Positions 1-64,000 of a stretch of DNA of 64,000 nt are shown one piece after another. Location of the stretch: contig NZ_OY776411.1 in the NCBI RefSeq assembly GCF_963675585.1, positions 253,001-317,000 of the forward strand, in the 5' to 3' direction. A program made the position numbers and the translations under genes. Each line of letters opens with the position of its first letter. Within the stretch, counting starts at the first letter, position 1. The notes below the pieces were generated by a model, which was not told where the DNA came from, did no database searches, and saw nothing but the letters and a program-made list of their open reading frames with translations. The stretch comes from an uncultured Draconibacterium sp. GTDB lineage: Bacteria > Bacteroidota > Bacteroidia > Bacteroidales > Prolixibacteraceae.

Positions 1-1
1 T

Positions 2-322
2 GGTGATCACCTTTGTTTGTACAAATTCTTAAAAACATTTGCCGAAAATATGGATGAAGCAACCCGGCAGAAAATTGTGGAGAAAGGCACGCTTGATTCT
101 TTGTTTGATAAAATTTTAACCTGCTCAAACCGGGTAAACGATTTCGAAGATTGTTTTATAGCCCTGGAAGGTGAAAACAAATTAGACAATTACGGGAAAA
201 ACGAAGTTGCTCAGATTTATGAAACCATTCAAGACATTTGCCGGATTGCAATTGCTTATTATCAGTTTGATCCCGCAATGCGCTCAAAATTCAGCTACTA
301 CAAAGTACTCGTGAATTTGTAA
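2..322 (+). CDS. Hypothetical protein, 5' end outside the window
   Basis: The reading frame is open from the first base of the window and closes with TAA at 320-322, so the true start lies upstream. An internal TTG at position 17 could serve as a start but has no clear ribosome binding site. About 107 residues are visible. They are mixed charged and helical, with no signal peptide or membrane segment and four cysteines that do not form a known motif. I do not recognise the family. A strong hairpin terminator follows at 381-420, which agrees with a real 3' end here. Confidence 0.6.
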   Translation, partial: GDHLCLYKFLKTFAENMDEATRQKIVEKGTLDSLFDKILTCSNRVNDFEDCFIALEGENKLDNYGKNEVAQIYETIQDICRIAIAYYQFDPAMRSKFSYYKVLVNL

Positions 323-380
323 ACCAAAACACACAAACTTATTTCGAACAGTTTTTTTTCAACTACGTAATAATTAACAA

Positions 381-420
381 AAAAACAGTCCGCCTGTCAA
401 CTGACAAATGGACTGTTTTT
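381..420. terminator. Bidirectional hairpin terminator
   Basis: The arms AAAAACAGTCC (381-391) and GGACTGTTTTT (410-420) pair perfectly, and the loop contains a second small stem, TGTCA/TGACA. There are T runs on both strands. It lies between the rightward gene ending at 322 and the leftward DUF4494 gene ending at 451, so it probably serves both. Confidence 0.85.
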
Positions 421-450
421 CTTTTTTATCTCCTTTTACAAATCGAAATC

Positions 451-1050
451 CTATTCTTCGGTTTCCGGTTCATCAGTTTCTTCTTCTGAATCCTGATACT
501 CATTTGCAGTTTCCTCCTCTTCATTTTCTTCAAATGGATTTATACCATCGGTAAAAATCGGATTTGTTTCTTCCTTTTTTAGAGGCACAAAACCTTCCGG
601 TGCCTGAACAGATTCTGAAGGTTCGTAAGGAAATACATCGACAATGGTACTAACAGCCAAAGCAGAAGTTACAAAAGGAATAACCAGGTAACTTAAACTT
701 TCATCCAAACGGGCCAAAGCTTCCTTAATGTCGTCGGCCATGATAAGATAATAAGTGCGAAGCTTCTTTTCCTTTCCGGCTTCTTCGTCAACTGTTACAA
801 GGTTAATTGTAGCTTTAAACCACCACTCCCCGTCTTCGTATGGAAATACTTCAGCAATACGCGATTTTTTAATGTCAACTACCGAGAATTCTCCGCCACG
901 CACCATTTCCTGCATTTTGCGTATGATCCGGGTTTCAGCATCGGTATAAGAAACTGCGTCTAATAAAAAATTTTCGGTTACCATTGTTTCGCTTCCGCTC
1001 TCGGAAACCTTCATATATTTTACTTTGGTTTCAAACCATGTTTGCATCAT
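451..1050 (-). CDS. DUF4494 domain-containing protein
   Basis: This 199-residue protein begins MMQTWFETKVKY and carries the pattern typical of DUF4494: an N-terminal W-F-x-x-K-V strand, a central F-x-V-x-x-I-K segment, W-W-F-K, an E-K-K region and a final V-D-V-F-P-Y. The family is widespread in Bacteroidota and has no established function. The core covers about residues 1-145. The last 55 residues are a very acidic tail rich in Glu and Asp that looks disordered. There is no signal peptide, so it is probably cytoplasmic. A TATTTTTG promoter element lies about 25 bp upstream and a terminator follows, so it is probably a single-gene unit. Confidence 0.88.
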   Translation of the reverse strand: MMQTWFETKVKYMKVSESGSETMVTENFLLDAVSYTDAETRIIRKMQEMVRGGEFSVVDIKKSRIAEVFPYEDGEWWFKATINLVTVDEEAGKEKKLRTYYLIMADDIKEALARLDESLSYLVIPFVTSALAVSTIVDVFPYEPSESVQAPEGFVPLKKEETNPIFTDGINPFEENEEEETANEYQDSEEETDEPETEE

Positions 1051-1072
1051 AACTTTTCAATTTTAGAGTCAG

Positions 1073-1080
1073 CAAAAATA
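1073..1080 (-). promoter_or_regulatory. Bacteroidota -7 promoter element for the DUF4494 gene
   Basis: Read on the minus strand this is TATTTTTG followed by C, a full match to the Bacteroidota TAnnTTTG -7 element. It sits 23 bp before the ATG. I see no convincing -33 TTTG at the usual distance. Confidence 0.5.
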
Positions 1081-1205
1081 GTTTTCCAAACCGAAATTAC
1101 TCCATAAAACCAGACATTATTTTTCATTTCAATCCTGTTTTTTCTCTCACATATAAAGTGATATGCTCAGTTCGAGTGAGGGTATTACTATTTCATAAAA
1201 AAAAA

Positions 1206-1228
1206 CCGGTTACAAAAAATGTAACCGG
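1206..1228 (-). terminator. Rho-independent terminator
   Basis: CCGGTTACA (1206-1214) and TGTAACCGG (1220-1228) form a perfect 9-bp stem with a 5-base loop. On the minus strand the stem is followed by a run of about nine T. It lies downstream of the ammonium transporter as a second terminator. The 358-bp gap 1051-1408 otherwise holds only the DUF4494 promoter and the hairpin at 1350-1371. Confidence 0.75.
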
Positions 1229-1349
1229 CCTCCGATTTTTCTAATAATCTAACTAAACTAACTACAAACTACCCTTGACCTTAATTTGAACGTAAAATAT
1301 TGTATTATCCAGTTAATCATTATTTAGTGTTTGCAACTTCCTGAGAAAA

Positions 1350-1371
1350 GGCCCCGCCCACTGACGGGGCC
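1350..1371 (-). terminator. Terminator hairpin after the ammonium transporter gene
   Basis: GGCCCCG (1350-1356) pairs with CGGGGCC (1365-1371). On the minus strand the stem is followed by TTTTC. It lies 38 bp past the stop codon of the transporter. Confidence 0.7.
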
Positions 1372-1408
1372 ATAAACAGACAGCTACAGACTTAAAAATT
1401 GAAGAAGA

Positions 1409-2641
1409 TTAGTTATAGGCTCCTTCTCCATGTTCATAGATATCGAGCCCCTCTTCTTCGACGCGTTTAGAAGCGCGTAGAACTTTTAATTTCTTTAATA
1501 TTGTGAATAGAATGAATCCACCGCCGGCAGCCCAAACAAAGAATGCAAGAACACCAATTGCCTGAATACCTAATAATTTAGCACCGAATCCATAAAATAA
1601 ACCTTCTGATGTTGAGAATAAACCAACTGCCAGTGTACCAAATGCACCACTTACACCGTGTACAGAGATAGCACCTACAGGGTCGTCAACTTTTAATATT
1701 TTATCGAAGAACTCAACTGCAAATGGTAAAATAATACCTGCAATTGTTCCGATAAGTACTGCTCCAACAGGATCAACAGCGTCACAACCGGCAGTAATAG
1801 CAACTAAACCAGCCAATGCACCGTTCAACGAAATTGATAATGCAGGACGTTTGTAGCGGAACCAAGAAACCAACATTGCAGCGATTGCACCAGCGGCAGC
1901 AGCCAGGTTAGTTGTAACTGCAATATGAGCAATAGCAACAGCATTGTCGGTACCGGCAGCAGCCAGCTGAGATCCGGGGTTAAATCCAAACCAACCGAAC
2001 CAAAGAATGAATACACCCAGTGCTCCTAATGTTAGGTTGTGTCCTGGAATCGCTTTTGGTTTTCCGTCTTTTCCATATTTTCCTAAACGAGGTCCGATAA
2101 TAGCTGCACCAGCTAAACCAACCCATGCTCCAACAGAGTGTACAATTGATGAACCGGCGAAATCGTGGAAACCAAGTTGGCTCAACCATCCACCACCCCA
2201 TGTCCAGTGACCTGAAATTGGGTAAATTACAACTGTAATAACAATACTGAAGATTAAGTATGCTTTAAATTCGGTACGCTCGGCCATTGCTCCAGAAACG
2301 ATAGTTGCAGCAGTTGCAGCAAAAACAGTTTGAAAGAACAGGTCAGCATAATCAGCATAATTGTCGCCAAAACCATCGCTCATAAAGAACAAGTCTGGGT
2401 TACCAATTAATCCGCCGATTGAATCGCCGTACATTAAACCAAAACCAATAATCCAATATAATAAGGACCCAATTGCGAAGTCCATCAAGTTTTTCATTAA
2501 GATGTTTGCAGTATTCTTTTGGCGGGTAAAACCAGCCTCTACCATCGCAAACCCAGGTTGCATAAACATTACCATAAAACCGGCAATCAGCAGCCACATA
2601 TTATCTATACCTATCTGTAGGCCTTGTAAAGTTTCTTCCAT
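1409..2641 (-). CDS. amtB: Ammonium transporter, Amt family
   Basis: This 410-residue polytopic inner-membrane protein moves ammonium into the cell. The sequence shows the N-terminal M-W-L-L-I-A-G-F-M-V segment, the F-x-Q-x-x-F-A-A-T-A region, and the two pore histidines, one in the HSVGAWVG segment and one in SVHGVSGAFG. About eleven hydrophobic segments follow the family plan, with a short charged C-terminal tail that in this family contacts PII. There is no N-terminal cleavable signal. The gene is last in a leftward operon, 23 bp after the PII gene, and two terminators follow. The linkage with PII is the classic arrangement for nitrogen-controlled uptake. Confidence 0.95.
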   Translation of the reverse strand: MEETLQGLQIGIDNMWLLIAGFMVMFMQPGFAMVEAGFTRQKNTANILMKNLMDFAIGSLLYWIIGFGLMYGDSIGGLIGNPDLFFMSDGFGDNYADYADLFFQTVFAATAATIVSGAMAERTEFKAYLIFSIVITVVIYPISGHWTWGGGWLSQLGFHDFAGSSIVHSVGAWVGLAGAAIIGPRLGKYGKDGKPKAIPGHNLTLGALGVFILWFGWFGFNPGSQLAAAGTDNAVAIAHIAVTTNLAAAAGAIAAMLVSWFRYKRPALSISLNGALAGLVAITAGCDAVDPVGAVLIGTIAGIILPFAVEFFDKILKVDDPVGAISVHGVSGAFGTLAVGLFSTSEGLFYGFGAKLLGIQAIGVLAFFVWAAGGGFILFTILKKLKVLRASKRVEEEGLDIYEHGEGAYN

Positions 2642-2664
2642 GATTATTCTAAATTTTACCGTTA

Positions 2665-3021
2665 TTATTCTTCTTTACCTTTTATAAATAGTGACTCGTC
2701 GCCTTGTTCGCCAGTTCTAATTCTGTATGAATCTTCAATTGGGATAATGAAAATTTTACCATCACCAATTTCACCACTACGTGCCGAGCTAAGAATAGCC
2801 TGAACTGTTTTATCCACATTCTTGTCACGAACAATAATCGATAATTTTGTTCTCTCAATAGTACTTGTATCGTAAATAATACCGCGGTAAACCCTACCCT
2901 CGCGGGCCTGACCAACTCCCCTTACATCCCAGAAAGAGAAGAATTCGATACCTGCTTCATAAAGAGCGTCTTTAACGTCTTCAAATTTTGATTTGCGTAT
3001 AATCGCTTCAATTTTTTTCAT
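2665..3021 (-). CDS. glnK: P-II family nitrogen regulatory protein
   Basis: This 118-residue PII signal protein senses nitrogen, energy and carbon status and gates the partner ammonium channel. The start MKKIEAIIR is typical. The T-loop region contains VYRGIIYD (residues 44-51), in which Tyr50 matches the tyrosine uridylylated in proteobacterial PII, although uridylylation is not established here. The B-loop (GEIGDGKIFIIP) and C-terminal R-T-G-E segment are present. It lies between an outer-membrane protein gene and amtB on the minus strand with gaps of 21 and 23 bp. I use glnK rather than glnB because of the amt linkage. Confidence 0.93.
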   Translation of the reverse strand: MKKIEAIIRKSKFEDVKDALYEAGIEFFSFWDVRGVGQAREGRVYRGIIYDTSTIERTKLSIIVRDKNVDKTVQAILSSARSGEIGDGKIFIIPIEDSYRIRTGEQGDESLFIKGKEE

Positions 3022-3042
3022 TCTGATTCTATTTTTTATGGA

Positions 3043-3708
3043 TTATAGAGAAATACCTACCGCAATATGGAAACCACCTGTTGACGGATTCAACATAACA
3101 GCTCCTGAAACTGGTAGAGAAAAGCTTTCAGTGATTTTTACTTCTTTTGAAGTTCCAACCATGATATTACAGATGTTAAAATCACCATCATCAGTGTATT
3201 GACCATCACCACCACCTAATGTAATATCAACCGGACCTGCAGTTACAGCAGCCTCAAGATATAAATCGCTGGTAGAATTGATTTCATCATCTCCTAGTCC
3301 TTCCATGTATGCGGCAGTAAAAGTAAAAGCACCAACTCCTAAGCTAACCATTGGCTCGAAGTAATGTGATTCGCTTTCTGTCCAAGATGATCCCGGGAAA
3401 TAATAATCTGTTACAGTGAAACTAAGAGAAGCATTTTCTCCTAAATCAAAACCGTAACCTACATAAAGGTCAGCCTCAGCAGCTTCTTCGCTACCTGTAC
3501 TGTAAGATCCCCATGCTCCAAGAGCAAAACCTCCGGCACTGAATTCGATACCTGGCTGGAAGGCAGCACCTGTTCCAAATTTGGCACCACGCCACAAATA
3601 ACTACTATAAATGTCTAGTCCTGTACTTACTTCTTGTGCTTTTGCCTGTGGCACTGTTAAGGCAAATAAGAGTAACATGCTTGCTGCAATCAGTAGTGTC
3701 TTTTTCAT
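3043..3708 (-). CDS. Probable outer-membrane beta-barrel protein (TorF-like putative porin)
   Basis: The 221-residue protein has a clear signal peptide ending near A-K-A-Q (about residue 25). The mature part alternates hydrophobic and polar residues with many Gly and aromatics, starting with the L-D-I-Y-S-S-Y-L-W-R-G segment common in TorF-type putative porins. A barrel in the outer membrane is inferred. It is the first gene of the leftward set with glnK and amtB (21-bp gap), so it may assist nitrogen-source entry when nitrogen is limiting. The substrate is not known. Confidence 0.72.
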   Translation of the reverse strand: MKKTLLIAASMLLLFALTVPQAKAQEVSTGLDIYSSYLWRGAKFGTGAAFQPGIEFSAGGFALGAWGSYSTGSEEAAEADLYVGYGFDLGENASLSFTVTDYYFPGSSWTESESHYFEPMVSLGVGAFTFTAAYMEGLGDDEINSTSDLYLEAAVTAGPVDITLGGGDGQYTDDGDFNICNIMVGTSKEVKITESFSLPVSGAVMLNPSTGGFHIAVGISL

Positions 3709-4251
3709 AATTGTAATTTTTAAAAGTTAAACTGTATGTTTTAATTAAATCTAATCCTTATCCTTGTTTCCAACAGGGTGTAAAATTTATTTTTACTGTT
3801 TTTTGTTTTACTACCCCTTTATTTTTGGATTACGATTCAAAGAAATACATTTTTTTGCAACCACCCCCCTGTTTGACCAAGCAATATTATATCCAGTTAA
3901 CAAATTATTAATGTATGGACACTTTTTTGTACATATAGTCACCTTTTGCATGCTTTATTTGTCTTTTTTTCACCATAAAGCACCATTTAACCCTATTTTA
4001 TCACAAAATAGCATCAATAAAAACAAGAATATTATTACAGAATAAAATGAAAAATGAATATTTTCAGAAGAAACCCCCACAAAAACGATAATAAAACCTA
4101 AAAACTGAGGATTAATAAAAAGGAGGGTCAATTAAAGAATGATATTAAAAGAAAAAACACCAAAGAAGATCAGTGGTGCTTCAATATTTCGTTAACACGG
4201 CAATTTATTCTACTATATATTATATAATCGAATAAAAACGGTGGATACTAA
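3709..4251. other. 543-bp AT-rich intergenic region
   Basis: This spacer follows the glycosyltransferase cluster and precedes the porin-glnK-amtB operon, both read leftward. It holds a terminator-like hairpin near 4158-4178 and must contain the nitrogen operon promoter. I see no clean TAnnTTTG element on the minus strand. The open frame at 3764-4045 on the plus strand is a low-complexity shadow, very rich in Phe and Tyr. Confidence 0.6.
4150..4180 (-). terminator. Probable terminator of the glycosyltransferase cluster
   Basis: CACCA (4158-4162) and TGGTG (4174-4178) form a short stem. On the minus strand it is followed by TTTTTTC. It lies about 75 bp past the stop of the last glycosyltransferase gene. 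Confidence 0.5.
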
Positions 4252-5895
4252 TTACAATGGAGAAATAATGTGAACAAGGTGCATATTTTTCAAACTAGCT
4301 TCACGTGTTGCCGGATTAATAAACTTCGCCGTAAATCCTGAAAGACTTCTGTGTTTAAACGACTGCACAAGTTCAACTTCTGCACCACTTTTTAATATCT
4401 CATCCAATCCTTCATCGTTTGTATAAATCCATCCTCCCTTTTGTTTTGTCAGGCAATCGCGCAAATCTTCCGAATCGTACAAATAATAACCAGGCGTTTT
4501 TGCATAAAAAAACAATTCGCGATGCTGCGACAGATATGTATTCAACATTTCACCCTCTTCGGCCATCTCATCAAAAACTTCACATGCAGTAATCACAGAC
4601 TGATAATTAAATAAAGCCGGGAAGACATGTGCATTAATTGCGAAACCAATTGCTAGTATCGAAATTACCGACCGCCGCAAAACAAGCGACAATTTATCGC
4701 CATCTGTGCGTATAAAAAATAAAATCAACAACATTACAATTCCTGCCCAAAACCAAAGTTCCGTTGCAGGAAAACAATAAATACACAGAAACAACATTAA
4801 AATCCAAAGAAAACCGATGGTAACATACTGCAGAACAGTTACCGTAGTTTTAAGCTTTACATAGCTCTGATTCTCGAAAAATTGCACCACCCACTTTGCC
4901 GAAAGCACGGCCATAAATGGCGACAATACCATTAAATAATGCGGGGCTTGCGCATGAGCCACCGATATTACACTCCAATAAAACACAATTCCACCTAAAC
5001 TATAAAGTTCGGCATTGGCTTTTTTATACAACGATTTAAACTCCGAAAAAACAGCAAGAAAAAACAACAATCCCCAGGGAAGAAAAATATATAATGTAGT
5101 ATGAAAGTAAAACAGATAATCAACACTACTGCCTTTAATACGCCCCGAAATCCGGCCGGCATTATTCTCCCAAAAGAAAAAATTCAGCCCTTCCCATCCA
5201 AACTGATTAAACAAACCAACCAAGCCTGCTGCAAGAACTACCAAACCCACAATTGCACCAAGTACAATTTTATAGCTAACTATTTTTTTGATTTGTTTTG
5301 TAAATACCAAATGCGCCAGTGTGGCGGTTACCGGTACATAAATTCCAATTGGCCCTTTGGAAATGAGTGCCAAACCAATTCCCAAACCTGCCAAAAGCAT
5401 GTGCTTTAATTTGTAAAACTTAAAATAGACTGCAATTTGCCATACGGCAAAAATTACATTGGCAGTCAGTAGCACATCCGTATGAATATCGTTATGAAAC
5501 AAAAAATAGAACTCAGAAGTCGCCAACATTAATGCAGCAATTTTTGCCACACGATTTGAATAAAAAAGTTTTGCAAACCTGTACGTTGAATAAATGGCAA
5601 TTGCAGAATAAATTAAAACCGGAAGTTTAAAAGCAAATTCAGAAGGCCCCAACAAAAAATAAAATGGCGCAGTTATCCAAAAAAGCAAGGGAGGTTTTTG
5701 CAGATATGGCTCAAAATGAACCGACAAATTAATCCAGTCGCCGGTTTCGTAAATTACACGACTAATGGCCGCATATTTTCCGGCATCGCTGGTAACCGGC
5801 ACAAAAAGCCCCAACACATACGTGAGCAATAAAAACGCGCCGATAAAAACCGACACAATCGTTTCCAGGTTAACTTTATTTCTTTCCATTTTCAA
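4252..5895 (-). CDS. Membrane glycosyltransferase of the ArnT/PMT fold (GT39/GT83-like), copy 3
   Basis: This 547-residue protein has many membrane segments and the GT-C layout: after the first helix a periplasmic loop with TSDAGKYA, where the Asp is the likely catalytic or metal residue, then a conserved K-P-P-L-L-F-W segment, as in ArnT and the PMT family. These enzymes move a sugar from a polyprenyl-phosphate donor to lipid A or another envelope acceptor. The acceptor here is unknown. It is third in a leftward cluster of three related genes (14-bp gap). It resembles the first copy (7553-9172) much more than the middle one, including a shared F-I-N-P-A-T-R near the C-terminus. Confidence 0.85.
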   Translation of the reverse strand: MKMERNKVNLETIVSVFIGAFLLLTYVLGLFVPVTSDAGKYAAISRVIYETGDWINLSVHFEPYLQKPPLLFWITAPFYFLLGPSEFAFKLPVLIYSAIAIYSTYRFAKLFYSNRVAKIAALMLATSEFYFLFHNDIHTDVLLTANVIFAVWQIAVYFKFYKLKHMLLAGLGIGLALISKGPIGIYVPVTATLAHLVFTKQIKKIVSYKIVLGAIVGLVVLAAGLVGLFNQFGWEGLNFFFWENNAGRISGRIKGSSVDYLFYFHTTLYIFLPWGLLFFLAVFSEFKSLYKKANAELYSLGGIVFYWSVISVAHAQAPHYLMVLSPFMAVLSAKWVVQFFENQSYVKLKTTVTVLQYVTIGFLWILMLFLCIYCFPATELWFWAGIVMLLILFFIRTDGDKLSLVLRRSVISILAIGFAINAHVFPALFNYQSVITACEVFDEMAEEGEMLNTYLSQHRELFFYAKTPGYYLYDSEDLRDCLTKQKGGWIYTNDEGLDEILKSGAEVELVQSFKHRSLSGFTAKFINPATREASLKNMHLVHIISPL

Positions 5896-5909
5896 AAAAT
5901 CTGTTAAAT

Positions 5910-7550
5910 CTATTTGGGCTTTGCTATATAATATTTACTGCCTTTTTGTTTTACTCCACGAATCACCTCCTGCAAAAAAGCGGGAGATTTATCCACCGAA
6001 ATCCGTTTCCACTCTTGCGATCCTTCTATTACATCGTAATTTGAAAGATCGAGCAAAGGCATTTCCTTTTGGTTAAACACTAAATAATGATTTTTGCTCT
6101 GTGGCAAAGCATAAACAGTATCCATACCAACAATATTGTATTCATTATTCGAATAAATACGCATACTTGCAGCAGTTCTTATATTTCCGTAAACAAATAC
6201 TTCGTCGTTTTTGGTTAGCCCTGCATTTTCGAGACTTGCAACCAACTGGCTTCCCGAATTAGGCGTCAACAGAGGGAATAACAAAACGAACAAATTAAAA
6301 TACAACAAAGCCACAGCATTTGCGATGTACATTTCAGCCGAAATATTTCGATATTTATTTAAATAATAGAAGCCAACAAAAAGTATTGTAATTCCAATTC
6401 CGGCTATCAAAACCATGTTGCTTAAAATGAATATTGAAAAAACGATACCAATCAGGATAACAACTACATTCAATCCAAGCAAAACGTTCAGTATTGTTTT
6501 TTTGAACGAAACCTGTGTTTCAACAAACACCCATGCCAACACAAGCGATACAAGCGGAACCACCGGCAACAAATACCTGTCGTAAAATTTAAATACAGCT
6601 CCCGACATAATAATTATAAGAACAACCCACACCAATACAAATCCAAAAACAGCCTTGTTCGAATGATTTTGTTTTTGTACGAAATCCTTAAGTTGCCGGG
6701 GCCTTGAAAAAAACAATAGTACCCAGGGCAGAAAGAATGCCAGTAGATTTACTACTCCTAAAAATGTATTTTTAAGCACCTGCACCGACTTCGACGAAAC
6801 CCGGTCGCCAACCTGATCGGCAAAAAACAGCGACCAGTATTCCGAGCCATGCAATACATACATAGCCACAAACCAGCTCAGAGCAACAATAACAGCCACT
6901 CCCATCGATAAGGGATTAATTATTTTACGGAGTTTTATTCTCCTCCACGGATTTACCAGGAGAAAAAGCATGCTGACTCCGGCAAAAGCAGCCGCCGGAA
7001 ATCCTTTGGTTTCAAAGGCCAGCGCAGCGCCCAAATAAGCCATCCAATAATATTTTTTGTGCACTTTTTCGCGAAGCATTATTTCTAAAAAGCCCCATGC
7101 ACTAACCGTTAGAAACAAAACCAGTAGGATGTCGGGTATCGACCGGCTGGCACTCATCAACACCAATGGATTGGCAGCTGTTATAAACGCAGCCGTGAGT
7201 GCAAGTTTTTTATTTCGAGAAACCGACAGCGCCATAAAATAAGTAATCATGACCAACGCGGCACCCGCTAACCAAAAAAACAGCCGTGAAGAAATGCGAC
7301 TCACACCAAATAGTTTATAACTCGCCATTAGCACCCAATAAGTAACAATTGGCTTTTTAAACCGGGGCGCACCATCCGCCTGGTACGGAGTCAAACAATC
7401 GTCCTTCTCCATCATTTGCAAAACCGAATCGGTATAATATTTCTCGTCCGGAAAGAAAAACAAGTATTCCAAGGCACTCGGACTGGAATACACCAGGAAC
7501 AACAAAGTAACCAACAGATAAAGTAAATTCTTAATCTTTGATTTTTCCAT
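5910..7550 (-). CDS. Membrane glycosyltransferase of the ArnT/PMT fold, copy 2
   Basis: This 546-residue multi-pass protein carries the GT-C signature F-P-D-E-K-Y-Y in the first periplasmic loop (Asp-Glu pair), followed by P-R-F-K-K-P-I-V-T-Y-W. It has about ten or more hydrophobic helices and a soluble C-terminal domain. It should act at the periplasmic face of the inner membrane with a polyprenyl-linked sugar donor, probably in lipid A or envelope glycan modification. It is the most divergent of the three clustered copies. It begins 2 bp after the preceding gene, so translation is probably coupled. Confidence 0.85.
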   Translation of the reverse strand: MEKSKIKNLLYLLVTLLFLVYSSPSALEYLFFFPDEKYYTDSVLQMMEKDDCLTPYQADGAPRFKKPIVTYWVLMASYKLFGVSRISSRLFFWLAGAALVMITYFMALSVSRNKKLALTAAFITAANPLVLMSASRSIPDILLVLFLTVSAWGFLEIMLREKVHKKYYWMAYLGAALAFETKGFPAAAFAGVSMLFLLVNPWRRIKLRKIINPLSMGVAVIVALSWFVAMYVLHGSEYWSLFFADQVGDRVSSKSVQVLKNTFLGVVNLLAFFLPWVLLFFSRPRQLKDFVQKQNHSNKAVFGFVLVWVVLIIIMSGAVFKFYDRYLLPVVPLVSLVLAWVFVETQVSFKKTILNVLLGLNVVVILIGIVFSIFILSNMVLIAGIGITILFVGFYYLNKYRNISAEMYIANAVALLYFNLFVLLFPLLTPNSGSQLVASLENAGLTKNDEVFVYGNIRTAASMRIYSNNEYNIVGMDTVYALPQSKNHYLVFNQKEMPLLDLSNYDVIEGSQEWKRISVDKSPAFLQEVIRGVKQKGSKYYIAKPK

Positions 7551-7552
7551 AA

Positions 7553-9172
7553 CTAATACTTTACAAGATACATGGGTTGCAAAACTTTATCGCGGGTAGC
7601 CGGATTAATAAAACGCCCCCCACGGTTCAAATACAAATGTTTGTATTCAATTACTGTATCAGGCTCGAAGTCAAAATTTTGCAAATCGCCCAAACCTTCC
7701 GGGTTTGTAAATACCCAATTTCCCTCAACACCGGCAATACATTCCATTTCATGCTCAAAATTCACCTGCGTTGCCTGCGGTTCGCTGTAAAAAAACAATT
7801 CATATTGAGGGTATTTGTAATTATACAGAACATCACCTTCCCGGGCATTCTCGTTAAAGTAACGGGCGGCTTCCGGCGGTGCCTGCAAACTAAACATATA
7901 TGAAAAAACATGCGCATTCAGCACAACACTCAGTATCGAAAAAGTGATAACCGATGGTAAAATAAGCCGAGCCAGATCATCTTTAATCTTCAGATACACA
8001 AATACAGTTAGCACCAAGCCAGCCACAAGAAGTACCAACAATGGCGACGGTGTTCCCGGGAAAAGATAAAATACAATTAAGCCAATAAATAACCACAAAA
8101 CAGCTACAACAAACACCTGGCTGCGATCCATAACTTTCAGCAAAGCACCTTTTCGCTCAAGTGCAATATCCACCCACTTGGCAATTAACACTCCCATTAG
8201 CGGCACAATTCCAAACACATAATTTGGCAACTGACTACTCGAAGCATTAATAATTATAAAAAATATCCATATTCCGGCAAATGTAAAATATTCGTGCGCC
8301 CGAAAACGGGTGAGTATCTGATTTCGCAAATCGCTAAATGCAGAAATAAAAAACAACAAACACCAGGGTAACAACAAATACAACAAACTATGTACATAGA
8401 AAATCGGATCGTTTGTTGCCTTAACATAGGTCCCTGTCATTCGTCCGACATTGTTATCCCAAAAGAAAAACCGAATTCCTTCCCAGCCAAACTGATTCCA
8501 CAAGCCAATTAATGCCGGGCTTACAACTAAAAAAGCAAGCACACTGCCTAAATACCAACGGAAGTCGAGCAACGAACGAAAATCACGTTTCAACAGAATG
8601 TGCCCCAACACCGCAAAACCAACAATTACACCACCGAGCGGCCCTTTACACAACATGGACAAACCAATACCAACAAAACCCAAGATCCAGTTTCTGTTCC
8701 TCCTGGTTTTAATAAATTCAAAAAGTTGCCACAATGCAAGTATTATAAAAGCCTGAAATGGAGTGTCGGTATGAATATCCATGCTATACATGGAATAGAT
8801 TAATGAAAAAAACAGCACCACTGCAGTCAACATTCCAACCCGTTTATTGTATAAACTTTCACCAAGTCGGTACGACCAGTAAAAACCGGCAAAAACCAAC
8901 AATAAAACCGGCAGTTTGAACCAAAAATTCGAAATTCCGCCTATGGAAAAACCAAGAGCTCCCAGCCAAAAAAGAAGCGGAGGCTTTTGGTCGTATGGTT
9001 GACCATGTACTGTAAGGTTAATGTAATTCCCGTTTTGATAGATCTCTTTGGCAACCGTTGCATATTTTCCCGCATCCCGGGTAACATCAATTGTAAGACC
9101 TGAAAAATATCCAACAAGAGCAATTACTACCGATGTAAAAAAAATGATTTTAATTGTTTTGTTTTCAAACAT
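7553..9172 (-). CDS. Membrane glycosyltransferase of the ArnT/PMT fold, copy 1
   Basis: This 539-residue protein is first of three adjacent GT-C genes. The loop after helix 1 reads TRDAGKYA and is followed by Y-D-Q-K-P-P-L-L-F-W, matching copy 3 at the same places. The C-terminus contains G-R-F-I-N-P-A-T-R, again as in copy 3, so copies 1 and 3 are closer paralogues separated by the diverged middle gene. The role is probably sugar transfer to an envelope lipid or glycan. The gene diverges from argH across 260 bp. Confidence 0.85.
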   Translation of the reverse strand: MFENKTIKIIFFTSVVIALVGYFSGLTIDVTRDAGKYATVAKEIYQNGNYINLTVHGQPYDQKPPLLFWLGALGFSIGGISNFWFKLPVLLLVFAGFYWSYRLGESLYNKRVGMLTAVVLFFSLIYSMYSMDIHTDTPFQAFIILALWQLFEFIKTRRNRNWILGFVGIGLSMLCKGPLGGVIVGFAVLGHILLKRDFRSLLDFRWYLGSVLAFLVVSPALIGLWNQFGWEGIRFFFWDNNVGRMTGTYVKATNDPIFYVHSLLYLLLPWCLLFFISAFSDLRNQILTRFRAHEYFTFAGIWIFFIIINASSSQLPNYVFGIVPLMGVLIAKWVDIALERKGALLKVMDRSQVFVVAVLWLFIGLIVFYLFPGTPSPLLVLLVAGLVLTVFVYLKIKDDLARLILPSVITFSILSVVLNAHVFSYMFSLQAPPEAARYFNENAREGDVLYNYKYPQYELFFYSEPQATQVNFEHEMECIAGVEGNWVFTNPEGLGDLQNFDFEPDTVIEYKHLYLNRGGRFINPATRDKVLQPMYLVKY

Positions 9173-9338
9173 TTTGGAGTGCTTACCTTTAATTTAAAAT
9201 GGTGGGTAAAATTCGTAAAATTTTCAGAGATAATAAAACAAGCATTCATTATGGCTTGTGGTAATTGTGAAGTTTTAACATTTTGTTGCTATCCTCATTT
9301 CAAACAAAACGAATACTGCAGCATTAAAATTGAAATCA

Positions 9339-9346
9339 TATCTTTG
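9339..9346 (+). promoter_or_regulatory. Bacteroidota -7 element for argH
   Basis: TATCTTTG followed by C matches TAnnTTTGC. It lies 87 bp before the argH ATG. The stretch between them is rich in CTTCCG/TCTTCC simple sequence. No strong -33 element is seen. Confidence 0.45.
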
Positions 9347-9432
9347 CAACACTTAATAATCGAAGAGCTGCGACGGCATTCCGGAATCTTTCACTTCCGC
9401 ATTCTGTCTTCCGTCTTCCAACTTTTTTTAGC

Positions 9433-10770
9433 ATGAAACTCTGGGATAAAGGAACACCTGTTAACAAAGCAATAGAAGACTTTACAGTTGGTAAAGATCG
9501 CGAACTTGATATTTTCCTGGCAACACACGACATTTTAGGTTCGATGGCACATGTTACCATGCTCGAATCGGTTGGTTTATTGGAGAAAGCGGAATTACCC
9601 ATACTTTTGGAACAGCTGAAAAAACTTTACTCCGAAGCTGAAAAAGGAAATTTCACCATTGAAGAGGGCGTTGAAGATGTTCATTCGCAGGTTGAATTTT
9701 TACTCACACAAGAACTGGGAGATTTGGGCAAAAAAATCCACAGCGGACGTTCGCGAAACGACCAGGTACTGCTCGACCTCAAACTTTTTACCCGCGATGC
9801 AATTAAAGAAATTGTAGAAAGTACATCAGACTTAGTTGAAGTACTACTTGCACGTGCCGAAGAAACAAAAGATATTCTACTTCCCGGATACACCCACCTT
9901 CAGGTTGCCATGCCATCGTCGTTTGGCCTGTGGTTTAGTGCCTATGCCGAAAGCCTAACTGATGATTTGGAACTTTTGCTGTCAGCATTTAAAATCACGA
10001 ATCAAAACCCGCTTGGTTCTGCTGCCGGATACGGATCATCATTCCCGCTCAACCGTCAATTAACCACCGACTTGCTTGGCTTCAACAACATGAACTACAA
10101 TGTGGTTTACGCCCAAATGGGACGCGGAAAAGTTGAAAAAATAGTATCGTTTGCGCTGGCAAATATTGCGGCTACATTATCGAAACTGGCTTACGATGTA
10201 TGTTTGTTTATGAGCCAAAACTTTAACTTTGTAGCCTTGCCGGCAGAGTTCACAACCGGCTCGAGCATTATGCCACATAAAAAAAATCCCGATGTTTTTG
10301 AACTTACCCGGGCGCGTTGCAACAAACTACAGGGAGTTCCCGCTCAAATCGGATTGATAATCAACAATCTTCCCAGCGGTTATTTCCGCGATTTACAAAT
10401 GGTAAAAGAAGTTTTTCTTCCGGCATTTAAAGAGATGAACGACTGCCTGAACATTGTACAACTCGCCGTAAAAAACATGACCGTCAACAGCAACATCCTG
10501 GAAGATGACAAATACAACTACCTGTTTAGCGTTGAGGAGGTTAACAAGTTAGTACTGCAGGGAATTCCATTTCGTGAAGCATACAAACAAGTGGGTGCTC
10601 AAATTGAAAACGGCGGATTTGTTCCAGAGAAAAAAGTCAACCACGTACACGAAGGCAGCATTGGAAATTTATGCTTAAGCCAAATCACAGATAAAAAGAA
10701 CAAGGTTGTTTCTGAATTTCAATTTGAGAATATTGAAAAAGCGAAAAAGAAGCTGCTTTCACAGGGCTGA
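9433..10770 (+). CDS. argH: Argininosuccinate lyase
   Basis: This 445-residue enzyme splits argininosuccinate into arginine and fumarate, the last step of arginine synthesis. The fumarase/aspartase superfamily signature GSSIMPHKKNPD is present at about residues 277-288, with the S-G-R-S-R-N-D-Q segment near residue 105 and the T-H-L-Q segment near 155. The length is close to the usual 450-470. The start MKLWDKG agrees with Bacteroidota homologues. It stands alone, 263 bp before gltB. Both genes belong to nitrogen metabolism, but the promoter in front of gltB suggests separate transcription. Confidence 0.95.
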   Translation: MKLWDKGTPVNKAIEDFTVGKDRELDIFLATHDILGSMAHVTMLESVGLLEKAELPILLEQLKKLYSEAEKGNFTIEEGVEDVHSQVEFLLTQELGDLGKKIHSGRSRNDQVLLDLKLFTRDAIKEIVESTSDLVEVLLARAEETKDILLPGYTHLQVAMPSSFGLWFSAYAESLTDDLELLLSAFKITNQNPLGSAAGYGSSFPLNRQLTTDLLGFNNMNYNVVYAQMGRGKVEKIVSFALANIAATLSKLAYDVCLFMSQNFNFVALPAEFTTGSSIMPHKKNPDVFELTRARCNKLQGVPAQIGLIINNLPSGYFRDLQMVKEVFLPAFKEMNDCLNIVQLAVKNMTVNSNILEDDKYNYLFSVEEVNKLVLQGIPFREAYKQVGAQIENGGFVPEKKVNHVHEGSIGNLCLSQITDKKNKVVSEFQFENIEKAKKKLLSQG

Positions 10771-10893
10771 TAAGTTGCTGAAAATGTGACAAATCTCACG
10801 TTTTTAGTACTTCTCAATTTTATCATTACGCGTATTATAGTGAAAATCAAAGGTTAATTGTATGTTATTAAACACAATTTAAACCAGCCGCAA

Positions 10894-10924
10894 TTGTAAA
10901 TCTCCACTACTTTAGTTATTTTTG
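10894..10924 (+). promoter_or_regulatory. Promoter of gltB-gltD
   Basis: TTG at 10894-10896 and TATTTTTG at 10917-10924 are separated by 20 bp, fitting the Bacteroidota -33/-7 arrangement. The start of transcription would be near 10931, leaving a leader of about 100 nt before the ATG at 11034. Confidence 0.6.
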
Positions 10925-10934
10925 GTTTCATTCC

Positions 10935-11001
10935 GTAAGTAAAATAAAAGTTTTGCTTACATTTTTTGCAACACCTGGTTAAGACAGCGCCAATTGTTGC
11001 A
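10935..11001 (+). promoter_or_regulatory. Structured leader of gltB
   Basis: Two inverted repeats fall in the presumed untranslated leader. GTAAG-t-AAAA (10935-10944) pairs with TTTT-g-CTTAC (10951-10960). TGCAACA (10967-10973) pairs with TGTTGCA (10995-11001). They could be protein-binding sites or RNA stems. No known riboswitch class is recognised. Confidence 0.35.
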
Positions 11002-11033
11002 TTTTTTTGCGAAATTATAAAGAGAAAGGAAAT

Positions 11034-14000
11034 ATGATGCAGACAAAAAAACCTGTAGCACAGGGGTTGTACCGCTCAGAATTTGAACATGGGAGTTGTG
11101 GGATTGGCTTTGTAGCTAACCTAAAAGGCAGGAAAAAACACAGTGTGATATCCGACGCCTTATCGATGCTAGCTCGTATGGAACACCGTGGTGGTACCGG
11201 GTACGATATTAAAAGTGGTGACGGCGCAGGGATACTTTCACAAATTCCTCACGAACTTTTCATGGAAGAATGTCCAAAAGACGGCATTAAAATACCTCAG
11301 TTTGGGGAGTATGGCGTTGCCATGATATTTTTTCCAAAGGATAACGATAAACGTTCGGAGTGTAAAGACATAATTGGTAGAAATCTAAAGAAATTTGCCC
11401 TACCTTATTTAGGATATCGTAAAGTACCTGTTGACAACTCTGATCTGGGCCGCGATTCGTTGGCCACAGAACCATATGTACAGCAATTGTTCATTGGCAA
11501 ACCCGATGGGATGAGCCTGGAAGAATTTGACCGCAAACTATTTGTATTCAGAAAATATACCGAACGTCTGGCAAGAGAATCTGTTGCCGGATTGGGTCAT
11601 AACGGACTAAATATTATTTCGTGTTCGTACAAAACGATTATCTATAAAGGACAGTTAACAACCGATCAGGTTTCTTTGTATTTTAAAGATCTGACAAATC
11701 CGCTAGCTGTAAGTGCGATTGCATTAGTACACTCACGCTTTTCGACAAACACTTTCCCTTCGTGGAAACTGGCACAGCCTTTCCGCTTTATTGCTCACAA
11801 CGGTGAAATCAATACCAACAAGGGGAATATTAACTGGATGCGTGCCCGCGAAGTATTGCTACACTGTTCTGCTTTTACAAAGGAAGAACTGGAAATGATT
11901 TTCCCTATCTGCGATTTGAAAGATTCGGATAGTGCGAACCTGGATATGGCGATTGAAATGCTGATTCTGAGTGGACGCTCGTTACCTCATGTAATGATGA
12001 TGTTAATTCCAGAAGCCTGGCAAAACGATCCGGACATGGATCCGAAGAAAAAGGAATTTTACGAATTCTATTCGGCAATGATGGAGCCTTGGGATGGTCC
12101 TGCATCGGTATGTTTTACCGATGGTGTTCTTGTTGGAGCAACACTCGACCGTAACGGATTACGTCCTTCAAGATACTGTTTAACAGAAGACGACACATTA
12201 ATTATGGCATCGGAAACCGGTGCGATTGATGTTCCACACGATCAGGTTAAAATTCGTGGACGTCTGCAACCGGGAAAAATGTTTGTTGCCGATTTAGAGC
12301 AAGGACGTATTATTTCGGATGAAGAGATTAAAGGAGGCATTTGCTCAAGCCAACCTTATGGCGATTGGGTAAAAAACAATATGACCTACCTGGATGATCT
12401 GCCATCTATTCCTGATTTGGAATTAAAAGATCCGGATGAGAAAACAATTTTCAAAAGACAAAAAACATTTGGATTTACCCACGAAGACATTGAAGTTATT
12501 CTGAAACCCATGGCATCAAACGGAAGCGAAGCGCTAGGCTCAATGGGAGCCGACAATCCGCTTGCAGTACTTTCCGACCGTCCGGTGCATTTATCGCATT
12601 ACTTTAAACAATTATTTGCGCAGGTTACCAATCCGCCAATCGATCCAATCAGGGAACGAATTGTAATGGATTTGAGAACTTATGTGGGTGGTTTTAAAAA
12701 TATTCTTACTGAATCGCCGGAACATTGTCGCCGTATTGCGATTCCTCAGCCGGTACTTACCAACGAACAATTGGTTAAGTTGGCTTATGTGGATCATACA
12801 CATTTCCAGACCAAAAAAATCAGTATTGTTTTCCATGCCAATGGTAAGGAAGGTACTTTAGAAAATAAACTGGAACGTTTATGTCAGTATGTGGAAGATG
12901 CAATTGACGAAGCTTACTCAATCATTTTGTTGTCTGACTTTGCCATTAGCACCGACCATGCTCCAATTCCTTCATTATTAGCAGCATCTGCCGTTCACCA
13001 TCATTTAATTCGTGTTGGGAAACGTGGTAAAGCTGATATTATCATGGAAGCAGGAGATGTGCGCGAAGTGCATCATTTTGCAACCTTATTGGGATATGGA
13101 GTTTCAGCAGTAAATCCATACATGGCCATTGATACAATTAAACAATTGGTATCGGATGGCGCGTTAGGCAAAATAACCAAAGAGCAGGCAATTGCCAATT
13201 ACGTAAAAGCAATTGGAGGTGGCTTACTTAAGGTCTTCTCAAAAATGGGTATCTCAACGTTGGCCTCATACCAGGGAGCTCAGATTTTTGAAGCCGTTGG
13301 TATCAAACAAGAAGTGGTTGACAAATACTTTACCGGAACAGTTAGCCGTGTTGAAGGATTGAGTTTAGACGACATTGCCAAAGAAGCAATGATGAGACAT
13401 CGCCAGGGATTCCCAACCCGTCAGGGAGGAGCCAAAGTTCTGGAACCAGGAGGAGAATACCACTGGCGTAAAGATGGCGAACGTCACTTATTGAGTCCGA
13501 AAGCCATTCAGTTGATTCAGGAAGCTACCAGAGAAAATAATTTCGACAAATACAAAAAGTATTGCCATGTAGTTGACGATCAGGCTGAAGCAGCATTTAC
13601 CCTGCGTGGGTTAATGGATTTCAAAAACGATCGTCAATCAATTCCATTGGAAGAAGTTGAACCGGCAGAAAGCATTCTTACCCGTTTTGCAACCGGTGCA
13701 ATGTCGTTCGGTTCTATTTCGTGGGAAGCGCACACAACTCTTGCAATTGCCATGAACCGCATTGGTTCTAAATCTAATTCAGGAGAGGGAGGTGAAGATC
13801 CGGTTCGTTACACAAAACTGCCCAACGGCGACGACATGTGTTCTGCTACCAAACAAATTGCATCTGGTCGTTTTGGTGTAAACAGCTACTATCTGAGCAT
13901 GGCCAAAGAGCTTCAGATTAAAATGGCTCAGGGCGCAAAACCGGGAGAAGGTGGTCACCTGCCAGGACATAAAGTGAATGGTTGGATTGGAAGAACACGT

Positions 14001-15626
14001 AACTCCACTCCTGGAGTTGGACTTATTTCGCCACCACCACACCACGATATTTATTCAATTGAAGATTTAGCTCAATTAATATTCGACCTAAAAAACAGCA
14101 ACCGCGATGCACGTGTTAACGTGAAACTTGTTTCGGAAACAGGAGTTGGTACTGTTGCTGCAGGTGTTTGTAAAGCAAAAGCCGATGCTGTGTTGATTTC
14201 AGGATTTGACGGAGGAACTGGTGCTTCTCCACTATCTTCGATCAAACACGCCGGATTACCATGGGAACTTGGATTATCGGAAACACACCAAACACTGGTA
14301 CGTAACCGACTTCGTAACCGTATTGTGGTTCAGTCTGACGGTCAGATGAAAACATCGCGCGACCTTGCAATTGCAACATTACTTGGTGCCGAAGAGTGGG
14401 GAGTAGCAACAATGGCATTAATTGTTGAAGGCTGTATTATGATGCGTAAATGCCATAGTAATACCTGCCCTGTTGGTGTAGCTACACAAAACGAAAGACT
14501 TCGTGGTAAATTCAAAGGCAATCCTGATCATGTTGTAAATTACTTCACATTCCTGGTAAACGGACTTCGTGAAATTATGGCTGATCTTGGTTTCCGTTCA
14601 ATCGAAGAAATGGTTGGACAATCTCAATGTCTGAAGTTCAAAGAAGACATTGACCACTGGAAATACAAAGGACTTGATTTAAGCCCTATTTTATACAAAG
14701 AAACCACAGGTGAAGAAAACGGTCTGTTCTGCAGTCTGAAACAAAATCACCAAATGGAAGAAATTCTGGACTGGGAATTTGTAAAAACGGCTGAAAAGGC
14801 ACTTAAAAATGGCGAAAAAGTGGAGGCAGAATTTGAGATTAAGAACATCAACCGCAGTGTTGGAACTGTTCTGTCGCACGAAGTAACCAAAATATACAAA
14901 GGAGAAGGTCTACCTGACGGCACCATTCATTATAAAATGAAGGGTTCTGCCGGCCAATCGTTCGGAGCCTTTGTTTGCAAGGGTATTGAACTTGAAGTTG
15001 AAGGAGATGCCAACGACTACTTTGGTAAAGGATTATCGGGAGGTCATCTGGCGATTTACCCTGCTAAAAATGTACAGTTTATTCCGGAACAAAACATCAT
15101 TGTAGGTAACGTTTGTTTCTACGGTGCAACCGGAGGAAAAGCCTACATTCGCGGTGTTGCCGGCGAACGATTCTGTGTGCGTAACTCGGGTGCAGAAGTG
15201 GTTGTTGAAGGTATTGGCGACCATGGTTGTGAATACATGACCGGTGGAAAAACCGTTGTGCTTGGTAAAACCGGACGAAACTTTGGTGCTGGTATGTCGG
15301 GAGGTATTGCATACGTTCTCGATATAGATGGAACATTCCCCGGAAAATGTAACCTGGGAATGGTTGGACTTGAAAAGGTTGTTGACCAGAAAGAGCAAGA
15401 TGAATTGAAAGCGATGATTCAAAACCATTTGGATAAAACAGATTCTACGGTTGCGGAGTACATCCTTTCTGACTGGAAAGAGACAGTAGGCAAGTTTGTG
15501 AAAGTAATTCCAACGGATTACAAACGCATGCTGAACTATATTGAAGAAGCTCGCGACACGGGCAAATACGAGAAAGAGTCGGATATTATTGATGCAGCAT
15601 TTGACATGCATCTTGCAAACTTGTAA
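11034..15626 (+). CDS. gltB: Glutamate synthase (NADPH), large subunit
   Basis: This 1530-residue enzyme makes two glutamates from glutamine and 2-oxoglutarate. The N-terminal amidotransferase begins after a short propeptide, with the catalytic Cys22 in H-G-S-C-G-I-G-F. The central FMN domain contains the cluster motif CHSNTCP for the [3Fe-4S] centre, and the C-terminal GXGXG domain with repeated Gly motifs ends the protein. I start at the ATG at 11034, just after AGAGAAAGGA. The frame is open back to a TTG at 11007, which is an unlikely start. gltD follows after 18 bp and the two form an operon. Ammonium uptake genes lie in the same window. Confidence 0.96.
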   Translation: MMQTKKPVAQGLYRSEFEHGSCGIGFVANLKGRKKHSVISDALSMLARMEHRGGTGYDIKSGDGAGILSQIPHELFMEECPKDGIKIPQFGEYGVAMIFFPKDNDKRSECKDIIGRNLKKFALPYLGYRKVPVDNSDLGRDSLATEPYVQQLFIGKPDGMSLEEFDRKLFVFRKYTERLARESVAGLGHNGLNIISCSYKTIIYKGQLTTDQVSLYFKDLTNPLAVSAIALVHSRFSTNTFPSWKLAQPFRFIAHNGEINTNKGNINWMRAREVLLHCSAFTKEELEMIFPICDLKDSDSANLDMAIEMLILSGRSLPHVMMMLIPEAWQNDPDMDPKKKEFYEFYSAMMEPWDGPASVCFTDGVLVGATLDRNGLRPSRYCLTEDDTLIMASETGAIDVPHDQVKIRGRLQPGKMFVADLEQGRIISDEEIKGGICSSQPYGDWVKNNMTYLDDLPSIPDLELKDPDEKTIFKRQKTFGFTHEDIEVILKPMASNGSEALGSMGADNPLAVLSDRPVHLSHYFKQLFAQVTNPPIDPIRERIVMDLRTYVGGFKNILTESPEHCRRIAIPQPVLTNEQLVKLAYVDHTHFQTKKISIVFHANGKEGTLENKLERLCQYVEDAIDEAYSIILLSDFAISTDHAPIPSLLAASAVHHHLIRVGKRGKADIIMEAGDVREVHHFATLLGYGVSAVNPYMAIDTIKQLVSDGALGKITKEQAIANYVKAIGGGLLKVFSKMGISTLASYQGAQIFEAVGIKQEVVDKYFTGTVSRVEGLSLDDIAKEAMMRHRQGFPTRQGGAKVLEPGGEYHWRKDGERHLLSPKAIQLIQEATRENNFDKYKKYCHVVDDQAEAAFTLRGLMDFKNDRQSIPLEEVEPAESILTRFATGAMSFGSISWEAHTTLAIAMNRIGSKSNSGEGGEDPVRYTKLPNGDDMCSATKQIASGRFGVNSYYLSMAKELQIKMAQGAKPGEGGHLPGHKVNGWIGRTRNSTPGVGLISPPPHHDIYSIEDLAQLIFDLKNSNRDARVNVKLVSETGVGTVAAGVCKAKADAVLISGFDGGTGASPLSSIKHAGLPWELGLSETHQTLVRNRLRNRIVVQSDGQMKTSRDLAIATLLGAEEWGVATMALIVEGCIMMRKCHSNTCPVGVATQNERLRGKFKGNPDHVVNYFTFLVNGLREIMADLGFRSIEEMVGQSQCLKFKEDIDHWKYKGLDLSPILYKETTGEENGLFCSLKQNHQMEEILDWEFVKTAEKALKNGEKVEAEFEIKNINRSVGTVLSHEVTKIYKGEGLPDGTIHYKMKGSAGQSFGAFVCKGIELEVEGDANDYFGKGLSGGHLAIYPAKNVQFIPEQNIIVGNVCFYGATGGKAYIRGVAGERFCVRNSGAEVVVEGIGDHGCEYMTGGKTVVLGKTGRNFGAGMSGGIAYVLDIDGTFPGKCNLGMVGLEKVVDQKEQDELKAMIQNHLDKTDSTVAEYILSDWKETVGKFVKVIPTDYKRMLNYIEEARDTGKYEKESDIIDAAFDMHLANL

Positions 15627-15644
15627 TTCATTATAGAAGAAAAA

Positions 15645-17126
15645 ATGGGAAAGCCAACAGGATTTTTAGAATATAAAAGAGTTTCCAACCCGACACGTCC
15701 GGTTGAGGAACGACTTAAAGATTGGAATGAGGTTTACGTTTTACGCGACAAGGAAACCTGCGAAATTCAGGGAGCACGTTGTATGGATTGCGGCGTACCT
15801 TTCTGTCACCGTGGAGAATTGTTGCCAACCGGTGCTTCAGGATGCCCGGTTTACAACCTGATTCCGGAATGGAATGATCTTATTTACAAAGGACGCTGGA
15901 GAGAGGCACTGGATCGTTTACACCACACCAACAATTTTCCTGAATTTACAGGAAGAGTGTGCCCGGCACCTTGCGAAGCAGGTTGTGTATTGGGAATTAA
16001 CGAACCTTCAGTAACTATTCACGATAACGAGCGCACCATTATTGACAATGGTTTTAAGCAAGGATGGGTGGTGCCGGAACCTCCGGAAACCCGCACCGAC
16101 AAAACTGTTGCGGTAGTAGGATCGGGACCTGCAGGCCTGGCTTGTGCAGCTCAGCTGAACAAAGCCGGTCATACAGTAACTGTATTCGAACGCGACGATC
16201 GTATTGGCGGATTACTAATGTACGGTATTCCAAATATGAAACTGGATAAAGCCGTTGTTCAACGCCGTGTTGACTTATTAGCTGCCGAAGGAGTGATATT
16301 TAAAACAAATACAGAGGTAGGAAAAGACATCAGCAGTAAAAAACTGCACGATAGTTTTGATGCCGTTGTACTGGCAACCGGAGCAACCAAACCTCGCGAT
16401 CTGGCTGTTGAAGGACGCGAACTGGAAGGTGTACATTTTGCCATGGAGTTTTTGGCTGCAAATACAAAAAGTTTGTTAGACAGTAAACTGGAGGATGGCA
16501 AATACATATCGGCAAAAGGCAAAAACGTAATCGTAATTGGAGGTGGTGACACAGGTACCGACTGTGTGGGAACATCGTTGCGTCATGGATGCAAACACGT
16601 TACACAGCTCGAAATTATGCCACAACCACCAAAAGATCGTAATACCGATGCGAATCCTTGGCCAGAATGGCCCGGCAACCAAAAAGTTGATTACGGCCAG
16701 CACGAAGCGATTCGGGTACAAGGTAAAGATCCACGCAAATACTCGATAATGACAACCAAGTTTACCGGAGAAAATGGTAAACTAACAGGAATTCATACAG
16801 TTGAAGTGGAATGGGTAACCAACGAAAACGGTGGAAGAATGCCAAAAGCAGTTCCGGGTACGGAAAGATACTTCAAAGCAGATCTTGTATTGCTTGCCAT
16901 GGGATTTTTAGGACCGGAAGATAAAATTGCCGAAGAACTTGATCTGGAACGCGATCGTCGCTCTAATTACAAAGCCGAATCGCAGTACAAAACAAGTTTA
17001 AAGAAAGTTTTTGCGGCCGGAGACTCACGTCGCGGACAATCGTTGGTGGTTTGGGCCATAAACGAAGGACGTGCTGCGGCCCGCGAAGTTGACCTTTATT
17101 TAATGGGCGACACAGTTCTGCCTTAA
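15645..17126 (+). CDS. gltD: Glutamate synthase (NADPH), small subunit
   Basis: The 493-residue subunit supplies electrons from NADPH to the large subunit through FAD and [4Fe-4S] clusters. The N-terminal ferredoxin-like part shows [10 protein letters not shown] followed by G-C-P and then C-P-A-P-C-E-A-G-C. The FAD site is V-G-S-G-P-A-G-L-A near residue 153, and the NADPH site is I-G-G-G-D-T-G near 300. The C-terminus has [15 protein letters not shown]. The length is typical. It lies 18 bp after gltB and a terminator follows at 17366-17388. Confidence 0.96.
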
Positions 17127-17148
17127 TTAGTTAAATAAAAAGATTGAA

Positions 17149-17289
17149 GTGATTGAAGAGAGATTGAATGAGTTTGAATACATGATAGTCAGGCTCTTCA
17201 ATCTTATCAAAAGAAAATTTCAATCTGAAGAAGATACAGTGCAGTTTTTTCAGGAGGGCCGGCAATCGAAGGATATTATCCGGAACTAA
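17149..17289 (+). CDS. Possible small protein downstream of gltD
   Basis: A frame with GTG at 17149, or ATG at 17182, runs to TAA at 17287-17289 and would give 46 or 35 residues. The composition looks protein-like: charged and amphipathic, with an F-E-Y-M-I-V-R-L-F-N-L-I segment. There is no clear ribosome binding site and I do not recognise it. The gltBD terminator lies after it, so it would be co-transcribed. It may equally be a degenerate remnant. The rest of the 307-bp gap 17127-17433 holds only the terminator. Confidence 0.22.
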   Translation: MIEERLNEFEYMIVRLFNLIKRKFQSEEDTVQFFQEGRQSKDIIRN

Positions 17290-17365
17290 TCACTTTCCCT
17301 TGACCAGAACGTGATACGGCTGGCTCCTCCTTTTTTCGAAAACTTTATTTTTTAATTTAGATATT

Positions 17366-17395
17366 GGGTTTCCGGTTTTCGGAAGCCCTTTTTCT
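17366..17395 (+). terminator. Terminator of gltB-gltD
   Basis: GGGTTTCCG (17366-17374) pairs with CGGAAGCCC (17380-17388) with one G-T pair and a 5-base loop, followed by TTTTTCTTTT. Confidence 0.85.
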
Positions 17396-17433
17396 TTTGT
17401 AACAAAGGCAACGGATTTTTAAAATATCCTATT

Positions 17434-18735
17434 TTACTTCGCTTTTTCAAACTCTAAACTCGCCATTATAAATGGCCCCAACACTTTGCCTTCGGTGTTG
17501 TTATTTATTGTAACGTCACCTCCGCACAAGTAGTAATCGGCATCGCCTTTTCGTGTATCACTTAAACCTGCCGACTCACAACTTTGAATCAGTTTTATTT
17601 TCCCGTCCGCTTCTTCAACTACAAAATTGTTGATTAGACCTTTGTATGCCTTTGTGGCAACCGGCATATAAATTTTGCTGTCGAGAATACCTAAACGAAT
17701 GCCCTTTAAATAGGCATAAGTAAACATGGCAGAAGCCGATGACTCAAGATAATTGTTGATACCGCACGAACTCGTTTTACTGTTATCGTATTGAAGCAAC
17801 TGGTACCAACAACCTGATTTCTCATCCTGTCTGTCCTTTAAACCATCGGCCACCTTGTTTACATACTGTACCAAACGCGGTCTGGCCGGATGATCCTTGG
17901 GCATATTTTCCAAAACATCAACCAGCGCTCCAAAAAACCACCCCATGCCTCGTCCCCAAAACTCTTGCGAACGACCGGTTTTAGGATCGGCCCAAAAAGA
18001 AGAAGCCGCATTTAATGGCTCTGCCGACCAGGCATGATAATTTAGTTTCTTCTGAGCATCCCAGGTGTAAGCAAAAATGGTATCAAATTGCATTACAATA
18101 TCATCCCAGGCTTTGTTGTTTGCCTGCGTACCTTCTTCCATTCCAAAGTTCCCTTGCCATTCGGCGTACAAAGCCGGTCCCATATACAAACCATCCAACC
18201 ACATTTGGTTTACGTACTTCTTTTTGTGCCAGAATCCTCCGGCGCCGGGAAGTGGAGCTGCAATTCGGATTTGTTCGTTAATCAACTTATTCCTGCAAGT
18301 GGTAGCATTCTTTTTGTAGGTTTCAGCTTTTTCATTTTGTCCTTTGGCTTTTGCTCCCCGATAGAGTTCAAAAAATATCTTCCCTGCATTCAGGTCATCA
18401 ATGTCACTTTCGCCAAAGCGCATTTTAATGTTATCGGCGTAGTCTTCCACAGCACTATAATAAGATTTGCTCCATGGCTGGTCTTGATAATGTTCCCAGG
18501 TCATTATTATCGCTTTTGCCACCAATCCCGGAACATAATCCCATTCGATATTCCTTTCGCTTGTTTCTGTTTTAAAATGTGTGGTTGCTGTTTTATTTCT
18601 AAAATCTCCCATTCTAGAGTTGATTATCCAGCGAGAATAAAGTGTGTCGGGATTGAAATCGGCTGCATTAACAGAGTTTGCTGTAAACAGTACGATTGCA
18701 CAAAACACAAGAAGTTTTAGGCTGATTGTTTTCAT
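17434..18735 (-). CDS. Glycoside hydrolase family 105, unsaturated rhamnogalacturonyl hydrolase-like
   Basis: The 433-residue protein has an N-terminal signal peptide ending near V-N-A-A (about residue 25). The family core is seen in N-Q-M-W-L-D-G-L-Y-M-G-P (about residues 195-206), whose Asp is the catalytic residue in GH105 enzymes, and in E-F-W-G-R-G-M-G-W-F-F-G near 257. GH105 enzymes remove unsaturated uronic acids from the ends of oligosaccharides produced by polysaccharide lyases. No lyase or SusCD pair lies nearby, so this is not part of an obvious polysaccharide utilisation locus. The upstream region contains three palindromes. Confidence 0.85.
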   Translation of the reverse strand: MKTISLKLLVFCAIVLFTANSVNAADFNPDTLYSRWIINSRMGDFRNKTATTHFKTETSERNIEWDYVPGLVAKAIIMTWEHYQDQPWSKSYYSAVEDYADNIKMRFGESDIDDLNAGKIFFELYRGAKAKGQNEKAETYKKNATTCRNKLINEQIRIAAPLPGAGGFWHKKKYVNQMWLDGLYMGPALYAEWQGNFGMEEGTQANNKAWDDIVMQFDTIFAYTWDAQKKLNYHAWSAEPLNAASSFWADPKTGRSQEFWGRGMGWFFGALVDVLENMPKDHPARPRLVQYVNKVADGLKDRQDEKSGCWYQLLQYDNSKTSSCGINNYLESSASAMFTYAYLKGIRLGILDSKIYMPVATKAYKGLINNFVVEEADGKIKLIQSCESAGLSDTRKGDADYYLCGGDVTINNNTEGKVLGPFIMASLEFEKAK

Positions 18736-18761
18736 TTATACAGTTTGAATTTTTATTCGGT

Positions 18762-18857
18762 ACCTAAAAATAGGTCAAAAATGTAAGATTTAAAAACAGC
18801 TGTTTTTATCGATAGATCCGATCCGTATAATTATGTATTTATACGGATCGGATCTAT
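18762..18857. repeat. Three successive palindromes upstream of the GH105 gene
   Basis: The first is ACCTA (18762-18766) with TAGGT (18771-18775). The second is TAAAAACAGCTGTTTTTA (18791-18808), a perfect 18-bp palindrome. The third has perfect 18-bp arms, ATAGATCCGATCCGTATA (18812-18829) and its complement (18840-18857), with a 10-base loop. The region separates the GH105 start from the acyltransferase stop, both leftward. Terminator, operator or mobile-element relic are all possible. Confidence 0.6.
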
Positions 18858-18938
18858 TTTTGCGAAATTTAAAGTCCGGGTTTTCTTCCCGCACATTATT
18901 CCGCCTAAAATTGAAAATTCATTTTGGCAGTCAACCTT

Positions 18939-19883
18939 TTACTCGGTTAAAGAAATTCCCTCCGGACGTGTGTGTTTCCATCTGCGGTGCGACCATAAAT
19001 AATACTCCGGTTCAGCATGAATTACCTCTTCCATTTTTTGAATGTAGCGCAACATAATTTCTTTTGATTCGAGCTTCGACGGGTCTTCGATGAGTACCGA
19101 AGGAATGGCCTCGTAATAACCACGTTTTACTTTTCGAACATAAATAAACACAACCGGTTGATTGGTTTTTTTAGCCAGCTTTTCAGGCCCGTTAAAAAAA
19201 GGTGCCTCGCGATTCAAAAACATAGCCCAAAATGGAGAATTGGCAGGAGGCGTTTGATCGGCAGCCAACCACAAAGCACCGGGCTCGCCCTTCTTAATGT
19301 ACTCGAACAACACCCTCGCCGATTTATGTACCTGAACTGATTCGCCACCCCATTTCTCGCGCGAGTGGAGTAAAAACCGTTCCATGGCCTGGTTACCCCG
19401 CATCGGATTGTATACCATTAATATTTTATGCAGCGCCTTGCTTTGAATAGAACTGGCCCACTCCCAGTTGCTGTAATGCATTCCGAGCGTGATTACACTT
19501 TTACCCTCCTTTGCAATTTGATTCATTTTATCCATATCGCGCACCGAAAAACGTTTGTCGAGCTGTTTCTCGCTCATGCTGTACATTTTTATAGTTTCGA
19601 GCGAAAAATCGCAGAAATGACGGTAGAATTTATTTGTAATTTGTTTTATCTCCTGTTCGTTTTTATCAGGAAAAGCATGAGTCAGGTTTTCTACAATTAC
19701 ATTTTTACGGTACTTCACCACTCCTTTTAAAATAATGTACATAAAGTCGGACAAGCCATAAATTACCCAAAAAGGAAGAAATGAAATCCCCTTTAGCAGT
19801 GCAACAAGAATATTATTTTGTGTTCTTTTTGCAAAACTCTCGTAAAAACGTTTATCTTTTTTTACCAGTTCTTTGTCAACCAT
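18939..19883 (-). CDS. Lysophospholipid acyltransferase family protein (LpxL/HtrB-like), copy 2
   Basis: The 314-residue protein matches the lipid A late acyltransferase family. After one N-terminal hydrophobic segment it has the H-x4-E type catalytic motif in G-M-H-Y-S-N-W-E-W (about residue 134), the N-P-M-R region, and W-L-A-A-D-Q-T-P-P near 198. It ends with the conserved Y-Y-L-W-S-H-R-R-W-K-H-T-R-P. It probably adds a secondary acyl chain to lipid A or a related lipid at the inner membrane. It follows its paralogue with a gap of 6 bp, which suggests a tandem duplication. Confidence 0.85.
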   Translation of the reverse strand: MVDKELVKKDKRFYESFAKRTQNNILVALLKGISFLPFWVIYGLSDFMYIILKGVVKYRKNVIVENLTHAFPDKNEQEIKQITNKFYRHFCDFSLETIKMYSMSEKQLDKRFSVRDMDKMNQIAKEGKSVITLGMHYSNWEWASSIQSKALHKILMVYNPMRGNQAMERFLLHSREKWGGESVQVHKSARVLFEYIKKGEPGALWLAADQTPPANSPFWAMFLNREAPFFNGPEKLAKKTNQPVVFIYVRKVKRGYYEAIPSVLIEDPSKLESKEIMLRYIQKMEEVIHAEPEYYLWSHRRWKHTRPEGISLTE

Positions 19884-19889
19884 ATTTTT

Positions 19890-20822
19890 TTACTTAATTA
19901 GCTCTGTTTGTGTGGGCCGGTTGTGTTTCCACCGCCTGTGCGACCACAAATAATATGCAGGTTCCTGCCGAATAATTTCTTCCATTTTTTCGACATACGC
20001 ACTTAAAATTTCGTTGGGATTCAACTTTTTAGGTTCCTCAGCCAAAAGCGAAATTTCTACTTCATATTTTCCGCGGGCCACTTTTTTTACATGCTGAAAG
20101 AAAACCGGAAGATTTGTTTTTTCAGCTATCTTTTCGGGACCGGTAAAAAAGGCAGCTTCACGGTTTAAAAAAGTAATCCAAAAAGGAGAATTGGCTTTTG
20201 CGGTTTGATCGGCTGCCAACCACAACACGGCAGGCTCGCCTTTTGCTTTGTATTCGAAAATTGCCCGTGCAGCTTGTACCGTTGGAATAACCCGACCGCC
20301 CCATTTCCCGCGCGAATGTTTCAGAAAATTTTCCATTGGCTTGTTGTAACGCGGCGGATTGTACACCATTAATATGGGATATTTAAACTGCGTTTGGATA
20401 AAGCTGCACCATTCCCAGTTGTTGTAGTGAAAAGCCAGAACAATGGCTCCTTTTTTCTCCCCGATCAACTTTTCATCTCTGGGCAGGTCTTTAAAAACAA
20501 TACGTTTGCGCATTTGCTGCTCGCTGGCATGGTATAACTTCACCGACTCGAGCGAAAAATCAAAAAAATGACGGTAAAACCGATCCCGTATTTCCGCTCG
20601 TTCCTCATCTGTTTTTTCGGGAAAAGCATATTGCAGGTTTTCGGTGGTTACCTGGTAGCGGTATTTCAGAAAATATTTATTCAGATAAAATAAAAAAGTT
20701 GACAAGCCATAAATAACCCGAAAAGGCAGAAACGAAATAGTCTTTAAAAGTGCGACTACGAGGCGTTTCCGTATTTTCGTAATACTACCTTCCTGTTTTT
20801 CCTTATTTATTTTTCCGGTCAT
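19890..20822 (-). CDS. Lysophospholipid acyltransferase family protein (LpxL/HtrB-like), copy 1
   Basis: The 310-residue paralogue has the same order of features: an N-terminal anchor, the catalytic A-F-H-Y-N-N-W-E-W, W-L-A-A-D-Q-T-A-K, and the terminal Y-Y-L-W-S-H-R-R-W-K-H-N-R-P. The two proteins are similar throughout but clearly diverged, so they may use different acyl chains or positions, or one may act on an aminolipid. This copy is first in the leftward pair. The 275-bp region upstream (20823-21097) is AT-rich and holds the promoter of the divergent glycerophosphodiesterase. Confidence 0.85.
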   Translation of the reverse strand: MTGKINKEKQEGSITKIRKRLVVALLKTISFLPFRVIYGLSTFLFYLNKYFLKYRYQVTTENLQYAFPEKTDEERAEIRDRFYRHFFDFSLESVKLYHASEQQMRKRIVFKDLPRDEKLIGEKKGAIVLAFHYNNWEWCSFIQTQFKYPILMVYNPPRYNKPMENFLKHSRGKWGGRVIPTVQAARAIFEYKAKGEPAVLWLAADQTAKANSPFWITFLNREAAFFTGPEKIAEKTNLPVFFQHVKKVARGKYEVEISLLAEEPKKLNPNEILSAYVEKMEEIIRQEPAYYLWSHRRWKHNRPTQTELIK

Positions 20823-21054
20823 TTTGTTTCAGCAAATGAAAAGCGCTTGCACACTGCTGTTAAAATTGATTAAAAAGTGCTCCAAAACTACACTTTTAAC
20901 AGCAATTTCGCGAATATATTTTTTAACCTTTCTATATTCGAACTACAAAACAGAAACGATAAAACAAACAAGAACGTATTTTCGTTACTATTTGGAAACA
21001 GAACGATTACTTACTGTCTGTTTAGGGTTTTTACCACAGAAAATGTAACTAATA

Positions 21055-21062
21055 TAGTTTTG
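21055..21062 (+). promoter_or_regulatory. Bacteroidota -7 element for the glycerophosphodiesterase gene
   Basis: TAGTTTTG matches TAnnTTTG and lies 35 bp before the ATG at 21098. No clear -33 element is visible. Confidence 0.45.
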
Positions 21063-21097
21063 TTTCCGGGAAGCTTAAAAACAAATAAATTAACCAA

Positions 21098-21874
21098 ATG
21101 AAGACGATTTACTCAATTGCATTCGTATTTTTAAGCATGCAACTTTTTGCACAAAACACATTTATTGCACACCGCGGAGCTTCTTACCTGGCCCCGGAAA
21201 ACACAGTAGCCTCGGCAAATAAAGCCTGGGAACTTGGCGCCGATGCTGTTGAACTGGATGTTCATCTCTCGAAGGACAATCGCGTAATGGTAATACACGA
21301 CAAAGATACCAAACGAACCTGCAGTGGGAAAAAGAACCTCGAAATAGCAAAAACACCATCAATTCTTTTACGCGATTTGGATGCTGGATCGTGGAAAGGA
21401 GATGAGTTTAAAGGGGAAAAAATTCCGTTTTTGGGTGAGATGATTGCTACGGTTCCTGAAGACAAAAAACTGGTTGTAGAAATTAAATGCGGACAGGATG
21501 TTATTCCGGCTCTTGTAAGATGTGTTGAAAAATACGGCAAACAAGATCAGATTGTTTTTATTGCTTTCGACTGGAATACCATTGTTGCCACACAAAAAGC
21601 TTTTCCGGGAAATAAATGTTACTGGTTAAGTGCATCAAAAGCCGCCGCAAAAAAGCGTATTCCGGAAGCAACTGCAGAAGGACTGGCTGGAATAAATCTT
21701 AAATCATCGATTATTGATGAAGAAATAATGACGCTGGCCGGCGAAAACAAACTTGAAGTACTTGCCTGGACCGTTGATGAACTTGACGAAGCAAAACGTA
21801 TAACAGAACTTGGAGTTAGCGGAATTACAACCAACCGCCCCAAATGGCTTAAGGATGAAATGAACAAAAATTAA
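21098..21874 (+). CDS. Secreted glycerophosphodiester phosphodiesterase
   Basis: The 258-residue protein starts with a signal peptide ending at L-F-A-Q (about residue 19). The GDPD-family metal-binding and catalytic residues are visible in I-A-H-R-G-A-S-Y-L-A-P-E-N-T, in V-E-L-D-V-H, and in V-I-H-D-K. It hydrolyses deacylated phospholipids to glycerol 3-phosphate and an alcohol, probably in the periplasm. The length is typical for the UgpQ-like type. It is a single gene, divergent from the acyltransferase pair, so a link with phospholipid turnover is plausible but not shown. Confidence 0.9.
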   Translation: MKTIYSIAFVFLSMQLFAQNTFIAHRGASYLAPENTVASANKAWELGADAVELDVHLSKDNRVMVIHDKDTKRTCSGKKNLEIAKTPSILLRDLDAGSWKGDEFKGEKIPFLGEMIATVPEDKKLVVEIKCGQDVIPALVRCVEKYGKQDQIVFIAFDWNTIVATQKAFPGNKCYWLSASKAAAKKRIPEATAEGLAGINLKSSIIDEEIMTLAGENKLEVLAWTVDELDEAKRITELGVSGITTNRPKWLKDEMNKN

Positions 21875-22293
21875 GCTGTTTTTTAGAAATCTAAATCACT
21901 CTTTTACTTTTCACTAAAATTACTCTTTTGCGCAATCCATAAAAAAGGAGAACCCTTCACAGAGTCCTCCTTACAAATTTCAATCACTACTTTGGTAATA
22001 CCGCACTGACTGAGCAATATTTTGTACAAGATTGAAGCCTAAATGTGTTAATTCAATACAAAAAACAGAAAGATTTGTTAATTGTACAGATGTAAAAATG
22101 GGACTCCCAAATGCGGGAATCCCAATTCTAAATTCTGTTTTTTGATCACCATTTCCGGCGAATTCATAACTATTTATACTATCTATAATTGCATATCAAA
22201 GATAGGTGTAAACAGTGTTAACACACCTTAAGCGAAACAAATTATTGTTAAACAGACTTAGCAAATGTTAAAGCTGTTAATTTTTGTTACCCA
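21875..22293. other. 419-bp convergent intergenic region with hairpins
   Basis: Nothing coding is seen. AAGGAG near 21945 and CTCCTT near 21970 could form a weak stem after the phosphodiesterase gene. A stronger hairpin lies at 22100-22123. Confidence 0.5.
22100..22123 (-). terminator. Probable terminator of the methyltransferase gene
   Basis: GGGACTCCC (22100-22108) pairs with GGGAATCCC (22115-22123) with one mismatch. On the minus strand the stem is followed by ATTTTTAC. It lies about 170 bp past the methyltransferase stop. Confidence 0.5.
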
Positions 22294-22905
22294 TTAATCC
22301 GGTTGCGCTTTTGAACACACCACCAGCAAAAAAGCACCTTTGGCAAACAATTGTTCTTTGGTAATTTGAAGTCCGGATTGCGGCAGAATAGAAGTAAGGC
22401 CACCGGTTTTATAAAACTTTCGGAAATTCCGGTTGTGTTCCCGGCCAGCCATAAACTCAATTATTTTGCTCGAAACACCAACGTAATTCATCGGCAACGG
22501 AACAGCATAATCCACTATTACAATTCGTTTTGCCACTCGTTTCATTTCGTCTAAAATAGGTTTATACAGAATGGGGTTAAATTGGTGCAAAGCCAACGAC
22601 ATAGTTGCAACATCAAATTCGTTTTCTGAAAACAAGGATAAATCCGTGGCGTCTGTTACGTAAAATTCAGTGTTTGTTGTATTGCGCTTGAGTTTCTGCT
22701 TTTTTGCGTACTCAATCATCGAATCTGCCAAATCAACACCAACAATCCGTTTGGCTTTTCCTGCCATTTCGAAAACCTGCGCACCTGTTCCACAGGCTAT
22801 GTCAATTACAGTTTCGTTTGCCGAGATGTGCGCGGCCAGTTTTTTACGCATCGATTTTAATATCGGATCGATTGCCGAACCATAGAACCACCCGGTTTCT
22901 ACCAT
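22294..22905 (-). CDS. Class I SAM-dependent methyltransferase
   Basis: The 203-residue protein has the Rossmann-fold motif I V-I-D-I-A-C-G-T-G-A-Q (about residues 34-44), motif II G-V-D-L-A-D-S-M, and the acidic D-A-T-D segment. It resembles the UbiE/BioC-like small methyltransferases, but the substrate cannot be told from sequence. There is no signal peptide. It begins 5 bp after the esterase gene and the two are probably co-transcribed leftward. Confidence 0.8.
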   Translation of the reverse strand: MVETGWFYGSAIDPILKSMRKKLAAHISANETVIDIACGTGAQVFEMAGKAKRIVGVDLADSMIEYAKKQKLKRNTTNTEFYVTDATDLSLFSENEFDVATMSLALHQFNPILYKPILDEMKRVAKRIVIVDYAVPLPMNYVGVSSKIIEFMAGREHNRNFRKFYKTGGLTSILPQSGLQITKEQLFAKGAFLLVVCSKAQPD

Positions 22906-22910
22906 TTCAG

Positions 22911-23837
22911 TTAGATTAATGATTTAAAGAAAGTCCAAATTTCGTCGCATGCATTAAAATCACGATTGGTTGTCCCAACCATTCCCCGCGGCAAATACTG
23001 TGTTCCTCCGGGCCATGTGTGTCCACCATTCTCAACCCTAATGTCCACAACTTTTATTTGCTCATTCGAAGGATTTTGCCAAACTGTTTTTACTACATTC
23101 GATCGGTCACGTTTGTTTATATCAGGATACACTACTACTTCCATTTTTGTGGTGCAGAAATTCACCCGTTTCCAATATGCCAGCGTTTCTTCCATGCTTA
23201 ATACTTCGCCGCGTACCTGTTGTAACACTTTAACCGGCCCACCATTGTAGGGCACCAAAGGATCGGCAGTTCCGCATATAAAAATAGCAGAAACTGGATT
23301 CACGGGTTCACTTTTCTGCTGATCCTCACTCATATTTGCAGCAACTACACCAACGGCTTTAAATAAACCAGACCGTTCAATGGCCAAGCGTTGAACCATA
23401 AATCCTCCGTTTGATATACCACAGGCAAAAATATTTTTTCTATCGATCGAAAACTTCGTATCCAAATCGTCAATCATGGACTCAAAAAAGCCAACATCAT
23501 CAATATTCAACCGCCTCGCAGCAGCCAGAGTATCGCGTTCTCCGTCGTTCCAACTTTTTTCATAGCCATTTGGATATACAACAATAAATCCATCCCGATC
23601 AGCCAGCTCATTAAAACGGCCACGTGTAAACCGGGTCATTCCGGAGGCTTTCCCTCCCCCGCCATGTAAAACAAAAACTATCGGAAGCGTTTCTATTTGG
23701 GAATAATTGCTTGGAACATATAATTCGTAGTAGCGCTCCATTCCATCAACACTTATGTATTCTGCTTCAGTTTTCAGCTGTGCTTTTGAAAATTCAGAAA
23801 GTAGTATTCCCAGAATTACTAAAAAACCAATCTTCAT
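22911..23837 (-). CDS. Secreted esterase of the PHB-depolymerase/CE1-like family
   Basis: The 308-residue protein has a signal peptide (about residues 1-19) and an alpha/beta hydrolase fold. The oxyanion region is V-L-H-G-G-G-G, the nucleophile Ser lies in G-I-S-N-G-G-F-M (about residue 144), the acid residue in G-T-A-D-P-L-V-P-Y, and the His in N-G-G-H-T-W-P-G-G. This set is typical of LpqC/PHB-depolymerase-like esterases, which include feruloyl and acetyl xylan esterases. The natural substrate is unknown. It precedes the methyltransferase by 5 bp and diverges from the ChaN-like gene. Confidence 0.82.
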   Translation of the reverse strand: MKIGFLVILGILLSEFSKAQLKTEAEYISVDGMERYYELYVPSNYSQIETLPIVFVLHGGGGKASGMTRFTRGRFNELADRDGFIVVYPNGYEKSWNDGERDTLAAARRLNIDDVGFFESMIDDLDTKFSIDRKNIFACGISNGGFMVQRLAIERSGLFKAVGVVAANMSEDQQKSEPVNPVSAIFICGTADPLVPYNGGPVKVLQQVRGEVLSMEETLAYWKRVNFCTTKMEVVVYPDINKRDRSNVVKTVWQNPSNEQIKVVDIRVENGGHTWPGGTQYLPRGMVGTTNRDFNACDEIWTFFKSLI

Positions 23838-23912
23838 AATTGCAAGATGTTCTTTTTATCTTAAACTCACAACTGATTTGTTTGTTGTAGTACTGAATTA
23901 AAATCTAAGATC

Positions 23913-24779
23913 ATGCTGAAAAATTCATTGCTTTCAATTGTTTTACTATTTGTATTTACTGCATTTAAAGCCGATAAACCGGCATATTTGCTTTTTAATA
24001 AAGCCGGGGAAAAGGTTAAATACGAAAAAATGCTAAACCAGATGGAAGCTGCCGACATAATACTTTTTGGAGAATCGCACAACAATCCGATTTCGCACTG
24101 GCTGCAACTCGAATTAACAAAAGACCTGTTTGAACGAAAAGGGGCTCAACTTGTACTGGGTGCGGAAATGCTTGAAAACGACAACCAGGTAATTCTGGAT
24201 GAATACCTCGATAGTTTAATTTCGCAAAGCACTTTTGAAAAAGAAATGCGTTTGTGGCCCAACTATAAAACAGATTACAAACCACTGGTGGAATTTGCGA
24301 ACAAGAACCGCTTAAAATTTGTGGCCACTAATGTTCCGCGTCGTTATGCATCGCTGGTAAATAAAAAAGGCTTTGAAGCATTGGAAGAATTATCGGATGA
24401 AGCCAGGACATTTTTACCACCGCTTCCGATTTCTTACGACTCCACATTGAATTGTTACGAAAGTATGATGCATATGGAAGGAATGGGCAATCACATTACT
24501 CCAAATTTTCCAAAATCGCAGGCAATAAAAGATGCTACCATGGCCCATTTCATTTTAGAAAACTGGTCGCAGGGGAAACTCTTTTTGCACTTTCACGGCT
24601 CTTATCATTCCGAAAATTTTGAAAGTATTTACTGGTATCTGAAACAGGAAAAACCTGATTTAAAGATTTTTACAATTCACACAAGTTCTCAAAAAAATGT
24701 TTTTGAACTGGAGAAAGAAAACAAAGGGAAAGCCGACTTTACGATTTGTGTTGATGAAGATATGACCAGCACCCAATAA
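23913..24779 (+). CDS. ChaN-like family protein (Tiki/EreA superfamily), exported
   Basis: The 288-residue protein has an N-terminal signal-like hydrophobic segment. The superfamily motif G-E-S-H-N-N-P (about residues 53-59) is followed by a conserved G-A-E-M-L segment and a later L-H-F-H-G-S-Y-H motif, matching ChaN-type haem-binding or metal-dependent proteins. In other bacteria ChaN is an iron-regulated lipoprotein. This one has no lipobox, and haem binding is not shown. It stands alone, with a terminator directly after it. Confidence 0.8.
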   Translation: MLKNSLLSIVLLFVFTAFKADKPAYLLFNKAGEKVKYEKMLNQMEAADIILFGESHNNPISHWLQLELTKDLFERKGAQLVLGAEMLENDNQVILDEYLDSLISQSTFEKEMRLWPNYKTDYKPLVEFANKNRLKFVATNVPRRYASLVNKKGFEALEELSDEARTFLPPLPISYDSTLNCYESMMHMEGMGNHITPNFPKSQAIKDATMAHFILENWSQGKLFLHFHGSYHSENFESIYWYLKQEKPDLKIFTIHTSSQKNVFELEKENKGKADFTICVDEDMTSTQ

Positions 24780-24780
24780 A

Positions 24781-24806
24781 AAAGCAGGCCGCTGAGTACC
24801 TGCTTT
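24781..24806 (+). terminator. Terminator of the ChaN-like gene
   Basis: AAAGCAGG (24781-24788) and CCTGCTTT (24799-24806) form a perfect 8-bp stem with a 10-base loop, immediately after the stop codon. Confidence 0.8.
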
Positions 24807-24894
24807 AATTCTTTTGCGTGAATGGAGCATATTTTAAATATTTTTAATACGCATGTTAAAGTCATTGCAAGATAGATGTGTAAATCTTAAATTT

Positions 24895-24916
24895 AAATAC
24901 CTAATTTTAGGTATTT
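24895..24916. promoter_or_regulatory. 22-bp palindromic operator upstream of the first PAS-LuxR gene
   Basis: The arms AAATACCTAA (24895-24904) and TTAGGTATTT (24907-24916) are perfect complements with a 2-bp spacer. It ends 40 bp before the ATG at 24957. The same outline, AAATAC-N10-GTATTT, recurs upstream of the fibre gene at 31341-31362, which suggests a shared regulator, most simply one of the two LuxR proteins. Confidence 0.6.
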
Positions 24917-24956
24917 TTCAGAATAGACCACTAAATAATAAATCTCGCCGTTTATA

Positions 24957-25730
24957 ATGGATGAAAGTAGTATAGAAAAAATTAAAAAAGCCTGGGCACC
25001 CAACAAAATAGCACGTCCCGTAAAAACTGAATTGTATCTGAATATTATTGAGCAGATTGCCAATTTATTTTCTGCAGGAAGTTTCTATTACTACATCATG
25101 AATTTTGAAACGCTTAAAATGGAACATGTTGACGATCGGATACAAGCAGTGTTGGGATTGAATCCGAAAGACTGGAGTTTGGATAAAGTTTTTGATTTGG
25201 TTCATCCGGAAGATTTGAAACAGATGCACAGAAAAGAGGAAAAAGCCGTAGATTTTATTCTGAACAAAATTCCTACTGAAGATATTCTGAAATACAAAGT
25301 TGTTTATGTTCTGCGTATGCGACACACTGACGGAACATACAAAACCATTCTGCAGCAATCAAAAGCCATAAGCCTTTCGGACGATGGGAAAGTACAACAG
25401 GTGTTGGGCATTCATACCGACGTTACCTATTTAAATATGCCGATAGACCATAAAATTTCGTTTATTGGCGACAACCGCCCCTCGTTTTATGCGGTTTCAA
25501 CCGACGACGATTTTGAGCCCGAACAAATGAATTTTCTGGATGTTTTCACTCCACGCGAAAAAGAAATATTAACGCACATTGCAAGAGGAAAAGCATTCGG
25601 AGAAATTGCCAGCATCCTGAATATTTCGCCCCACACAATCAATACGCACAAGAAAAATATTCTACGGAAAACCGATTGCAAAAATACGACTGAATTAATA
25701 GCACGCTGTGTAAGAGACGGCGTGATTTAG
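24957..25730 (+). CDS. PAS-domain LuxR-type transcriptional regulator, copy 1
   Basis: The 257-residue protein has an N-terminal PAS-like sensor (about residues 30-165, with the V-H-P-E-D-L and H-T-D-V-T-Y-L segments typical of the PAS_3 fold). The LuxR helix-turn-helix is at about 195-255: F-T-P-R-E-K-E-I-L, I-A-S-I-L-N-I-S, and H-T-I-N-T-H-K-K-N-I. There is no receiver domain or membrane segment, so it probably binds a ligand or senses redox in the cytoplasm. A close paralogue is at 31846-32652 on the other side of the fibre genes. A 22-bp palindrome precedes it, and a short remnant of a nadD 3' end follows its stop codon. Confidence 0.88.
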   Translation: MDESSIEKIKKAWAPNKIARPVKTELYLNIIEQIANLFSAGSFYYYIMNFETLKMEHVDDRIQAVLGLNPKDWSLDKVFDLVHPEDLKQMHRKEEKAVDFILNKIPTEDILKYKVVYVLRMRHTDGTYKTILQQSKAISLSDDGKVQQVLGIHTDVTYLNMPIDHKISFIGDNRPSFYAVSTDDDFEPEQMNFLDVFTPREKEILTHIARGKAFGEIASILNISPHTINTHKKNILRKTDCKNTTELIARCVRDGVI

Positions 25731-25738
25731 CCTAGCGG

Positions 25739-25755
25739 TAAAAATTCATCTCCTC
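25739..25755 (-). pseudogene. Remnant of a nadD 3' end
   Basis: TAAAAATTCATCTCCTC is identical to 32665-32681, which is the end of the intact nadD. On the minus strand the local frame reads E-E-M-N-F-Y-R-stop, the nadD C-terminus, lying just beyond the stop of the first LuxR gene as nadD lies beyond the second. The match is short, so duplication is inferred, supported by the paralogous genes on the other side. Confidence 0.5.
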
Positions 25756-25897
25756 TGATAAGAATAAAGCTCTCACTCCTTCAACAATTTACGTCATTAA
25801 TTGCATCAATACTATATTGCTTGCTCCACACGTAAAATACCATTGAGTAAATGAAAAGAAACTCAAGCATAGTGAATACTTTTAAAAACAAGTTAAA

Positions 25898-27412
25898 TTA
25901 ATTTCCAGCGTTTAAAATCACCTTTCGATTCACCCAGCGATTGTCAAACTTTAACCGAATTATGTATACTCCAGAGCTAAGTTTATTTCCATCCGAATTT
26001 TCTCCATTCCACTTAAAATTGTAGAATCCGGTTGATAGCATAGTACTATTTAAAACCCTTTGTACTGGCTGATTCAAAAGATTTACAACATCGATTTCTA
26101 CCATACAAATTCGATCTAGATTGATGTAAATTTCGCAAAAATCACTAAATGGATTTGGATAACAATTTGCTTCAACCCTTTTTTTATTATCATCTTGAAC
26201 GTCCAAAAAAGACAAATTTTCCAGACTCAAAAAAACACTTTCATTTTTGGAAAATTTAATTGGCCCTTCAACAAGACTTGTTATCAATAGCATCTCCTTT
26301 TCTTTTATCGGATCCCAAATCCTTAAAGAATAGGCATCTCCTTGTTCAAATCCATTTATCATCTTTTCATCCTTTGCTGAAGCAATCACCTGAACGCTTT
26401 TATTCTCCAAATGGTACTCCTGTATACTAACAGCACCAACACAAACACCTCCATCAAAAACTCCAATTTCATCACCTGGCTTTAATTCAGAGATTAAGCT
26501 ACCAGTTAAGTTAAAGTTCATTTGATCGGTACCGTTCCCTCTATAAACCGGTATAAAAAATTTCGTTTTTACGTCCATAAATGTAAGGTGCCCTGATTTT
26601 GAATAAGCTTCAGAAATCCATAATGTATCTGGTGCATCCATTTTAATTTTATACCCTTCTCCTGGCTTAAAATCTCCAATAAAATTAGTTACACCTCCAT
26701 AAATGCCCCAGTCTTCAATCGAATTTCCGCTTTCATCCTGCGCTTTTATAAAAGTTCCAGCATCAATTAAATTACTTAATACTTCTTCTGCATCAAAATT
26801 TGAGGATTGAGGATACCCAATAATATTCCATCCAGTAGTTAATGGAATCGCAAAAGGGTATTCAACAAAGTTGCCACAAACCTCAAACGAATCATTTTGT
26901 GTTACTTTAATCTTGTAACCTTCTGTGTTTCTTACATCTCCAATTCCGTTCCACCAGCCTCCATATATGCCAAGATCTTCAAAAGAGACACCACTTTCAT
27001 CCTGGATTTTTATAAGCGAACCATTTTCTAAAAAAGGGTAAAAGATTTCAAACAGATCAGTTGTTGAAGGCTGATTATTGATCGAAAATATATTCCATCC
27101 TTCTTCAAGATAAATTGACGAACAAACCATCCCCGTATCCGTAATGAAATCAATCTGGTTCAGAATAATACCCTGCGTTGCCAGAATAGCCGTATTTCGG
27201 TTTATATATGTACCCAATTGTCCTGCTGAAACATAACTCGTATAATTGCCTCCCGACACAATTCCCGCACCATTTGATACTGCACTTTGATTCTGTTCAA
27301 TTTGGGCATTCAAATCATTTGGCAATGCTATTATTCCCATTGTTATCAGAAGAGACATCAATGTGCGGACATAAAATGCCATTCCAAAATTAGGTATCTT
27401 AAATACGTACAT
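25898..27412 (-). CDS. Secreted protein with T9SS type A C-terminal sorting domain
   Basis: The 504-residue protein has a signal peptide, clearest if translation starts at the second Met (27382), ending near L-N-A-Q. Two related segments of about 75 residues each begin G-W-N-I and end G-Y-K-I-K, each with a G-I-Y-G-G core. The C-terminus (about 420-504) has Y-P-N-P-F-S, a V-D-V-V-N-L-L segment and S-S-G-V-Y-I-I-R-L, the type A sorting domain recognised by the type IX secretion system. The protein is expected at the cell surface or outside. It starts 6 bp after the fibre gene, so the two are co-transcribed. The function of the repeated part is unknown. Confidence 0.82.
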   Translation of the reverse strand: MYVFKIPNFGMAFYVRTLMSLLITMGIIALPNDLNAQIEQNQSAVSNGAGIVSGGNYTSYVSAGQLGTYINRNTAILATQGIILNQIDFITDTGMVCSSIYLEEGWNIFSINNQPSTTDLFEIFYPFLENGSLIKIQDESGVSFEDLGIYGGWWNGIGDVRNTEGYKIKVTQNDSFEVCGNFVEYPFAIPLTTGWNIIGYPQSSNFDAEEVLSNLIDAGTFIKAQDESGNSIEDWGIYGGVTNFIGDFKPGEGYKIKMDAPDTLWISEAYSKSGHLTFMDVKTKFFIPVYRGNGTDQMNFNLTGSLISELKPGDEIGVFDGGVCVGAVSIQEYHLENKSVQVIASAKDEKMINGFEQGDAYSLRIWDPIKEKEMLLITSLVEGPIKFSKNESVFLSLENLSFLDVQDDNKKRVEANCYPNPFSDFCEIYINLDRICMVEIDVVNLLNQPVQRVLNSTMLSTGFYNFKWNGENSDGNKLSSGVYIIRLKFDNRWVNRKVILNAGN

Positions 27413-27418
27413 AATAGA

Positions 27419-30400
27419 TTATTTAAGACCGTTAGAAGTTATCAATTCCGGATTAGACGCATTTTTATCGCTAATCATCTGAACCTTTTCATATAGGTTT
27501 TTTACCTGCTCTTTCAAATTTTCGATTTCAGTATTTCCGGGTAATGTTTGAGTAAGTCTGACTTTTAACTCATTGTTTTCGGTTTCCAGTATTTTTATTT
27601 TTGAATTCATTTCCTTCATAGCCTCCACCAATACCGCAACCATTTGCGAATAATTGAGGGTTTTAAAACCATCTTCTTTTGTTTTTACGAATTCAGGGTA
27701 CACCAGTTCTACTTCCTGTGCTATCATTCCTATCTGAGCATCTGTCTTTGTCCCATCAGTTTTCCAATAATACGAGACGCCTCGGAGTTTTTCAAGATTT
27801 GATAAAGCATTTGAAAGTGGATTAATATCCTTTTTTAACCGTACATCAGAACTTTGACTCAGAGTGCCGGATATGGTGATATTCCCGCTGTAACCGTCTA
27901 AAGTTATTTTAGATTCATCATTCTTGCACAAATCCATTGATCCCCAGGAATCGGTTTCATCGGCGCCTGCACTTATACTAGCCGCAATATAAAACCAACC
28001 ACTACCATCCGGTTTATCCGTAAACAAATTCAAAACTGCTAAATCATGATTTTCCCACGACTGGCTTCCCATTTGAATGTTGGGAGAGTTATCTCCCCAT
28101 AGGTACATTTCCGAACTTGAACCATTTTCATTTTCATTAAGCGAAATACTTGCTTTTTCTATACCCACATTTGTTGGGCTAAGTGTTCCGTTGGTTCCTG
28201 AGTTTGTATTAAAACTAATAGAATTGGGGTTCAGGTTCATAGTTGATTCATTTTCAGACCACATATTTATAAAGCCTTCCTGAGCTGTATTCACATCGGG
28301 AGCAACAGAAATTTCCATTCCCCGGAAATCATTCTGACCATTTAAATTTATCATTGGCAGGTCTGTACTTTCCCAGCTGCGCGTGCTAAACTCTATATTG
28401 TTCGAGTTTGATCCCCTTAAATTTAAATAGCCTGCCCATCCATTTCCAGAATCATTGTTAATGGAAATACTTGCCAGATCGTTCCAGGTATTATCTATAT
28501 CCCTGAGTATTACACTTCGTGGTTCAATAGCAATCATTTTTCCTTCATGGGAACTCATTTCCATGAAACCCCATTCATTTTCACCATCTGATTCGTTTCG
28601 TAAAGAAACAATTTGCTCACCAGTGCTTTTGTCAATGGTCAGTCCTCCGCTTCCTAACCATGTCCGTCGATTGGTCTTATCCATTAAATGAATGTATCCG
28701 GCTTCTGGATAATTTGAATCGAGGGAAAGCTCAATAGCTGTAAAGTCTTCGGTTCCCTGCATCCATACAAATGGGATATTTGCATCTTCCCAATTACGTG
28801 CACCAATTTCAATGTTGTTTGAACCTGGCCCCCTAAGATTCATAGTTCCCCATTCGTTTTCCTGATCGTCATAATTAACTGACACTGAAATTCGTGTTTC
28901 ATTATTTGCTCCGTTCATATTAAAAAAAGGTCTATCAGGACTATCCCAGTGACCACCGGTTTCCAAATTAGTAGTACTTGGGCCACTTGTATTTAAATAA
29001 CCAAAGTTTCCATTTTCATTCGATTCGGTTCGCATCCCGACGCCTTCAACACCCAATCCGGATTCAGGGCTTAAATAAAGGTTTTTTCCACTTTCCGACA
29101 TCAGATTCAAATAACCAAACTGCTGCTCTGCTTCGTTGTGCCCCATTGAAAGTTCTATTCCATAGAAACTGTTTTCTCCATACATATGAATTACGGGTAG
29201 ATCGGGACTACCTTCCCACGAACGACTACCCAGTGATAGATTATCACTGGTGGCTCCATGTAAATCCAGTGTTCCCCATTCGTTTTCCTGATCGTCGTAA
29301 TCAACCGATAAGCCAATCCGCTTTTCATCGCTAGCTCCGTTCAGATTCAGATATGGCCTGTCTCGTGAATCCCAGTGAGCACCTGCTTCAATATTCATTG
29401 TAGTAGGTCCTAAAAGATTAAAAAAACCAGCCCAACCGGCCTCTGAATCGTTGTTTATACTCATACTCGCCAAATCACGCCAGGTATTATCAAAATCGGT
29501 TAAAGCTACTAACCGGGATTCAATATTAGCCATTTTCTTTTCGTACGTTGTAAGTTCTATTTTCCCCCATTCATTCCCCTGTCCATCATCTTCCAATTTT
29601 ATAGATGCCAGGCGCTCACCATCAGGGCTGTGCATATTGATACTTCGGGCTCCCAACCATGTTGAATTACCACTTCGTTGCGAAAGATTGATGTAACCGG
29701 TTTCTTGTTCGTCATTATCCAATGAAATATCAATTGCATGAAAATTACCATTGCCGTCATCAGTTCCAAACATATGAAAATACGGCAAATCTCCGTTTCC
29801 TTCCCAATATTTTCCGCCCATAGAAAGGTTTAATGTATTCTCTCCTGATATCTGAATATGTCCAACTTTGGTACTATCGTTAGGCTCTTCAAACAAACTA
29901 ACTTTTTCAATACCAATTCTTTCCGGGCTCAAGTTAAGGTTCTTACCATTTTCAGACATCAAATTGATGTAACCAAACTGATTTTCATCTCCATCCACAG
30001 AAACTGAAATTTCCATAGCATGAAAGTTGTCTTTTCCATGTAAATTCATCAGTGGAAGGTTGGCATCTTCCCAATCGCGTGTACCCAAATAAAAATTAGA
30101 TGATTGCGGCCCGTTTATATTGAAATATCCTGCATTTCCTAATTCATTTCGGTTCTCAACATTTATGGAAGCTCCTTCTATTCCCACACTGTCGATGGTA
30201 TTAAAATTTATTCCTTTTGAATGCATGCTGGTTAAGTGTCCATCTAAAGAATACAGATTAATATAGGCAGACTCACTGTCGTTTTCGTCGACTGACATTT
30301 GTATTGCATCCTGATTCTGCGAACCAATAAGTTTAAACCACGGCAAATTCGGATCAATCCAATATTTAGCACAAAGCTCAATGTTTCGTGTATCTGGTCC

Positions 30401-31279
30401 ATTTAAATAAAACATAGCAGAAGGTCCGTTACCCAACCAATCATGAAAAAAGTATTTTGAAATTTCCATTCCATTCTTTTCAAGAGTATAAGCATCAGCT
30501 GTTACCCGGTTTAATTCTCCGGTATTGGAACGGAAACTAATTTCACCATACTCAACTGTATCCGATTTATTAATTTCCATTAATAATCCCTGGTAAATTT
30601 CGCCACTGCTAAAACCTAACACCGGACGTTTCCCTCCTTCATCTTCTTCCCAAAACTTAAAAGTATTATAAATCCACCCACCACCATCGCCTGTGAAACT
30701 GTTATATGAAAGTCCATCTGAAATAGCTCCTCCATTTGCTACATAAAAGTGCGATTTTACATCACCATTTGTATTATACAATGCCAAATCTCCTGAATTT
30801 CCCTCAAGCCCTGATGAAGAAAGACTTACATTCAAACTTCCGTTGTTTCCATATAATTTCAATTCCCCATTCTTGTTAACTGAATCATTTAAAGCATGCA
30901 TGCTTCCCACTACGTTTCCTTCTGAATTCCTAACAGAAACAGCGCTCCAGTCATAAGGAGATGACAGTGGTTTATATAAAGTTACTGACGATAAAGGCGT
31001 TCCGTCTACACTGATTGCCATTTCTTGTTCCTCAACGCCAAAAAACAAACTATCAGGGAGAGGATTGATGCTTCCCAAGACAATGAAATACAATCCCTCA
31101 GTAACCAAAACATCACTATGTGTTTCGCCCCACCCCAGGGAAGTTATTTCAAATTCAAAAGTACGTACCCCTTCAACAGGTGTCCCTAATTCAATTAATT
31201 TTCCCTGAAATGGAAGTTTTTGCCCCATAGAAATACAAGTCAAAAGAAGGGCAATTAACATTAAAAAATATTTTTTCAT
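27419..31279 (-). CDS. Giant fibre-like repeat protein with peptidase S74 intramolecular chaperone domain
   Basis: The 1286-residue protein starts with a signal peptide ending at S-M-G-Q. Residues about 290-1120 are a long series of imperfect repeats in which N-[IL]-x-[FILM]-x-x-x-x-W-[ED] is followed by L-P or R-P and then a short strand ending in G, with N-E-W-G and E-x-G-Y-[IL]-[HN]-L elements between. This suggests an elongated beta structure. At about 1141 comes S-S-D-V-R-L-K-K-D-I, the S74 self-cleavage motif (Ser1144, Lys1149), followed by Q-I-G-M-I-A-Q-E-V and a C-terminal coiled coil. S74 domains trimerise and trim phage tail spikes and some bacterial surface fibres. No phage genes are nearby, so a cell-surface fibre or adhesin is likely. 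Confidence 0.85.
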   Translation of the reverse strand: MKKYFLMLIALLLTCISMGQKLPFQGKLIELGTPVEGVRTFEFEITSLGWGETHSDVLVTEGLYFIVLGSINPLPDSLFFGVEEQEMAISVDGTPLSSVTLYKPLSSPYDWSAVSVRNSEGNVVGSMHALNDSVNKNGELKLYGNNGSLNVSLSSSGLEGNSGDLALYNTNGDVKSHFYVANGGAISDGLSYNSFTGDGGGWIYNTFKFWEEDEGGKRPVLGFSSGEIYQGLLMEINKSDTVEYGEISFRSNTGELNRVTADAYTLEKNGMEISKYFFHDWLGNGPSAMFYLNGPDTRNIELCAKYWIDPNLPWFKLIGSQNQDAIQMSVDENDSESAYINLYSLDGHLTSMHSKGINFNTIDSVGIEGASINVENRNELGNAGYFNINGPQSSNFYLGTRDWEDANLPLMNLHGKDNFHAMEISVSVDGDENQFGYINLMSENGKNLNLSPERIGIEKVSLFEEPNDSTKVGHIQISGENTLNLSMGGKYWEGNGDLPYFHMFGTDDGNGNFHAIDISLDNDEQETGYINLSQRSGNSTWLGARSINMHSPDGERLASIKLEDDGQGNEWGKIELTTYEKKMANIESRLVALTDFDNTWRDLASMSINNDSEAGWAGFFNLLGPTTMNIEAGAHWDSRDRPYLNLNGASDEKRIGLSVDYDDQENEWGTLDLHGATSDNLSLGSRSWEGSPDLPVIHMYGENSFYGIELSMGHNEAEQQFGYLNLMSESGKNLYLSPESGLGVEGVGMRTESNENGNFGYLNTSGPSTTNLETGGHWDSPDRPFFNMNGANNETRISVSVNYDDQENEWGTMNLRGPGSNNIEIGARNWEDANIPFVWMQGTEDFTAIELSLDSNYPEAGYIHLMDKTNRRTWLGSGGLTIDKSTGEQIVSLRNESDGENEWGFMEMSSHEGKMIAIEPRSVILRDIDNTWNDLASISINNDSGNGWAGYLNLRGSNSNNIEFSTRSWESTDLPMINLNGQNDFRGMEISVAPDVNTAQEGFINMWSENESTMNLNPNSISFNTNSGTNGTLSPTNVGIEKASISLNENENGSSSEMYLWGDNSPNIQMGSQSWENHDLAVLNLFTDKPDGSGWFYIAASISAGADETDSWGSMDLCKNDESKITLDGYSGNITISGTLSQSSDVRLKKDINPLSNALSNLEKLRGVSYYWKTDGTKTDAQIGMIAQEVELVYPEFVKTKEDGFKTLNYSQMVAVLVEAMKEMNSKIKILETENNELKVRLTQTLPGNTEIENLKEQVKNLYEKVQMISDKNASNPELITSNGLK

Positions 31280-31845
31280 GGAATAAGTGTTAAGTTAGAT
31301 TCTGATTTTCCATAAAGTTACTAGCTTATATTGTACAAGTAAATACTACATTTTGAGTATTTGATTTTATAAAAGAACACCGGGATAGCAACCTTCAACA
31401 CTAAAGAAAATTCTTAAAATTGACTATCCCCGTGGAAGAACCAAGGGGCATTGCGCCAACTCTATTTCAGCCAGAAAGCTGAATCCCGAGTTTTCGTTTT
31501 TCACCCCTCTGGCAGTCTTTCGACTGATATCTTCCCTGACTTTTAGGGGAGAATATAAGGGAATTCCGTTCCAAGCCAGAAGGAATTATTTCATTAAATA
31601 CCTTTTAAAGTATTCAGAAGTTTAAGAAATGGAAATGCTCAAAAACACACGAAATCTATCAGTTAACAGCTTTTAAAAAACTAAAAATCATTAACTTTAA
31701 CCCTACTGATAATCAACAACAAATCAGCACATCACAAAAAATGATGCAAACATATGTTTTGACATCTATTACAAGAAAGCAAAGGATGTATCACTTTCCC
31801 CATGCTTTGACAAAAAAACCCAATTAACAGACTTAAAATCAGCTC
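31280..31845. other. 566-bp divergent region between the fibre gene and the second PAS-LuxR gene
   Basis: It contains the operator palindrome at 31341-31362, the shorter variant at 31596-31615, and a patch at 31430-31580 with small hairpins: TTCAGC/GCTGAA at 31466-31483, CAGTC/GACTG at 31513-31526, and an enclosing CCCCT/AGGGG pair. The patch looks like a degenerate intergenic repeat. No gene is seen. Confidence 0.5.
31341..31362. promoter_or_regulatory. 22-bp palindromic operator upstream of the fibre operon
   Basis: AAATACT (31341-31347) and AGTATTT (31356-31362) flank an 8-bp centre. The total length and the outer AAATAC/GTATTT match the palindrome at 24895-24916. It lies 61 bp upstream of the fibre ATG. 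A related but shorter site, AAATAC-N8-GTATTC, is at 31596-31615. Confidence 0.55.
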
Positions 31846-32652
31846 ATGAAAAAAAAACAGAATAGCCCATTTAAAACCATCGATTTGCATGTTAACGAGG
31901 TAATAAACACTTGGCAAACTACCAATAACATAAAAAAATCTGTCAACAAAGAAGTTTATGTAAATATGATTGAACAAGTTGCCGATTTATTTTCGGCAGG
32001 TTCATTTTATTACTTTATCCTGAATTTTGAAACTTTTACAATCGATTTTATAAGTGAAGGATTAAGCACAATGTTGGGTTATGATATGGAGCCATTCAAA
32101 ATACAAGAATTACTAACATTGATGCACCCTGAAGATCTTGCAAAAATGCCCAATAAAGAAAACCTGATAATTGATTTTCTTATGAATCGAGTATCCGAGG
32201 AAAATATTTCACAATACAAAGCGGTTTATCTGATGCGACTTAAACATGCCAATGGTCACTATAAAACAGTGTTGCACCAGTCGAGAGCCATTCTGGTATC
32301 AAAAGAGAAAGGGATACAAAAAAGCTTGTGTATTCACACCGATATTAGTTACCTCAACATTATCTCTGATCATCGGGTGACACTAATCAGTAGCACTCAA
32401 CCTTCATATTACTTCAATAAGAACGAGAGCGCCCCACAACTTATTGATACAGAAGATAAATTACTATTTACAAATAGGGAAATTGAAATACTCCTAAAAA
32501 TGGCACAAGGGAAGAATTTTCAAGTCATTGCAGACGAATTGTATATTTCTCCAAACACTGTTAATACACATAAAAGAAACATTCTTACAAAGGCAAATTG
32601 CAAGAACACAGCCGAATTAATGGCGAAATGCATTCGGGAAGGTGTTATTTAA
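31846..32652 (+). CDS. PAS-domain LuxR-type transcriptional regulator, copy 2
   Basis: The 268-residue paralogue of the regulator at 24957-25730 has the same plan: a PAS-like domain (about 35-175, with Q-V-A-D-L-F-S-A-G-S-F-Y-Y, M-H-P-E-D-L and H-T-D-I-S-Y-L) and the LuxR helix-turn-helix (about 205-266, with F-T-N-R-E-I-E-I-L, I-A-D-E-L-Y-I-S and N-T-V-N-T-H-K-R-N-I). Its 3' end overlaps the convergent nadD gene by 4 bp. It is divergent from the fibre operon, so it is the natural candidate for controlling it. Confidence 0.88.
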   Translation: MKKKQNSPFKTIDLHVNEVINTWQTTNNIKKSVNKEVYVNMIEQVADLFSAGSFYYFILNFETFTIDFISEGLSTMLGYDMEPFKIQELLTLMHPEDLAKMPNKENLIIDFLMNRVSEENISQYKAVYLMRLKHANGHYKTVLHQSRAILVSKEKGIQKSLCIHTDISYLNIISDHRVTLISSTQPSYYFNKNESAPQLIDTEDKLLFTNREIEILLKMAQGKNFQVIADELYISPNTVNTHKRNILTKANCKNTAELMAKCIREGVI

Positions 32653-33281
32653 GTTATCTTCCTATAAAAATTCATCTCCTCCAAATACTCCCACGATTTC
32701 TGAGGTAAAAAGTGTCGTACATCCTTTCCTTCGCGAATGGCCTTTCGTATAAACGAAGATGAGATTTCCATTAAAGGCGCTTGTTCCGCAACTGTAACAT
32801 TTTTTGAAATTTGCACTTTCGACCGATCAAATCCAGGCCGCGGATACACAATTACACCATAGTTTTCCAGAATTATTTTATAATTTTTCCATTTATGAAA
32901 ACTTTCCAGATTGTCGGATCCTATTAATATTTTAAAATGATAATCGGGATGTTGCTCTTTTAAATAAACCAGTGTATCAACGGTGTAACTTGGTTTAGGC
33001 AGATTAAACTCAATATTTGATGCACGCAACCTGTCGTCGCCTTCCACTGCACGATGTACCATTTCCAATCGCTGGTAATCGTTTAACAAATTTGCTTTTT
33101 GTTTGTGTGGATTTTGTGGTGAAACAACAAACCAAAGCTGATCGATGTCGGTATATTCAACCATGTAATTTGCAATGGCCAAATGCCCGATGTGAATTGG
33201 ATTATAACTTCCAAAGTACAAACCAACTTTTAGTTTTAGATTTGTTTTAGGGGCAAGAATGTCGGTTACAAGGTTGCTCAT
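32649..33281 (-). CDS. nadD: Nicotinate-nucleotide adenylyltransferase
   Basis: The 210-residue enzyme joins nicotinate mononucleotide and ATP to give deamido-NAD in NAD synthesis. The nucleotidyltransferase motif is G-S-Y-N-P-I-H-I-G-H (about residues 24-33, with the HxGH signature), and the C-terminal I-S-S-S-F-I-R motif is present. Translation could start a little later, near K-L-K-V-G-L-Y-F, but ATG 33281 is the visible start. It converges on the second LuxR gene with a 4-bp overlap. Genes gmk, yicC and mnmA follow upstream in the same direction. Confidence 0.93.
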   Translation of the reverse strand: MSNLVTDILAPKTNLKLKVGLYFGSYNPIHIGHLAIANYMVEYTDIDQLWFVVSPQNPHKQKANLLNDYQRLEMVHRAVEGDDRLRASNIEFNLPKPSYTVDTLVYLKEQHPDYHFKILIGSDNLESFHKWKNYKIILENYGVIVYPRPGFDRSKVQISKNVTVAEQAPLMEISSSFIRKAIREGKDVRHFLPQKSWEYLEEMNFYRKIT

Positions 33282-33376
33282 GAATGCAGAATTTCCAATA
33301 TCGAATGTTCATTAATCAATACCCAAATTTAATGCATTATTTGTGAGTTGGAAATTGAATATTGATTATTGGATAT

Positions 33377-33943
33377 TTAGCCGGCCAAGAACGTAGCAAT
33401 TATTTTCTCAGCTTCCGCAAATGCCACTTCCAGATTATCGTTAATCAGTACCACATCAAAATCTGCGGTAAAACTTAATTCGTGCTCGGCTTTGGCAATG
33501 CGCATTTGTATTTTTTCTTCGGTTTCTGTCGACCGGCCGGCTAATCGTTTACGCAATTCTTCCACTGATGGTGGCTGAACAAACACTGCCAGTGCCTCAT
33601 CGCCGTAATATTTTTTAATGTTTAAACCGCCCACAACATCAACATCAAAAATTACATTGTTCCCTTTTTCCCGGATACGCTCAACTTCACTTTTTAATGT
33701 TCCGTAGCTGGTACCTTTATACACTTCTTCCCACTCCAAAAATTCATCGTTAGCTACTTTTGCAAGAAACTCTTCACCAGACAAAAAATAATAATCTTTG
33801 CCATGAGTTTCGGTATGCCGTGCTTCGCGACTGGTGGCCGAAATTGAAAATTCGAGATTAAATCCCTTTGCTAAAAGATGTTTTACAATGGTAGTTTTTC
33901 CCGCTCCCGACGGGGCCGAAAATATGATCAGTTTTCCTTTCAT
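33377..33943 (-). CDS. gmk: Guanylate kinase
   Basis: The 188-residue enzyme phosphorylates GMP to GDP. The P-loop is A-P-S-G-A-G-K-T-T (residues 10-18), followed by the GMP-binding segment S-A-T-S-R-E-A-R, G-K-D-Y-Y-F-L, F-L-E-W-E-E-V-Y and Y-G-T-L. It is full length. It lies between nadD and yicC, all leftward, with gaps of 95 and 81 bp. Confidence 0.95.
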   Translation of the reverse strand: MKGKLIIFSAPSGAGKTTIVKHLLAKGFNLEFSISATSREARHTETHGKDYYFLSGEEFLAKVANDEFLEWEEVYKGTSYGTLKSEVERIREKGNNVIFDVDVVGGLNIKKYYGDEALAVFVQPPSVEELRKRLAGRSTETEEKIQMRIAKAEHELSFTADFDVVLINDNLEVAFAEAEKIIATFLAG

Positions 33944-34024
33944 GTTTTTAAGCTACAAGCTGCGAGCTTCAAGTCGCAAGCGTATATTGTAATTAACTTT
34001 GAACTCTAAACCCTGAACTCTGAA

Positions 34025-34900
34025 TTACAACACGTTCAACAACTGTTCCTTAACACGTTCCAGGTGGTCCTTCATTTGTACCACAATACGTTGTATTTCG
34101 GTATTGTTTGCTTTCGAGCCGATTGTATTTATTTCGCGACCTAATTCCTGTGAAATAAATCCCAGTTTTTTACCCGATGAACCTTTTTGTTTTACCGTTT
34201 CGAAAAAATACTCGCAATGATTTGCCAGACGTACTTTTTCTTCGTTAATATCCAGTTTCTCGAGATAAAAAATCAACTCCTGCTCAAAGCGATTTTCATC
34301 CACATTCACGTTCATTTTCAATGCTTCCAGATTGTCCATCAAACGTGTTTTTAAGGCTTCAATACGTAGCTTTTCAAAAGGTTCAACATCCTTTAACAGC
34401 TGACTAATTGCCTCCACGTTTCCAACAATGTCGGCTTCAAGTGCCTGGCCTTCTGTATTGCGAAAATCGTTAATATCATCCAATGCACTCAGAATATTGG
34501 TATAAATCGTTTCCCACTCCATTTCGTCAAGTGTTTCGTATTCGGTTTTTACCACATCGGGCAAACGCATTGATGCCTGCAAAGTAGACTGATCGACGGG
34601 CAGCCCCAAATCGCCACTAATTTTACTTAAGTGATTGTAATAGGCTTTTAAAATGGGTTCGTTTATTTTTGAGTTCGATTCATCGCCCAAATTTTCAACA
34701 TAAATGTTAAAATCAACTTTTCCTCGTATCAGCTTTTCAGAAAGTGCTTTCCTGATGATGATGTCTTTTTCACGATAAAGGGCAGGAGTTCGCGTATTTA
34801 TATCGATTTGTTTACTGTTCAGCGATTTTATTTCAATGGTAATTTTTTTATTGTTTACCTCGAATTCGGCTTTCCCAAAGCCGGTCATTGATTTTATCAT
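34025..34900 (-). CDS. YicC family protein
   Basis: The 291-residue protein begins M-I-K-S-M-T-G-F-G-K-A, the hallmark start of the YicC family, and ends in the conserved R-E-I-N-T-I-G-S-K-A-N, V-V-x-M-K-x-x-L-E and R-E-Q-L-x-N-V-L segments. YicC-like proteins have been described as RNA-active, with an endoribonuclease role in other bacteria. The frame could be read from a TTG at 34921, but a TACATTTG promoter element covers that codon, so ATG 34900 is the start. The gene is grouped with gmk. Confidence 0.9.
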   Translation of the reverse strand: MIKSMTGFGKAEFEVNNKKITIEIKSLNSKQIDINTRTPALYREKDIIIRKALSEKLIRGKVDFNIYVENLGDESNSKINEPILKAYYNHLSKISGDLGLPVDQSTLQASMRLPDVVKTEYETLDEMEWETIYTNILSALDDINDFRNTEGQALEADIVGNVEAISQLLKDVEPFEKLRIEALKTRLMDNLEALKMNVNVDENRFEQELIFYLEKLDINEEKVRLANHCEYFFETVKQKGSSGKKLGFISQELGREINTIGSKANNTEIQRIVVQMKDHLERVKEQLLNVL

Positions 34901-34918
34901 ATTGAAAAATATTTTGTG

Positions 34919-34926
34919 CAAATGTA
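34919..34926 (-). promoter_or_regulatory. Bacteroidota -7 element for yicC
   Basis: On the minus strand this reads TACATTTG followed by C, a full match to TAnnTTTGC. It is 18 bp upstream of ATG 34900 and overlaps the alternative TTG start, arguing against that start. Confidence 0.5.
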
Positions 34927-34931
34927 GTATA

Positions 34932-34962
34932 AAGTCCGAAGACAGAAGTCCGAAGACAGAAG
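34932..34962. repeat. Short tandem repeat, 14-bp unit twice
   Basis: AAGTCCGAAGACAG occurs at 34932-34945 and 34946-34959, followed by AAG. The sequence is near the end of mnmA and upstream of yicC. It resembles the degenerate CTTCCGTCTTCC stretch in front of argH. Confidence 0.6.
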
Positions 34963-34965
34963 TTT

Positions 34966-36144
34966 TTATGCTATTACACCCGAGCCGAATAGTTCATCCC
35001 CCAAATACCAGGCGGCAAACTGCCCCGACGTAATTCCACGTTGTTCATCGTTAAAAATAAACCACGCACCATCCTCTTTTACATGAATGGTTCCTTTTTC
35101 GAGTGGCTGCCGGTATCTGATCCGGATATCAAATTCGCGTTTCTCTCCCGGATTCATTTTTAAATCGTGACGAATCCAATGCATATTTTCGTTGGCAACA
35201 AACAAACCTTTTCGGTGTAATCCGGGATGATTGGCACCCTCGCCCACATAAATTATATTTCGTTTTACATCGGTTCCAATTACAAACAGAGGTTCTTTGT
35301 GACCGCCAATATTTAATCCTTTTCGTTGACCCACGGTATAAAAATGTGCGCCCTGGTGTTCGCCAATTACTTCACCGTTCCAGGGTTTGTAAGGAAACGG
35401 GAAACACAACTTTTTGTAGTTTTCTTCCGAAACCTCAAGCTGTTTTTTCCTTTCCATAAATTTTGCCGGAATTTCGATTACATTCCCCACCTTTGGCTCC
35501 AGTTGTTGCTGCAAAAATGTGGGTAAATCCACTTTGCCAACAAAGCATATTCCCTGCGAATCTTTTCGCTCGGCAGTTGGCAGGTTTTGCTCGCGTGCAA
35601 TTTCGCGAACCTCAGGTTTCAGCAATTCACCGATTGGAAACATGGCTTTTGAAAGCTGGCTCTGATTTAACTGACACAAAAAGTAACTTTGATCTTTGTT
35701 TGGATCTTTCCCGGCTAAAAGCTGATGGATGGTTTCTCCGTTTACTTCCACTTCGCTTTTCCGGCAATAATGACCGGTAGCCACAAAGTCGGCATCAAAT
35801 TTCATGGCTTCATCCAAAAATGTATCGAATTTAATTTCGCGGTTACAAAGCACATCCGGATTTGGCGTACGCCCGGCCTGGTATTCAGCAAACATATAAT
35901 CCACCACGCGTTTTTTGTAATCCTTGCTTAAATCAACAATATGAAAGGGTATGTCGAGTTTTTTAGCTACCATTTTGGCAATTAAAGCATCTTCTTCCCA
36001 GGTACAGGCACTGGTAATGTTTCCCACACGCTCGTGCCAGTTCACCATAAAAAGTGCAATTAAATCGTGCCCCTGCTCTTTTAACAAGTATGCCGCCACA
36101 CTTGAATCTACTCCTCCCGAAAGTCCAACTACTACCCTGCTCAT
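34966..36144 (-). CDS. mnmA: tRNA-specific 2-thiouridylase
   Basis: The 392-residue enzyme thiolates U34 of tRNAs for Lys, Glu and Gln. The PP-loop G-L-S-G-G-V-D-S-S is at the N-terminus, the first catalytic Cys in N-P-D-V-L-C-N (about residue 100) and the second in D-S-Q-G-I-C-F-V-G (about 200). The length is typical. It has a -7 element 20 bp upstream. A 14-bp tandem repeat separates it from yicC. Confidence 0.95.
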   Translation of the reverse strand: MSRVVVGLSGGVDSSVAAYLLKEQGHDLIALFMVNWHERVGNITSACTWEEDALIAKMVAKKLDIPFHIVDLSKDYKKRVVDYMFAEYQAGRTPNPDVLCNREIKFDTFLDEAMKFDADFVATGHYCRKSEVEVNGETIHQLLAGKDPNKDQSYFLCQLNQSQLSKAMFPIGELLKPEVREIAREQNLPTAERKDSQGICFVGKVDLPTFLQQQLEPKVGNVIEIPAKFMERKKQLEVSEENYKKLCFPFPYKPWNGEVIGEHQGAHFYTVGQRKGLNIGGHKEPLFVIGTDVKRNIIYVGEGANHPGLHRKGLFVANENMHWIRHDLKMNPGEKREFDIRIRYRQPLEKGTIHVKEDGAWFIFNDEQRGITSGQFAAWYLGDELFGSGVIA

Positions 36145-36163
36145 TTATACATTTTTAGGGCTG

Positions 36164-36171
36164 CAAAAATA
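36164..36171 (-). promoter_or_regulatory. Bacteroidota -7 element for mnmA
   Basis: On the minus strand this reads TATTTTTG followed by C, a full match to TAnnTTTGC, 20 bp before the mnmA ATG. Confidence 0.5.
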
Positions 36172-36391
36172 GCAAGTAAAAAGCGAATAGGCAAAATAAT
36201 GCGAAAAAGGAAAATTTCTGTAAAAAGATTGTAAGCTTTCAATTTAGAAATTACAGGAGTTAAAATCCCGCAACACTTCACCATTCCGGGCATAAAAGTT
36301 GTTAAAAGTGCGACAAATCGTAATCAAAAGAAAGGACCGGTACAGCCTATTTTACTGACAAAGAACAAGATAAATTGAATTTATATGCTTT

Positions 36392-36426
36392 TGTGATACT
36401 TCTGTGATAAACTCAAACTAACTTTC
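36392..36426 (+). promoter_or_regulatory. Direct-repeat operator and promoter of the two-component system
   Basis: TGTGAT occurs at 36392-36397 and 36403-36408, an 11-bp period. TAACTTTC, close to TAnnTTTG, starts at 36419, 16 bp after the start of the second repeat. The same layout is found at 38657-38691. Tandem half-sites at 11 bp are typical for OmpR/PhoB-family regulators, so self-activation is likely. Confidence 0.6.
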
Positions 36427-36452
36427 GCTTGTTGAAGAGTAAAAAGTACATC

Positions 36453-37148
36453 ATGGAAAAGGCATTAATTATTGAAGACGATAAAGATATTTCCGAACTG
36501 ATTGCCATTCACCTGGCCGATATGGAACTGGAAGTTGACAAAGCTTTCGACGGGAAAGATGGCTTAATGAAAGCCCTGAACCATCAATACCGCTTTATTT
36601 TACTTGATATTCGTTTGCCCTTACTCGATGGTTTTGAGATTTGCAAACGGCTGAGAATGGAAAAGGTAAATACCCCGATTTTAATGCTGACTTCCAAATC
36701 CGAAGAGATCGACAAGGTACTTGGACTTGAAATGGGTGCCGACGACTACATCTCCAAACCATTTGGTATTAGAGAACTTTTAGCACGAATTAAAGCGGTG
36801 CTCAGGCGCTACGATTCTGCCCAGTCAATAAAACCAACAGAAGAAAAGGAGTTACGTTTCGACGAATTGTACATCAATGTGGGAATGCGTATTGTAGAGC
36901 TGGGTGGAACAAGAATTGAACTTTCACCAAAAGAATTCGACCTGCTGATTCACCTTGCCTCAAATCCGGGAAGAACTTACTCCCGAATGCAGTTGCTAAA
37001 TCAAATTTGGGGCTACGAGTTTGAAGGGTTTGAGCATACCGTTAACTCGCACATAAACCGTTTACGCTCGAAGATTGAGGCCAAAATGAATGAGCCGCAA
37101 TACATTCTTACCACCTGGGGGGTAGGATACAAATTCAGAGAAAATTAA
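36453..37148 (+). CDS. OmpR/PhoB-family response regulator
   Basis: The 231-residue protein has a receiver domain (about 3-118) with acidic residues Asp9-Asp10, the phosphoacceptor Asp52 in L-L-D-I-R-L-P, and the Lys of S-K-P-F. The winged-helix DNA-binding domain (about 130-228) has L-S-P-K-E-F-D-L-L and Y-I-L-T-T-W-G-V-G-Y-K-F. I start at ATG 36453. The frame is open from TTG 36429 without better support. The partner kinase begins 10 bp later. Direct repeats upstream suggest autoregulation. Confidence 0.92.
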   Translation: MEKALIIEDDKDISELIAIHLADMELEVDKAFDGKDGLMKALNHQYRFILLDIRLPLLDGFEICKRLRMEKVNTPILMLTSKSEEIDKVLGLEMGADDYISKPFGIRELLARIKAVLRRYDSAQSIKPTEEKELRFDELYINVGMRIVELGGTRIELSPKEFDLLIHLASNPGRTYSRMQLLNQIWGYEFEGFEHTVNSHINRLRSKIEAKMNEPQYILTTWGVGYKFREN

Positions 37149-37158
37149 TAAAATACAA

Positions 37159-38631
37159 ATGATGAAAGCAAAAGTATTCAATCGATTATATATACAGGTT
37201 TCTGCCATATTCCTGCTGGTGCTTTTTATGTTTACAGCCATTGCACTGTACATTTCGGTACAATCTGCCGCCAAATATTCGGTGGAGGTTAACCAACGCA
37301 TGAACAGAGACCTGGCTACCAGTACGGTTGAAGTCATTCAGCCTTTAATGAAAGACAACATTGCAAGCGAGGAAGCCATTGCCGACCTGATGCACTCCAT
37401 GATGGTAATTAACCCGATTGTAGAAGTTTATTTACTCGATCCGGAGGGAAAGATATTAAAATACGTAGCACCCGATAAAGTGGTAAAACTCGAAAAAGTG
37501 AATCTGGCTCCTGTTAAAGAATTTATAGCAGATCCGAATCACAGTATAATTTACGGCGACGATCCCCGGAATCCGGGTGAATTTAAAACATTCTCGGCAG
37601 CTACCATTACCGATGGAAATGTACTGAAAGGTTACATTTATATTGTTTTGGCCAGCCAGGTTTATGTGTCGGCTGCACAAACGGTAATTGGCAGTTACAT
37701 TCTTGGTCTCTCCATCCGCTCGGTCATCATTATCCTCATCATTTCGGCGCTGGTTGGTCTACTGGCCATTTGGTTTATTACCAAAAAACTGAATCCGATT
37801 ATTGACGGGATACAGGAATTTAAAAAAGGAAATCTGGCTTCCCGAATCGATGTAAAAAGCGAAGGTGAGCTGGACCGAATTGCACTGGTTTTTAACCAAA
37901 TGGCGGACACCATCGAACAAAACATAAACGAATTAAAAGGAGTGGATAACCTTCGGAGAGAACTTATCGGAAACGTTTCGCACGATTTGCGGACTCCCGT
38001 GGCTTCCATTCAGGGTTATGCCGAAACCCTTATTCTGAAAGAAGACACCATTTCAAAAGAAGAACAAAAGAAATACCACGAAATCATTTTCAAAAGTTGC
38101 GGCCGCCTGCAACGACTGGTGGAAGATTTGTTCGAACTGTCGAAATTACAAACCAATCAGGTTGAGCTGCATTCCGAGCCATTTTCAATTGCCGAACTCA
38201 TTTACGATATCGTAAATAAATACCGTATCCTGTCGCAAAAAAAGGGCATCAACATCGATACTGTTATTGCGAAAAATGTTCCATTGGTTGAAGCCGATCT
38301 TTCGCTTATCAACCGGGTGCTTCAAAATCTGATTGATAATGCCATTAAATTTTGCCGCGAAGGCGACAGCATCCGCATTGAAATTGATACAAACGAACCT
38401 GAAAAAGTGGAAGTGCGGGTTGTCGATTCCGGACCGGGGATCAAAAAAGAAGACCTTCCGAATGTATTTCACCGCTATTTTAAAGGAGGAAACGATGAAC
38501 ATAGCACAGGCCTCGGACTGGCCATTGTAAAAAAGATCATCGATTTGCACCACTCAAACATACAGGTCAGCAGCCAGTACGGAAAAGGTACTCAATTTAC
38601 TTTTGACCTGCCCAAAGCTTTTTCAGCATAA
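37159..38631 (+). CDS. Sensor histidine kinase with HAMP domain
   Basis: The 490-residue membrane kinase has two membrane segments (about 12-32 and 180-206) flanking a periplasmic sensor of about 145 residues. Then come HAMP (about 207-260), HisKA with His275 in G-N-V-S-H-D-L-R-T-P, and the ATPase domain with the N box L-I-D-N-A-I-K-F, G1 D-S-G-P-G-I and G2 G-L-G-L-A-I-V. The signal sensed is unknown. It is paired with the upstream regulator, and the next gene has the same operator. Confidence 0.92.
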   Translation: MMKAKVFNRLYIQVSAIFLLVLFMFTAIALYISVQSAAKYSVEVNQRMNRDLATSTVEVIQPLMKDNIASEEAIADLMHSMMVINPIVEVYLLDPEGKILKYVAPDKVVKLEKVNLAPVKEFIADPNHSIIYGDDPRNPGEFKTFSAATITDGNVLKGYIYIVLASQVYVSAAQTVIGSYILGLSIRSVIIILIISALVGLLAIWFITKKLNPIIDGIQEFKKGNLASRIDVKSEGELDRIALVFNQMADTIEQNINELKGVDNLRRELIGNVSHDLRTPVASIQGYAETLILKEDTISKEEQKKYHEIIFKSCGRLQRLVEDLFELSKLQTNQVELHSEPFSIAELIYDIVNKYRILSQKKGINIDTVIAKNVPLVEADLSLINRVLQNLIDNAIKFCREGDSIRIEIDTNEPEKVEVRVVDSGPGIKKEDLPNVFHRYFKGGNDEHSTGLGLAIVKKIIDLHHSNIQVSSQYGKGTQFTFDLPKAFSA

Positions 38632-38656
38632 AACGTTTATAAAAGTTTGAAACTCC

Positions 38657-38691
38657 TGTGATTTTCTTGTGATACTTAATCTGGAACTTTG
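38657..38691 (+). promoter_or_regulatory. Direct-repeat operator and promoter of the spondin lipoprotein gene
   Basis: TGTGAT occurs at 38657-38662 and 38668-38673, an 11-bp period. GAACTTTG (38684-38691) starts 16 bp after the start of the second repeat. Spacing and sequence match the site in front of the response regulator gene, so this gene is probably its target. Confidence 0.6.
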
Positions 38692-38722
38692 TTTCAGATC
38701 ATTCACTAAAAAATTAAATGAC

Positions 38723-40003
38723 ATGAAAATTTTCAAACTTATCACAGGATTGGCATTGATGGCCTTGATTTTTACACAATGCGAAAAAGACAACATGATG
38801 GATGAACAAGCTGATTTATCCACAAAAAGTGCAAAAGGCAACACACCGCTTGGAACGTACACCGTAACCGTTGAAAATGTTTCTACCGCTTACGCGTTTT
38901 TTGAAGCAGGTGCAGTTGCGATTCCCGATGGAGAAAGTAGTGCAGGTCCGGCTTTTCCGGGGCATTCCTTTACTTTTTCTTTCCACGCAGGACCTGGCCA
39001 CAAATTATCGTTTGCAACGATGTATGGCTTGTCGAACGACGGTTTTTATGCCACCGGTGAGGGAGGTTTCGACTTGTATAGCGGAGGTGCTCCCGTAAGC
39101 GGAGATATTACGTCGGAAATTACCTTATGGGATGCAGGCACACAAGTTAACCAAATGCCCGGACCGGGTATTCCACACAACGGCGCCGATGAAAATGGCG
39201 TGGTTCGGACAATGATGGATGCGAACGCAGTGGACATGTACGACTACGGCTCGGTTGCTACAAACCTGCAGGCCAGCTTAACTTACAATGGGTATAGCAT
39301 GTTTACTGTTACAATTAATGTGCTGGGAGGCAGTACTACAGCCATTTCGCCGGTTGCCTGGGTGGTGCACAACAACGGCCAAACACCAATTTTTAAAGAA
39401 GGAATGGCCGACTGGGGAAAAGGACTCGAAGCGTTGGCAGAGACCGGAAATCCGGGCCACTTAAGCGATTATTTATCGATGAACAGCGGATATTATTCAC
39501 CAATTGCACCGGTTCTTTGGGTGTTGCATGATAAAAAAGACATGCCCGTTTTCACGGAAGACATGCCCGATTCTCAGATGGGACTTGAAACGCTGGCCGA
39601 AACAGGAAATCCGGGGCCTTTATACGAATCGTTAATGGCGGCAGGATACGAAACCGGGTTTCAGACCGGACCGAATACTCCTCCTTTGTTCCCCGGAGAA
39701 ATGCTTTCTTTTACAATTGAAGGCCATGTGGGACAATCGCTGAGTATTGCCAGCATGCTAGGTTTCTCAAACGACATATTCTTCTCAACAGGCGACGAAG
39801 GCATAAAACTGTCGAATGGAGACGATCCGAAAGACCTGACCCATTTTATTGAATTGTACGATGCAGGAACCGAAGTTAATGAATACCCCGGCGCACAAAC
39901 ACAAGCCAATACAGTTGAAAACGGAACCGTGCATGTGGTTAACGACGGTCTGCCCTGGCCGGAAGCTTCGGCGATTATAAAAGTTACAATTGTAAAAAAT
40001 TAA
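38723..40003 (+). CDS. Spondin-domain lipoprotein with internal duplication
   Basis: The 426-residue protein starts at ATG 38723. The frame runs 54 bp further upstream, but that part covers the promoter. The N-terminus M-K-I-F-K-L-I-T-G-L-A-L is followed by I-F-T-Q-C-E-K-D, a lipobox-like Cys20 with acidic and lysine residues after it, as in Bacteroidota surface lipoproteins. The Gln at -1 is not standard. The spondin-type repeats show V-x-W-V-x-H near 190-240 and 245-290, each ending in G-x-E-x-L-A-E-T-G-N-P-G. The regions around 75-150 and 305-390 also match one another (G-F-S-N-D and D-A-G-T-E-V-N segments). Function unknown. Confidence 0.82.
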   Translation: MKIFKLITGLALMALIFTQCEKDNMMDEQADLSTKSAKGNTPLGTYTVTVENVSTAYAFFEAGAVAIPDGESSAGPAFPGHSFTFSFHAGPGHKLSFATMYGLSNDGFYATGEGGFDLYSGGAPVSGDITSEITLWDAGTQVNQMPGPGIPHNGADENGVVRTMMDANAVDMYDYGSVATNLQASLTYNGYSMFTVTINVLGGSTTAISPVAWVVHNNGQTPIFKEGMADWGKGLEALAETGNPGHLSDYLSMNSGYYSPIAPVLWVLHDKKDMPVFTEDMPDSQMGLETLAETGNPGPLYESLMAAGYETGFQTGPNTPPLFPGEMLSFTIEGHVGQSLSIASMLGFSNDIFFSTGDEGIKLSNGDDPKDLTHFIELYDAGTEVNEYPGAQTQANTVENGTVHVVNDGLPWPEASAIIKVTIVKN

Positions 40004-40022
40004 ACGATTTGATTTTTGTTGA

Positions 40023-40061
40023 AAAAAACCATCGAAACAATAGATGTTTCGTTGGTTTTTT
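40023..40061. terminator. Bidirectional terminator
   Basis: AAAACCA-t-CGAAACA pairs with TGTTTCG-t-TGGTTTT around a loop ATAGA, with one T-T mismatch, A and T runs at either side. It serves the spondin gene and the convergent gene ending at 40083. Confidence 0.8.
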
Positions 40062-40082
40062 ATTGCTCATTTGTTGCGTAAA

Positions 40083-40607
40083 CTATTGCTTTTTCAGCGA
40101 GTTTTTCCCAAAGCAAGCCATTTCTTTCCCCGGGAATCCAACATCAAATAAGGTTTCTATTTCCGAATCGGATTTAATATTGATTGTAAAACGAGCTTTT
40201 CCTCCGGGAACAAAATTTTCAATTCGTTCTGTCTCAAAAATTAAAGATGATTCGTTTGATATCGAATCATTTAGTAGGTATTCGTTAAAAAATCCTTCCC
40301 CGTGATATTGTCTGAAAACAATTACTTTGCGCTCACTGTCAAAACTAATTATTCCCAAATCCTCATGAATTTCGCCTTTCGGATTTTTGGCAGTTGGCTT
40401 AAACTCCGAGCGATGTTTTAGCTGAATAAACTGTTTATTTAATATCCATGAATAGTCCGCTTCAATAGTTGACGCGGAAGAGCTAAAGCCCTCACCGGTG
40501 CCCTGCCATTTGCCAATAAGATTTTCGAACCTTGACAAAGGATTTTCCTGTGCAAAAACAACATGTACAAGCAGTACAAGAATAAAAATCAAACCAGATC
40601 TTTTCAT
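40083..40607 (-). CDS. Exported protein, DUF1579/nitrobindin-like lipocalin fold
   Basis: The 174-residue protein has a signal peptide ending at V-F-A-Q (about residue 20). The mature part begins F-E-N-L-I-G-K-W-Q-G-T-G-E-G, the hallmark strand of DUF1579/nitrobindin-like beta barrels, followed by alternating strands. The family can bind small hydrophobic ligands or haem, but no specific ligand is indicated here. It stands alone, with a shared terminator behind it. Confidence 0.7.
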   Translation of the reverse strand: MKRSGLIFILVLLVHVVFAQENPLSRFENLIGKWQGTGEGFSSSASTIEADYSWILNKQFIQLKHRSEFKPTAKNPKGEIHEDLGIISFDSERKVIVFRQYHGEGFFNEYLLNDSISNESSLIFETERIENFVPGGKARFTINIKSDSEIETLFDVGFPGKEMACFGKNSLKKQ

Positions 40608-40780
40608 TTTAGATTTATTTTGCTGCCAAGATATGGTTTTCTTTTAATTATTAAACCAATCTGCTAAGGGTGGTGGTATATTGGCATCGTGTTCAGCCCT
40701 CCTTGCTACCGAGTCATGATTTGATATGTATGGAACGCGATCCAATCGCGCACCAGCGGGAGCCCTGCAATATGACCATT

Positions 40781-40790
40781 GTTATGCCCA
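40781..40790. repeat. attC-like core downstream of the TPR gene
   Basis: GTTATGCCCA lies 2 bp beyond the TPR gene stop and is the exact inverted copy of TGGGCATAAC at 41579-41588 on its other side. In the orientation of the TPR gene this end reads GGCATAAC. The neighbouring sequence has a CGCGAT/ATCGCG stem near 40738-40752, and the stretch 40660-40780 holds no gene. Confidence 0.45.
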
Positions 40791-40792
40791 TG

Positions 40793-41560
40793 TTATTTTA
40801 TTAATTCATTAATGTCATCGTCAATTTTGTAGCCTTCTCTTTTTGCCTTGAGAATGAATTTTCGCCAATTGTCTCTTGAGTCTCCGTTTGTCCGCAAAAT
40901 GCATACTCCAAGATAATAGTTAGCCACAGCATCATCTTTGTAATCGGAGTAAATTGATTCCAACAAATCTCGAGATTTTGAATACTCAGATTTCTCAAAA
41001 AGAATGCGAGCCTCAAGAAATTTGACTTCGTTGCTTATTGGAATTTTACTTTCCTGATACTTTTCTTTTGCGATTTCTAATTCTTGCTGTGCCTTATCTA
41101 AGGTACTCATTGAGTATAATACAAAAGAACTGCCGTAATAGCCTTCCGGATTATCAGGTCTAAGATTTTTCAAGTGTCCAAATGAGACAAGTGATTTGTT
41201 ATAGTCTCCACTCAAAAAAAAAGTATATCCAATAGTTATCCAAGGTGTAGAAAAGGTCGAATCGATAACAAGGGCATTGATAGCTGACCAATAAGATTTT
41301 TCAAAATTTGCTGCTTTTTGATGGGCAATGGCTAGGTTAGACCAAGCATCACAGAAAGTACTGTCATACAGAACTGCCCTTTCCAAGTCTCTAATTGCTA
41401 ATTTAATTTCGCTGTTTTCTAAGTATCGTGTTCCACTTTGAAAATTTTCTAAAGACTTAATATTTTTTGTATTGCAATGAAGATTTTTTTCATTCATTAC
41501 TTGCGAATTTGCAAGCTGTACAAAAATTAAACTACAAAATATTAATATCGATATTCTCAT
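40793..41560 (-). CDS. Exported TPR-repeat protein
   Basis: The 255-residue protein has a signal peptide ending near A-N-S-Q. TPR-type helices follow from about residue 38: L-E-R-A-V-L-Y-D-S-T, A-W-S-N-L-A-I-A-H-Q, P-W-I-T-I-G-Y-T and Y-Y-L-G-V-C-I-L. It is probably a periplasmic scaffold. The gene is bordered by inverted GTTATGCCCA motifs, 2 bp after its stop and about 18 bp before its start, so it looks like a one-gene cassette. Base composition is more AT-rich than in neighbouring genes. Confidence 0.75.
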   Translation of the reverse strand: MRISILIFCSLIFVQLANSQVMNEKNLHCNTKNIKSLENFQSGTRYLENSEIKLAIRDLERAVLYDSTFCDAWSNLAIAHQKAANFEKSYWSAINALVIDSTFSTPWITIGYTFFLSGDYNKSLVSFGHLKNLRPDNPEGYYGSSFVLYSMSTLDKAQQELEIAKEKYQESKIPISNEVKFLEARILFEKSEYSKSRDLLESIYSDYKDDAVANYYLGVCILRTNGDSRDNWRKFILKAKREGYKIDDDINELIK

Positions 41561-41581
41561 CTTTGGTCTTTTTTCACTTGG

Positions 41582-41653
41582 GCATAACGTATTTATATCA
41601 AGAATTTCATTCCCCTTATAAATACAAGCAGTGGGGAAAAAGGTGTGTTATAG
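41582..41653 (-). other. attC-like element upstream of the TPR gene
   Basis: It runs from GGCATAAC (41581-41588) to GTTATAG (41647-41653) and includes GTATTTATA (about 41589-41597) with TATAAATAC (about 41612-41621). A core site at each end with internal dyad symmetry and a length of about 72 bp fits integron attC sites, but the core differs from strict RYYYAAC/GTTRRRY and no integrase is in the window. Confidence 0.4.
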
Positions 41654-41837
41654 GTGTTTGTAGCGATGTAGTGTGCATTTTTCGATTTGGGTATTTTTTT
41701 GTTTTGCCTAAAAGTACAAATTAATGCGATAGTACACATTTGTTCGGCATAAAATTCAACATAATAATTTCAGGTGTTTTGTGAAAGATGAAGGAAGGGG
41801 AAACGTCGCCGCGTTTTGGCCAAAGCTTTTGTCGCTC

Positions 41838-42490
41838 AGACAAAGGCAGTCCGGTCAATCTTTCAGGCAATGTCTCACAGACAAAGCTCGTCGGAACAAA
41901 CTTTCAGGTCGTGTCCGTCAGACAAAGCTTGGCGGAATGAACTTTCATGTCGTGTCTACCAGACAAAGCTTGTCAGAACAAAATTTCATCTCGTGTCTCA
42001 CAGACAAAGCTCGTCGGAACAAACCTTCATGTCGTGTCCGTCAGACAAAGCTCGTCGGGATGAACTTTCAGGTCGTGTCCGTCAGACAAAGCTTGTCGGA
42101 ATAAACTTTCAGGTCGTGTCCGTCAGACAAAGCTTGGCGGAATGAACTTTCATGTCGTGTCTACCAGACAAAGCTTGTCAGAACAAAATTTCATCTCGTG
42201 TCTCACAGACAAAGCTCGTCGGCATGAACTTTCAGGTCATGGTGGATCACCATAGCCTGTCGGAGCAAACTTTCATGCCGCGGAGAACCACCAAAGGCTG
42301 TCGGAGTAAACTTTCACAGCGTGGTGAATCACCAAAGCCTGCCGGAGCAAACTTTCAGGTAATGTCTGTTTGACAAAGGCTGTCCGAACGATTTTTTGCC
42401 TCATTGTCGCGGGCAATGGCTTGTACGAACAGTATTTCACTCCATTGACACGGGCAATGACTGTTCACAGCGGCACAGATTAAATCCGCG
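41838..42490. repeat. 41-bp tandem repeat array, about 16 units
   Basis: The start AGACAAAGCT recurs at 41879, 41920, 41961, 42002, 42043, 42084, 42125, 42166 and 42207, all 41 bp apart. More diverged units continue at 42248, 42289, 42330, 42371, 42411 and 42452. The first at 41838 is diverged also. Since 41 is not a multiple of three, coding is unlikely. Positions 41898-42017 and 42103-42222 are identical, a 205-bp (five-unit) duplication. Confidence 0.9.
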
Positions 42491-42505
42491 CCAGCGTTAG
42501 GAGCG

Positions 42506-43378
42506 CTATTTTTTATTTCCAAAGGGTATGGTGAAACCAATTAAGGGAACAGCTACAAAACTATCCATGTCGGCACCGATAGGTATGCCAAATATAAAAT
42601 CGAGGGCAGCTTTTTTAATGATCCACCTGCCTCCCAATCCCATAATCAAAAGACTTTCTCCGTCGCCATGAACAAAATAATTCTCGGTAATAAAGTAACC
42701 GCGGCTCGCAATTCGGAACAATCCGCTAACATTGATCAAGGGCGAGCTTGCCCATTCGCCATCGGCAAAACCATAAGCAAAACCTACCGATACATTGTTG
42801 TCCGGCGACCCAAAAGTGGATAATCCGTAAACCAGTCCAAAGGCACCAACATCTTCACCAATTATGGTCCCAACTATTGTTCCGGCCCCCAGATTCACTT
42901 TGTCTTTTTCAATCGGAATTGAAAACTTGGCGGTAGCAAAAACCGGTGTTGGCCCCGAAAACAAAAAGGTAGGAATAATCCCCCCGCCCAGGGAGAAATT
43001 ATCGGTAATGCCAAATGTAAACTGGTTCCACAACACATAAATATTCTGATAATAAGCCTCACCGGCTTTTAATCCGTATCCGTTCGGAGCCCAAAAATAA
43101 CGGGTTGATTGTGGATTTGAAAACCAAAGTTTGCCATCTTTTAGCTGCTCTGCCTGAACCAGCTCACGCGACTTGATATCCGCTTTTTTAATGGTTAACT
43201 GTCCTAAGTTTGTGGTTTCCAATACTAGTTGAGAAGCGTCTTCCTTCACAATTTTTCCAACAAATTCATTCCCGTCAGCGGTTTCAATACGAACGAGCGT
43301 TGAATCAATTGATTGTGCGAATAATGTGTTTGCAAGAAAAAGGGAAAACAGAATCAGGAAAAGAGATTTTGCTTTCAT
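42506..43378 (-). CDS. Exported hypothetical protein, probable outer-membrane
   Basis: The 290-residue protein has a signal peptide ending at L-F-A-Q. Residues about 25-70 resemble a small beta barrel with an LSm-like pattern (V-R-I-E-T-A-D-G, V-G-K-I-V). The C-terminal 200 residues are Gly- and aromatic-rich beta strands, such as F-S-L-G-G-G-I-I-P-T-F, typical of outer-membrane proteins. I do not recognise a named family. The 3' end adjoins the repeat array. It is a single-gene unit by position, leftward. Confidence 0.65.
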   Translation of the reverse strand: MKAKSLFLILFSLFLANTLFAQSIDSTLVRIETADGNEFVGKIVKEDASQLVLETTNLGQLTIKKADIKSRELVQAEQLKDGKLWFSNPQSTRYFWAPNGYGLKAGEAYYQNIYVLWNQFTFGITDNFSLGGGIIPTFLFSGPTPVFATAKFSIPIEKDKVNLGAGTIVGTIIGEDVGAFGLVYGLSTFGSPDNNVSVGFAYGFADGEWASSPLINVSGLFRIASRGYFITENYFVHGDGESLLIMGLGGRWIIKKAALDFIFGIPIGADMDSFVAVPLIGFTIPFGNKK

Positions 43379-43443
43379 AATTGAGATTTTTGGATGTACA
43401 CATAAGTTACATCAAATATGTTTCAAAACCTATCTCTGAATAC

Positions 43444-44694
43444 TTACGATTTCTTTTTTTTATACGAGCTGCGGTGTTTGTGCTGCGCGTTGCCGGGTTT
43501 GTATTTATGAAATTTTCCGCGCGTGCTTTTGTTCTTTTTCGATGGTGCTTTCCATTCGGGACCTTCGCCAAACTTTTCGGGCAGCGGAATTTTAAATACC
43601 TCGCGTTCAATCAGCTGTTCAATCTGGTGAAATTTGTACATGTCATCTTCATTCACCAGTGTTAAAGCGACCCCGGTCGTTGATGCCCGAGCCGTTCTTC
43701 CAACCCTGTGAACATAGTCTTCCGCATCATTTGGCACATCGTAGTTAATCACCAGGTTAATGTCCTTAATGTCGATACCGCGGCTCATTACATCCGTTGC
43801 AACCAGTATTCGAATTCGTTTCGAACGGAAACCCAACAATACATTTTCTCTTTCGCTTTGTTCCAGATCGGAGGAAATGGCTTCCGCCGGAAATTTCTTC
43901 CGCTGTAAGGCTCTTGCCAACTCGGTTGTAGCCCGTTTGGTAGAACAAAATATAAGTATGCTGTTGTATTCCGGGTTATCGGAGATAAGATGAGCCACCA
44001 GGTCGTTTTTCTGCTTGTTGTATATTAAATAGGCAGCTTGCAAAACACCCTCTGCCGGTTTCGACATGGCAATGTTTATTGTTTTGGGATCAGTTAAAAC
44101 CTGCGAAGCCAGTGCCCTGATTTTTGGTGCCATGGTTGCGCTAAACATCAGGTTTTGCCTTTCTTTTGGCAGGTAGGATATAATCTTTACAATATCGTCG
44201 TAAAAGCCAATGTCCAGCATCCGGTCGGCTTCATCGAGAATTAAAAACTTTATCGTGTCGAATTTTACGTATCCCAAATTAAGGTGCGAAATCAGTTTTC
44301 CCGGCGTTGCCACAATAATATCGGCCCCCTGGGTAAGTGCAGTTTTTTGTTGCCCCCAGTTATCGCCATCGCCACCCCCGTACAGGGCAATGGATTGAAT
44401 CCCCATGGTGTAGCCAATTCCCTGCACCTGCTGATCGATTTGCATGGCCAGTTCGCGCGTTGGCACAACAATTAAGGTTGATGTTTCGCCTCCGGGCAGG
44501 TCGGCAATTAAATCCAGAATTGGAAGTAAGAAGGCTGCTGTTTTACCTGTTCCTGTTTGTGCACAGGCAATTAAATCGTGTCCGTCAAGAATGATTGGGA
44601 TAGCTTGTTCCTGAATTGGAGTTGCTTCCTTAAATCCCATATAATCGATGGCGTCGAGCAGGTCATCGTGTATTCCAAGTTCTGAAAATTCCAT
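43444..44694 (-). CDS. DEAD-box ATP-dependent RNA helicase
   Basis: The 416-residue helicase has all core motifs: A-Q-T-G-T-G-K-T (I), P-T-R-E-L-A (Ia), D-E-A-D (II), S-A-T (III), and H-R-V-G-R-T-A-R (VI), with the Q motif F-K-E-A-T-P-I-Q-E. The C-terminal 35 residues are Lys/Arg/His-rich, a likely RNA-binding tail, as in RhlE/CsdA-like Bacteroidota proteins. It probably works in RNA remodelling or ribosome assembly. A -7 element TACCTTTG lies 27 bp upstream. Confidence 0.92.
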   Translation of the reverse strand: MEFSELGIHDDLLDAIDYMGFKEATPIQEQAIPIILDGHDLIACAQTGTGKTAAFLLPILDLIADLPGGETSTLIVVPTRELAMQIDQQVQGIGYTMGIQSIALYGGGDGDNWGQQKTALTQGADIIVATPGKLISHLNLGYVKFDTIKFLILDEADRMLDIGFYDDIVKIISYLPKERQNLMFSATMAPKIRALASQVLTDPKTINIAMSKPAEGVLQAAYLIYNKQKNDLVAHLISDNPEYNSILIFCSTKRATTELARALQRKKFPAEAISSDLEQSERENVLLGFRSKRIRILVATDVMSRGIDIKDINLVINYDVPNDAEDYVHRVGRTARASTTGVALTLVNEDDMYKFHQIEQLIEREVFKIPLPEKFGEGPEWKAPSKKNKSTRGKFHKYKPGNAQHKHRSSYKKKKS

Positions 44695-44720
44695 GTAAAT
44701 CGATTAAATTCAATAAGCAA

Positions 44721-44728
44721 CAAAGGTA
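44721..44728 (-). promoter_or_regulatory. Bacteroidota -7 element for the DEAD-box helicase
   Basis: On the minus strand this reads TACCTTTG, a full match to TAnnTTTG, 26 bp before the ATG. Confidence 0.45.
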
Positions 44729-44760
44729 ATTAAAATGCATTCATCTGAGCACTAAAAGCA

Positions 44761-45627
44761 TCAGGCCCTTAACAATCCGTCAACAATTAAAAAAATCATC
44801 ATAAACAGATACAGAAAATTCAGTTTATAAAAGGATGGACGCACTTTAAATTCGTCTTTTGCAAAAACGGTAATCCCCAGCGAGAACAGGAGATAGAAGA
44901 TATAAAACAGCAAAAAGAACATGATAATTTTGTTGCCGATTACAAAAAAGATGACCAAAAACGCAGAAGCCACGGTTGTTAACACCCATGTAAATGTGAC
45001 ACGTTTGATTTGGTTCTCGCTGAAAATTTGATTTAAACTCGGAAGATTGGCCAGTTTATACTGTTCGCCAAACATAAGCAGCAAAAGCCAGAAATGGGGA
45101 ATTTGCCCGATAAAGAAAAAGCTGGCCACCAACAAAATTATTTCAGAAGACAAACTTCCACCGGCACCGGCCCAGCCAATCATCGGAGGCAAGGCTCCTA
45201 CCATCGACCCGGGAATAACGGCAAAAGCCGAAACTTTTTTTAGCGGAGTGTAAACCACATTGTACGAAAACAAGGTGGCCCAACTCAAAACCAAAGCCAT
45301 TACCGGATTTGTAAAATACAAAATAGCTGAGCCAACAAGAGCAAATACAACTGCCAGTTTAAAAGCGTCGTTTGCACTGATTTTTCCACTTGGAATGGGG
45401 CGGTTTTTGGTGCGTGGCATTTGCGCATCAATATCGCGTTCCTGCCAGTGGTTAATTACACTTGCGCTGCAAGCCATAAAAAAAACACCAAATGCAAGTA
45501 ACCAACCTTGCAAATCAACATGCCCGGTATAAAGCACATACCCTGTTAATGCCGATAAAGCAATGGGTAACGAAATGCGAACCTTACCAAGCTCGTATAT
45601 TATTTTTAGTTGTATTTTCAAATTCAT
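44761..45627 (-). CDS. cyoE: Protohaem IX farnesyltransferase (haem O synthase)
   Basis: The 288-residue UbiA-family membrane enzyme converts haem b to haem O for the haem-copper oxidase. The conserved N-H-W-Q-E-R-D-I-D-A-Q-M-P-R-T-x-N-R-P segment (about residues 60-77) holds the Asp-rich prenyl-diphosphate site, followed by V-V-Y-T-x-L-K and about eight membrane segments. It follows the coxB gene leftward after 196 bp that contain a palindromic repeat, so it may still be in the cox operon. Confidence 0.92.
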   Translation of the reverse strand: MNLKIQLKIIYELGKVRISLPIALSALTGYVLYTGHVDLQGWLLAFGVFFMACSASVINHWQERDIDAQMPRTKNRPIPSGKISANDAFKLAVVFALVGSAILYFTNPVMALVLSWATLFSYNVVYTPLKKVSAFAVIPGSMVGALPPMIGWAGAGGSLSSEIILLVASFFFIGQIPHFWLLLLMFGEQYKLANLPSLNQIFSENQIKRVTFTWVLTTVASAFLVIFFVIGNKIIMFFLLFYIFYLLFSLGITVFAKDEFKVRPSFYKLNFLYLFMMIFLIVDGLLRA

Positions 45628-45755
45628 TGAGTTTCCTAACAGGCTATAAAATTCTTTTCCCTATCCTTCTATTTATTTCCCATTTTGTTGCCGCATGGAT
45701 ATTCCCTGTTTCAATCCAAGCCTCAGCGTGCGGCAATTTGCCTTCTATTTTCTTT

Positions 45756-45799
45756 CCCGGGGCGTTGCCCCGGGCTAAAATATTTCGCCCTTACAGGGC
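45756..45799. repeat. Palindromic intergenic repeat between coxB and cyoE
   Basis: CCCGGGGC (45756-45763) and GCCCCGGG (45767-45774) form a perfect 8-bp stem with a 3-base loop. Next to it GCCC (45787-45790) pairs with GGGC (45796-45799) and is flanked by AAAATA/TATTTT. The double-hairpin layout looks like a repeated intergenic element, and it may weaken or stop transcription into cyoE. Confidence 0.6.
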
Positions 45800-45823
45800 T
45801 ATTTTCTTCGTGCTTCGTGCTTC

Positions 45824-46774
45824 CTATTTCAAGGTTTTCAAATATTCAATAATATTCCCGATGTCGTCTTCCGAAAGTTGTCCTTCGTACGAAAGCATCA
45901 AACCTTTTGTAAATCCGTCAACAATATCGGCATTCGGATCGTAGATCGAGCGTTTTACATACTCTTCGTCAACCAATACCTGGCGTGTATCCTTTCCGGT
46001 TTTTACGGTATGTTCGGCTCCCCAAATCCCTTTAAAACTTGGACCAACCAATTTTGTTCCATCAATATTATGACAGGCGAAACAGCCAATATTTTGCATA
46101 ATCCGTTTTCCGGTTGCCGAAGGAGAATCCAACTCAGCAGTTAAAGCGGCCACATTTGTAGTGTCGGTAATCCACGATTGAAAATCAGCTTCCTCCATCA
46201 CTTCAACATACGTGTACATGTATGAATGTTGCAAACCACAATATTCAGCACAAAATAATTCATAGGTTCCCAGTTTCTGCGGTTCAAACCACATCGTATT
46301 ATTTTCCTTGCCGGGAACCATATCTTGTTTTACTCTAAATGCCGGAATATACAAGCTGTGTAATACATCCATCGCAACAAGATTCAATTTAATTGGCTGG
46401 TCTTTGGGCAAAAACAGAGTATCTGTTCTTCTGCCATTTTCGTATTCAAAACTAAAATTCCACATTCTGCCGTACACCGTAATTTCCAATGCATCTTTTG
46501 GTGCTTTTTGCATGGGTTTCCAGCCTGCCCATCCATAGTAAAACATCAGCATGGTAAGTAAAAAAGGAACTACAGTCCAGATAATTTCCAATTTAACGCT
46601 TCCTTCAATTTGCGTTGCTTTTGGGTTTCGTTTTTTATTGTATTTGAATATAAACACCAGCATCACCAGTGTTAATCCAATAAGAAATAAGAACGAAATT
46701 CCAAGAATGACCAGGAAGGCTCTGTCAACTCCCTGTACAAAATTCGATGCTTGTGTTACTTCTGAACTATACAT
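45824..46774 (-). CDS. coxB: Cytochrome c oxidase subunit II with fused cytochrome c domain (caa3 type)
   Basis: The 316-residue protein has two membrane helices (about 18-45 and 62-84), then the Cu-A domain with His139, Cys175, Glu177, Cys179, His183 and Met186 (C-A-E-Y-C-G-L-Q-H-S-Y-M), and then a C-terminal cytochrome c domain with the haem motif C231-F-A-C234-H235. The fused haem makes this a caa3-type oxidase that takes electrons from a periplasmic cytochrome c. The gene is fifth in the leftward cluster sco-coxA-coxC-cox4-coxB, and the gap to the subunit IV gene is 1 bp. Confidence 0.95.
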   Translation of the reverse strand: MYSSEVTQASNFVQGVDRAFLVILGISFLFLIGLTLVMLVFIFKYNKKRNPKATQIEGSVKLEIIWTVVPFLLTMLMFYYGWAGWKPMQKAPKDALEITVYGRMWNFSFEYENGRRTDTLFLPKDQPIKLNLVAMDVLHSLYIPAFRVKQDMVPGKENNTMWFEPQKLGTYELFCAEYCGLQHSYMYTYVEVMEEADFQSWITDTTNVAALTAELDSPSATGKRIMQNIGCFACHNIDGTKLVGPSFKGIWGAEHTVKTGKDTRQVLVDEEYVKRSIYDPNADIVDGFTKGLMLSYEGQLSEDDIGNIIEYLKTLK

Positions 46775-46775
46775 A

Positions 46776-47063
46776 TTATACTCGATATAAGTAATCTAAC
46801 ATTGTAATAACTAACACTACTATAAATATGGCAAATACAAACAACACCATAATCCGAATATATGGTTTGTCGTATTTCAGGTGCATAAAATAGGTTAAAA
46901 CCAGGTACGATTTTACGATGGCAAAAAGCAGTGCTCCTGCAACAGTATATGTTCCAAGTTCAATGTGTGTAATACCAATTGACGAAAATGTTAATACCAG
47001 CAAAGCCAATAAAATAATGGCGTACATCCGGTATGGAACAATATGATGTTTTTCTTCTGACAT
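46776..47063 (-). CDS. Cytochrome c oxidase subunit IV
   Basis: The 95-residue protein has three hydrophobic segments and the pattern of the small subunit IV family (H-I-E-L-G-T-Y at the first loop, V-L-T-Y-F-M-H-L-K-Y in the second). It is a small membrane subunit thought to stabilise the oxidase. It sits between coxC and coxB with an 11-bp and a 1-bp gap. Confidence 0.85.
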   Translation of the reverse strand: MSEEKHHIVPYRMYAIILLALLVLTFSSIGITHIELGTYTVAGALLFAIVKSYLVLTYFMHLKYDKPYIRIMVLFVFAIFIVVLVITMLDYLYRV

Positions 47064-47074
47064 AGCTTGACGTT

Positions 47075-47710
47075 TTAGGTGATAAGATAAAATAAGGGGA
47101 AAAGGAAAATCCAGATTAAATCGACAAGGTGCCAGTACAATCCTGCATTTTCGAGCATCGATGGACGATCAACATTCACTTTGCCGTTGCTTATTCCTCG
47201 AATGGCAAATCCCATAATTACAAGTCCAACAATAATATGAAGGGCGTGTAATCCTGTCATTACAAAGTACAAACCGAAAAACAGTATTTCTCCCTGGCTC
47301 ATATTTTCAATCATGTGCTCCGATCCGGGCCAAATTCCATGATCAAATTTCACTCCCCACTCAAACCACTTGTTTACTAAAAATCCGATTCCAATAAGAA
47401 ATGTAATTACCACCAGTCCAATCGTCAGGTTCTTTTGCCCTTTTTGCAAAGCCGATGTCGACATGGCAATGGTCATACTACTTACTAATAAAATAACCGT
47501 ATTAAATGCACCGATGGTTGTGTTCAATTCCACTGCAGCCATGTGAAAGGCATCGGGATTCATAAACCGGTAAACCGAATACACAAGAAAGAGCCCGCCA
47601 AATAAAAGCAGCTCGGTAAAAATGAACAACCACATACCAATTTTCGACGATTCGGGATCGTACATGTCGGGATGTTCTACATGATGTACATGTTCTTCCA
47701 TATCAACCAA
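47075..47710 (-). CDS. coxC: Cytochrome c oxidase subunit III
   Basis: The 211-residue membrane protein has five to six hydrophobic helices. It starts with S-S-K-I-G-M-W-L-F-I-F-T-E-L, the family hallmark, and continues with G-L-H-A-L-H-I-I-V-G and Y-W-H-L-V-D-L-I-W-I-F-L-F. It is short, as usual in the caa3 type. The gene starts 3 bp after coxA. Confidence 0.93.
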   Translation of the reverse strand: MVDMEEHVHHVEHPDMYDPESSKIGMWLFIFTELLLFGGLFLVYSVYRFMNPDAFHMAAVELNTTIGAFNTVILLVSSMTIAMSTSALQKGQKNLTIGLVVITFLIGIGFLVNKWFEWGVKFDHGIWPGSEHMIENMSQGEILFFGLYFVMTGLHALHIIVGLVIMGFAIRGISNGKVNVDRPSMLENAGLYWHLVDLIWIFLFPLFYLIT

Positions 47711-47713
47711 TTT

Positions 47714-49327
47714 TTATTCGTAATTGTAAGGTCCGTCTTTTTCTCCCAGAACTGGTTCTGTCTCAAAATTTAAAACGGGAGGCGGAGAAGTAACTGTCCA
47801 CTCCAGGGTTTTACTTTTCCATGGATTCATTTCGGCCGGTTCGCCTTTTTTTGCTGAACGAATAAGGTTTGCCAGAATAATTACAAAGCCGGTAACCATA
47901 ATCCACGATCCAAACGTACTTAATATGTTGCCTCCATGAAATTCGGGTAAATAATCGTAATAGCGACGTGGCATTCCCATCATTCCCAAATAAAACATGG
48001 GTGAATACAGGGCCAAAAAGCCGATTGTAAAAACCAGCCACCCAATATTTGCCCACGATTTATCGTACATTCGTCCGTATATTTTGGGGAACCAGTAATG
48101 CATAGCGGCAAAAAATGCAAAACCTGTTCCTCCAAATACAATGTAATGGAAATGGGCTACAACAAAGGCAGTGTCGTGAACATAAATGTCGGTTGCCAGC
48201 GATCCCAAAACAAGTCCGCTTAAACCGCCAACCATAAAAACAAAAATAAACGACACAGCCCAGTAAAAGGGCGTCTGAATATTTATCGATCCTTTGTACA
48301 TGGTCGATATCCAGTTAAATACTTTAATGGCACTTGGGATGGCAACAATAAATGTGAGTAAGGAAAAATAATATTGTGCAGTTCCGCTCATTCCGGCAGT
48401 GTACATGTGGTGGCCCCAAACCAGGTAACCAACAAATGCGATAGACAGTGTTGACGCGATAATTGCTTTGTATCCAAAAATATGTTTCTGCGAAAAGGTT
48501 GGAATAATTTCAGAAATAGCTCCCATGGCAGGTAAAATCATAATGTACACAGCAGGGTGCGAATAAATCCAGAACAAATGCTGGTACAAAATCGGATCGC
48601 CTCCCAGGGCCGGATCGAATATTCCAACTCCGAAAAGCCTTTCGAGCGCCACCAAAACCAGCGTAATTCCAACCACAGGTGTTGCCAGCAACTGAATCCA
48701 GGCCGTTCCGTAAAGTGTCCAAACAAACAAGGGAAGTTTTGTCCATTTCATTCCCGGGCAACGCAAACGATGAATGGTAACCAAAAAGTTTAATCCGGTT
48801 AATATGGATGAAAAGCCCAGAACAAACGCCCCAAAAATAGCCGGGAGCAGATTTGTTCCTGTTTTAAAACTGTAGGGAGCATAAAATGTCCAGCCTGTGT
48901 CAGGTGTTCCGTTACCAAAAAGCAAGGCACTAATAACAAGTAACACTCCTGCAACATAAAGATACCATGACAATAAATTTAATTTTGGAAAGGCCACATC
49001 TTTTGCACCAATCATTATGGGCATCATCAGGTTTCCAAAAACAGCAGGAAGCCCCGGCACCACCACCATAAAAATCATTATTACTCCGTGAACCGTAAAT
49101 GTAGCATTGTAGGTTTGCGCATCCATAATTGTTTTTCCGGGTGCCAATAATTCAAATTTCATGGCAAGCCCCAGCAAAACGCCAATGGAGAACATGGTTG
49201 CAATGGAGTACAAATAAAGAAGACCAATTCGTTTATGGTCTGTTGACAAAATCCATCCGAGCAAACCCTTGTATTTTCCCTGATAGGTTAAATAGTTTGC
49301 TCCGTTTACAGCACTTGTTGTATGCAT
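47714..49327 (-). CDS. coxA: Cytochrome c oxidase subunit I
   Basis: The 537-residue catalytic subunit of a haem-copper oxidase reduces oxygen to water and pumps protons. The binuclear-centre region W-I-Y-S-H-P-A-V-Y, with the cross-linked His-Tyr pair, is followed by the V-W-G-H-H-M segment with copper ligands, and H-F-H-Y-I-V-F with the two haem-binding His. I start at ATG 49327 (M-H-T-T-S-A-V-N-G). The frame is open 69 bp further upstream, but that would overlap the sco gene. The gap to sco is then 10 bp. Confidence 0.95.
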   Translation of the reverse strand: MHTTSAVNGANYLTYQGKYKGLLGWILSTDHKRIGLLYLYSIATMFSIGVLLGLAMKFELLAPGKTIMDAQTYNATFTVHGVIMIFMVVVPGLPAVFGNLMMPIMIGAKDVAFPKLNLLSWYLYVAGVLLVISALLFGNGTPDTGWTFYAPYSFKTGTNLLPAIFGAFVLGFSSILTGLNFLVTIHRLRCPGMKWTKLPLFVWTLYGTAWIQLLATPVVGITLVLVALERLFGVGIFDPALGGDPILYQHLFWIYSHPAVYIMILPAMGAISEIIPTFSQKHIFGYKAIIASTLSIAFVGYLVWGHHMYTAGMSGTAQYYFSLLTFIVAIPSAIKVFNWISTMYKGSINIQTPFYWAVSFIFVFMVGGLSGLVLGSLATDIYVHDTAFVVAHFHYIVFGGTGFAFFAAMHYWFPKIYGRMYDKSWANIGWLVFTIGFLALYSPMFYLGMMGMPRRYYDYLPEFHGGNILSTFGSWIMVTGFVIILANLIRSAKKGEPAEMNPWKSKTLEWTVTSPPPVLNFETEPVLGEKDGPYNYE

Positions 49328-49337
49328 AAAGTTCAGT

Positions 49338-50156
49338 TTAAATTGTCTTTCTTCGTTTAGGTTTAAATACCATAAACAGTAATAATACCAGCGCAAAAAA
49401 CATAATTAGTGTTGCGCTCACTTTTGTAATATTTAATACATACGTTTGCCCAACCGGGTCGTACGAATAACAAAATCGTAATACTTTATTTAGGGTTGGC
49501 CCCGACTGTCCTTTCGAAGCTTCAACTATGGCCATTTTCCATTCGAAAGGCAAAAAATACATACCATTTAAATACCTTGTAATTTTGGCATCGGGGCTGG
49601 TAACTGTTAACGATGCGGCATGTAAAAAGTCGTTACCGGTTCTTTTGTATTTAAAACCGGTTGCATTTGTTGCCTTAATTATGCTGGCACTGTCCGAAAC
49701 AAAAAAGAGCCATCCGGTTTTGGCGGCTTCTATTTTATCCGGATTATTCATCAGATTCAGGTAATTGGTTTTTTTCCTGATTCCCAAATCAATCGTTTCA
49801 CTCGGGTCGAAACTGATGGTTAGCACCTGGTAATCTTTGCCGGGCACCAAATCCGATTTATCCATTACTCCAGCAACAGCTTCCATAAGCGGGCTGCATA
49901 TTCCCGGACAGCGGAAGTACACAAAATTAATGATGGTTGGTTTATCGATAATCTGAGTCAGATTAACCTGTTCGCCCTGTTCGTTAATCAATTGAATATC
50001 GTTGGGCAAATACGTATCGAGATGCTCAACAATACCAATTTCAACATCGTCGTCGGTAGCAGCAGGATTAATAACTGCCTGGGCCAACAAAACGGTTGAT
50101 ATCATTCCAAATGTAAGAGCGAGAAAAATACCTTTGAAATACTTACTTATCTTCAT
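49338..50156 (-). CDS. SCO1/SenC family copper chaperone for the oxidase Cu-A centre
   Basis: The 272-residue protein has an N-terminal signal or anchor, a thioredoxin-like SCO domain with the copper-binding C83-P-G-I-C87 and a His ligand at about 179, and a C-terminal membrane helix (about 243-262) ending in K-P-K-R-R-K. It delivers copper to the Cu-A site of CoxB. It is the first gene of the leftward oxidase cluster and shares the 716-bp upstream region with the cco cluster. Confidence 0.9.
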   Translation of the reverse strand: MKISKYFKGIFLALTFGMISTVLLAQAVINPAATDDDVEIGIVEHLDTYLPNDIQLINEQGEQVNLTQIIDKPTIINFVYFRCPGICSPLMEAVAGVMDKSDLVPGKDYQVLTISFDPSETIDLGIRKKTNYLNLMNNPDKIEAAKTGWLFFVSDSASIIKATNATGFKYKRTGNDFLHAASLTVTSPDAKITRYLNGMYFLPFEWKMAIVEASKGQSGPTLNKVLRFCYSYDPVGQTYVLNITKVSATLIMFFALVLLLFMVFKPKRRKTI

Positions 50157-50872
50157 TCAATTTAGTTATCCGAAACGGTTTATTAGTTAATAGCCAGCAG
50201 CTTTTGTTTATTGTATAAATGAAAGCTACGTTATATTTTGCAAATTGTTTGTTAAACACAATTAAAATAACAAAATACCGCTACTCTTTTTTTATCAATT
50301 AAACCATAAAAAGACTTGAATGTTTATGTAAAACGATTCTTTCTGAGGATTTTAAGCTTTTCAAATTTAAATCCATTTCATCGTTTTCAACATCTGCTCA
50401 ATATCGAAAAAATCAAAATCAAGTAATTCTAGCACTTTAAAGATGGAATTATCCTTTTAAATTCGTATTTTCGGGATTACTTAAAAGTCCTTGAAATATT
50501 TTAAATATGTTTTACAACACATATTTATTCCTGTTTTTTTGAAAACATCTTACACAACATATTTTGGAGAAAACCAATTAACAACATCGCTAAAATAGAT
50601 TTGTTCATATTATTTTTAAAAAACATTTCAAGAGAAAACCTATGTTGGCTCATATCAATATTTTATCGCAAAAAAAAATATTACGCGAATAGAACACTCT
50701 CGTAACATGCTCATTCCTAATATTTAAAGTCTTTTTTATCTTTTATTGAATCGTCGCTTTTAATAATTTGCAGCTTCATTGTAAATTTTTAAATTCGTAT
50801 TGTTGAGAAACTAAATTTAGCTGAATTAAGGTGCTATTTAAACGCATCTCGGTCATAAAAAAACGTCTGTTT
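50157..50872. promoter_or_regulatory. 716-bp divergent region between the two oxidase clusters
   Basis: This AT-rich region separates the leftward caa3 cluster from the rightward iron-sulfur/cbb3 cluster and must hold both promoters. An inverted repeat AAATATGT (50503-50510) with ACATATTT (50519-50526) is followed by a second, partial copy with ACAT and ATATTT near 50545-50566. No clear FNR-type TTGAT-N4-ATCAA site and no clean TAnnTTTG element is seen. A short open minus-strand frame near 50367-50450 has no support as a gene. Confidence 0.5.
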
Positions 50873-51787
50873 ATGGAAAAAAAATCGCGTAGAAACTTCA
50901 TGAAAACCCTTGGTTCGATTGGTGCCGCCGGGGTAGTAGGAGGTTCGAGTTTTTTAAGTTCGTGCAGCAAAGTTGAAACTACATCCGGTGATAAAATTCG
51001 CTTATTAACATCAAGCGGCGAATTGGTGGAAGTGGACAAAGCACAGCTTAAACCGGCTGATATGCCGAGCCTTTCGGAAAATCAGAAACGGGGAAGAAAA
51101 GGATTACCTGGCAGAAGCTGGGTTATGGTTATTGACTTATCGAAATGCCGAAATGCTCGGGAGTGTATGAAAGCCTGCCAGAATCATCATCAACTGCGAC
51201 CCGAACAACACCACATAAACGTGTTGCAGATGCAGGATGCTGAACACACGGCACCTTATTACATGCCAAAACCATGTCAGCACTGCGATAATCCTCCGTG
51301 TACAAAGGTTTGTCCGGTAAATGCAACCTTTAAACGCGAAGACGGTATTGTTTTAATCGACAACGAACGTTGTATTGGCTGTCGTTTCTGTATTGCAGCT
51401 TGTCCGTATTCAGCAAGGGTATTTAACTGGTTTGAACCACGCGACGCAGAAAAATACGAAGGCGTAACTTACAATATTGAAGCCAATGTTCCGCAGAAAA
51501 AAGGGACCATTTCAAAATGTTTATTTAGTGCCGATCGTTTACGCGACGGAAAACTTCCATCGTGTGTATCAGCCTGTCCGAATGGGGTGTATTGGTTTGG
51601 CGACCGCAACGAAGATGCAGTTACCAACGGAACAACCCACGAAACTACTGTGTTTAGTAAATTACTGGAAGACAACGCAGCTTATACATTAATGGAAGAA
51701 CTGGGTACCAAACCCCGGGTTTATTATCTGCCTCCAAAAGACAGAGCCTTCCCATTTCAAGGAAAAATCGAAGATCATCATTCATAA
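50873..51787 (+). CDS. Tat-exported four-cluster-type iron-sulfur protein (DmsB/NrfC-like)
   Basis: The 304-residue protein starts with a Tat signal (R-R-N-F-M-K, residues 6-11) and a probable lipobox F-L-S-S-C31. The ferredoxin motifs are Cys92/98/102, Cys135/138/143/147, Cys167/170/173/177 and Cys216/231/235. In motif I, position 95 is Ala, and in motif IV, position 219 is Ser, where Cys is usual. So each cluster of the I/IV pair lacks a ligand. No molybdopterin catalytic gene is present. It begins the rightward unit with NrfD and a cytochrome c. I start at ATG 50873, with the Tat signal, rather than the frame's earlier TTG. Confidence 0.9.
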   Translation: MEKKSRRNFMKTLGSIGAAGVVGGSSFLSSCSKVETTSGDKIRLLTSSGELVEVDKAQLKPADMPSLSENQKRGRKGLPGRSWVMVIDLSKCRNARECMKACQNHHQLRPEQHHINVLQMQDAEHTAPYYMPKPCQHCDNPPCTKVCPVNATFKREDGIVLIDNERCIGCRFCIAACPYSARVFNWFEPRDAEKYEGVTYNIEANVPQKKGTISKCLFSADRLRDGKLPSCVSACPNGVYWFGDRNEDAVTNGTTHETTVFSKLLEDNAAYTLMEELGTKPRVYYLPPKDRAFPFQGKIEDHHS

Positions 51788-51805
51788 CTGACTAAATTCT
51801 AAACG

Positions 51806-53164
51806 ATGGAGAAATCAAAATCACCGGAAGAATCCCGGAAGTTATTAGATAAAATCACCTTCGACTTAACCCGATCGATCGTAAAACGTGACGAGCTGAC
51901 CAACTTATGGTACTTCTTACTCATTATGTTTGCCGCCGTTGGATTATGGGGCTGGTTTATTCAGATTCGCGACGGGCTGGGAGTTACAGGAATGCGCGAC
52001 TATGTTTCGTGGGGAATGTACATTGCCAACTTTGTATTTTTTGTTGCAGTAAGTTTAGTCGGATTCCTGCTGAGTTCGGCATTGCACCTGCTAAAAATCG
52101 GATGGGCAAAACCCATTTCGCGTGTTGCCGAGCAAGTTGCCATTGCCGGTGTTGCTTTGGCAGGTTTAATTATTGTAATGGATATGGGGCGTCCGGATCG
52201 ACTTCTCAACGTTTTTATTCACGGACGTTTTGCTTCGCCCATTATTTGGGATGTTACAGTTGTTACTACTTATTTAACTATATCGGTATTACTTTTTTAT
52301 ATCCCGCTAATTCCTGATTTGGCTTTGTTACGCGACAGAGGCACAGCCGATATTCCAAAATGGAAAATGAAAGTATATAAAATACTTGCTTTGGGCTGGA
52401 AAGGAAATGCAGAGCAATATAAAATTATATATCATGCTATGCGTGTATTAATGCTGCTAATTATGCCCGTTGGTTTGTCTATTCACACGGTAACATCGTG
52501 GTTATTTGCTGCCACTTTGCGTTCGGGTTGGGATACCACTATTTTGGGCCCTTATTTTGTGGCAGGTGCTTTTGTAGCCGGTGCTGCTGCTGTAGTTATG
52601 GTTATGTATGCTTACCGTCAACGTTATGGATTAAAAGAATATTTTGAAGATCTGCACTTTGATTACATGGGTAAACTTCTTGTTTTTGTAAGCCTGGTGT
52701 ACTTATACTTCAACATAAACGAGTTTTTGGTTCCGGCCTACAAAATGAAAACCGCTGAAGGGATTCACCTAAGCAATTTATTTACCGGAAGCTTTTCACT
52801 CATGTTCTGGATGACACAAATATTCGGTTTGATTGTTCCGATTATATTAATGTTGATCAAATACTTCAGAAAACCATTGCCGCTTACAATCATCTCCGTT
52901 TTTGTTTTGGTGGCTTCGTGGGTAAAACGTTACATTATTGTAATTCCAACATTGGAACACCCCTTTCTGCCGGTACAAAATGTTCCCGATTATTTTAAGC
53001 ACTACTCGCCTACAAGTATCGAGGTAATGATTACACTTTTCTCGTTTATGGCAGCACTGCTAATAATTACTGTTCTTGCAAAAATGTTCCCGGTAATTAC
53101 GATTTGGGAATATGCCGAGGACAAAGGGATTGAAAAAGAAATTATTTCTGAACCTAAAAACTAA
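51806..53164 (+). CDS. NrfD/PsrC-like polytopic quinol-interacting membrane protein
   Basis: The 452-residue protein has eight to ten membrane helices. The conserved N-terminal part reads Y-V-S-W-G-M-Y-I-A-N-F-V-F-F followed by a R-V-A-E-Q segment and a D-M-G-R-P-D-R loop, matching ActC/HmeB/NrfD-type quinol-binding subunits. It probably passes electrons from menaquinol to the upstream iron-sulfur protein or the downstream cytochrome. It lies 18 bp after the iron-sulfur gene and 6 bp before the cytochrome gene. Confidence 0.9.
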   Translation: MEKSKSPEESRKLLDKITFDLTRSIVKRDELTNLWYFLLIMFAAVGLWGWFIQIRDGLGVTGMRDYVSWGMYIANFVFFVAVSLVGFLLSSALHLLKIGWAKPISRVAEQVAIAGVALAGLIIVMDMGRPDRLLNVFIHGRFASPIIWDVTVVTTYLTISVLLFYIPLIPDLALLRDRGTADIPKWKMKVYKILALGWKGNAEQYKIIYHAMRVLMLLIMPVGLSIHTVTSWLFAATLRSGWDTTILGPYFVAGAFVAGAAAVVMVMYAYRQRYGLKEYFEDLHFDYMGKLLVFVSLVYLYFNINEFLVPAYKMKTAEGIHLSNLFTGSFSLMFWMTQIFGLIVPIILMLIKYFRKPLPLTIISVFVLVASWVKRYIIVIPTLEHPFLPVQNVPDYFKHYSPTSIEVMITLFSFMAALLIITVLAKMFPVITIWEYAEDKGIEKEIISEPKN

Positions 53165-53170
53165 TTCAAA

Positions 53171-54055
53171 ATGATTAAGAAAATCAATCTGATAGTTGTA
53201 GCAATCCTTTTTATTGCTCAACAGGGAATGGCTCAGGAATGGATTGTTCCGGAAGACCAGAAAGCGATACAAAATCCATCGGAATACAATCTGAACAACG
53301 TTAAAAAAGGAAAAGACCTGTTTCTTTTAAATTGTAAATCGTGCCACGGCGATGCCGGGAAAAACAACGGCTTACCCTTGGTTCCACCACCACCGGATGT
53401 TACTTCAGATGTGATGCAGGCCAATACTGAAGGTGAACTTTTTTACAAAATAACTCACGGTCGTGGCGGGATGCCTCAATTTTCGAGTACCATTTCAGAA
53501 GACGACCGCTGGCGTTTGGTAAATTACATCCGCAATTATAATTCGGCTAACGAACCTTTGCTGGTAGAAGCACCACCTAAAAAAGCCAAACTTCTGGCTT
53601 CGGTTAATGAAACCGAAAATAAAGTTGAAATTTTTGCTGAAGTAGAAACTCAGGATGGGAAATATGCTGTGTTAGCTGATGCTCCGGTTTCAATTAGTGC
53701 GAAAAAAGCATTTGGAGATTTGCCCATTGGCGATGTTCTTACCAATAAGGAAGGACGTGCTGAATACACCATACCGCAACATCTAATTGGTGACGAACAG
53801 GGATTGGTAACTGTTGTTGTTCGTTTGGGAGAAGGTTTTGTAACCGAACCGGTAATTCTTGATGCAGCCAAAGTTGGACAACCCAAAGAAGTTCCGCAGT
53901 TGATTCGCAAAGAAGTACTTTGGTCAACCAACGAAAACGTTCAAACATGGTTGCTTTTATCGTATTTGGGAGCTGTTGGCGGTGCCTGGCTTGCAATTGC
54001 TTATGTAGTTTTTCAAATCTTTAAAATATGGCGCGTAGGAAAACAAGAAGATTAG
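53171..54055 (+). CDS. Monohaem cytochrome c with C-terminal membrane anchor
   Basis: The 294-residue protein has a signal peptide ending at M-A-Q, a cytochrome c domain with C55-K-S-C58-H59 and a distal Met region G-G-M-P-Q-F, a beta-sandwich-like middle part (about 140-240), and a C-terminal membrane helix (about 260-285). It is anchored to the outer face of the inner membrane. Position between NrfD and the cbb3 genes (gaps 6 and 1 bp) suggests it receives electrons from the iron-sulfur/NrfD module and passes them to an oxidase. Confidence 0.87.
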   Translation: MIKKINLIVVAILFIAQQGMAQEWIVPEDQKAIQNPSEYNLNNVKKGKDLFLLNCKSCHGDAGKNNGLPLVPPPPDVTSDVMQANTEGELFYKITHGRGGMPQFSSTISEDDRWRLVNYIRNYNSANEPLLVEAPPKKAKLLASVNETENKVEIFAEVETQDGKYAVLADAPVSISAKKAFGDLPIGDVLTNKEGRAEYTIPQHLIGDEQGLVTVVVRLGEGFVTEPVILDAAKVGQPKEVPQLIRKEVLWSTNENVQTWLLLSYLGAVGGAWLAIAYVVFQIFKIWRVGKQED

Positions 54056-54056
54056 C

Positions 54057-54245
54057 ATGAATATCTTTTACCTGTTAATAGGAGTAAGTTTATTTGTAGC
54101 TCTCATTTTTCTTGGAGCCTTTATTTGGGCAGTTCGTTCAGGGCAGTTCGACGATAACGAAACTCCATCGATGCGAGTTCTGTTCGACGACGAAAGTACT
54201 GAACCTGAAAATAAAGATGAAAAACATTTAGAAGAAAAAAAATAA
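54057..54245 (+). CDS. ccoS: cbb3-type cytochrome oxidase assembly protein CcoS
   Basis: The 62-residue protein has one N-terminal membrane helix and the family motif W-A-V-R-S-G-Q-F-D-D, which identifies CcoS. The C-terminal tail is acidic. It is needed for cofactor insertion in cbb3 oxidases. It starts 1 bp after the cytochrome gene, and ccoNO follows after 19 bp. Confidence 0.92.
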   Translation: MNIFYLLIGVSLFVALIFLGAFIWAVRSGQFDDNETPSMRVLFDDESTEPENKDEKHLEEKK

Positions 54246-54264
54246 ACGACATAAGATCCAAACT

Positions 54265-56724
54265 ATGGAAAATCAAAAATTTAATTACGACAACAAAATA
54301 GTGAAGCTGTTTATTCTGGCTACACTCGTATGGGGAGTTGTTGGAATACTGGTAGGCGTACTTGCGGCCTTGCAACTGGCTTTTCCGGTGTTCAATTTTG
54401 GGCTTGAATTTACAACCTTTGGTAGAGTAAGGCCTTTACATACCAATGCAATTATTTTTGCATTTGTGGGAAATGGAATTTTTGCCGGGGTTTACTATTC
54501 CATGCAAAAATTACTAAAAACCCGAATGTTTAACGACAAGCTGAGCGCATTCCATTTTTGGGGATGGCAAACCATTATTTTATTGGCAGCCTTATCGCTA
54601 CTTGCCGGATTTACTACCGGAAAAGAATATGCCGAATTAGAATGGCCCATCGATATTTTAATTACACTGGTTTGGGTAGCATTTGGGTGGAACATGATTG
54701 GAACAATAATAGTTCGTCGTGTTCAGCACATTTACGCTGCCATTTGGTGGTACCTGGCTACCTTTTTAGGCGTCGCCATGTTACATGTGGTAAACTCGTT
54801 CGAGCTACCTATTTCAATTTTTAAAAGTTATTCCATTTATGCGGGAGCACAAGATGCAGTAGTACAGTGGTGGTACGGACACAATGCAGTGGCATTTTTT
54901 CTTACAACACCCTTTTTAGGTTTAATGTATTACTACTTACCCAAAGCTGCTAACCGCCCCATTTATTCGTATAAATTATCGATCATCCACTTTTGGTCGC
55001 TTATATTTCTATATATGTGGGCCGGGCCTCACCACTTGCTTTACCAGGCTTTACCTGAATGGGCACAGGCATTGGGAGTAACTTTCTCAATTATGCTTAT
55101 TGCACCAAGTTGGGGTGGAATGATAAACGGACTTTTAACACTTCGGGGAGCCTGGGACAGAGTGCGCGACAGTGCTGCATTAAAATTTCTGGTGGTGGCA
55201 GTTACCGCTTACGGTATGTCAACTTTCGAAGGTCCAATGATGTCGTTAAAATCAGTAAACCAAATTACACACTTTACCGACTGGACCATTGCGCACGTTC
55301 ACATTGGTGGTATGGGCTGGAACGGAGGATTGTTGTTTGGTATGTTGTACTGGTTGGTTCCAAAACTATGGAAATCAAAACTCTATTCCGAAAAACTGGC
55401 AAATACACATTTCTGGATGTCAACACTTGCCATTTTAGTGTATGCCATCCCTTTGTATTGGGCAGCTGTTACTCAGTGGTTAATGTGGAGAGATTACACC
55501 GATGAAGGTTTCCTTCAATATCCAAACTTTTTGGAAACAGTAACTCAAATTGTTCCCATGTATGCCGTTAGGGTATTTAGCGGAGTTCTATTCCTGGGTG
55601 GATTTATCATCATGTTATTCAACCTTGTTAAAACCATGGCAGCAGGTAGTTTTGTAAACAACGAAGCCGCCGAAGCTCCAGCACTGGTATTGGCAGGAAA
55701 ACGCAATCCGGCACAGGAGACCATCCACCGCTGGCTGGAAAGAAAAGGAGTTCGGTTCTCAATTTTAGCCTTTATTGCGCTTGCAATTGGTGGTACGGTT
55801 GAAATTGTTCCAATGATCTTTATTAAATCGAATGTACCCACCATTGAAACAGTAACACCATACACTCCGCTTGAATTAGAAGGACGTGATTTATACATTG
55901 CTGAAGGTTGTTATGTATGTCACTCGCAAATGGTTCGTCCGTTCCGTTGGGAAACCGACCGTTACGGAGAGTATTCAAAAATTGGTGAGTTTGTTTACGA
56001 TCATCCGTATCAGTGGGGATCGAGACGAATGGGACCCGACCTGGCCAGAGCCGGTGTTGTAGGTGGCCCAATGTATAAAAATGCAGCGTGGCATTACAAC
56101 CATTTTATGGATCCTCAAAAAATGAATCAGGAATCGATAATGCCGAATTATGCATGGTTAGCCGTAAAAAACATAAAACTCGATCAAACTCCTAAAAAAA
56201 TTAAAGCAATGCAAACTTTGGGAGTTCCTTATCCCGAGGGATATGCAGACAAAGCGGTTGATGATTTAATGGAGCAGGCTCAAAAAATATCGGATGATCT
56301 GAAAGCTTCGGGAATTGAAATTGAACCACAAAAACAACTGGTTGCAATGATCGCTTATATGCACAAGTTGGGTAGAGATATTTCGGGGGTTCAGGACACA
56401 AAAGAAGTTGTAATGCATGCTGAATCTGTTGAAGCTCCAACTTTGAAGGAAGTAGAACTTTTAAAAAGCGAAGAGGATCTGGCTGCGGGAGAAAAACTAT
56501 TTAAAAGTACTTGTGTTGTTTGCCACGGAGCCGATGGAAAAGGAATCGCTACTTTCCCAAGTTTAGTGGATGACGAATGGATAAACGGAAATTCGCCTGC
56601 GCAGGTAGTTCATTCTATTTCGGAAGGTAATGTGGCCAAAGGAATGGTTCCATACAAAACACAATTGTCCGAAAAACAGATCACACAGTTGGCCAGTTAC
56701 GTATTAATAACTTTACAAAAATGA
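54265..56724 (+). CDS. ccoNO: Fused cbb3 oxidase subunits CcoN-CcoO with an additional cytochrome c domain
   Basis: The 819-residue fusion has the CcoN catalytic part (about 1-460, with haem and copper His in P-L-H59-T, Y-G-H206-N, P-H256-H257, and H344-V-H346) and the CcoO part starting near 500 with a helix and the haem motif C549-Y-V-C552-H553. At the end (about 735-819) lies one more cytochrome c domain with C750-V-V-C753-H754. Fusion of CcoN and CcoO is common in Bacteroidota. The extra domain resembles the haem domain of CcoP. It overlaps ccoQ by 4 bp. Confidence 0.95.
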   Translation: MENQKFNYDNKIVKLFILATLVWGVVGILVGVLAALQLAFPVFNFGLEFTTFGRVRPLHTNAIIFAFVGNGIFAGVYYSMQKLLKTRMFNDKLSAFHFWGWQTIILLAALSLLAGFTTGKEYAELEWPIDILITLVWVAFGWNMIGTIIVRRVQHIYAAIWWYLATFLGVAMLHVVNSFELPISIFKSYSIYAGAQDAVVQWWYGHNAVAFFLTTPFLGLMYYYLPKAANRPIYSYKLSIIHFWSLIFLYMWAGPHHLLYQALPEWAQALGVTFSIMLIAPSWGGMINGLLTLRGAWDRVRDSAALKFLVVAVTAYGMSTFEGPMMSLKSVNQITHFTDWTIAHVHIGGMGWNGGLLFGMLYWLVPKLWKSKLYSEKLANTHFWMSTLAILVYAIPLYWAAVTQWLMWRDYTDEGFLQYPNFLETVTQIVPMYAVRVFSGVLFLGGFIIMLFNLVKTMAAGSFVNNEAAEAPALVLAGKRNPAQETIHRWLERKGVRFSILAFIALAIGGTVEIVPMIFIKSNVPTIETVTPYTPLELEGRDLYIAEGCYVCHSQMVRPFRWETDRYGEYSKIGEFVYDHPYQWGSRRMGPDLARAGVVGGPMYKNAAWHYNHFMDPQKMNQESIMPNYAWLAVKNIKLDQTPKKIKAMQTLGVPYPEGYADKAVDDLMEQAQKISDDLKASGIEIEPQKQLVAMIAYMHKLGRDISGVQDTKEVVMHAESVEAPTLKEVELLKSEEDLAAGEKLFKSTCVVCHGADGKGIATFPSLVDDEWINGNSPAQVVHSISEGNVAKGMVPYKTQLSEKQITQLASYVLITLQK

Positions 56725-56915
56725 AAATCGTAAGTAACCTGTTAACAAGTATCGAAGGAATCCAGATATTTTACATCATTGGATTACTGATATTCGTAGT
56801 ACTGTTTGTAGTTATTTTTATTCGTACAATGCGAATGAAAAACAGCGATATGGAAGCGATTAAAAACTCGATTCTTTCGGAAGATGAATCGAAGGATATC
56901 ATAACTTCAAATTAA
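56721..56915 (+). CDS. ccoQ: cbb3 oxidase small subunit CcoQ-like
   Basis: The 64-residue protein has a single membrane helix (about 13-36) followed by a short charged tail with M-K-N-S-D-M-E. It resembles CcoQ by length and position. It overlaps the stop of ccoNO and precedes ccoP by 10 bp. Confidence 0.7.
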   Translation: MKIVSNLLTSIEGIQIFYIIGLLIFVVLFVVIFIRTMRMKNSDMEAIKNSILSEDESKDIITSN

Positions 56916-56925
56916 ATTTAAAGCT

Positions 56926-57498
56926 ATGTCAGACGAAAAAAATCAAATATTGGAACAAGATGAAAATCTAATGGACCACGACTACGATGGTATAAAAGAA
57001 CTGGACAATCCTCCTCCGCGCTGGATTATGCTTATGTTTTACATTACAATTGGATGGTCGATCATATACGGAGCCTACTATTTTTGGTTAAAAGAAGGTC
57101 CTCATCAGGATGCTGAATACGAAGCAAAATCGATGAAACACGACCAGAAATACCAGATTACCTCGCTGGATGCCGATGCACTTGTTGCATTTACCGATGA
57201 AGCCTCGCTGGCAGCCGGAAAACAGGTGTACACTGACATGGCATGTATGGCTTGTCACGGTTTAAATGGCGAAGGAAATGCCGTTGGACCAAACCTTACT
57301 GATGAATTCTGGATACATGGCTGTGACATCCAAAGTGTTTTTAACATCATTAAAAATGGTGAGCCGGCAAAAGGGATGACCGCCTTTAAAGGTCAGATTA
57401 GTGATGAGAAAATACAACAAGTGGCAAGTTATGTTATGAGTTTGAAGGGGTCAAATCCGGCAAATGCAAAAGCTGCACAGGGCGTAAAATGTGAATAA
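56926..57498 (+). CDS. ccoP: cbb3 oxidase subunit CcoP, monohaem form
   Basis: The 190-residue protein has the N-terminal D-G-I-K-E-L-D-N-P-P-P-R-W motif of CcoP, one membrane helix (about 33-55) and one cytochrome c domain with C107-M-A-C110-H111. Classical CcoP is about 290-310 residues and has two haem c domains, so this form is short by one domain. The extra haem domain at the end of CcoNO may be the missing one. The C-terminal tail ends in V-K-C-E. Confidence 0.9.
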   Translation: MSDEKNQILEQDENLMDHDYDGIKELDNPPPRWIMLMFYITIGWSIIYGAYYFWLKEGPHQDAEYEAKSMKHDQKYQITSLDADALVAFTDEASLAAGKQVYTDMACMACHGLNGEGNAVGPNLTDEFWIHGCDIQSVFNIIKNGEPAKGMTAFKGQISDEKIQQVASYVMSLKGSNPANAKAAQGVKCE

Positions 57499-57538
57499 CG
57501 AATAAAACAAAGGGAAGAAAAGATAACCTGACAGGGTT

Positions 57539-57607
57539 AATGTCATGTTGAGCGTAGTCGAAACATCTGTTTTTTTAAGTAGAGATTCTTCAACTTCGTT
57601 CAGAATG
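57539..57607. repeat. Imperfect palindromic intergenic element, first of three in the cco cluster
   Basis: Arms of about 25 bases, starting CATGTTGAGCG and ending CGTTCAGAATG, pair with several mismatches around a T-rich centre. It occupies the 153-bp spacer between ccoP and ccoG. Confidence 0.6.
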
Positions 57608-57651
57608 CCAACTACTTTTCTTTCCTTTTTTCACGATATTATTTTGAACAT

Positions 57652-59013
57652 ATGGCAAAACAAAATTTAGACTTCAGAGACAAACCCATAAATCTAAACG
57701 AACGCGGTGGCAGAAAATGGGTGTATGCCAAAAAACCTTCGGGGAAATGGTTTACCCGTCGGACGATATTTAGTTATGTAATGCTTTTGTTTTTTGTGGG
57801 AGTACCATTTATTCGTATAAACGGAAATCCACTGATTCTGCTTGATGTTGCCAGTCGAAAATTTATCATTTTTGGAGCTATTTTCTGGGCGCAAGACACC
57901 TTTATACTTGCTTTGCTCATGCTCTCCTTTGTTCTATTTGTGGTTTTGTTTACAGTAACTTTCGGGAGGCTTTGGTGCGGCTGGGCCTGTCCGCAAACCA
58001 TATTTCTCGAAATGGTTTTCAGAAAAATTGAATACCTGATTGAAGGAGATTACCGCGCCCGCCTTCAACTGGACAACAGTCCATGGACTGCAGGAAAAAT
58101 TTTTAAGAAGGTACTTAAACACGGAATATTTATACTCATTTCAGTGGCCATGACCAACACATTTTTAATGTGGTTTATTGGCAGCGATGCCTGGTTTGAT
58201 TTAATTACCTCACCCGTGCAGGAGAATTTATCAGGTTTTCTGATTATGCTGCTCGTTTCGGCATTTTTCTATTGGGTGTATTCCTTTTTCCGCGAACAAA
58301 TTTGTACCATGGTTTGCCCCTACGGAAGAATGCAGGGCGTTTTACTCGATTCGAAAACAATAATGGTTACCTACGATTACAAACGTGGCGAACCACGTGG
58401 AGGACGCGGCGATGGCGATTGTACCGATTGTAAACAATGCGTATCTGTTTGTCCAACCGGAATCGATATACGAAACGGCACGCAACTGGAATGTATAAAC
58501 TGTACGGCCTGCATGGATCAGTGCGATAAAATTATGCATGTTACCGGCAAGGCACCCGGGCTCATTCGCTACGCTTCGGAAGACTCAATAAAAGGAGGCC
58601 ATTCGAAAATATGGAATACCCGAAATCGGGCATACTCAGTTGTTTTACTTATTATTTTCTCGTTTTTTGTATATACGCTGGTTACACGCCCGGTAATCGA
58701 AACCACAATTTTAAGAACACCCGGTTTACTTTATCAAGACCACGAGAATACAATCTCGAATGTGTACAACATTAAAATTGTGAATAAAACGCACAACGAT
58801 ATGCCGCTCGAAATAAAACTAATTTCACACCAAGGCGAGATTAGGATGGCAGGTAACACAATGAACATTAAAGACCAGGACATGTTTGAATCTACCTTTT
58901 TACTTTTTATTCCGAAGGATGAAATAAAAGGAGATAAAACCGAAATAGAATTTGGTATTTACAGTAATAATGAATTAATTGAAACCTACCGTACAACGTT
59001 TGTTGGGCCGTGA
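57652..59013 (+). CDS. ccoG: Cytochrome c oxidase accessory protein CcoG
   Basis: The 453-residue membrane protein has five or six membrane helices, a pair of [4Fe-4S] motifs (C-T-D-C-K-Q-C-V-S-V-C-P, about residues 259-270, and C-I-N-C-T-A-C-M-D-Q-C-D near 283) and a C-terminal Ig-like domain. The family helps copper(II) reduction or delivery during cbb3 assembly. It follows ccoP after a 153-bp spacer with a palindromic repeat. Confidence 0.93.
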   Translation: MAKQNLDFRDKPINLNERGGRKWVYAKKPSGKWFTRRTIFSYVMLLFFVGVPFIRINGNPLILLDVASRKFIIFGAIFWAQDTFILALLMLSFVLFVVLFTVTFGRLWCGWACPQTIFLEMVFRKIEYLIEGDYRARLQLDNSPWTAGKIFKKVLKHGIFILISVAMTNTFLMWFIGSDAWFDLITSPVQENLSGFLIMLLVSAFFYWVYSFFREQICTMVCPYGRMQGVLLDSKTIMVTYDYKRGEPRGGRGDGDCTDCKQCVSVCPTGIDIRNGTQLECINCTACMDQCDKIMHVTGKAPGLIRYASEDSIKGGHSKIWNTRNRAYSVVLLIIFSFFVYTLVTRPVIETTILRTPGLLYQDHENTISNVYNIKIVNKTHNDMPLEIKLISHQGEIRMAGNTMNIKDQDMFESTFLLFIPKDEIKGDKTEIEFGIYSNNELIETYRTTFVGP

Positions 59014-59065
59014 AGCAGTTTTCATTCGCAGTCGCAGTTTTCAGTAAGAAAGTAAAATTTAGAAA

Positions 59066-59153
59066 TGTCAATTCGACGATGCAGGAGGAGAAATCTCTCA
59101 CGAAACAGCTCTGAAGCAACAGATTTCTCAGTCGTTCCTCCTTCGAAATGACA
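59066..59153. repeat. Imperfect palindromic intergenic element, second of three in the cco cluster
   Basis: The left arm begins TGTCAATTCGACGATGC and ends AGAAATCT near 59096. The right arm runs from AGATTTCT (59121) to GAAATGACA (59153). They pair with mismatches. It fills most of the spacer between ccoG and ccoH. Confidence 0.65.
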
Positions 59154-59179
59154 AGAACAATAAATAGAAACTAAGCAAT

Positions 59180-59620
59180 ATGAAGTTTAATTGGGGTACA
59201 GGAATATTTCTCTTTTTAATTGTGTTTTTAGTTGCCTGCGGAATATTCATCTATTTTGCAATGACACAACAAGTTAATTTGGTACACAAAGATTACTACG
59301 AAAAAGGAGTTGATTATGGTGAACAAATGAAGGTAAATGAACGATCGAAACCATTTTCCCGATCGGTTGATGTAAATACGCAAAACGATGCCCTTTTAAT
59401 TACAATCGAAAAGTCGCTGGCCGAACAAGTTGATTCCGGCACCATGTACATGTACCGTCCTTCGGATAAAACCAAAGACATTAAAGTTGCAGTAAATGCC
59501 GGTACTCAAAACATTCAGTTTCAAAAGTCGGACCTTATTAACGGACGATATATTCTAAAATTTACCTGGTATGCCCGGGGTGTAAAATATGAAATAGATC
59601 AACCGGTAAATATTCAATAA
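59180..59620 (+). CDS. ccoH: FixH/CcoH family protein
   Basis: The 146-residue protein has a membrane helix (about 7-28) followed by the N-L-V-H-K-D-Y-Y-E-K-G-V-D-Y segment, the family signature, then a beta-rich periplasmic domain. FixH/CcoH assists assembly of the cbb3 oxidase. It is the next gene after ccoG in the cluster. Confidence 0.88.
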   Translation: MKFNWGTGIFLFLIVFLVACGIFIYFAMTQQVNLVHKDYYEKGVDYGEQMKVNERSKPFSRSVDVNTQNDALLITIEKSLAEQVDSGTMYMYRPSDKTKDIKVAVNAGTQNIQFQKSDLINGRYILKFTWYARGVKYEIDQPVNIQ

Positions 59621-59673
59621 ACAGTACCGATTCTAAAAATCAGTCAACCTTTTATACGCTTAACTACTACATT

Positions 59674-60435
59674 ATGACCATACTGATAACAGCATTTGTT
59701 TTAGGTTTAATGGGAAGCTTTCATTGTGCTGGAATGTGCGGCCCCATTGCCATTGCACTTCCTTTACACGGAAACACTGTTCCGCAGAAAATTTTTGGAG
59801 GCACGCTTTACAACATTGGAAGAACGCTAACTTACGGTGTTATGGGTGCCTTGTTCGGCATGCTCGGCCAGGGAATTCAACTGATCGGATTTCAACAAAA
59901 AGTATCAGTAATTATGGGTGCTCTCATGATTATTTCGGTGTTGTTTCCCAAACTTTTTAAAAATCAGTACCGAATGGATAAAAGCTGGTTTTCGTTTGTG
60001 GGCAAGCTGAAAAAAACAATAGCCCAGATGTTTTCGATCCGCTCGTTTCAGAGTTTATTTTTTATTGGAATGCTAAACGGGTTGCTCCCTTGCGGACTGG
60101 TTTATATGGCAATTGCCGGAGCAATTGGAACAGGCGGAGTTGTGGAAGGATCCTTGTACATGATTTTATTTGGTTTGGGCACCATTCCAATGTTACTGGC
60201 AATATCGCTGGCCGGAAATATTTTAAGCCTGGCTGTGCGAAATAAAATAAACAAACTTATCCCGGTGCTTGTAGTAGTGGTGGGAATTTTATTTGTGTTG
60301 CGCGGTTTAAGTTTGGGCATCCCCTACCTGAGCCCGCCAAAACAAAAAATTGAACAAAAATTTGAGAAAAGTTTACAATCGGAAGCTGCTGAGTTGCACA
60401 TGGAAACAAAAGGCGATTGTTGCAAAACGAAATAG
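59674..60435 (+). CDS. Sulfite exporter TauE/SafE-like membrane protein of the cco cluster
   Basis: The 253-residue protein has six hydrophobic segments and the motifs G-S-F-H-C-A-G-M-C-G-P near the start and N-G-L-L-P-C-G-L-V-Y in the middle, both with conserved Cys. This matches the UreH/TauE-SafE type protein often found with cbb3 assembly genes, probably for copper handling. The C-terminus ends C-C-K-T-K, another possible metal-binding pair. It follows ccoH after 53 bp. Confidence 0.83.
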   Translation: MTILITAFVLGLMGSFHCAGMCGPIAIALPLHGNTVPQKIFGGTLYNIGRTLTYGVMGALFGMLGQGIQLIGFQQKVSVIMGALMIISVLFPKLFKNQYRMDKSWFSFVGKLKKTIAQMFSIRSFQSLFFIGMLNGLLPCGLVYMAIAGAIGTGGVVEGSLYMILFGLGTIPMLLAISLAGNILSLAVRNKINKLIPVLVVVVGILFVLRGLSLGIPYLSPPKQKIEQKFEKSLQSEAAELHMETKGDCCKTK

Positions 60436-60474
60436 ATAAGAATGGGAGCACTAAAAATAAAGATTGCTTCAGTT

Positions 60475-60530
60475 GTCATACTTCCTCCCTCGCAATGACG
60501 GAGATGCTGAAACAAGTTCAGCATGACGTT
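60475..60530. repeat. Palindromic intergenic element, third of three in the cco cluster
   Basis: TGCTGAA (60505-60511) and TTCAGCA (60517-60523) form a 7-bp stem with a 5-base loop. GTCAT at 60475-60479 and ATGAC at 60494-60498 and again at 60522-60527 suggest further pairing. It lies in the 236-bp spacer before ccoI. The remaining bases to 60671 hold no gene. Confidence 0.5.
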
Positions 60531-60671
60531 TTAGAAGTACTGTTTGCTAAGTTAAGAACGTCTCCCTGTCCATCAGCTGACCGGATCAGGGGCTAAAAGA
60601 AAAATCTGTTAATGCGGGGAGGAACGACGAAGCAATCTATAAAAGCGAACAAAATCAAGGAGCTTTAATTC

Positions 60672-63062
60672 ATGGGAAAACAGAACGAAAATAGTTGCAT
60701 TCATTGCGGAGCCGATTGCGGGAAAAATCCGGTGGTTTGGAACAACCTGAAATTTTGTTGCAACGGTTGTCTAACGGTGTATCAGCTTTTAAACGAAAAC
60801 AAACTTTACAATTATTACAAGCTGGATGAAACACCCGGAATAAAAGTGGAAGCCACCACCGAATTTGGGAATAAATATGCCTTTCTCGACAACGAAGAAG
60901 TAAAGGCGAAATTAATTTCGTTTACCGAAAACGACATTTCTAAAGTTAAGTTCTACATTCCGGTAATCCACTGCGCGTCGTGTATTTGGTTGCTCGAGCA
61001 CCTTCAAAAACTGCACTCGGGCATAAAACATTCTTTTGTAAACTTTACTCGGAAAGAGGTTGATATTACATTTGATGAAACCAAAATAAGTTTGCGCCAA
61101 CTGGTTGAGTTACTGTCTTCCATTCATTACATTCCCGATCTTTCGCAAAGTCTTTCCGACAAAACAGACGACAAATCGTATAAAAAACTACTCTACAAAA
61201 TAGGTGTGGCAGGTTTTGTATTTATAAACGTAATGACCTACAGTTTGCCGGCCTATTTTAATGGCGAACCATTGAGCGACAAACTACAATCGCTCTTTAG
61301 CATTCTGAGCTATATTCTGGTAATTCCGGTTACTTTTTACAGTGGCAGCGACTATTATATTTCTGCATTCAAAAACCTGATTAAAAAGAACATCAACATT
61401 GATTTGCCCATTGCGCTTGGTATAATTGTTTTATTTCTGGTAACAAGTTACGAAGTACTTTTTACTGGTGGCCCCGGATACAGCGATAGTCTTTCGGGTT
61501 TAATTTTTTTCCTTTTGGTAGGAAAATGGTACCAAAGTAAAACCTACGAGGCACTTTCGTTCGACCGCAATTACAAATCGTATTTCCCGATTGCTGTTAC
61601 CAAAATAAACAAACAAATTGAGGAAAGTATTCTGCTCGAAAAAATTGAAGTAGATGACGAACTCATCATCCGAAACAAAGAATTAATACCTGCCGACTCG
61701 GAATTAATGGAAGGCGAAGGCCAGATTGACTATAGTTTTGTTACCGGAGAATCGAGCCCGGTTGTAAAAAACACGGGTGATTTTATTTATGCCGGAGGCC
61801 GGCAAATGGGCGGAATAATAAAAATAAAGGTAAAAAAGGAGGTAAACCAAAGTCATCTTACCAAACTCTGGAACCAGGACAAAAGTTACGACAAACCCAC
61901 CGATTCGTTAAAATCGCTCTCCGACCGGATCAGCAAATATTTTACATTAATTGTTATCGTTATTGCCACAATTGGCTTTACCTACTGGATGCTAAAAGGC
62001 GAAACACACACCGCCATTTTTGTTTTTACAGCAGTATTAATTGTGGCTTGCCCGTGTGCACTGGCACTTTCTATTCCTTTTACTTTTGGGAATACGATGC
62101 GAATTTTTGGTAAAAACGGGCTCTACATTAAAAACACCGACGTTATTGAAAAACTGTCGCACATTAACACTATTGTTTTCGATAAAACAGGAACGCTCAC
62201 CCAACCCAACAAAAACAAAGTAGTATTTACCGGCGACAAACTCGCCGAAAATGAAATAGAAGCCATCTTTTCGCTGGCCCGGCAATCGACTCATCCTCTG
62301 AGCGCTGCCATTTCGCAATACTTTGAAAAGACGAACTACTTTGCTCCCGATCATTTTGTTGAAGTTGCCGGACGAGGTATGTTCGGAAAAGTGAATCAGC
62401 TGAATATTAAATTGGGTTCGGAAGAATACGTAAGCAACCAGGAAGATAAAAAGGAGAAAAAAACATCGCTTGTGTATGTTTCGATTGATAACGAAGTTCG
62501 TGGATTTTTTAAGGTCAGCAATCAGTACCGCGAAGGAGTAAAAGGAGTTTTAGAAATGCTGAAAGCAAATTTCCAATTGTTTCTGATTTCGGGAGATAAC
62601 GACGCTGAAGCTAAACACCTTTCCACTTATTTTGATTCGAAGCACATGCTTTTTAACCAAAAACCCGGCGACAAAGCCGACTTTATAAAAATCCTGCAAG
62701 ACAAGGGAAATACCATTTTAATGACCGGCGACGGACTAAACGACGCGGGAGCATTAATGCAAAGCGACGTAGCATTAACCATTGCCGACAAAGTCTATCA
62801 CTTCTCCCCTGCCAGCGATGCGGTTTTGGAAGCCGGACAATTTAACCGGCTAGCCAACTTTATTCGATTTACAAAAACATCGTTAAACATTGTAAAACTC
62901 AGCTTTACTATTTCGTTTTTCTACAACATTATCGGTATTGCATTTGCCATAACAGGGAATCTTTCTCCTGTGGTTGCAGCTATTTTAATGCCAATTAGCT
63001 CGGTATCGGTGGTTGCGTTTGCCACTTTTGTTACCCGGCTGGCAGGTAAAATAAAATTATAG
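60672..63062 (+). CDS. ccoI: Heavy-metal-translocating P-type ATPase CcoI
   Basis: The 796-residue copper pump has an N-terminal Cys-rich part (C-I-H-C-G-A-D-C, C-C-N-G-C), an HMA domain with C101-A-S-C104, and about eight membrane helices. The membrane copper site is C-P-C-A-L-A-L-S, the phosphorylation motif is D-K-T-G-T-L-T, and S-T-H-P-L-S-A and G-D-G-L-N-D-A-G belong to the nucleotide and hinge domains. It supplies copper to the cbb3 oxidase. It is the last gene of the cco cluster. Confidence 0.94.
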   Translation: MGKQNENSCIHCGADCGKNPVVWNNLKFCCNGCLTVYQLLNENKLYNYYKLDETPGIKVEATTEFGNKYAFLDNEEVKAKLISFTENDISKVKFYIPVIHCASCIWLLEHLQKLHSGIKHSFVNFTRKEVDITFDETKISLRQLVELLSSIHYIPDLSQSLSDKTDDKSYKKLLYKIGVAGFVFINVMTYSLPAYFNGEPLSDKLQSLFSILSYILVIPVTFYSGSDYYISAFKNLIKKNINIDLPIALGIIVLFLVTSYEVLFTGGPGYSDSLSGLIFFLLVGKWYQSKTYEALSFDRNYKSYFPIAVTKINKQIEESILLEKIEVDDELIIRNKELIPADSELMEGEGQIDYSFVTGESSPVVKNTGDFIYAGGRQMGGIIKIKVKKEVNQSHLTKLWNQDKSYDKPTDSLKSLSDRISKYFTLIVIVIATIGFTYWMLKGETHTAIFVFTAVLIVACPCALALSIPFTFGNTMRIFGKNGLYIKNTDVIEKLSHINTIVFDKTGTLTQPNKNKVVFTGDKLAENEIEAIFSLARQSTHPLSAAISQYFEKTNYFAPDHFVEVAGRGMFGKVNQLNIKLGSEEYVSNQEDKKEKKTSLVYVSIDNEVRGFFKVSNQYREGVKGVLEMLKANFQLFLISGDNDAEAKHLSTYFDSKHMLFNQKPGDKADFIKILQDKGNTILMTGDGLNDAGALMQSDVALTIADKVYHFSPASDAVLEAGQFNRLANFIRFTKTSLNIVKLSFTISFFYNIIGIAFAITGNLSPVVAAILMPISSVSVVAFATFVTRLAGKIKL

Positions 63063-63115
63063 TTTGCAACTCTGATTTTCTTGCTATTTTTACACCTCAA
63101 AATCAAAAAAACGAG

Positions 63116-63856
63116 ATGATCAACAATAAAAAAGTTGTTGTGGTTTTGCCCGCATACAACGCTGCCAAAACACTTGAAATTACGTATAACGAGATTGATT
63201 TTAACATTGTTGACGATGTAATTCTGGTTGACGACGTTAGCTGCGACGAAACGGTTAAAGTTGGGAAAGAGATGGGAATTAAACACATCGTTGTTCACCA
63301 GGAGAACAAAGGCTACGGAGGCAATCAGAAATCGTGTTACAACAAAGCCCTTGAAATTGGTGCCGATATTGTAATTATGCTTCACCCCGACTACCAGTAC
63401 ACGCCCTTATTAATTCCGGCAATGGCAGGCGCACTAAGCAACGGTTTATACCACGTTGTTTTGGGTTCGCGCATTTTAGGAACCGGTGCATTAAAAGGTG
63501 GTATGCCATTGATTAAATACATTGCCAACCGGGGCCTTACTTTTATCGAAAACATTTTGCTTGGTGCAAAACTTTCGGAATACCACACCGGCTACCGCGC
63601 TTTTACAAAAGAAGTTTTAGAGGCAGTTGATTACAATATCAATTCCGACAACTTTGTTTTCGACAATCAAATGCTGGCGCAAATATGGTATGCCGGATAC
63701 GAAATTGCTGAGATTACCTGCCCAACAAAATATTTCGACGATGCTTCGAGCATCAGCATTAAAAACAGTACCATTTATGCCATTGGGGTGTTAAAAACTG
63801 CCATGCAGTTCAGGTTGCACAAATGGGGAATTAAAAAGAATAAAATATTTAAGTAA
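63116..63856 (+). CDS. Glycosyltransferase family 2 protein
   Basis: The 246-residue enzyme has the GT-A pattern V-V-L-P-A-Y-N-A-A-K-T-L at the start, V-D-D-V-S-C-D-E-T (Asp-Asp pair), N-K-G-Y-G-G-N-Q and H-P-D-Y-Q-Y. It resembles dolichyl-phosphate-glucose/mannose synthase-like enzymes that load sugars on lipid carriers. There is no membrane helix. It follows ccoI after 53 bp and is followed directly by a membrane protein gene. Confidence 0.88.
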   Translation: MINNKKVVVVLPAYNAAKTLEITYNEIDFNIVDDVILVDDVSCDETVKVGKEMGIKHIVVHQENKGYGGNQKSCYNKALEIGADIVIMLHPDYQYTPLLIPAMAGALSNGLYHVVLGSRILGTGALKGGMPLIKYIANRGLTFIENILLGAKLSEYHTGYRAFTKEVLEAVDYNINSDNFVFDNQMLAQIWYAGYEIAEITCPTKYFDDASSISIKNSTIYAIGVLKTAMQFRLHKWGIKKNKIFK

Positions 63857-63876
63857 AAATCAAATTCCTGATCATC

Positions 63877-64000
63877 TTGCCAAAACAGATAAAATATATA
63901 CTCATATTAATTTTACCGCTTTTATTCTTTTGGGCAGGAAGTATCATTGAACTGGCAGATTACGGGAACGATCCAAATTACATTTACATTGCCAATGCCG
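63877..64000 (+). CDS. Membrane protein, 3' end outside the window
   Basis: A frame beginning at TTG 63877, 20 bp past the glycosyltransferase stop, is open to the window end. It gives a positively charged start, a hydrophobic helix (L-I-L-I-L-P-L-L-F-F-W-A) and then D-Y-G-N-D-P-N-Y-I-Y. The frame is open further back to 63853, but no ATG or GTG is available. It may be a glycosyltransferase-type or other envelope protein. Confidence 0.5.
   Translation, partial: MPKQIKYILILILPLLFFWAGSIIELADYGNDPNYIYIANA

Follow-up and report, generated by a model that had tools for sequence, protein, structure and literature searches.

The window, a stretch of 64,000 nucleotides from an uncultured Draconibacterium sp. 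(contig NZ_OY776411.1), carries two leftward genes between two rightward PAS-LuxR regulator genes, here called regA and regB. The original prediction of four open reading frames, with an S74 fibre gene and a T9SS-sorted gene lying leftward between the regulators, held in both positions and domains; the remaining ORFs of ≥ 80 aa between them are opposite-strand overlaps of these genes. Genes were called throughout by our own script as simple longest ORFs, and signal peptides were assigned by reading the sequence, at our own judgement. The checked features are as follows.

24895–24916: operator-like dyad AAATACCTAATTTTAGGTATTT, 40 bp upstream of the regA ATG
24957–25730, plus strand: regA, PAS-LuxR regulator, 257 aa; present in 20 of the 37 genomes of the genus
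25898–27412, minus strand: T9SS partner ('adaptor') of 504 aa, made up of a signal-peptide-like start, the module, a long middle part and a C-terminal sorting domain
25910–26167, minus strand: T9SS sorting domain of the partner, residues 416–501
27143–27304, minus strand: ∼50-residue module of the partner, residues 37–90; common to mostly 156–217-aa partners phylum-wide
27419–31279, minus strand: S74 fibre gene (1286 aa), separated from the partner gene by 6 bp
27683–27850, minus strand: S74 domain of the fibre; its SDxxxK motif is SDVRLK at residue 1144
30905–31234, minus strand: N-terminal domain of the fibre, named FNT here, residues 16–125; predicted to be beta-rich
31315–31320, minus strand: TAACTT element; the three giant-gene promoters all have it at exactly 20 nt past the dyad
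31341–31362: operator-like dyad AAATACTACATTTTGAGTATTT, 61 bp upstream of the fibre ATG and 483 bp upstream of the regB ATG
31846–32652, plus strand: regB, second PAS-LuxR regulator, 268 aa; divergent from the fibre gene, with a 4-bp overlap with the nadD 3′ end

The fibre and its T9SS partner

A Pfam scan placed a Peptidase_S74 domain (PF13884; 60.5 bits, cut-off 22) at the C-terminal end of the fibre, which is the sole S74 match in the whole genome. Further fibre relatives, among the matches listed in a scan of the genome contigs, came from one locus (on the contig of G016, a member of the same genus). No T9SS sorting domain was detected in the fibre by the Pfam scan, the NCBIfam scan or a model built here. 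Single-chain structure prediction gave a beta-rich N-terminal domain, the fold of which had no match at E < 0.001 in the PDB or in viral models; the better of two PDB sequence matches to the fibre was 6f45, a long tail fibre distal subunit.

The sorting domain of the partner scored above the cut-off of TIGR04183 (24.8 bits, cut-off 23) and below that of Pfam PF18962 (24.7 bits, cut-off 27), and three more places in the same genome match the partner. Within the genus the module is 62–66% identical among partners and the remainder of the protein is exchanged, e.g. the G005 protein matches residues 12–88 only (E 1e-10). Structure prediction of the module alone was of low confidence (pLDDT about 50). 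Most partners are minimal, consisting of a signal peptide, the module and the sorting domain (156–202 aa in 50 of the 51 in the best-scoring set described below), and 30 aligned minimal partners have a nearly invariant lysine near the C-terminal end.

To follow the pairing across the phylum, we hand-picked one S74 gene per genus (frame ≥ 400 aa) from the matches listed, with our own genus excluded; the sample holds 40 of at least 41 genera, G268 being omitted at a contig edge. Of the 33 S74 runs whose start resembled a signal peptide, as judged by our own rule, 21 had an adjacent, co-directional sorting-domain gene, compared with none of the 10 runs without such a start; the background was 33/454. 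By our own adjacency rule, 12 of the 33 secreted runs had no adjacent partner; one of these proteins has its own sorting domain, and another run has a partner one fibre gene further off.

The reverse search, with the module as the query, returned 109 distinct places, of which 104 were read (the 59 best-scoring and then 45 more) and 91 held a gene with both module and sorting domain. A fibre gene adjoined 76 of these 91 (45/51 in the best-scoring set, 31/40 in the second). The 40 S74 loci had supplied six of the module profile's 14 rows; when profile-row loci and their congeners were removed, adjacency was 68/83. The other 15 module genes had no adjacent fibre by the models built here. Beside sorting-domain genes lacking the module, at loci chosen for the regulator, a fibre was found in 0 of 13 cases. 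The N-terminal types also corresponded: FNT fibres had module partners in 10/13 cases, and 10/12 non-FNT pairings had neither FNT nor module, in a comparison that used a loose module threshold (E 1) and models partly trained on the same S74 loci. In addition, five S74 proteins have a sorting domain of their own C-terminal to S74, a fused form of the fibre/partner pair. Collectively, a fibre with a T9SS-signal partner is a real, recurrent phylum-wide unit; the companion of such fibres across the phylum is this partner and not the regulator, a point that the original prediction missed.

The regulators and an operator-like dyad

RegA and RegB share their domain order, PAS_3 followed by GerE, and many residues (44% identity over 255 positions), as had been proposed. 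The GerE helix–turn–helix scored 59.4 and 57.4 bits (cut-off 23.5), while PAS_3 of RegB, at 23.9 bits, lay below the Pfam cut-off of 25.6. The domain listing of both proteins has no receiver domain, with PAS_3 in its place, and the solved relative 3clo matches regulator residues 75–247. Only RegA and RegB gave full-length matches in the whole genome; six further matches covered the HTH end alone.

regA is a core gene of the genus: nadD adjoins it in 18 of the 20 genomes that carry it, and in 17 of the 20 there is no giant gene (such as the fibre gene) beside it. RegB has 43–46% identity with the six RegA sequences of our matrix and, in the tree, lies outside the starred clade, which comprises 19 RegA rows, on a long branch of which the exact place is unsure. 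Judged by these comparisons, regB is an old separate lineage and not a fresh duplicate, and the idea that the regulator was recently duplicated in tandem, with the pair inserted between the copies, was rejected. The description of the two as paralogues has to be qualified accordingly. Additional regulators were found in 3/3 genomes with a giant gene and in 0/17 without one.

Outside the genus, no S74 gene occurred near regulators of this family in 20 loci (∼20 kb each; 23 of 34 places), which rules out the family as a phylum-wide marker of S74 loci. This neighbourhood comparison had been set as the test of the predicted link, and it went against it; together with the giant-free regA loci and the separate lineage of regB, it leaves the two regulators unsupported as the elements that define the module. 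In 7 of the 20 loci, sorting-domain genes lay ≤ 3 genes from the regulator; these were not taken as evidence, since sorting-domain genes may be frequent there anyway.

By linkage alone the regulator–fibre idea would have been dropped; it is rescued by the operator-like dyad AAATAC-N10-GTATTT. The exact dyad precedes 19 of the 20 regA genes of the genus and also some regulator genes from other families. The window contains two exact copies, compared with none in 100 shuffles, and 24 stretches from the genus (the window and L093–L115; 489,069 bases) contain 23, of which 19 lie at regA, three at giant/regulator junctions and one on the G016 fibre contig. Among the 426 ORFs of ≥ 100 aa in these stretches, a dyad lies ≤ 100 bp upstream of 24, every one of which encodes a regulator or one of the three giants. 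The 6.03-Mb genome itself has five dyads; the only two outside ORFs are those at regA and at the fibre gene, the other three lying within ORFs. At the three giant promoters the dyad is 61, 69 and 68 bp from the ATG and, in 3/3, 20 nt from TAACTT, even though one of these giants is an unrelated LamG protein.

Beyond the genus, 24 regulator genes were examined for a dyad within 250 bp: three had an exact dyad and two more a single-mismatch one, and the other 19 had none at ≤ 1 mismatch. Across 37 genomes there were 102 dyads, compared with 60 for the backwards control (forward matches, our own sum), and this excess is so modest that lone copies mean little. The distance of 483 bp between the second dyad and regB does not indicate RegB autoregulation. 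The dyad common to the regA and fibre promoters supports a tie between the regulator family and the fibre gene, through which regulation may be exerted, and provides a candidate operator for a family whose targets were found nowhere named in the literature searched. The earlier notion of a regulated surface-display module is supported by this dyad and by the recurrent fibre/partner unit, but not with the two regulators as such for its defining parts.

A proposed mechanism and its alternatives

We read the locus as a PAS-LuxR-controlled surface fibre cassette, with the fibre exported and surface-held in trans by the partner; binding, export and regulation are steps that we infer, and we consider this account rather probable. 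Transcription of both genes would start at a promoter whose AAATAC-N10-GTATTT dyad would be a PAS-LuxR operator. RegA and/or RegB would presumably bind this operator, and RegA would also act on its own promoter, the direction of regulation being presumed likewise. The fibre would cross the inner membrane by its own signal peptide, trimerize and then self-cleave via its S74 domain, by analogy with the S74 fibres of phages and Bdellovibrio. The partner would hold the fibre's N-terminal domain with its own N-terminal module, and the C-terminal sorting domain of the partner would take the pair through the T9SS and attach it to the cell surface, with the fibre projecting outward from its N-terminal base.

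The two proteins could also be exported yet act separately, as neighbouring cell-surface products of one operon, with the fibre taking another route or remaining periplasmic. We find this unlikely. The contact between fibre and partner is one that we infer, and the 12 secreted S74 runs and 15 module genes that stand alone speak for separate action; it fits poorly with fibres beside 76/91 module genes and 0/13 module-less sorting-domain genes, with the minimal build of most partners, with the matching N-terminal types and with the fused proteins. It is more doubtful still that the regulators have nothing to do with the fibre and that the cassette merely landed beside a core regulator gene. The common dyad, which precedes the giant by a fixed distance in 3/3 genomes, and the extra regulators confined to giant-bearing genomes argue for a connection, even though 17/20 regA loci lack a giant and the 20 family loci outside the genus lack S74 neighbours. 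A prophage or contractile-injection-system remnant with a captured tail fibre is highly improbable: the fibre did match 31 PHROGs families, most of the 25 listed being named tail fibre, but the stretches among the matches listed are confined to its C-terminal part (residue 899 onward), the partner matched no PHROGs family, and the genes flanking the cassette are contiguous in relatives.

The cassette model can be extended to a Bacteroidota-wide 'sorting domain in trans' route, to which we give an even chance. Adaptors of ∼165 residues, built from a signal peptide, a docking module of ∼50 residues and a T9SS sorting domain, would dock on trimeric S74-type fibres without a sorting domain, at their N-terminal base, and would export and anchor the complex, with at least two lock-and-key base/module pairs; in this genus, the giant would be swappable cargo behind a PAS-LuxR operator. 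If true, this would explain the export and surface retention of phage-like trimeric fibres on Bacteroidota cells and widen the rule that T9SS cargo bears its own sorting domain. In a literature collection without preprints and without the bulk of subscription papers, we found no publication linking the T9SS with proteins that have S74, endosialidase or tail-fibre domains, and none linking it with PAS and LuxR in Bacteroidetes. As far as the available text goes, 'type IX secretion' and 'tail fiber' co-occur through the reference list in PMC9478572 and in unrelated passages in PMC13288928, and S74 is a strain label in PMC11385106.

Comparison with known systems

Among the nearest counterparts are the mosaic adhesive trimer (MAT) fibres of Bdellovibrio bacteriovorus, surface adhesins with a signal peptide, a beta-rich N-terminal domain and a long fibre, of which 13/21 end in an S74 domain with SDxxxK (PMC10769870). 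The fibre described here resembles this S74 subgroup in its SDVRLK motif, and it has a predicted beta-rich N-terminal domain of its own. The sections of PMC10769870 available to us name neither the T9SS nor a partner gene, and they presume that the MAT N-terminal domain binds an unidentified surface element; here, a T9SS-signal partner lies beside the fibre gene, and an operator-like dyad of the regulator family precedes it. The proposed route, if true, would answer for Bacteroidota a question that also arises for the Bdellovibrio fibres.

Type A T9SS domains have a nearly invariant lysine near their end, according to the part of PMC10994853 available to us. The partner resembles type A substrates in its C-terminal sorting domain, as do the 30 minimal partners in their near-terminal lysine, whereas the cargo proposed here is another protein, one that lacks such a domain. 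The fibre has the SDxxxK-bearing S74 domain in common with phage S74 tail fibres and endosialidases, and its better PDB match, 6f45, is a tail fibre subunit, but it is encoded by a bacterial gene with a secretion start, beside which no phage genes were seen. Finally, RegA and RegB resemble LuxR/NarL-type PAS regulators such as the solved relative in their GerE HTH; unlike two-component response regulators they show no receiver domain, and an operator can now be proposed for their subfamily.

The four genes and the regulators in the genus

ORF calling recovered all four reading frames of the original prediction at their claimed positions:

24957-25730, plus strand: regA, a PAS-LuxR regulator
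25898-27412, minus strand: partner, a T9SS sorting-domain protein
27419-31279, minus strand: S74 fibre
31846-32652, plus strand: regB, a PAS-LuxR regulator

The predicted likeness of the two regulators was borne out as well, both carrying PAS_3 followed by GerE, with 44% identity over 255 positions. The fibre (1286 aa) ends in a Peptidase_S74 domain with its SDxxxK motif at residue 1144, and the 504-aa partner in a T9SS sorting domain that scored over the NCBIfam cut-off and under the Pfam cut-off. In the genome (6.03 Mb, 4 contigs), S74 had a single match and the regulator family two full-length members, all at this locus. Nine stretches of the pattern G..[ST].N...W in the fibre body, from residue 294 to 1075, are probably shaft repeats.

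RegA was present in 20 of the 37 genomes of the genus (several of the remaining 17 are incomplete assemblies), and its neighbourhood was examined in all 20. The nadD gene (TIGR00482) adjoined regA in 18 of these; the exceptions were the window genome, where the cassette lies between them, and genome G026, where another gene does. No giant, i.e. a very large secreted gene, faces a regulator in 17 of the 20 genomes; the other three have extra regulators, one of which is faced by a giant in each. Extra regulators were found in 3/3 giant genomes versus 0/17 others (Fisher p = 8.8e-4, not a clean probability since the genomes are akin). Specifically, the fibre faces the extra regulator regB in the window genome; in G005, fibre and partner occur with extra regulators regC and regD; and in G020, regC and regD accompany a LamG-domain giant truncated by the contig end (its HYR match was below cut-off). 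RegC and RegD are common to G005 and G020 (69% and 51% identity) and face different giants, so the giant looks exchangeable. The cassette lies on opposite sides of regA in G005 and the window genome. RegB shares 43-46% identity with the six RegA proteins of the matrix, and it falls outside the clade of 19 RegA. At L154, a locus from another family of the same class, a member of the regulator family adjoins genes named by likeness as nadD, gmk and yicC.

An operator-like dyad and its geometry

Alignment of regA upstream regions revealed a conserved dyad, AAATAC-N10-GTATTT, which occurs exactly twice in the window and in none of 100 shuffles:

24895-24916: dyad, 40 bp 5' of regA
31341-31362: dyad, 61 bp 5' of the fibre start

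An exact dyad precedes regA by 37-51 bp in 19 of 20 genomes, and the twentieth (G026) has one mismatch. Scanning 24 genus stretches (the window and L093-L115; 489,069 bases) yielded 23 copies: 19 at regA, three at giant/regulator junctions and one on the G016 contig with a fibre-partner pair. The G016 copy heads seven co-directional genes (L095:530-12490), the last two being fibre and partner; on its other side lies a LuxR-type gene of uncertain family, truncated by the contig end. The G020 LamG giant (L094:3-4709) is unrelated to the fibre; it follows the same dyad, and its two regulator lineages are those found opposite the G005 S74 fibre. Summed over the 37 genomes, the dyad gave 102 forward matches versus 60 for the backwards control, which puts stray copies at one or two per genome. 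The window genome holds five, the three beyond the regA and fibre sites falling within ORFs; a further ORF starts 48 bp beyond one of these three and 140 bp beyond another.

Outside the genus, 20 regulator loci were examined, covering 23 of the 34 places found. Among their 24 regulator genes, three had an exact and two a single-mismatch dyad within 250 bp upstream, one dyad-bearing regulator (L150) belonging to another class. The association of dyad and regulator family therefore extends far from the window locus, though not everywhere. At L160, three family regulators are grouped, two of them divergent, without an S74 gene; each has a dyad, which is exact in one case and has a single mismatch in the other two. 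At L161 (7899-10214; another family), a 489-aa sorting-domain protein is divergent from a regulator, a window-like layout with other cargo; the exact dyad lies between the two ORFs or over a long start of the first. The form AAATACCTTTwGGTAGGTATTT recurs within a 267-aa ORF in two genomes (L328, L333), probably through coding conservation.

In all three giant promoters TAACTT lies exactly 20 nt 3' of the dyad, and the dyad-to-ATG distances are 61, 69 and 68 bp. The Bacteroidota -7 box has the consensus TAnnTTTG, and LuxR-type activators usually sit near -41. If TAACTT is the -7 box, the dyad would be centred near -41, as for such an activator. At regA, TAnnTTG follows the dyad by 4-6 nt in 12 of 18 genomes, the window genome not among them; a promoter at this position would fit self-repression of regA.

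Pairing of fibres with sorting-domain partners

Fibre and partner are separated by 6 bp in the window genome, G005, G016 and the distant locus L210. We surveyed S74 genes at 40 loci, one per genus, with partners defined as adjacent, co-directional sorting-domain genes no more than 300 bp away and signal-peptide-like starts called by our own rule. Such a start was found in 33 of 43 S74 gene runs; 21 of these 33, and none of the other 10, had a partner, compared with a background of 33 sorting-domain genes among 454 at the same loci that were neither S74 nor adjacent to it (Fisher p = 2.3e-14).

Many partners are minimal, with only a ~50-residue module (pattern like SxGE/Q...L(T)xGF) between signal peptide and sorting domain; this module also occurs in the 504-aa window partner, at residues 37-90. 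Searching with the module only (E 0.01 in the genus, 0.001 in the phylum) gave matches in 26/37 and 48/296 genomes respectively. We examined 104 of 109 distinct places, judging fibre neighbours by S74 or by a model of the fibre N-terminal (FNT) domain. At the best 59 places, module and sorting domain occurred together in 51 genes, of which 45 adjoin a fibre gene; the 45 further places gave 40 such genes, 31 of them next to a fibre. Altogether, a fibre adjoins 76 of 91 such genes (68/83 once loci supplying profile rows, or their congeners, are removed), and three of the 15 without one lie at a contig end. In contrast, a fibre stood beside none of 13 module-less sorting-domain control genes, at loci picked for the regulator. 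By our reading, a fibre-body-like open frame without model match adjoins several of the 15 (L254, L268, L290, L295, L347, L348, L349, L369). The 47 adjacent pairs of the best-59 set have gaps of 1-50 bp in 39 cases; the partner comes first in 37 and last in 10, as in the window. A second, minimal pair occurs in the window genome (L341, C4:602433), where a 162-aa module gene lies 6 bp before a fibre-type gene, in which the genome's S74 search found no S74 domain.

Among 25 pairings at the 40 loci, 10 of 13 FNT fibres had a module partner and 10 of the 12 others had neither (p = 0.005, with a loose threshold and models partly trained on those loci). Several of these last 10 form a second kind of pairing, with a fibre start and a partner start of its own. 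At L221, L225, L228 and L233 the S74 fibre begins like NITNTLG..NG.F.IKD and the sorting-domain partner has a GTG..(C)A...GTGTLC-like N-terminus. Five S74 proteins (L216, L223, L224, L229, L234) carry the sorting domain behind S74, an odd arrangement in which cleavage, if it occurs, would remove it with the chaperone.

Among the proteins scanned, Pfam matched neither FNT domain nor module. A beta-rich fold is predicted for the FNT domain (mean pLDDT 82), with no structural match under E 0.001 in PDB or viral models. In a minimal partner the sorting domain is predicted confidently and the module is not (pLDDT about 50), a weak hint that the module might fold on its ligand.

A predicted surface-fibre cassette and known fibres

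The locus is most likely a regulated surface-fibre cassette. Fibre and partner would both be exported by Sec; the fibre would trimerize and undergo S74 self-cleavage, as shown for Bdellovibrio Bd3182 (PMC10769870). The partner's module may dock on the fibre base and its sorting domain drive T9SS export, after which the fibre would be fixed at the cell surface. We propose fixation because T9SS type A cargo may be linked to lipopolysaccharide (PMC10994853). RegA and/or RegB would set expression via the dyad in answer to some signal, and by analogy with S74 relatives we assume that the fibre is adhesive.

The mosaic adhesive trimer fibres of Bdellovibrio bacteriovorus (PMC10769870) are known fibres of the same build. 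For these fibres we found no T9SS partner in the literature searched. A general in-trans export route, if proved, would weigh more than a variant of known fibres.
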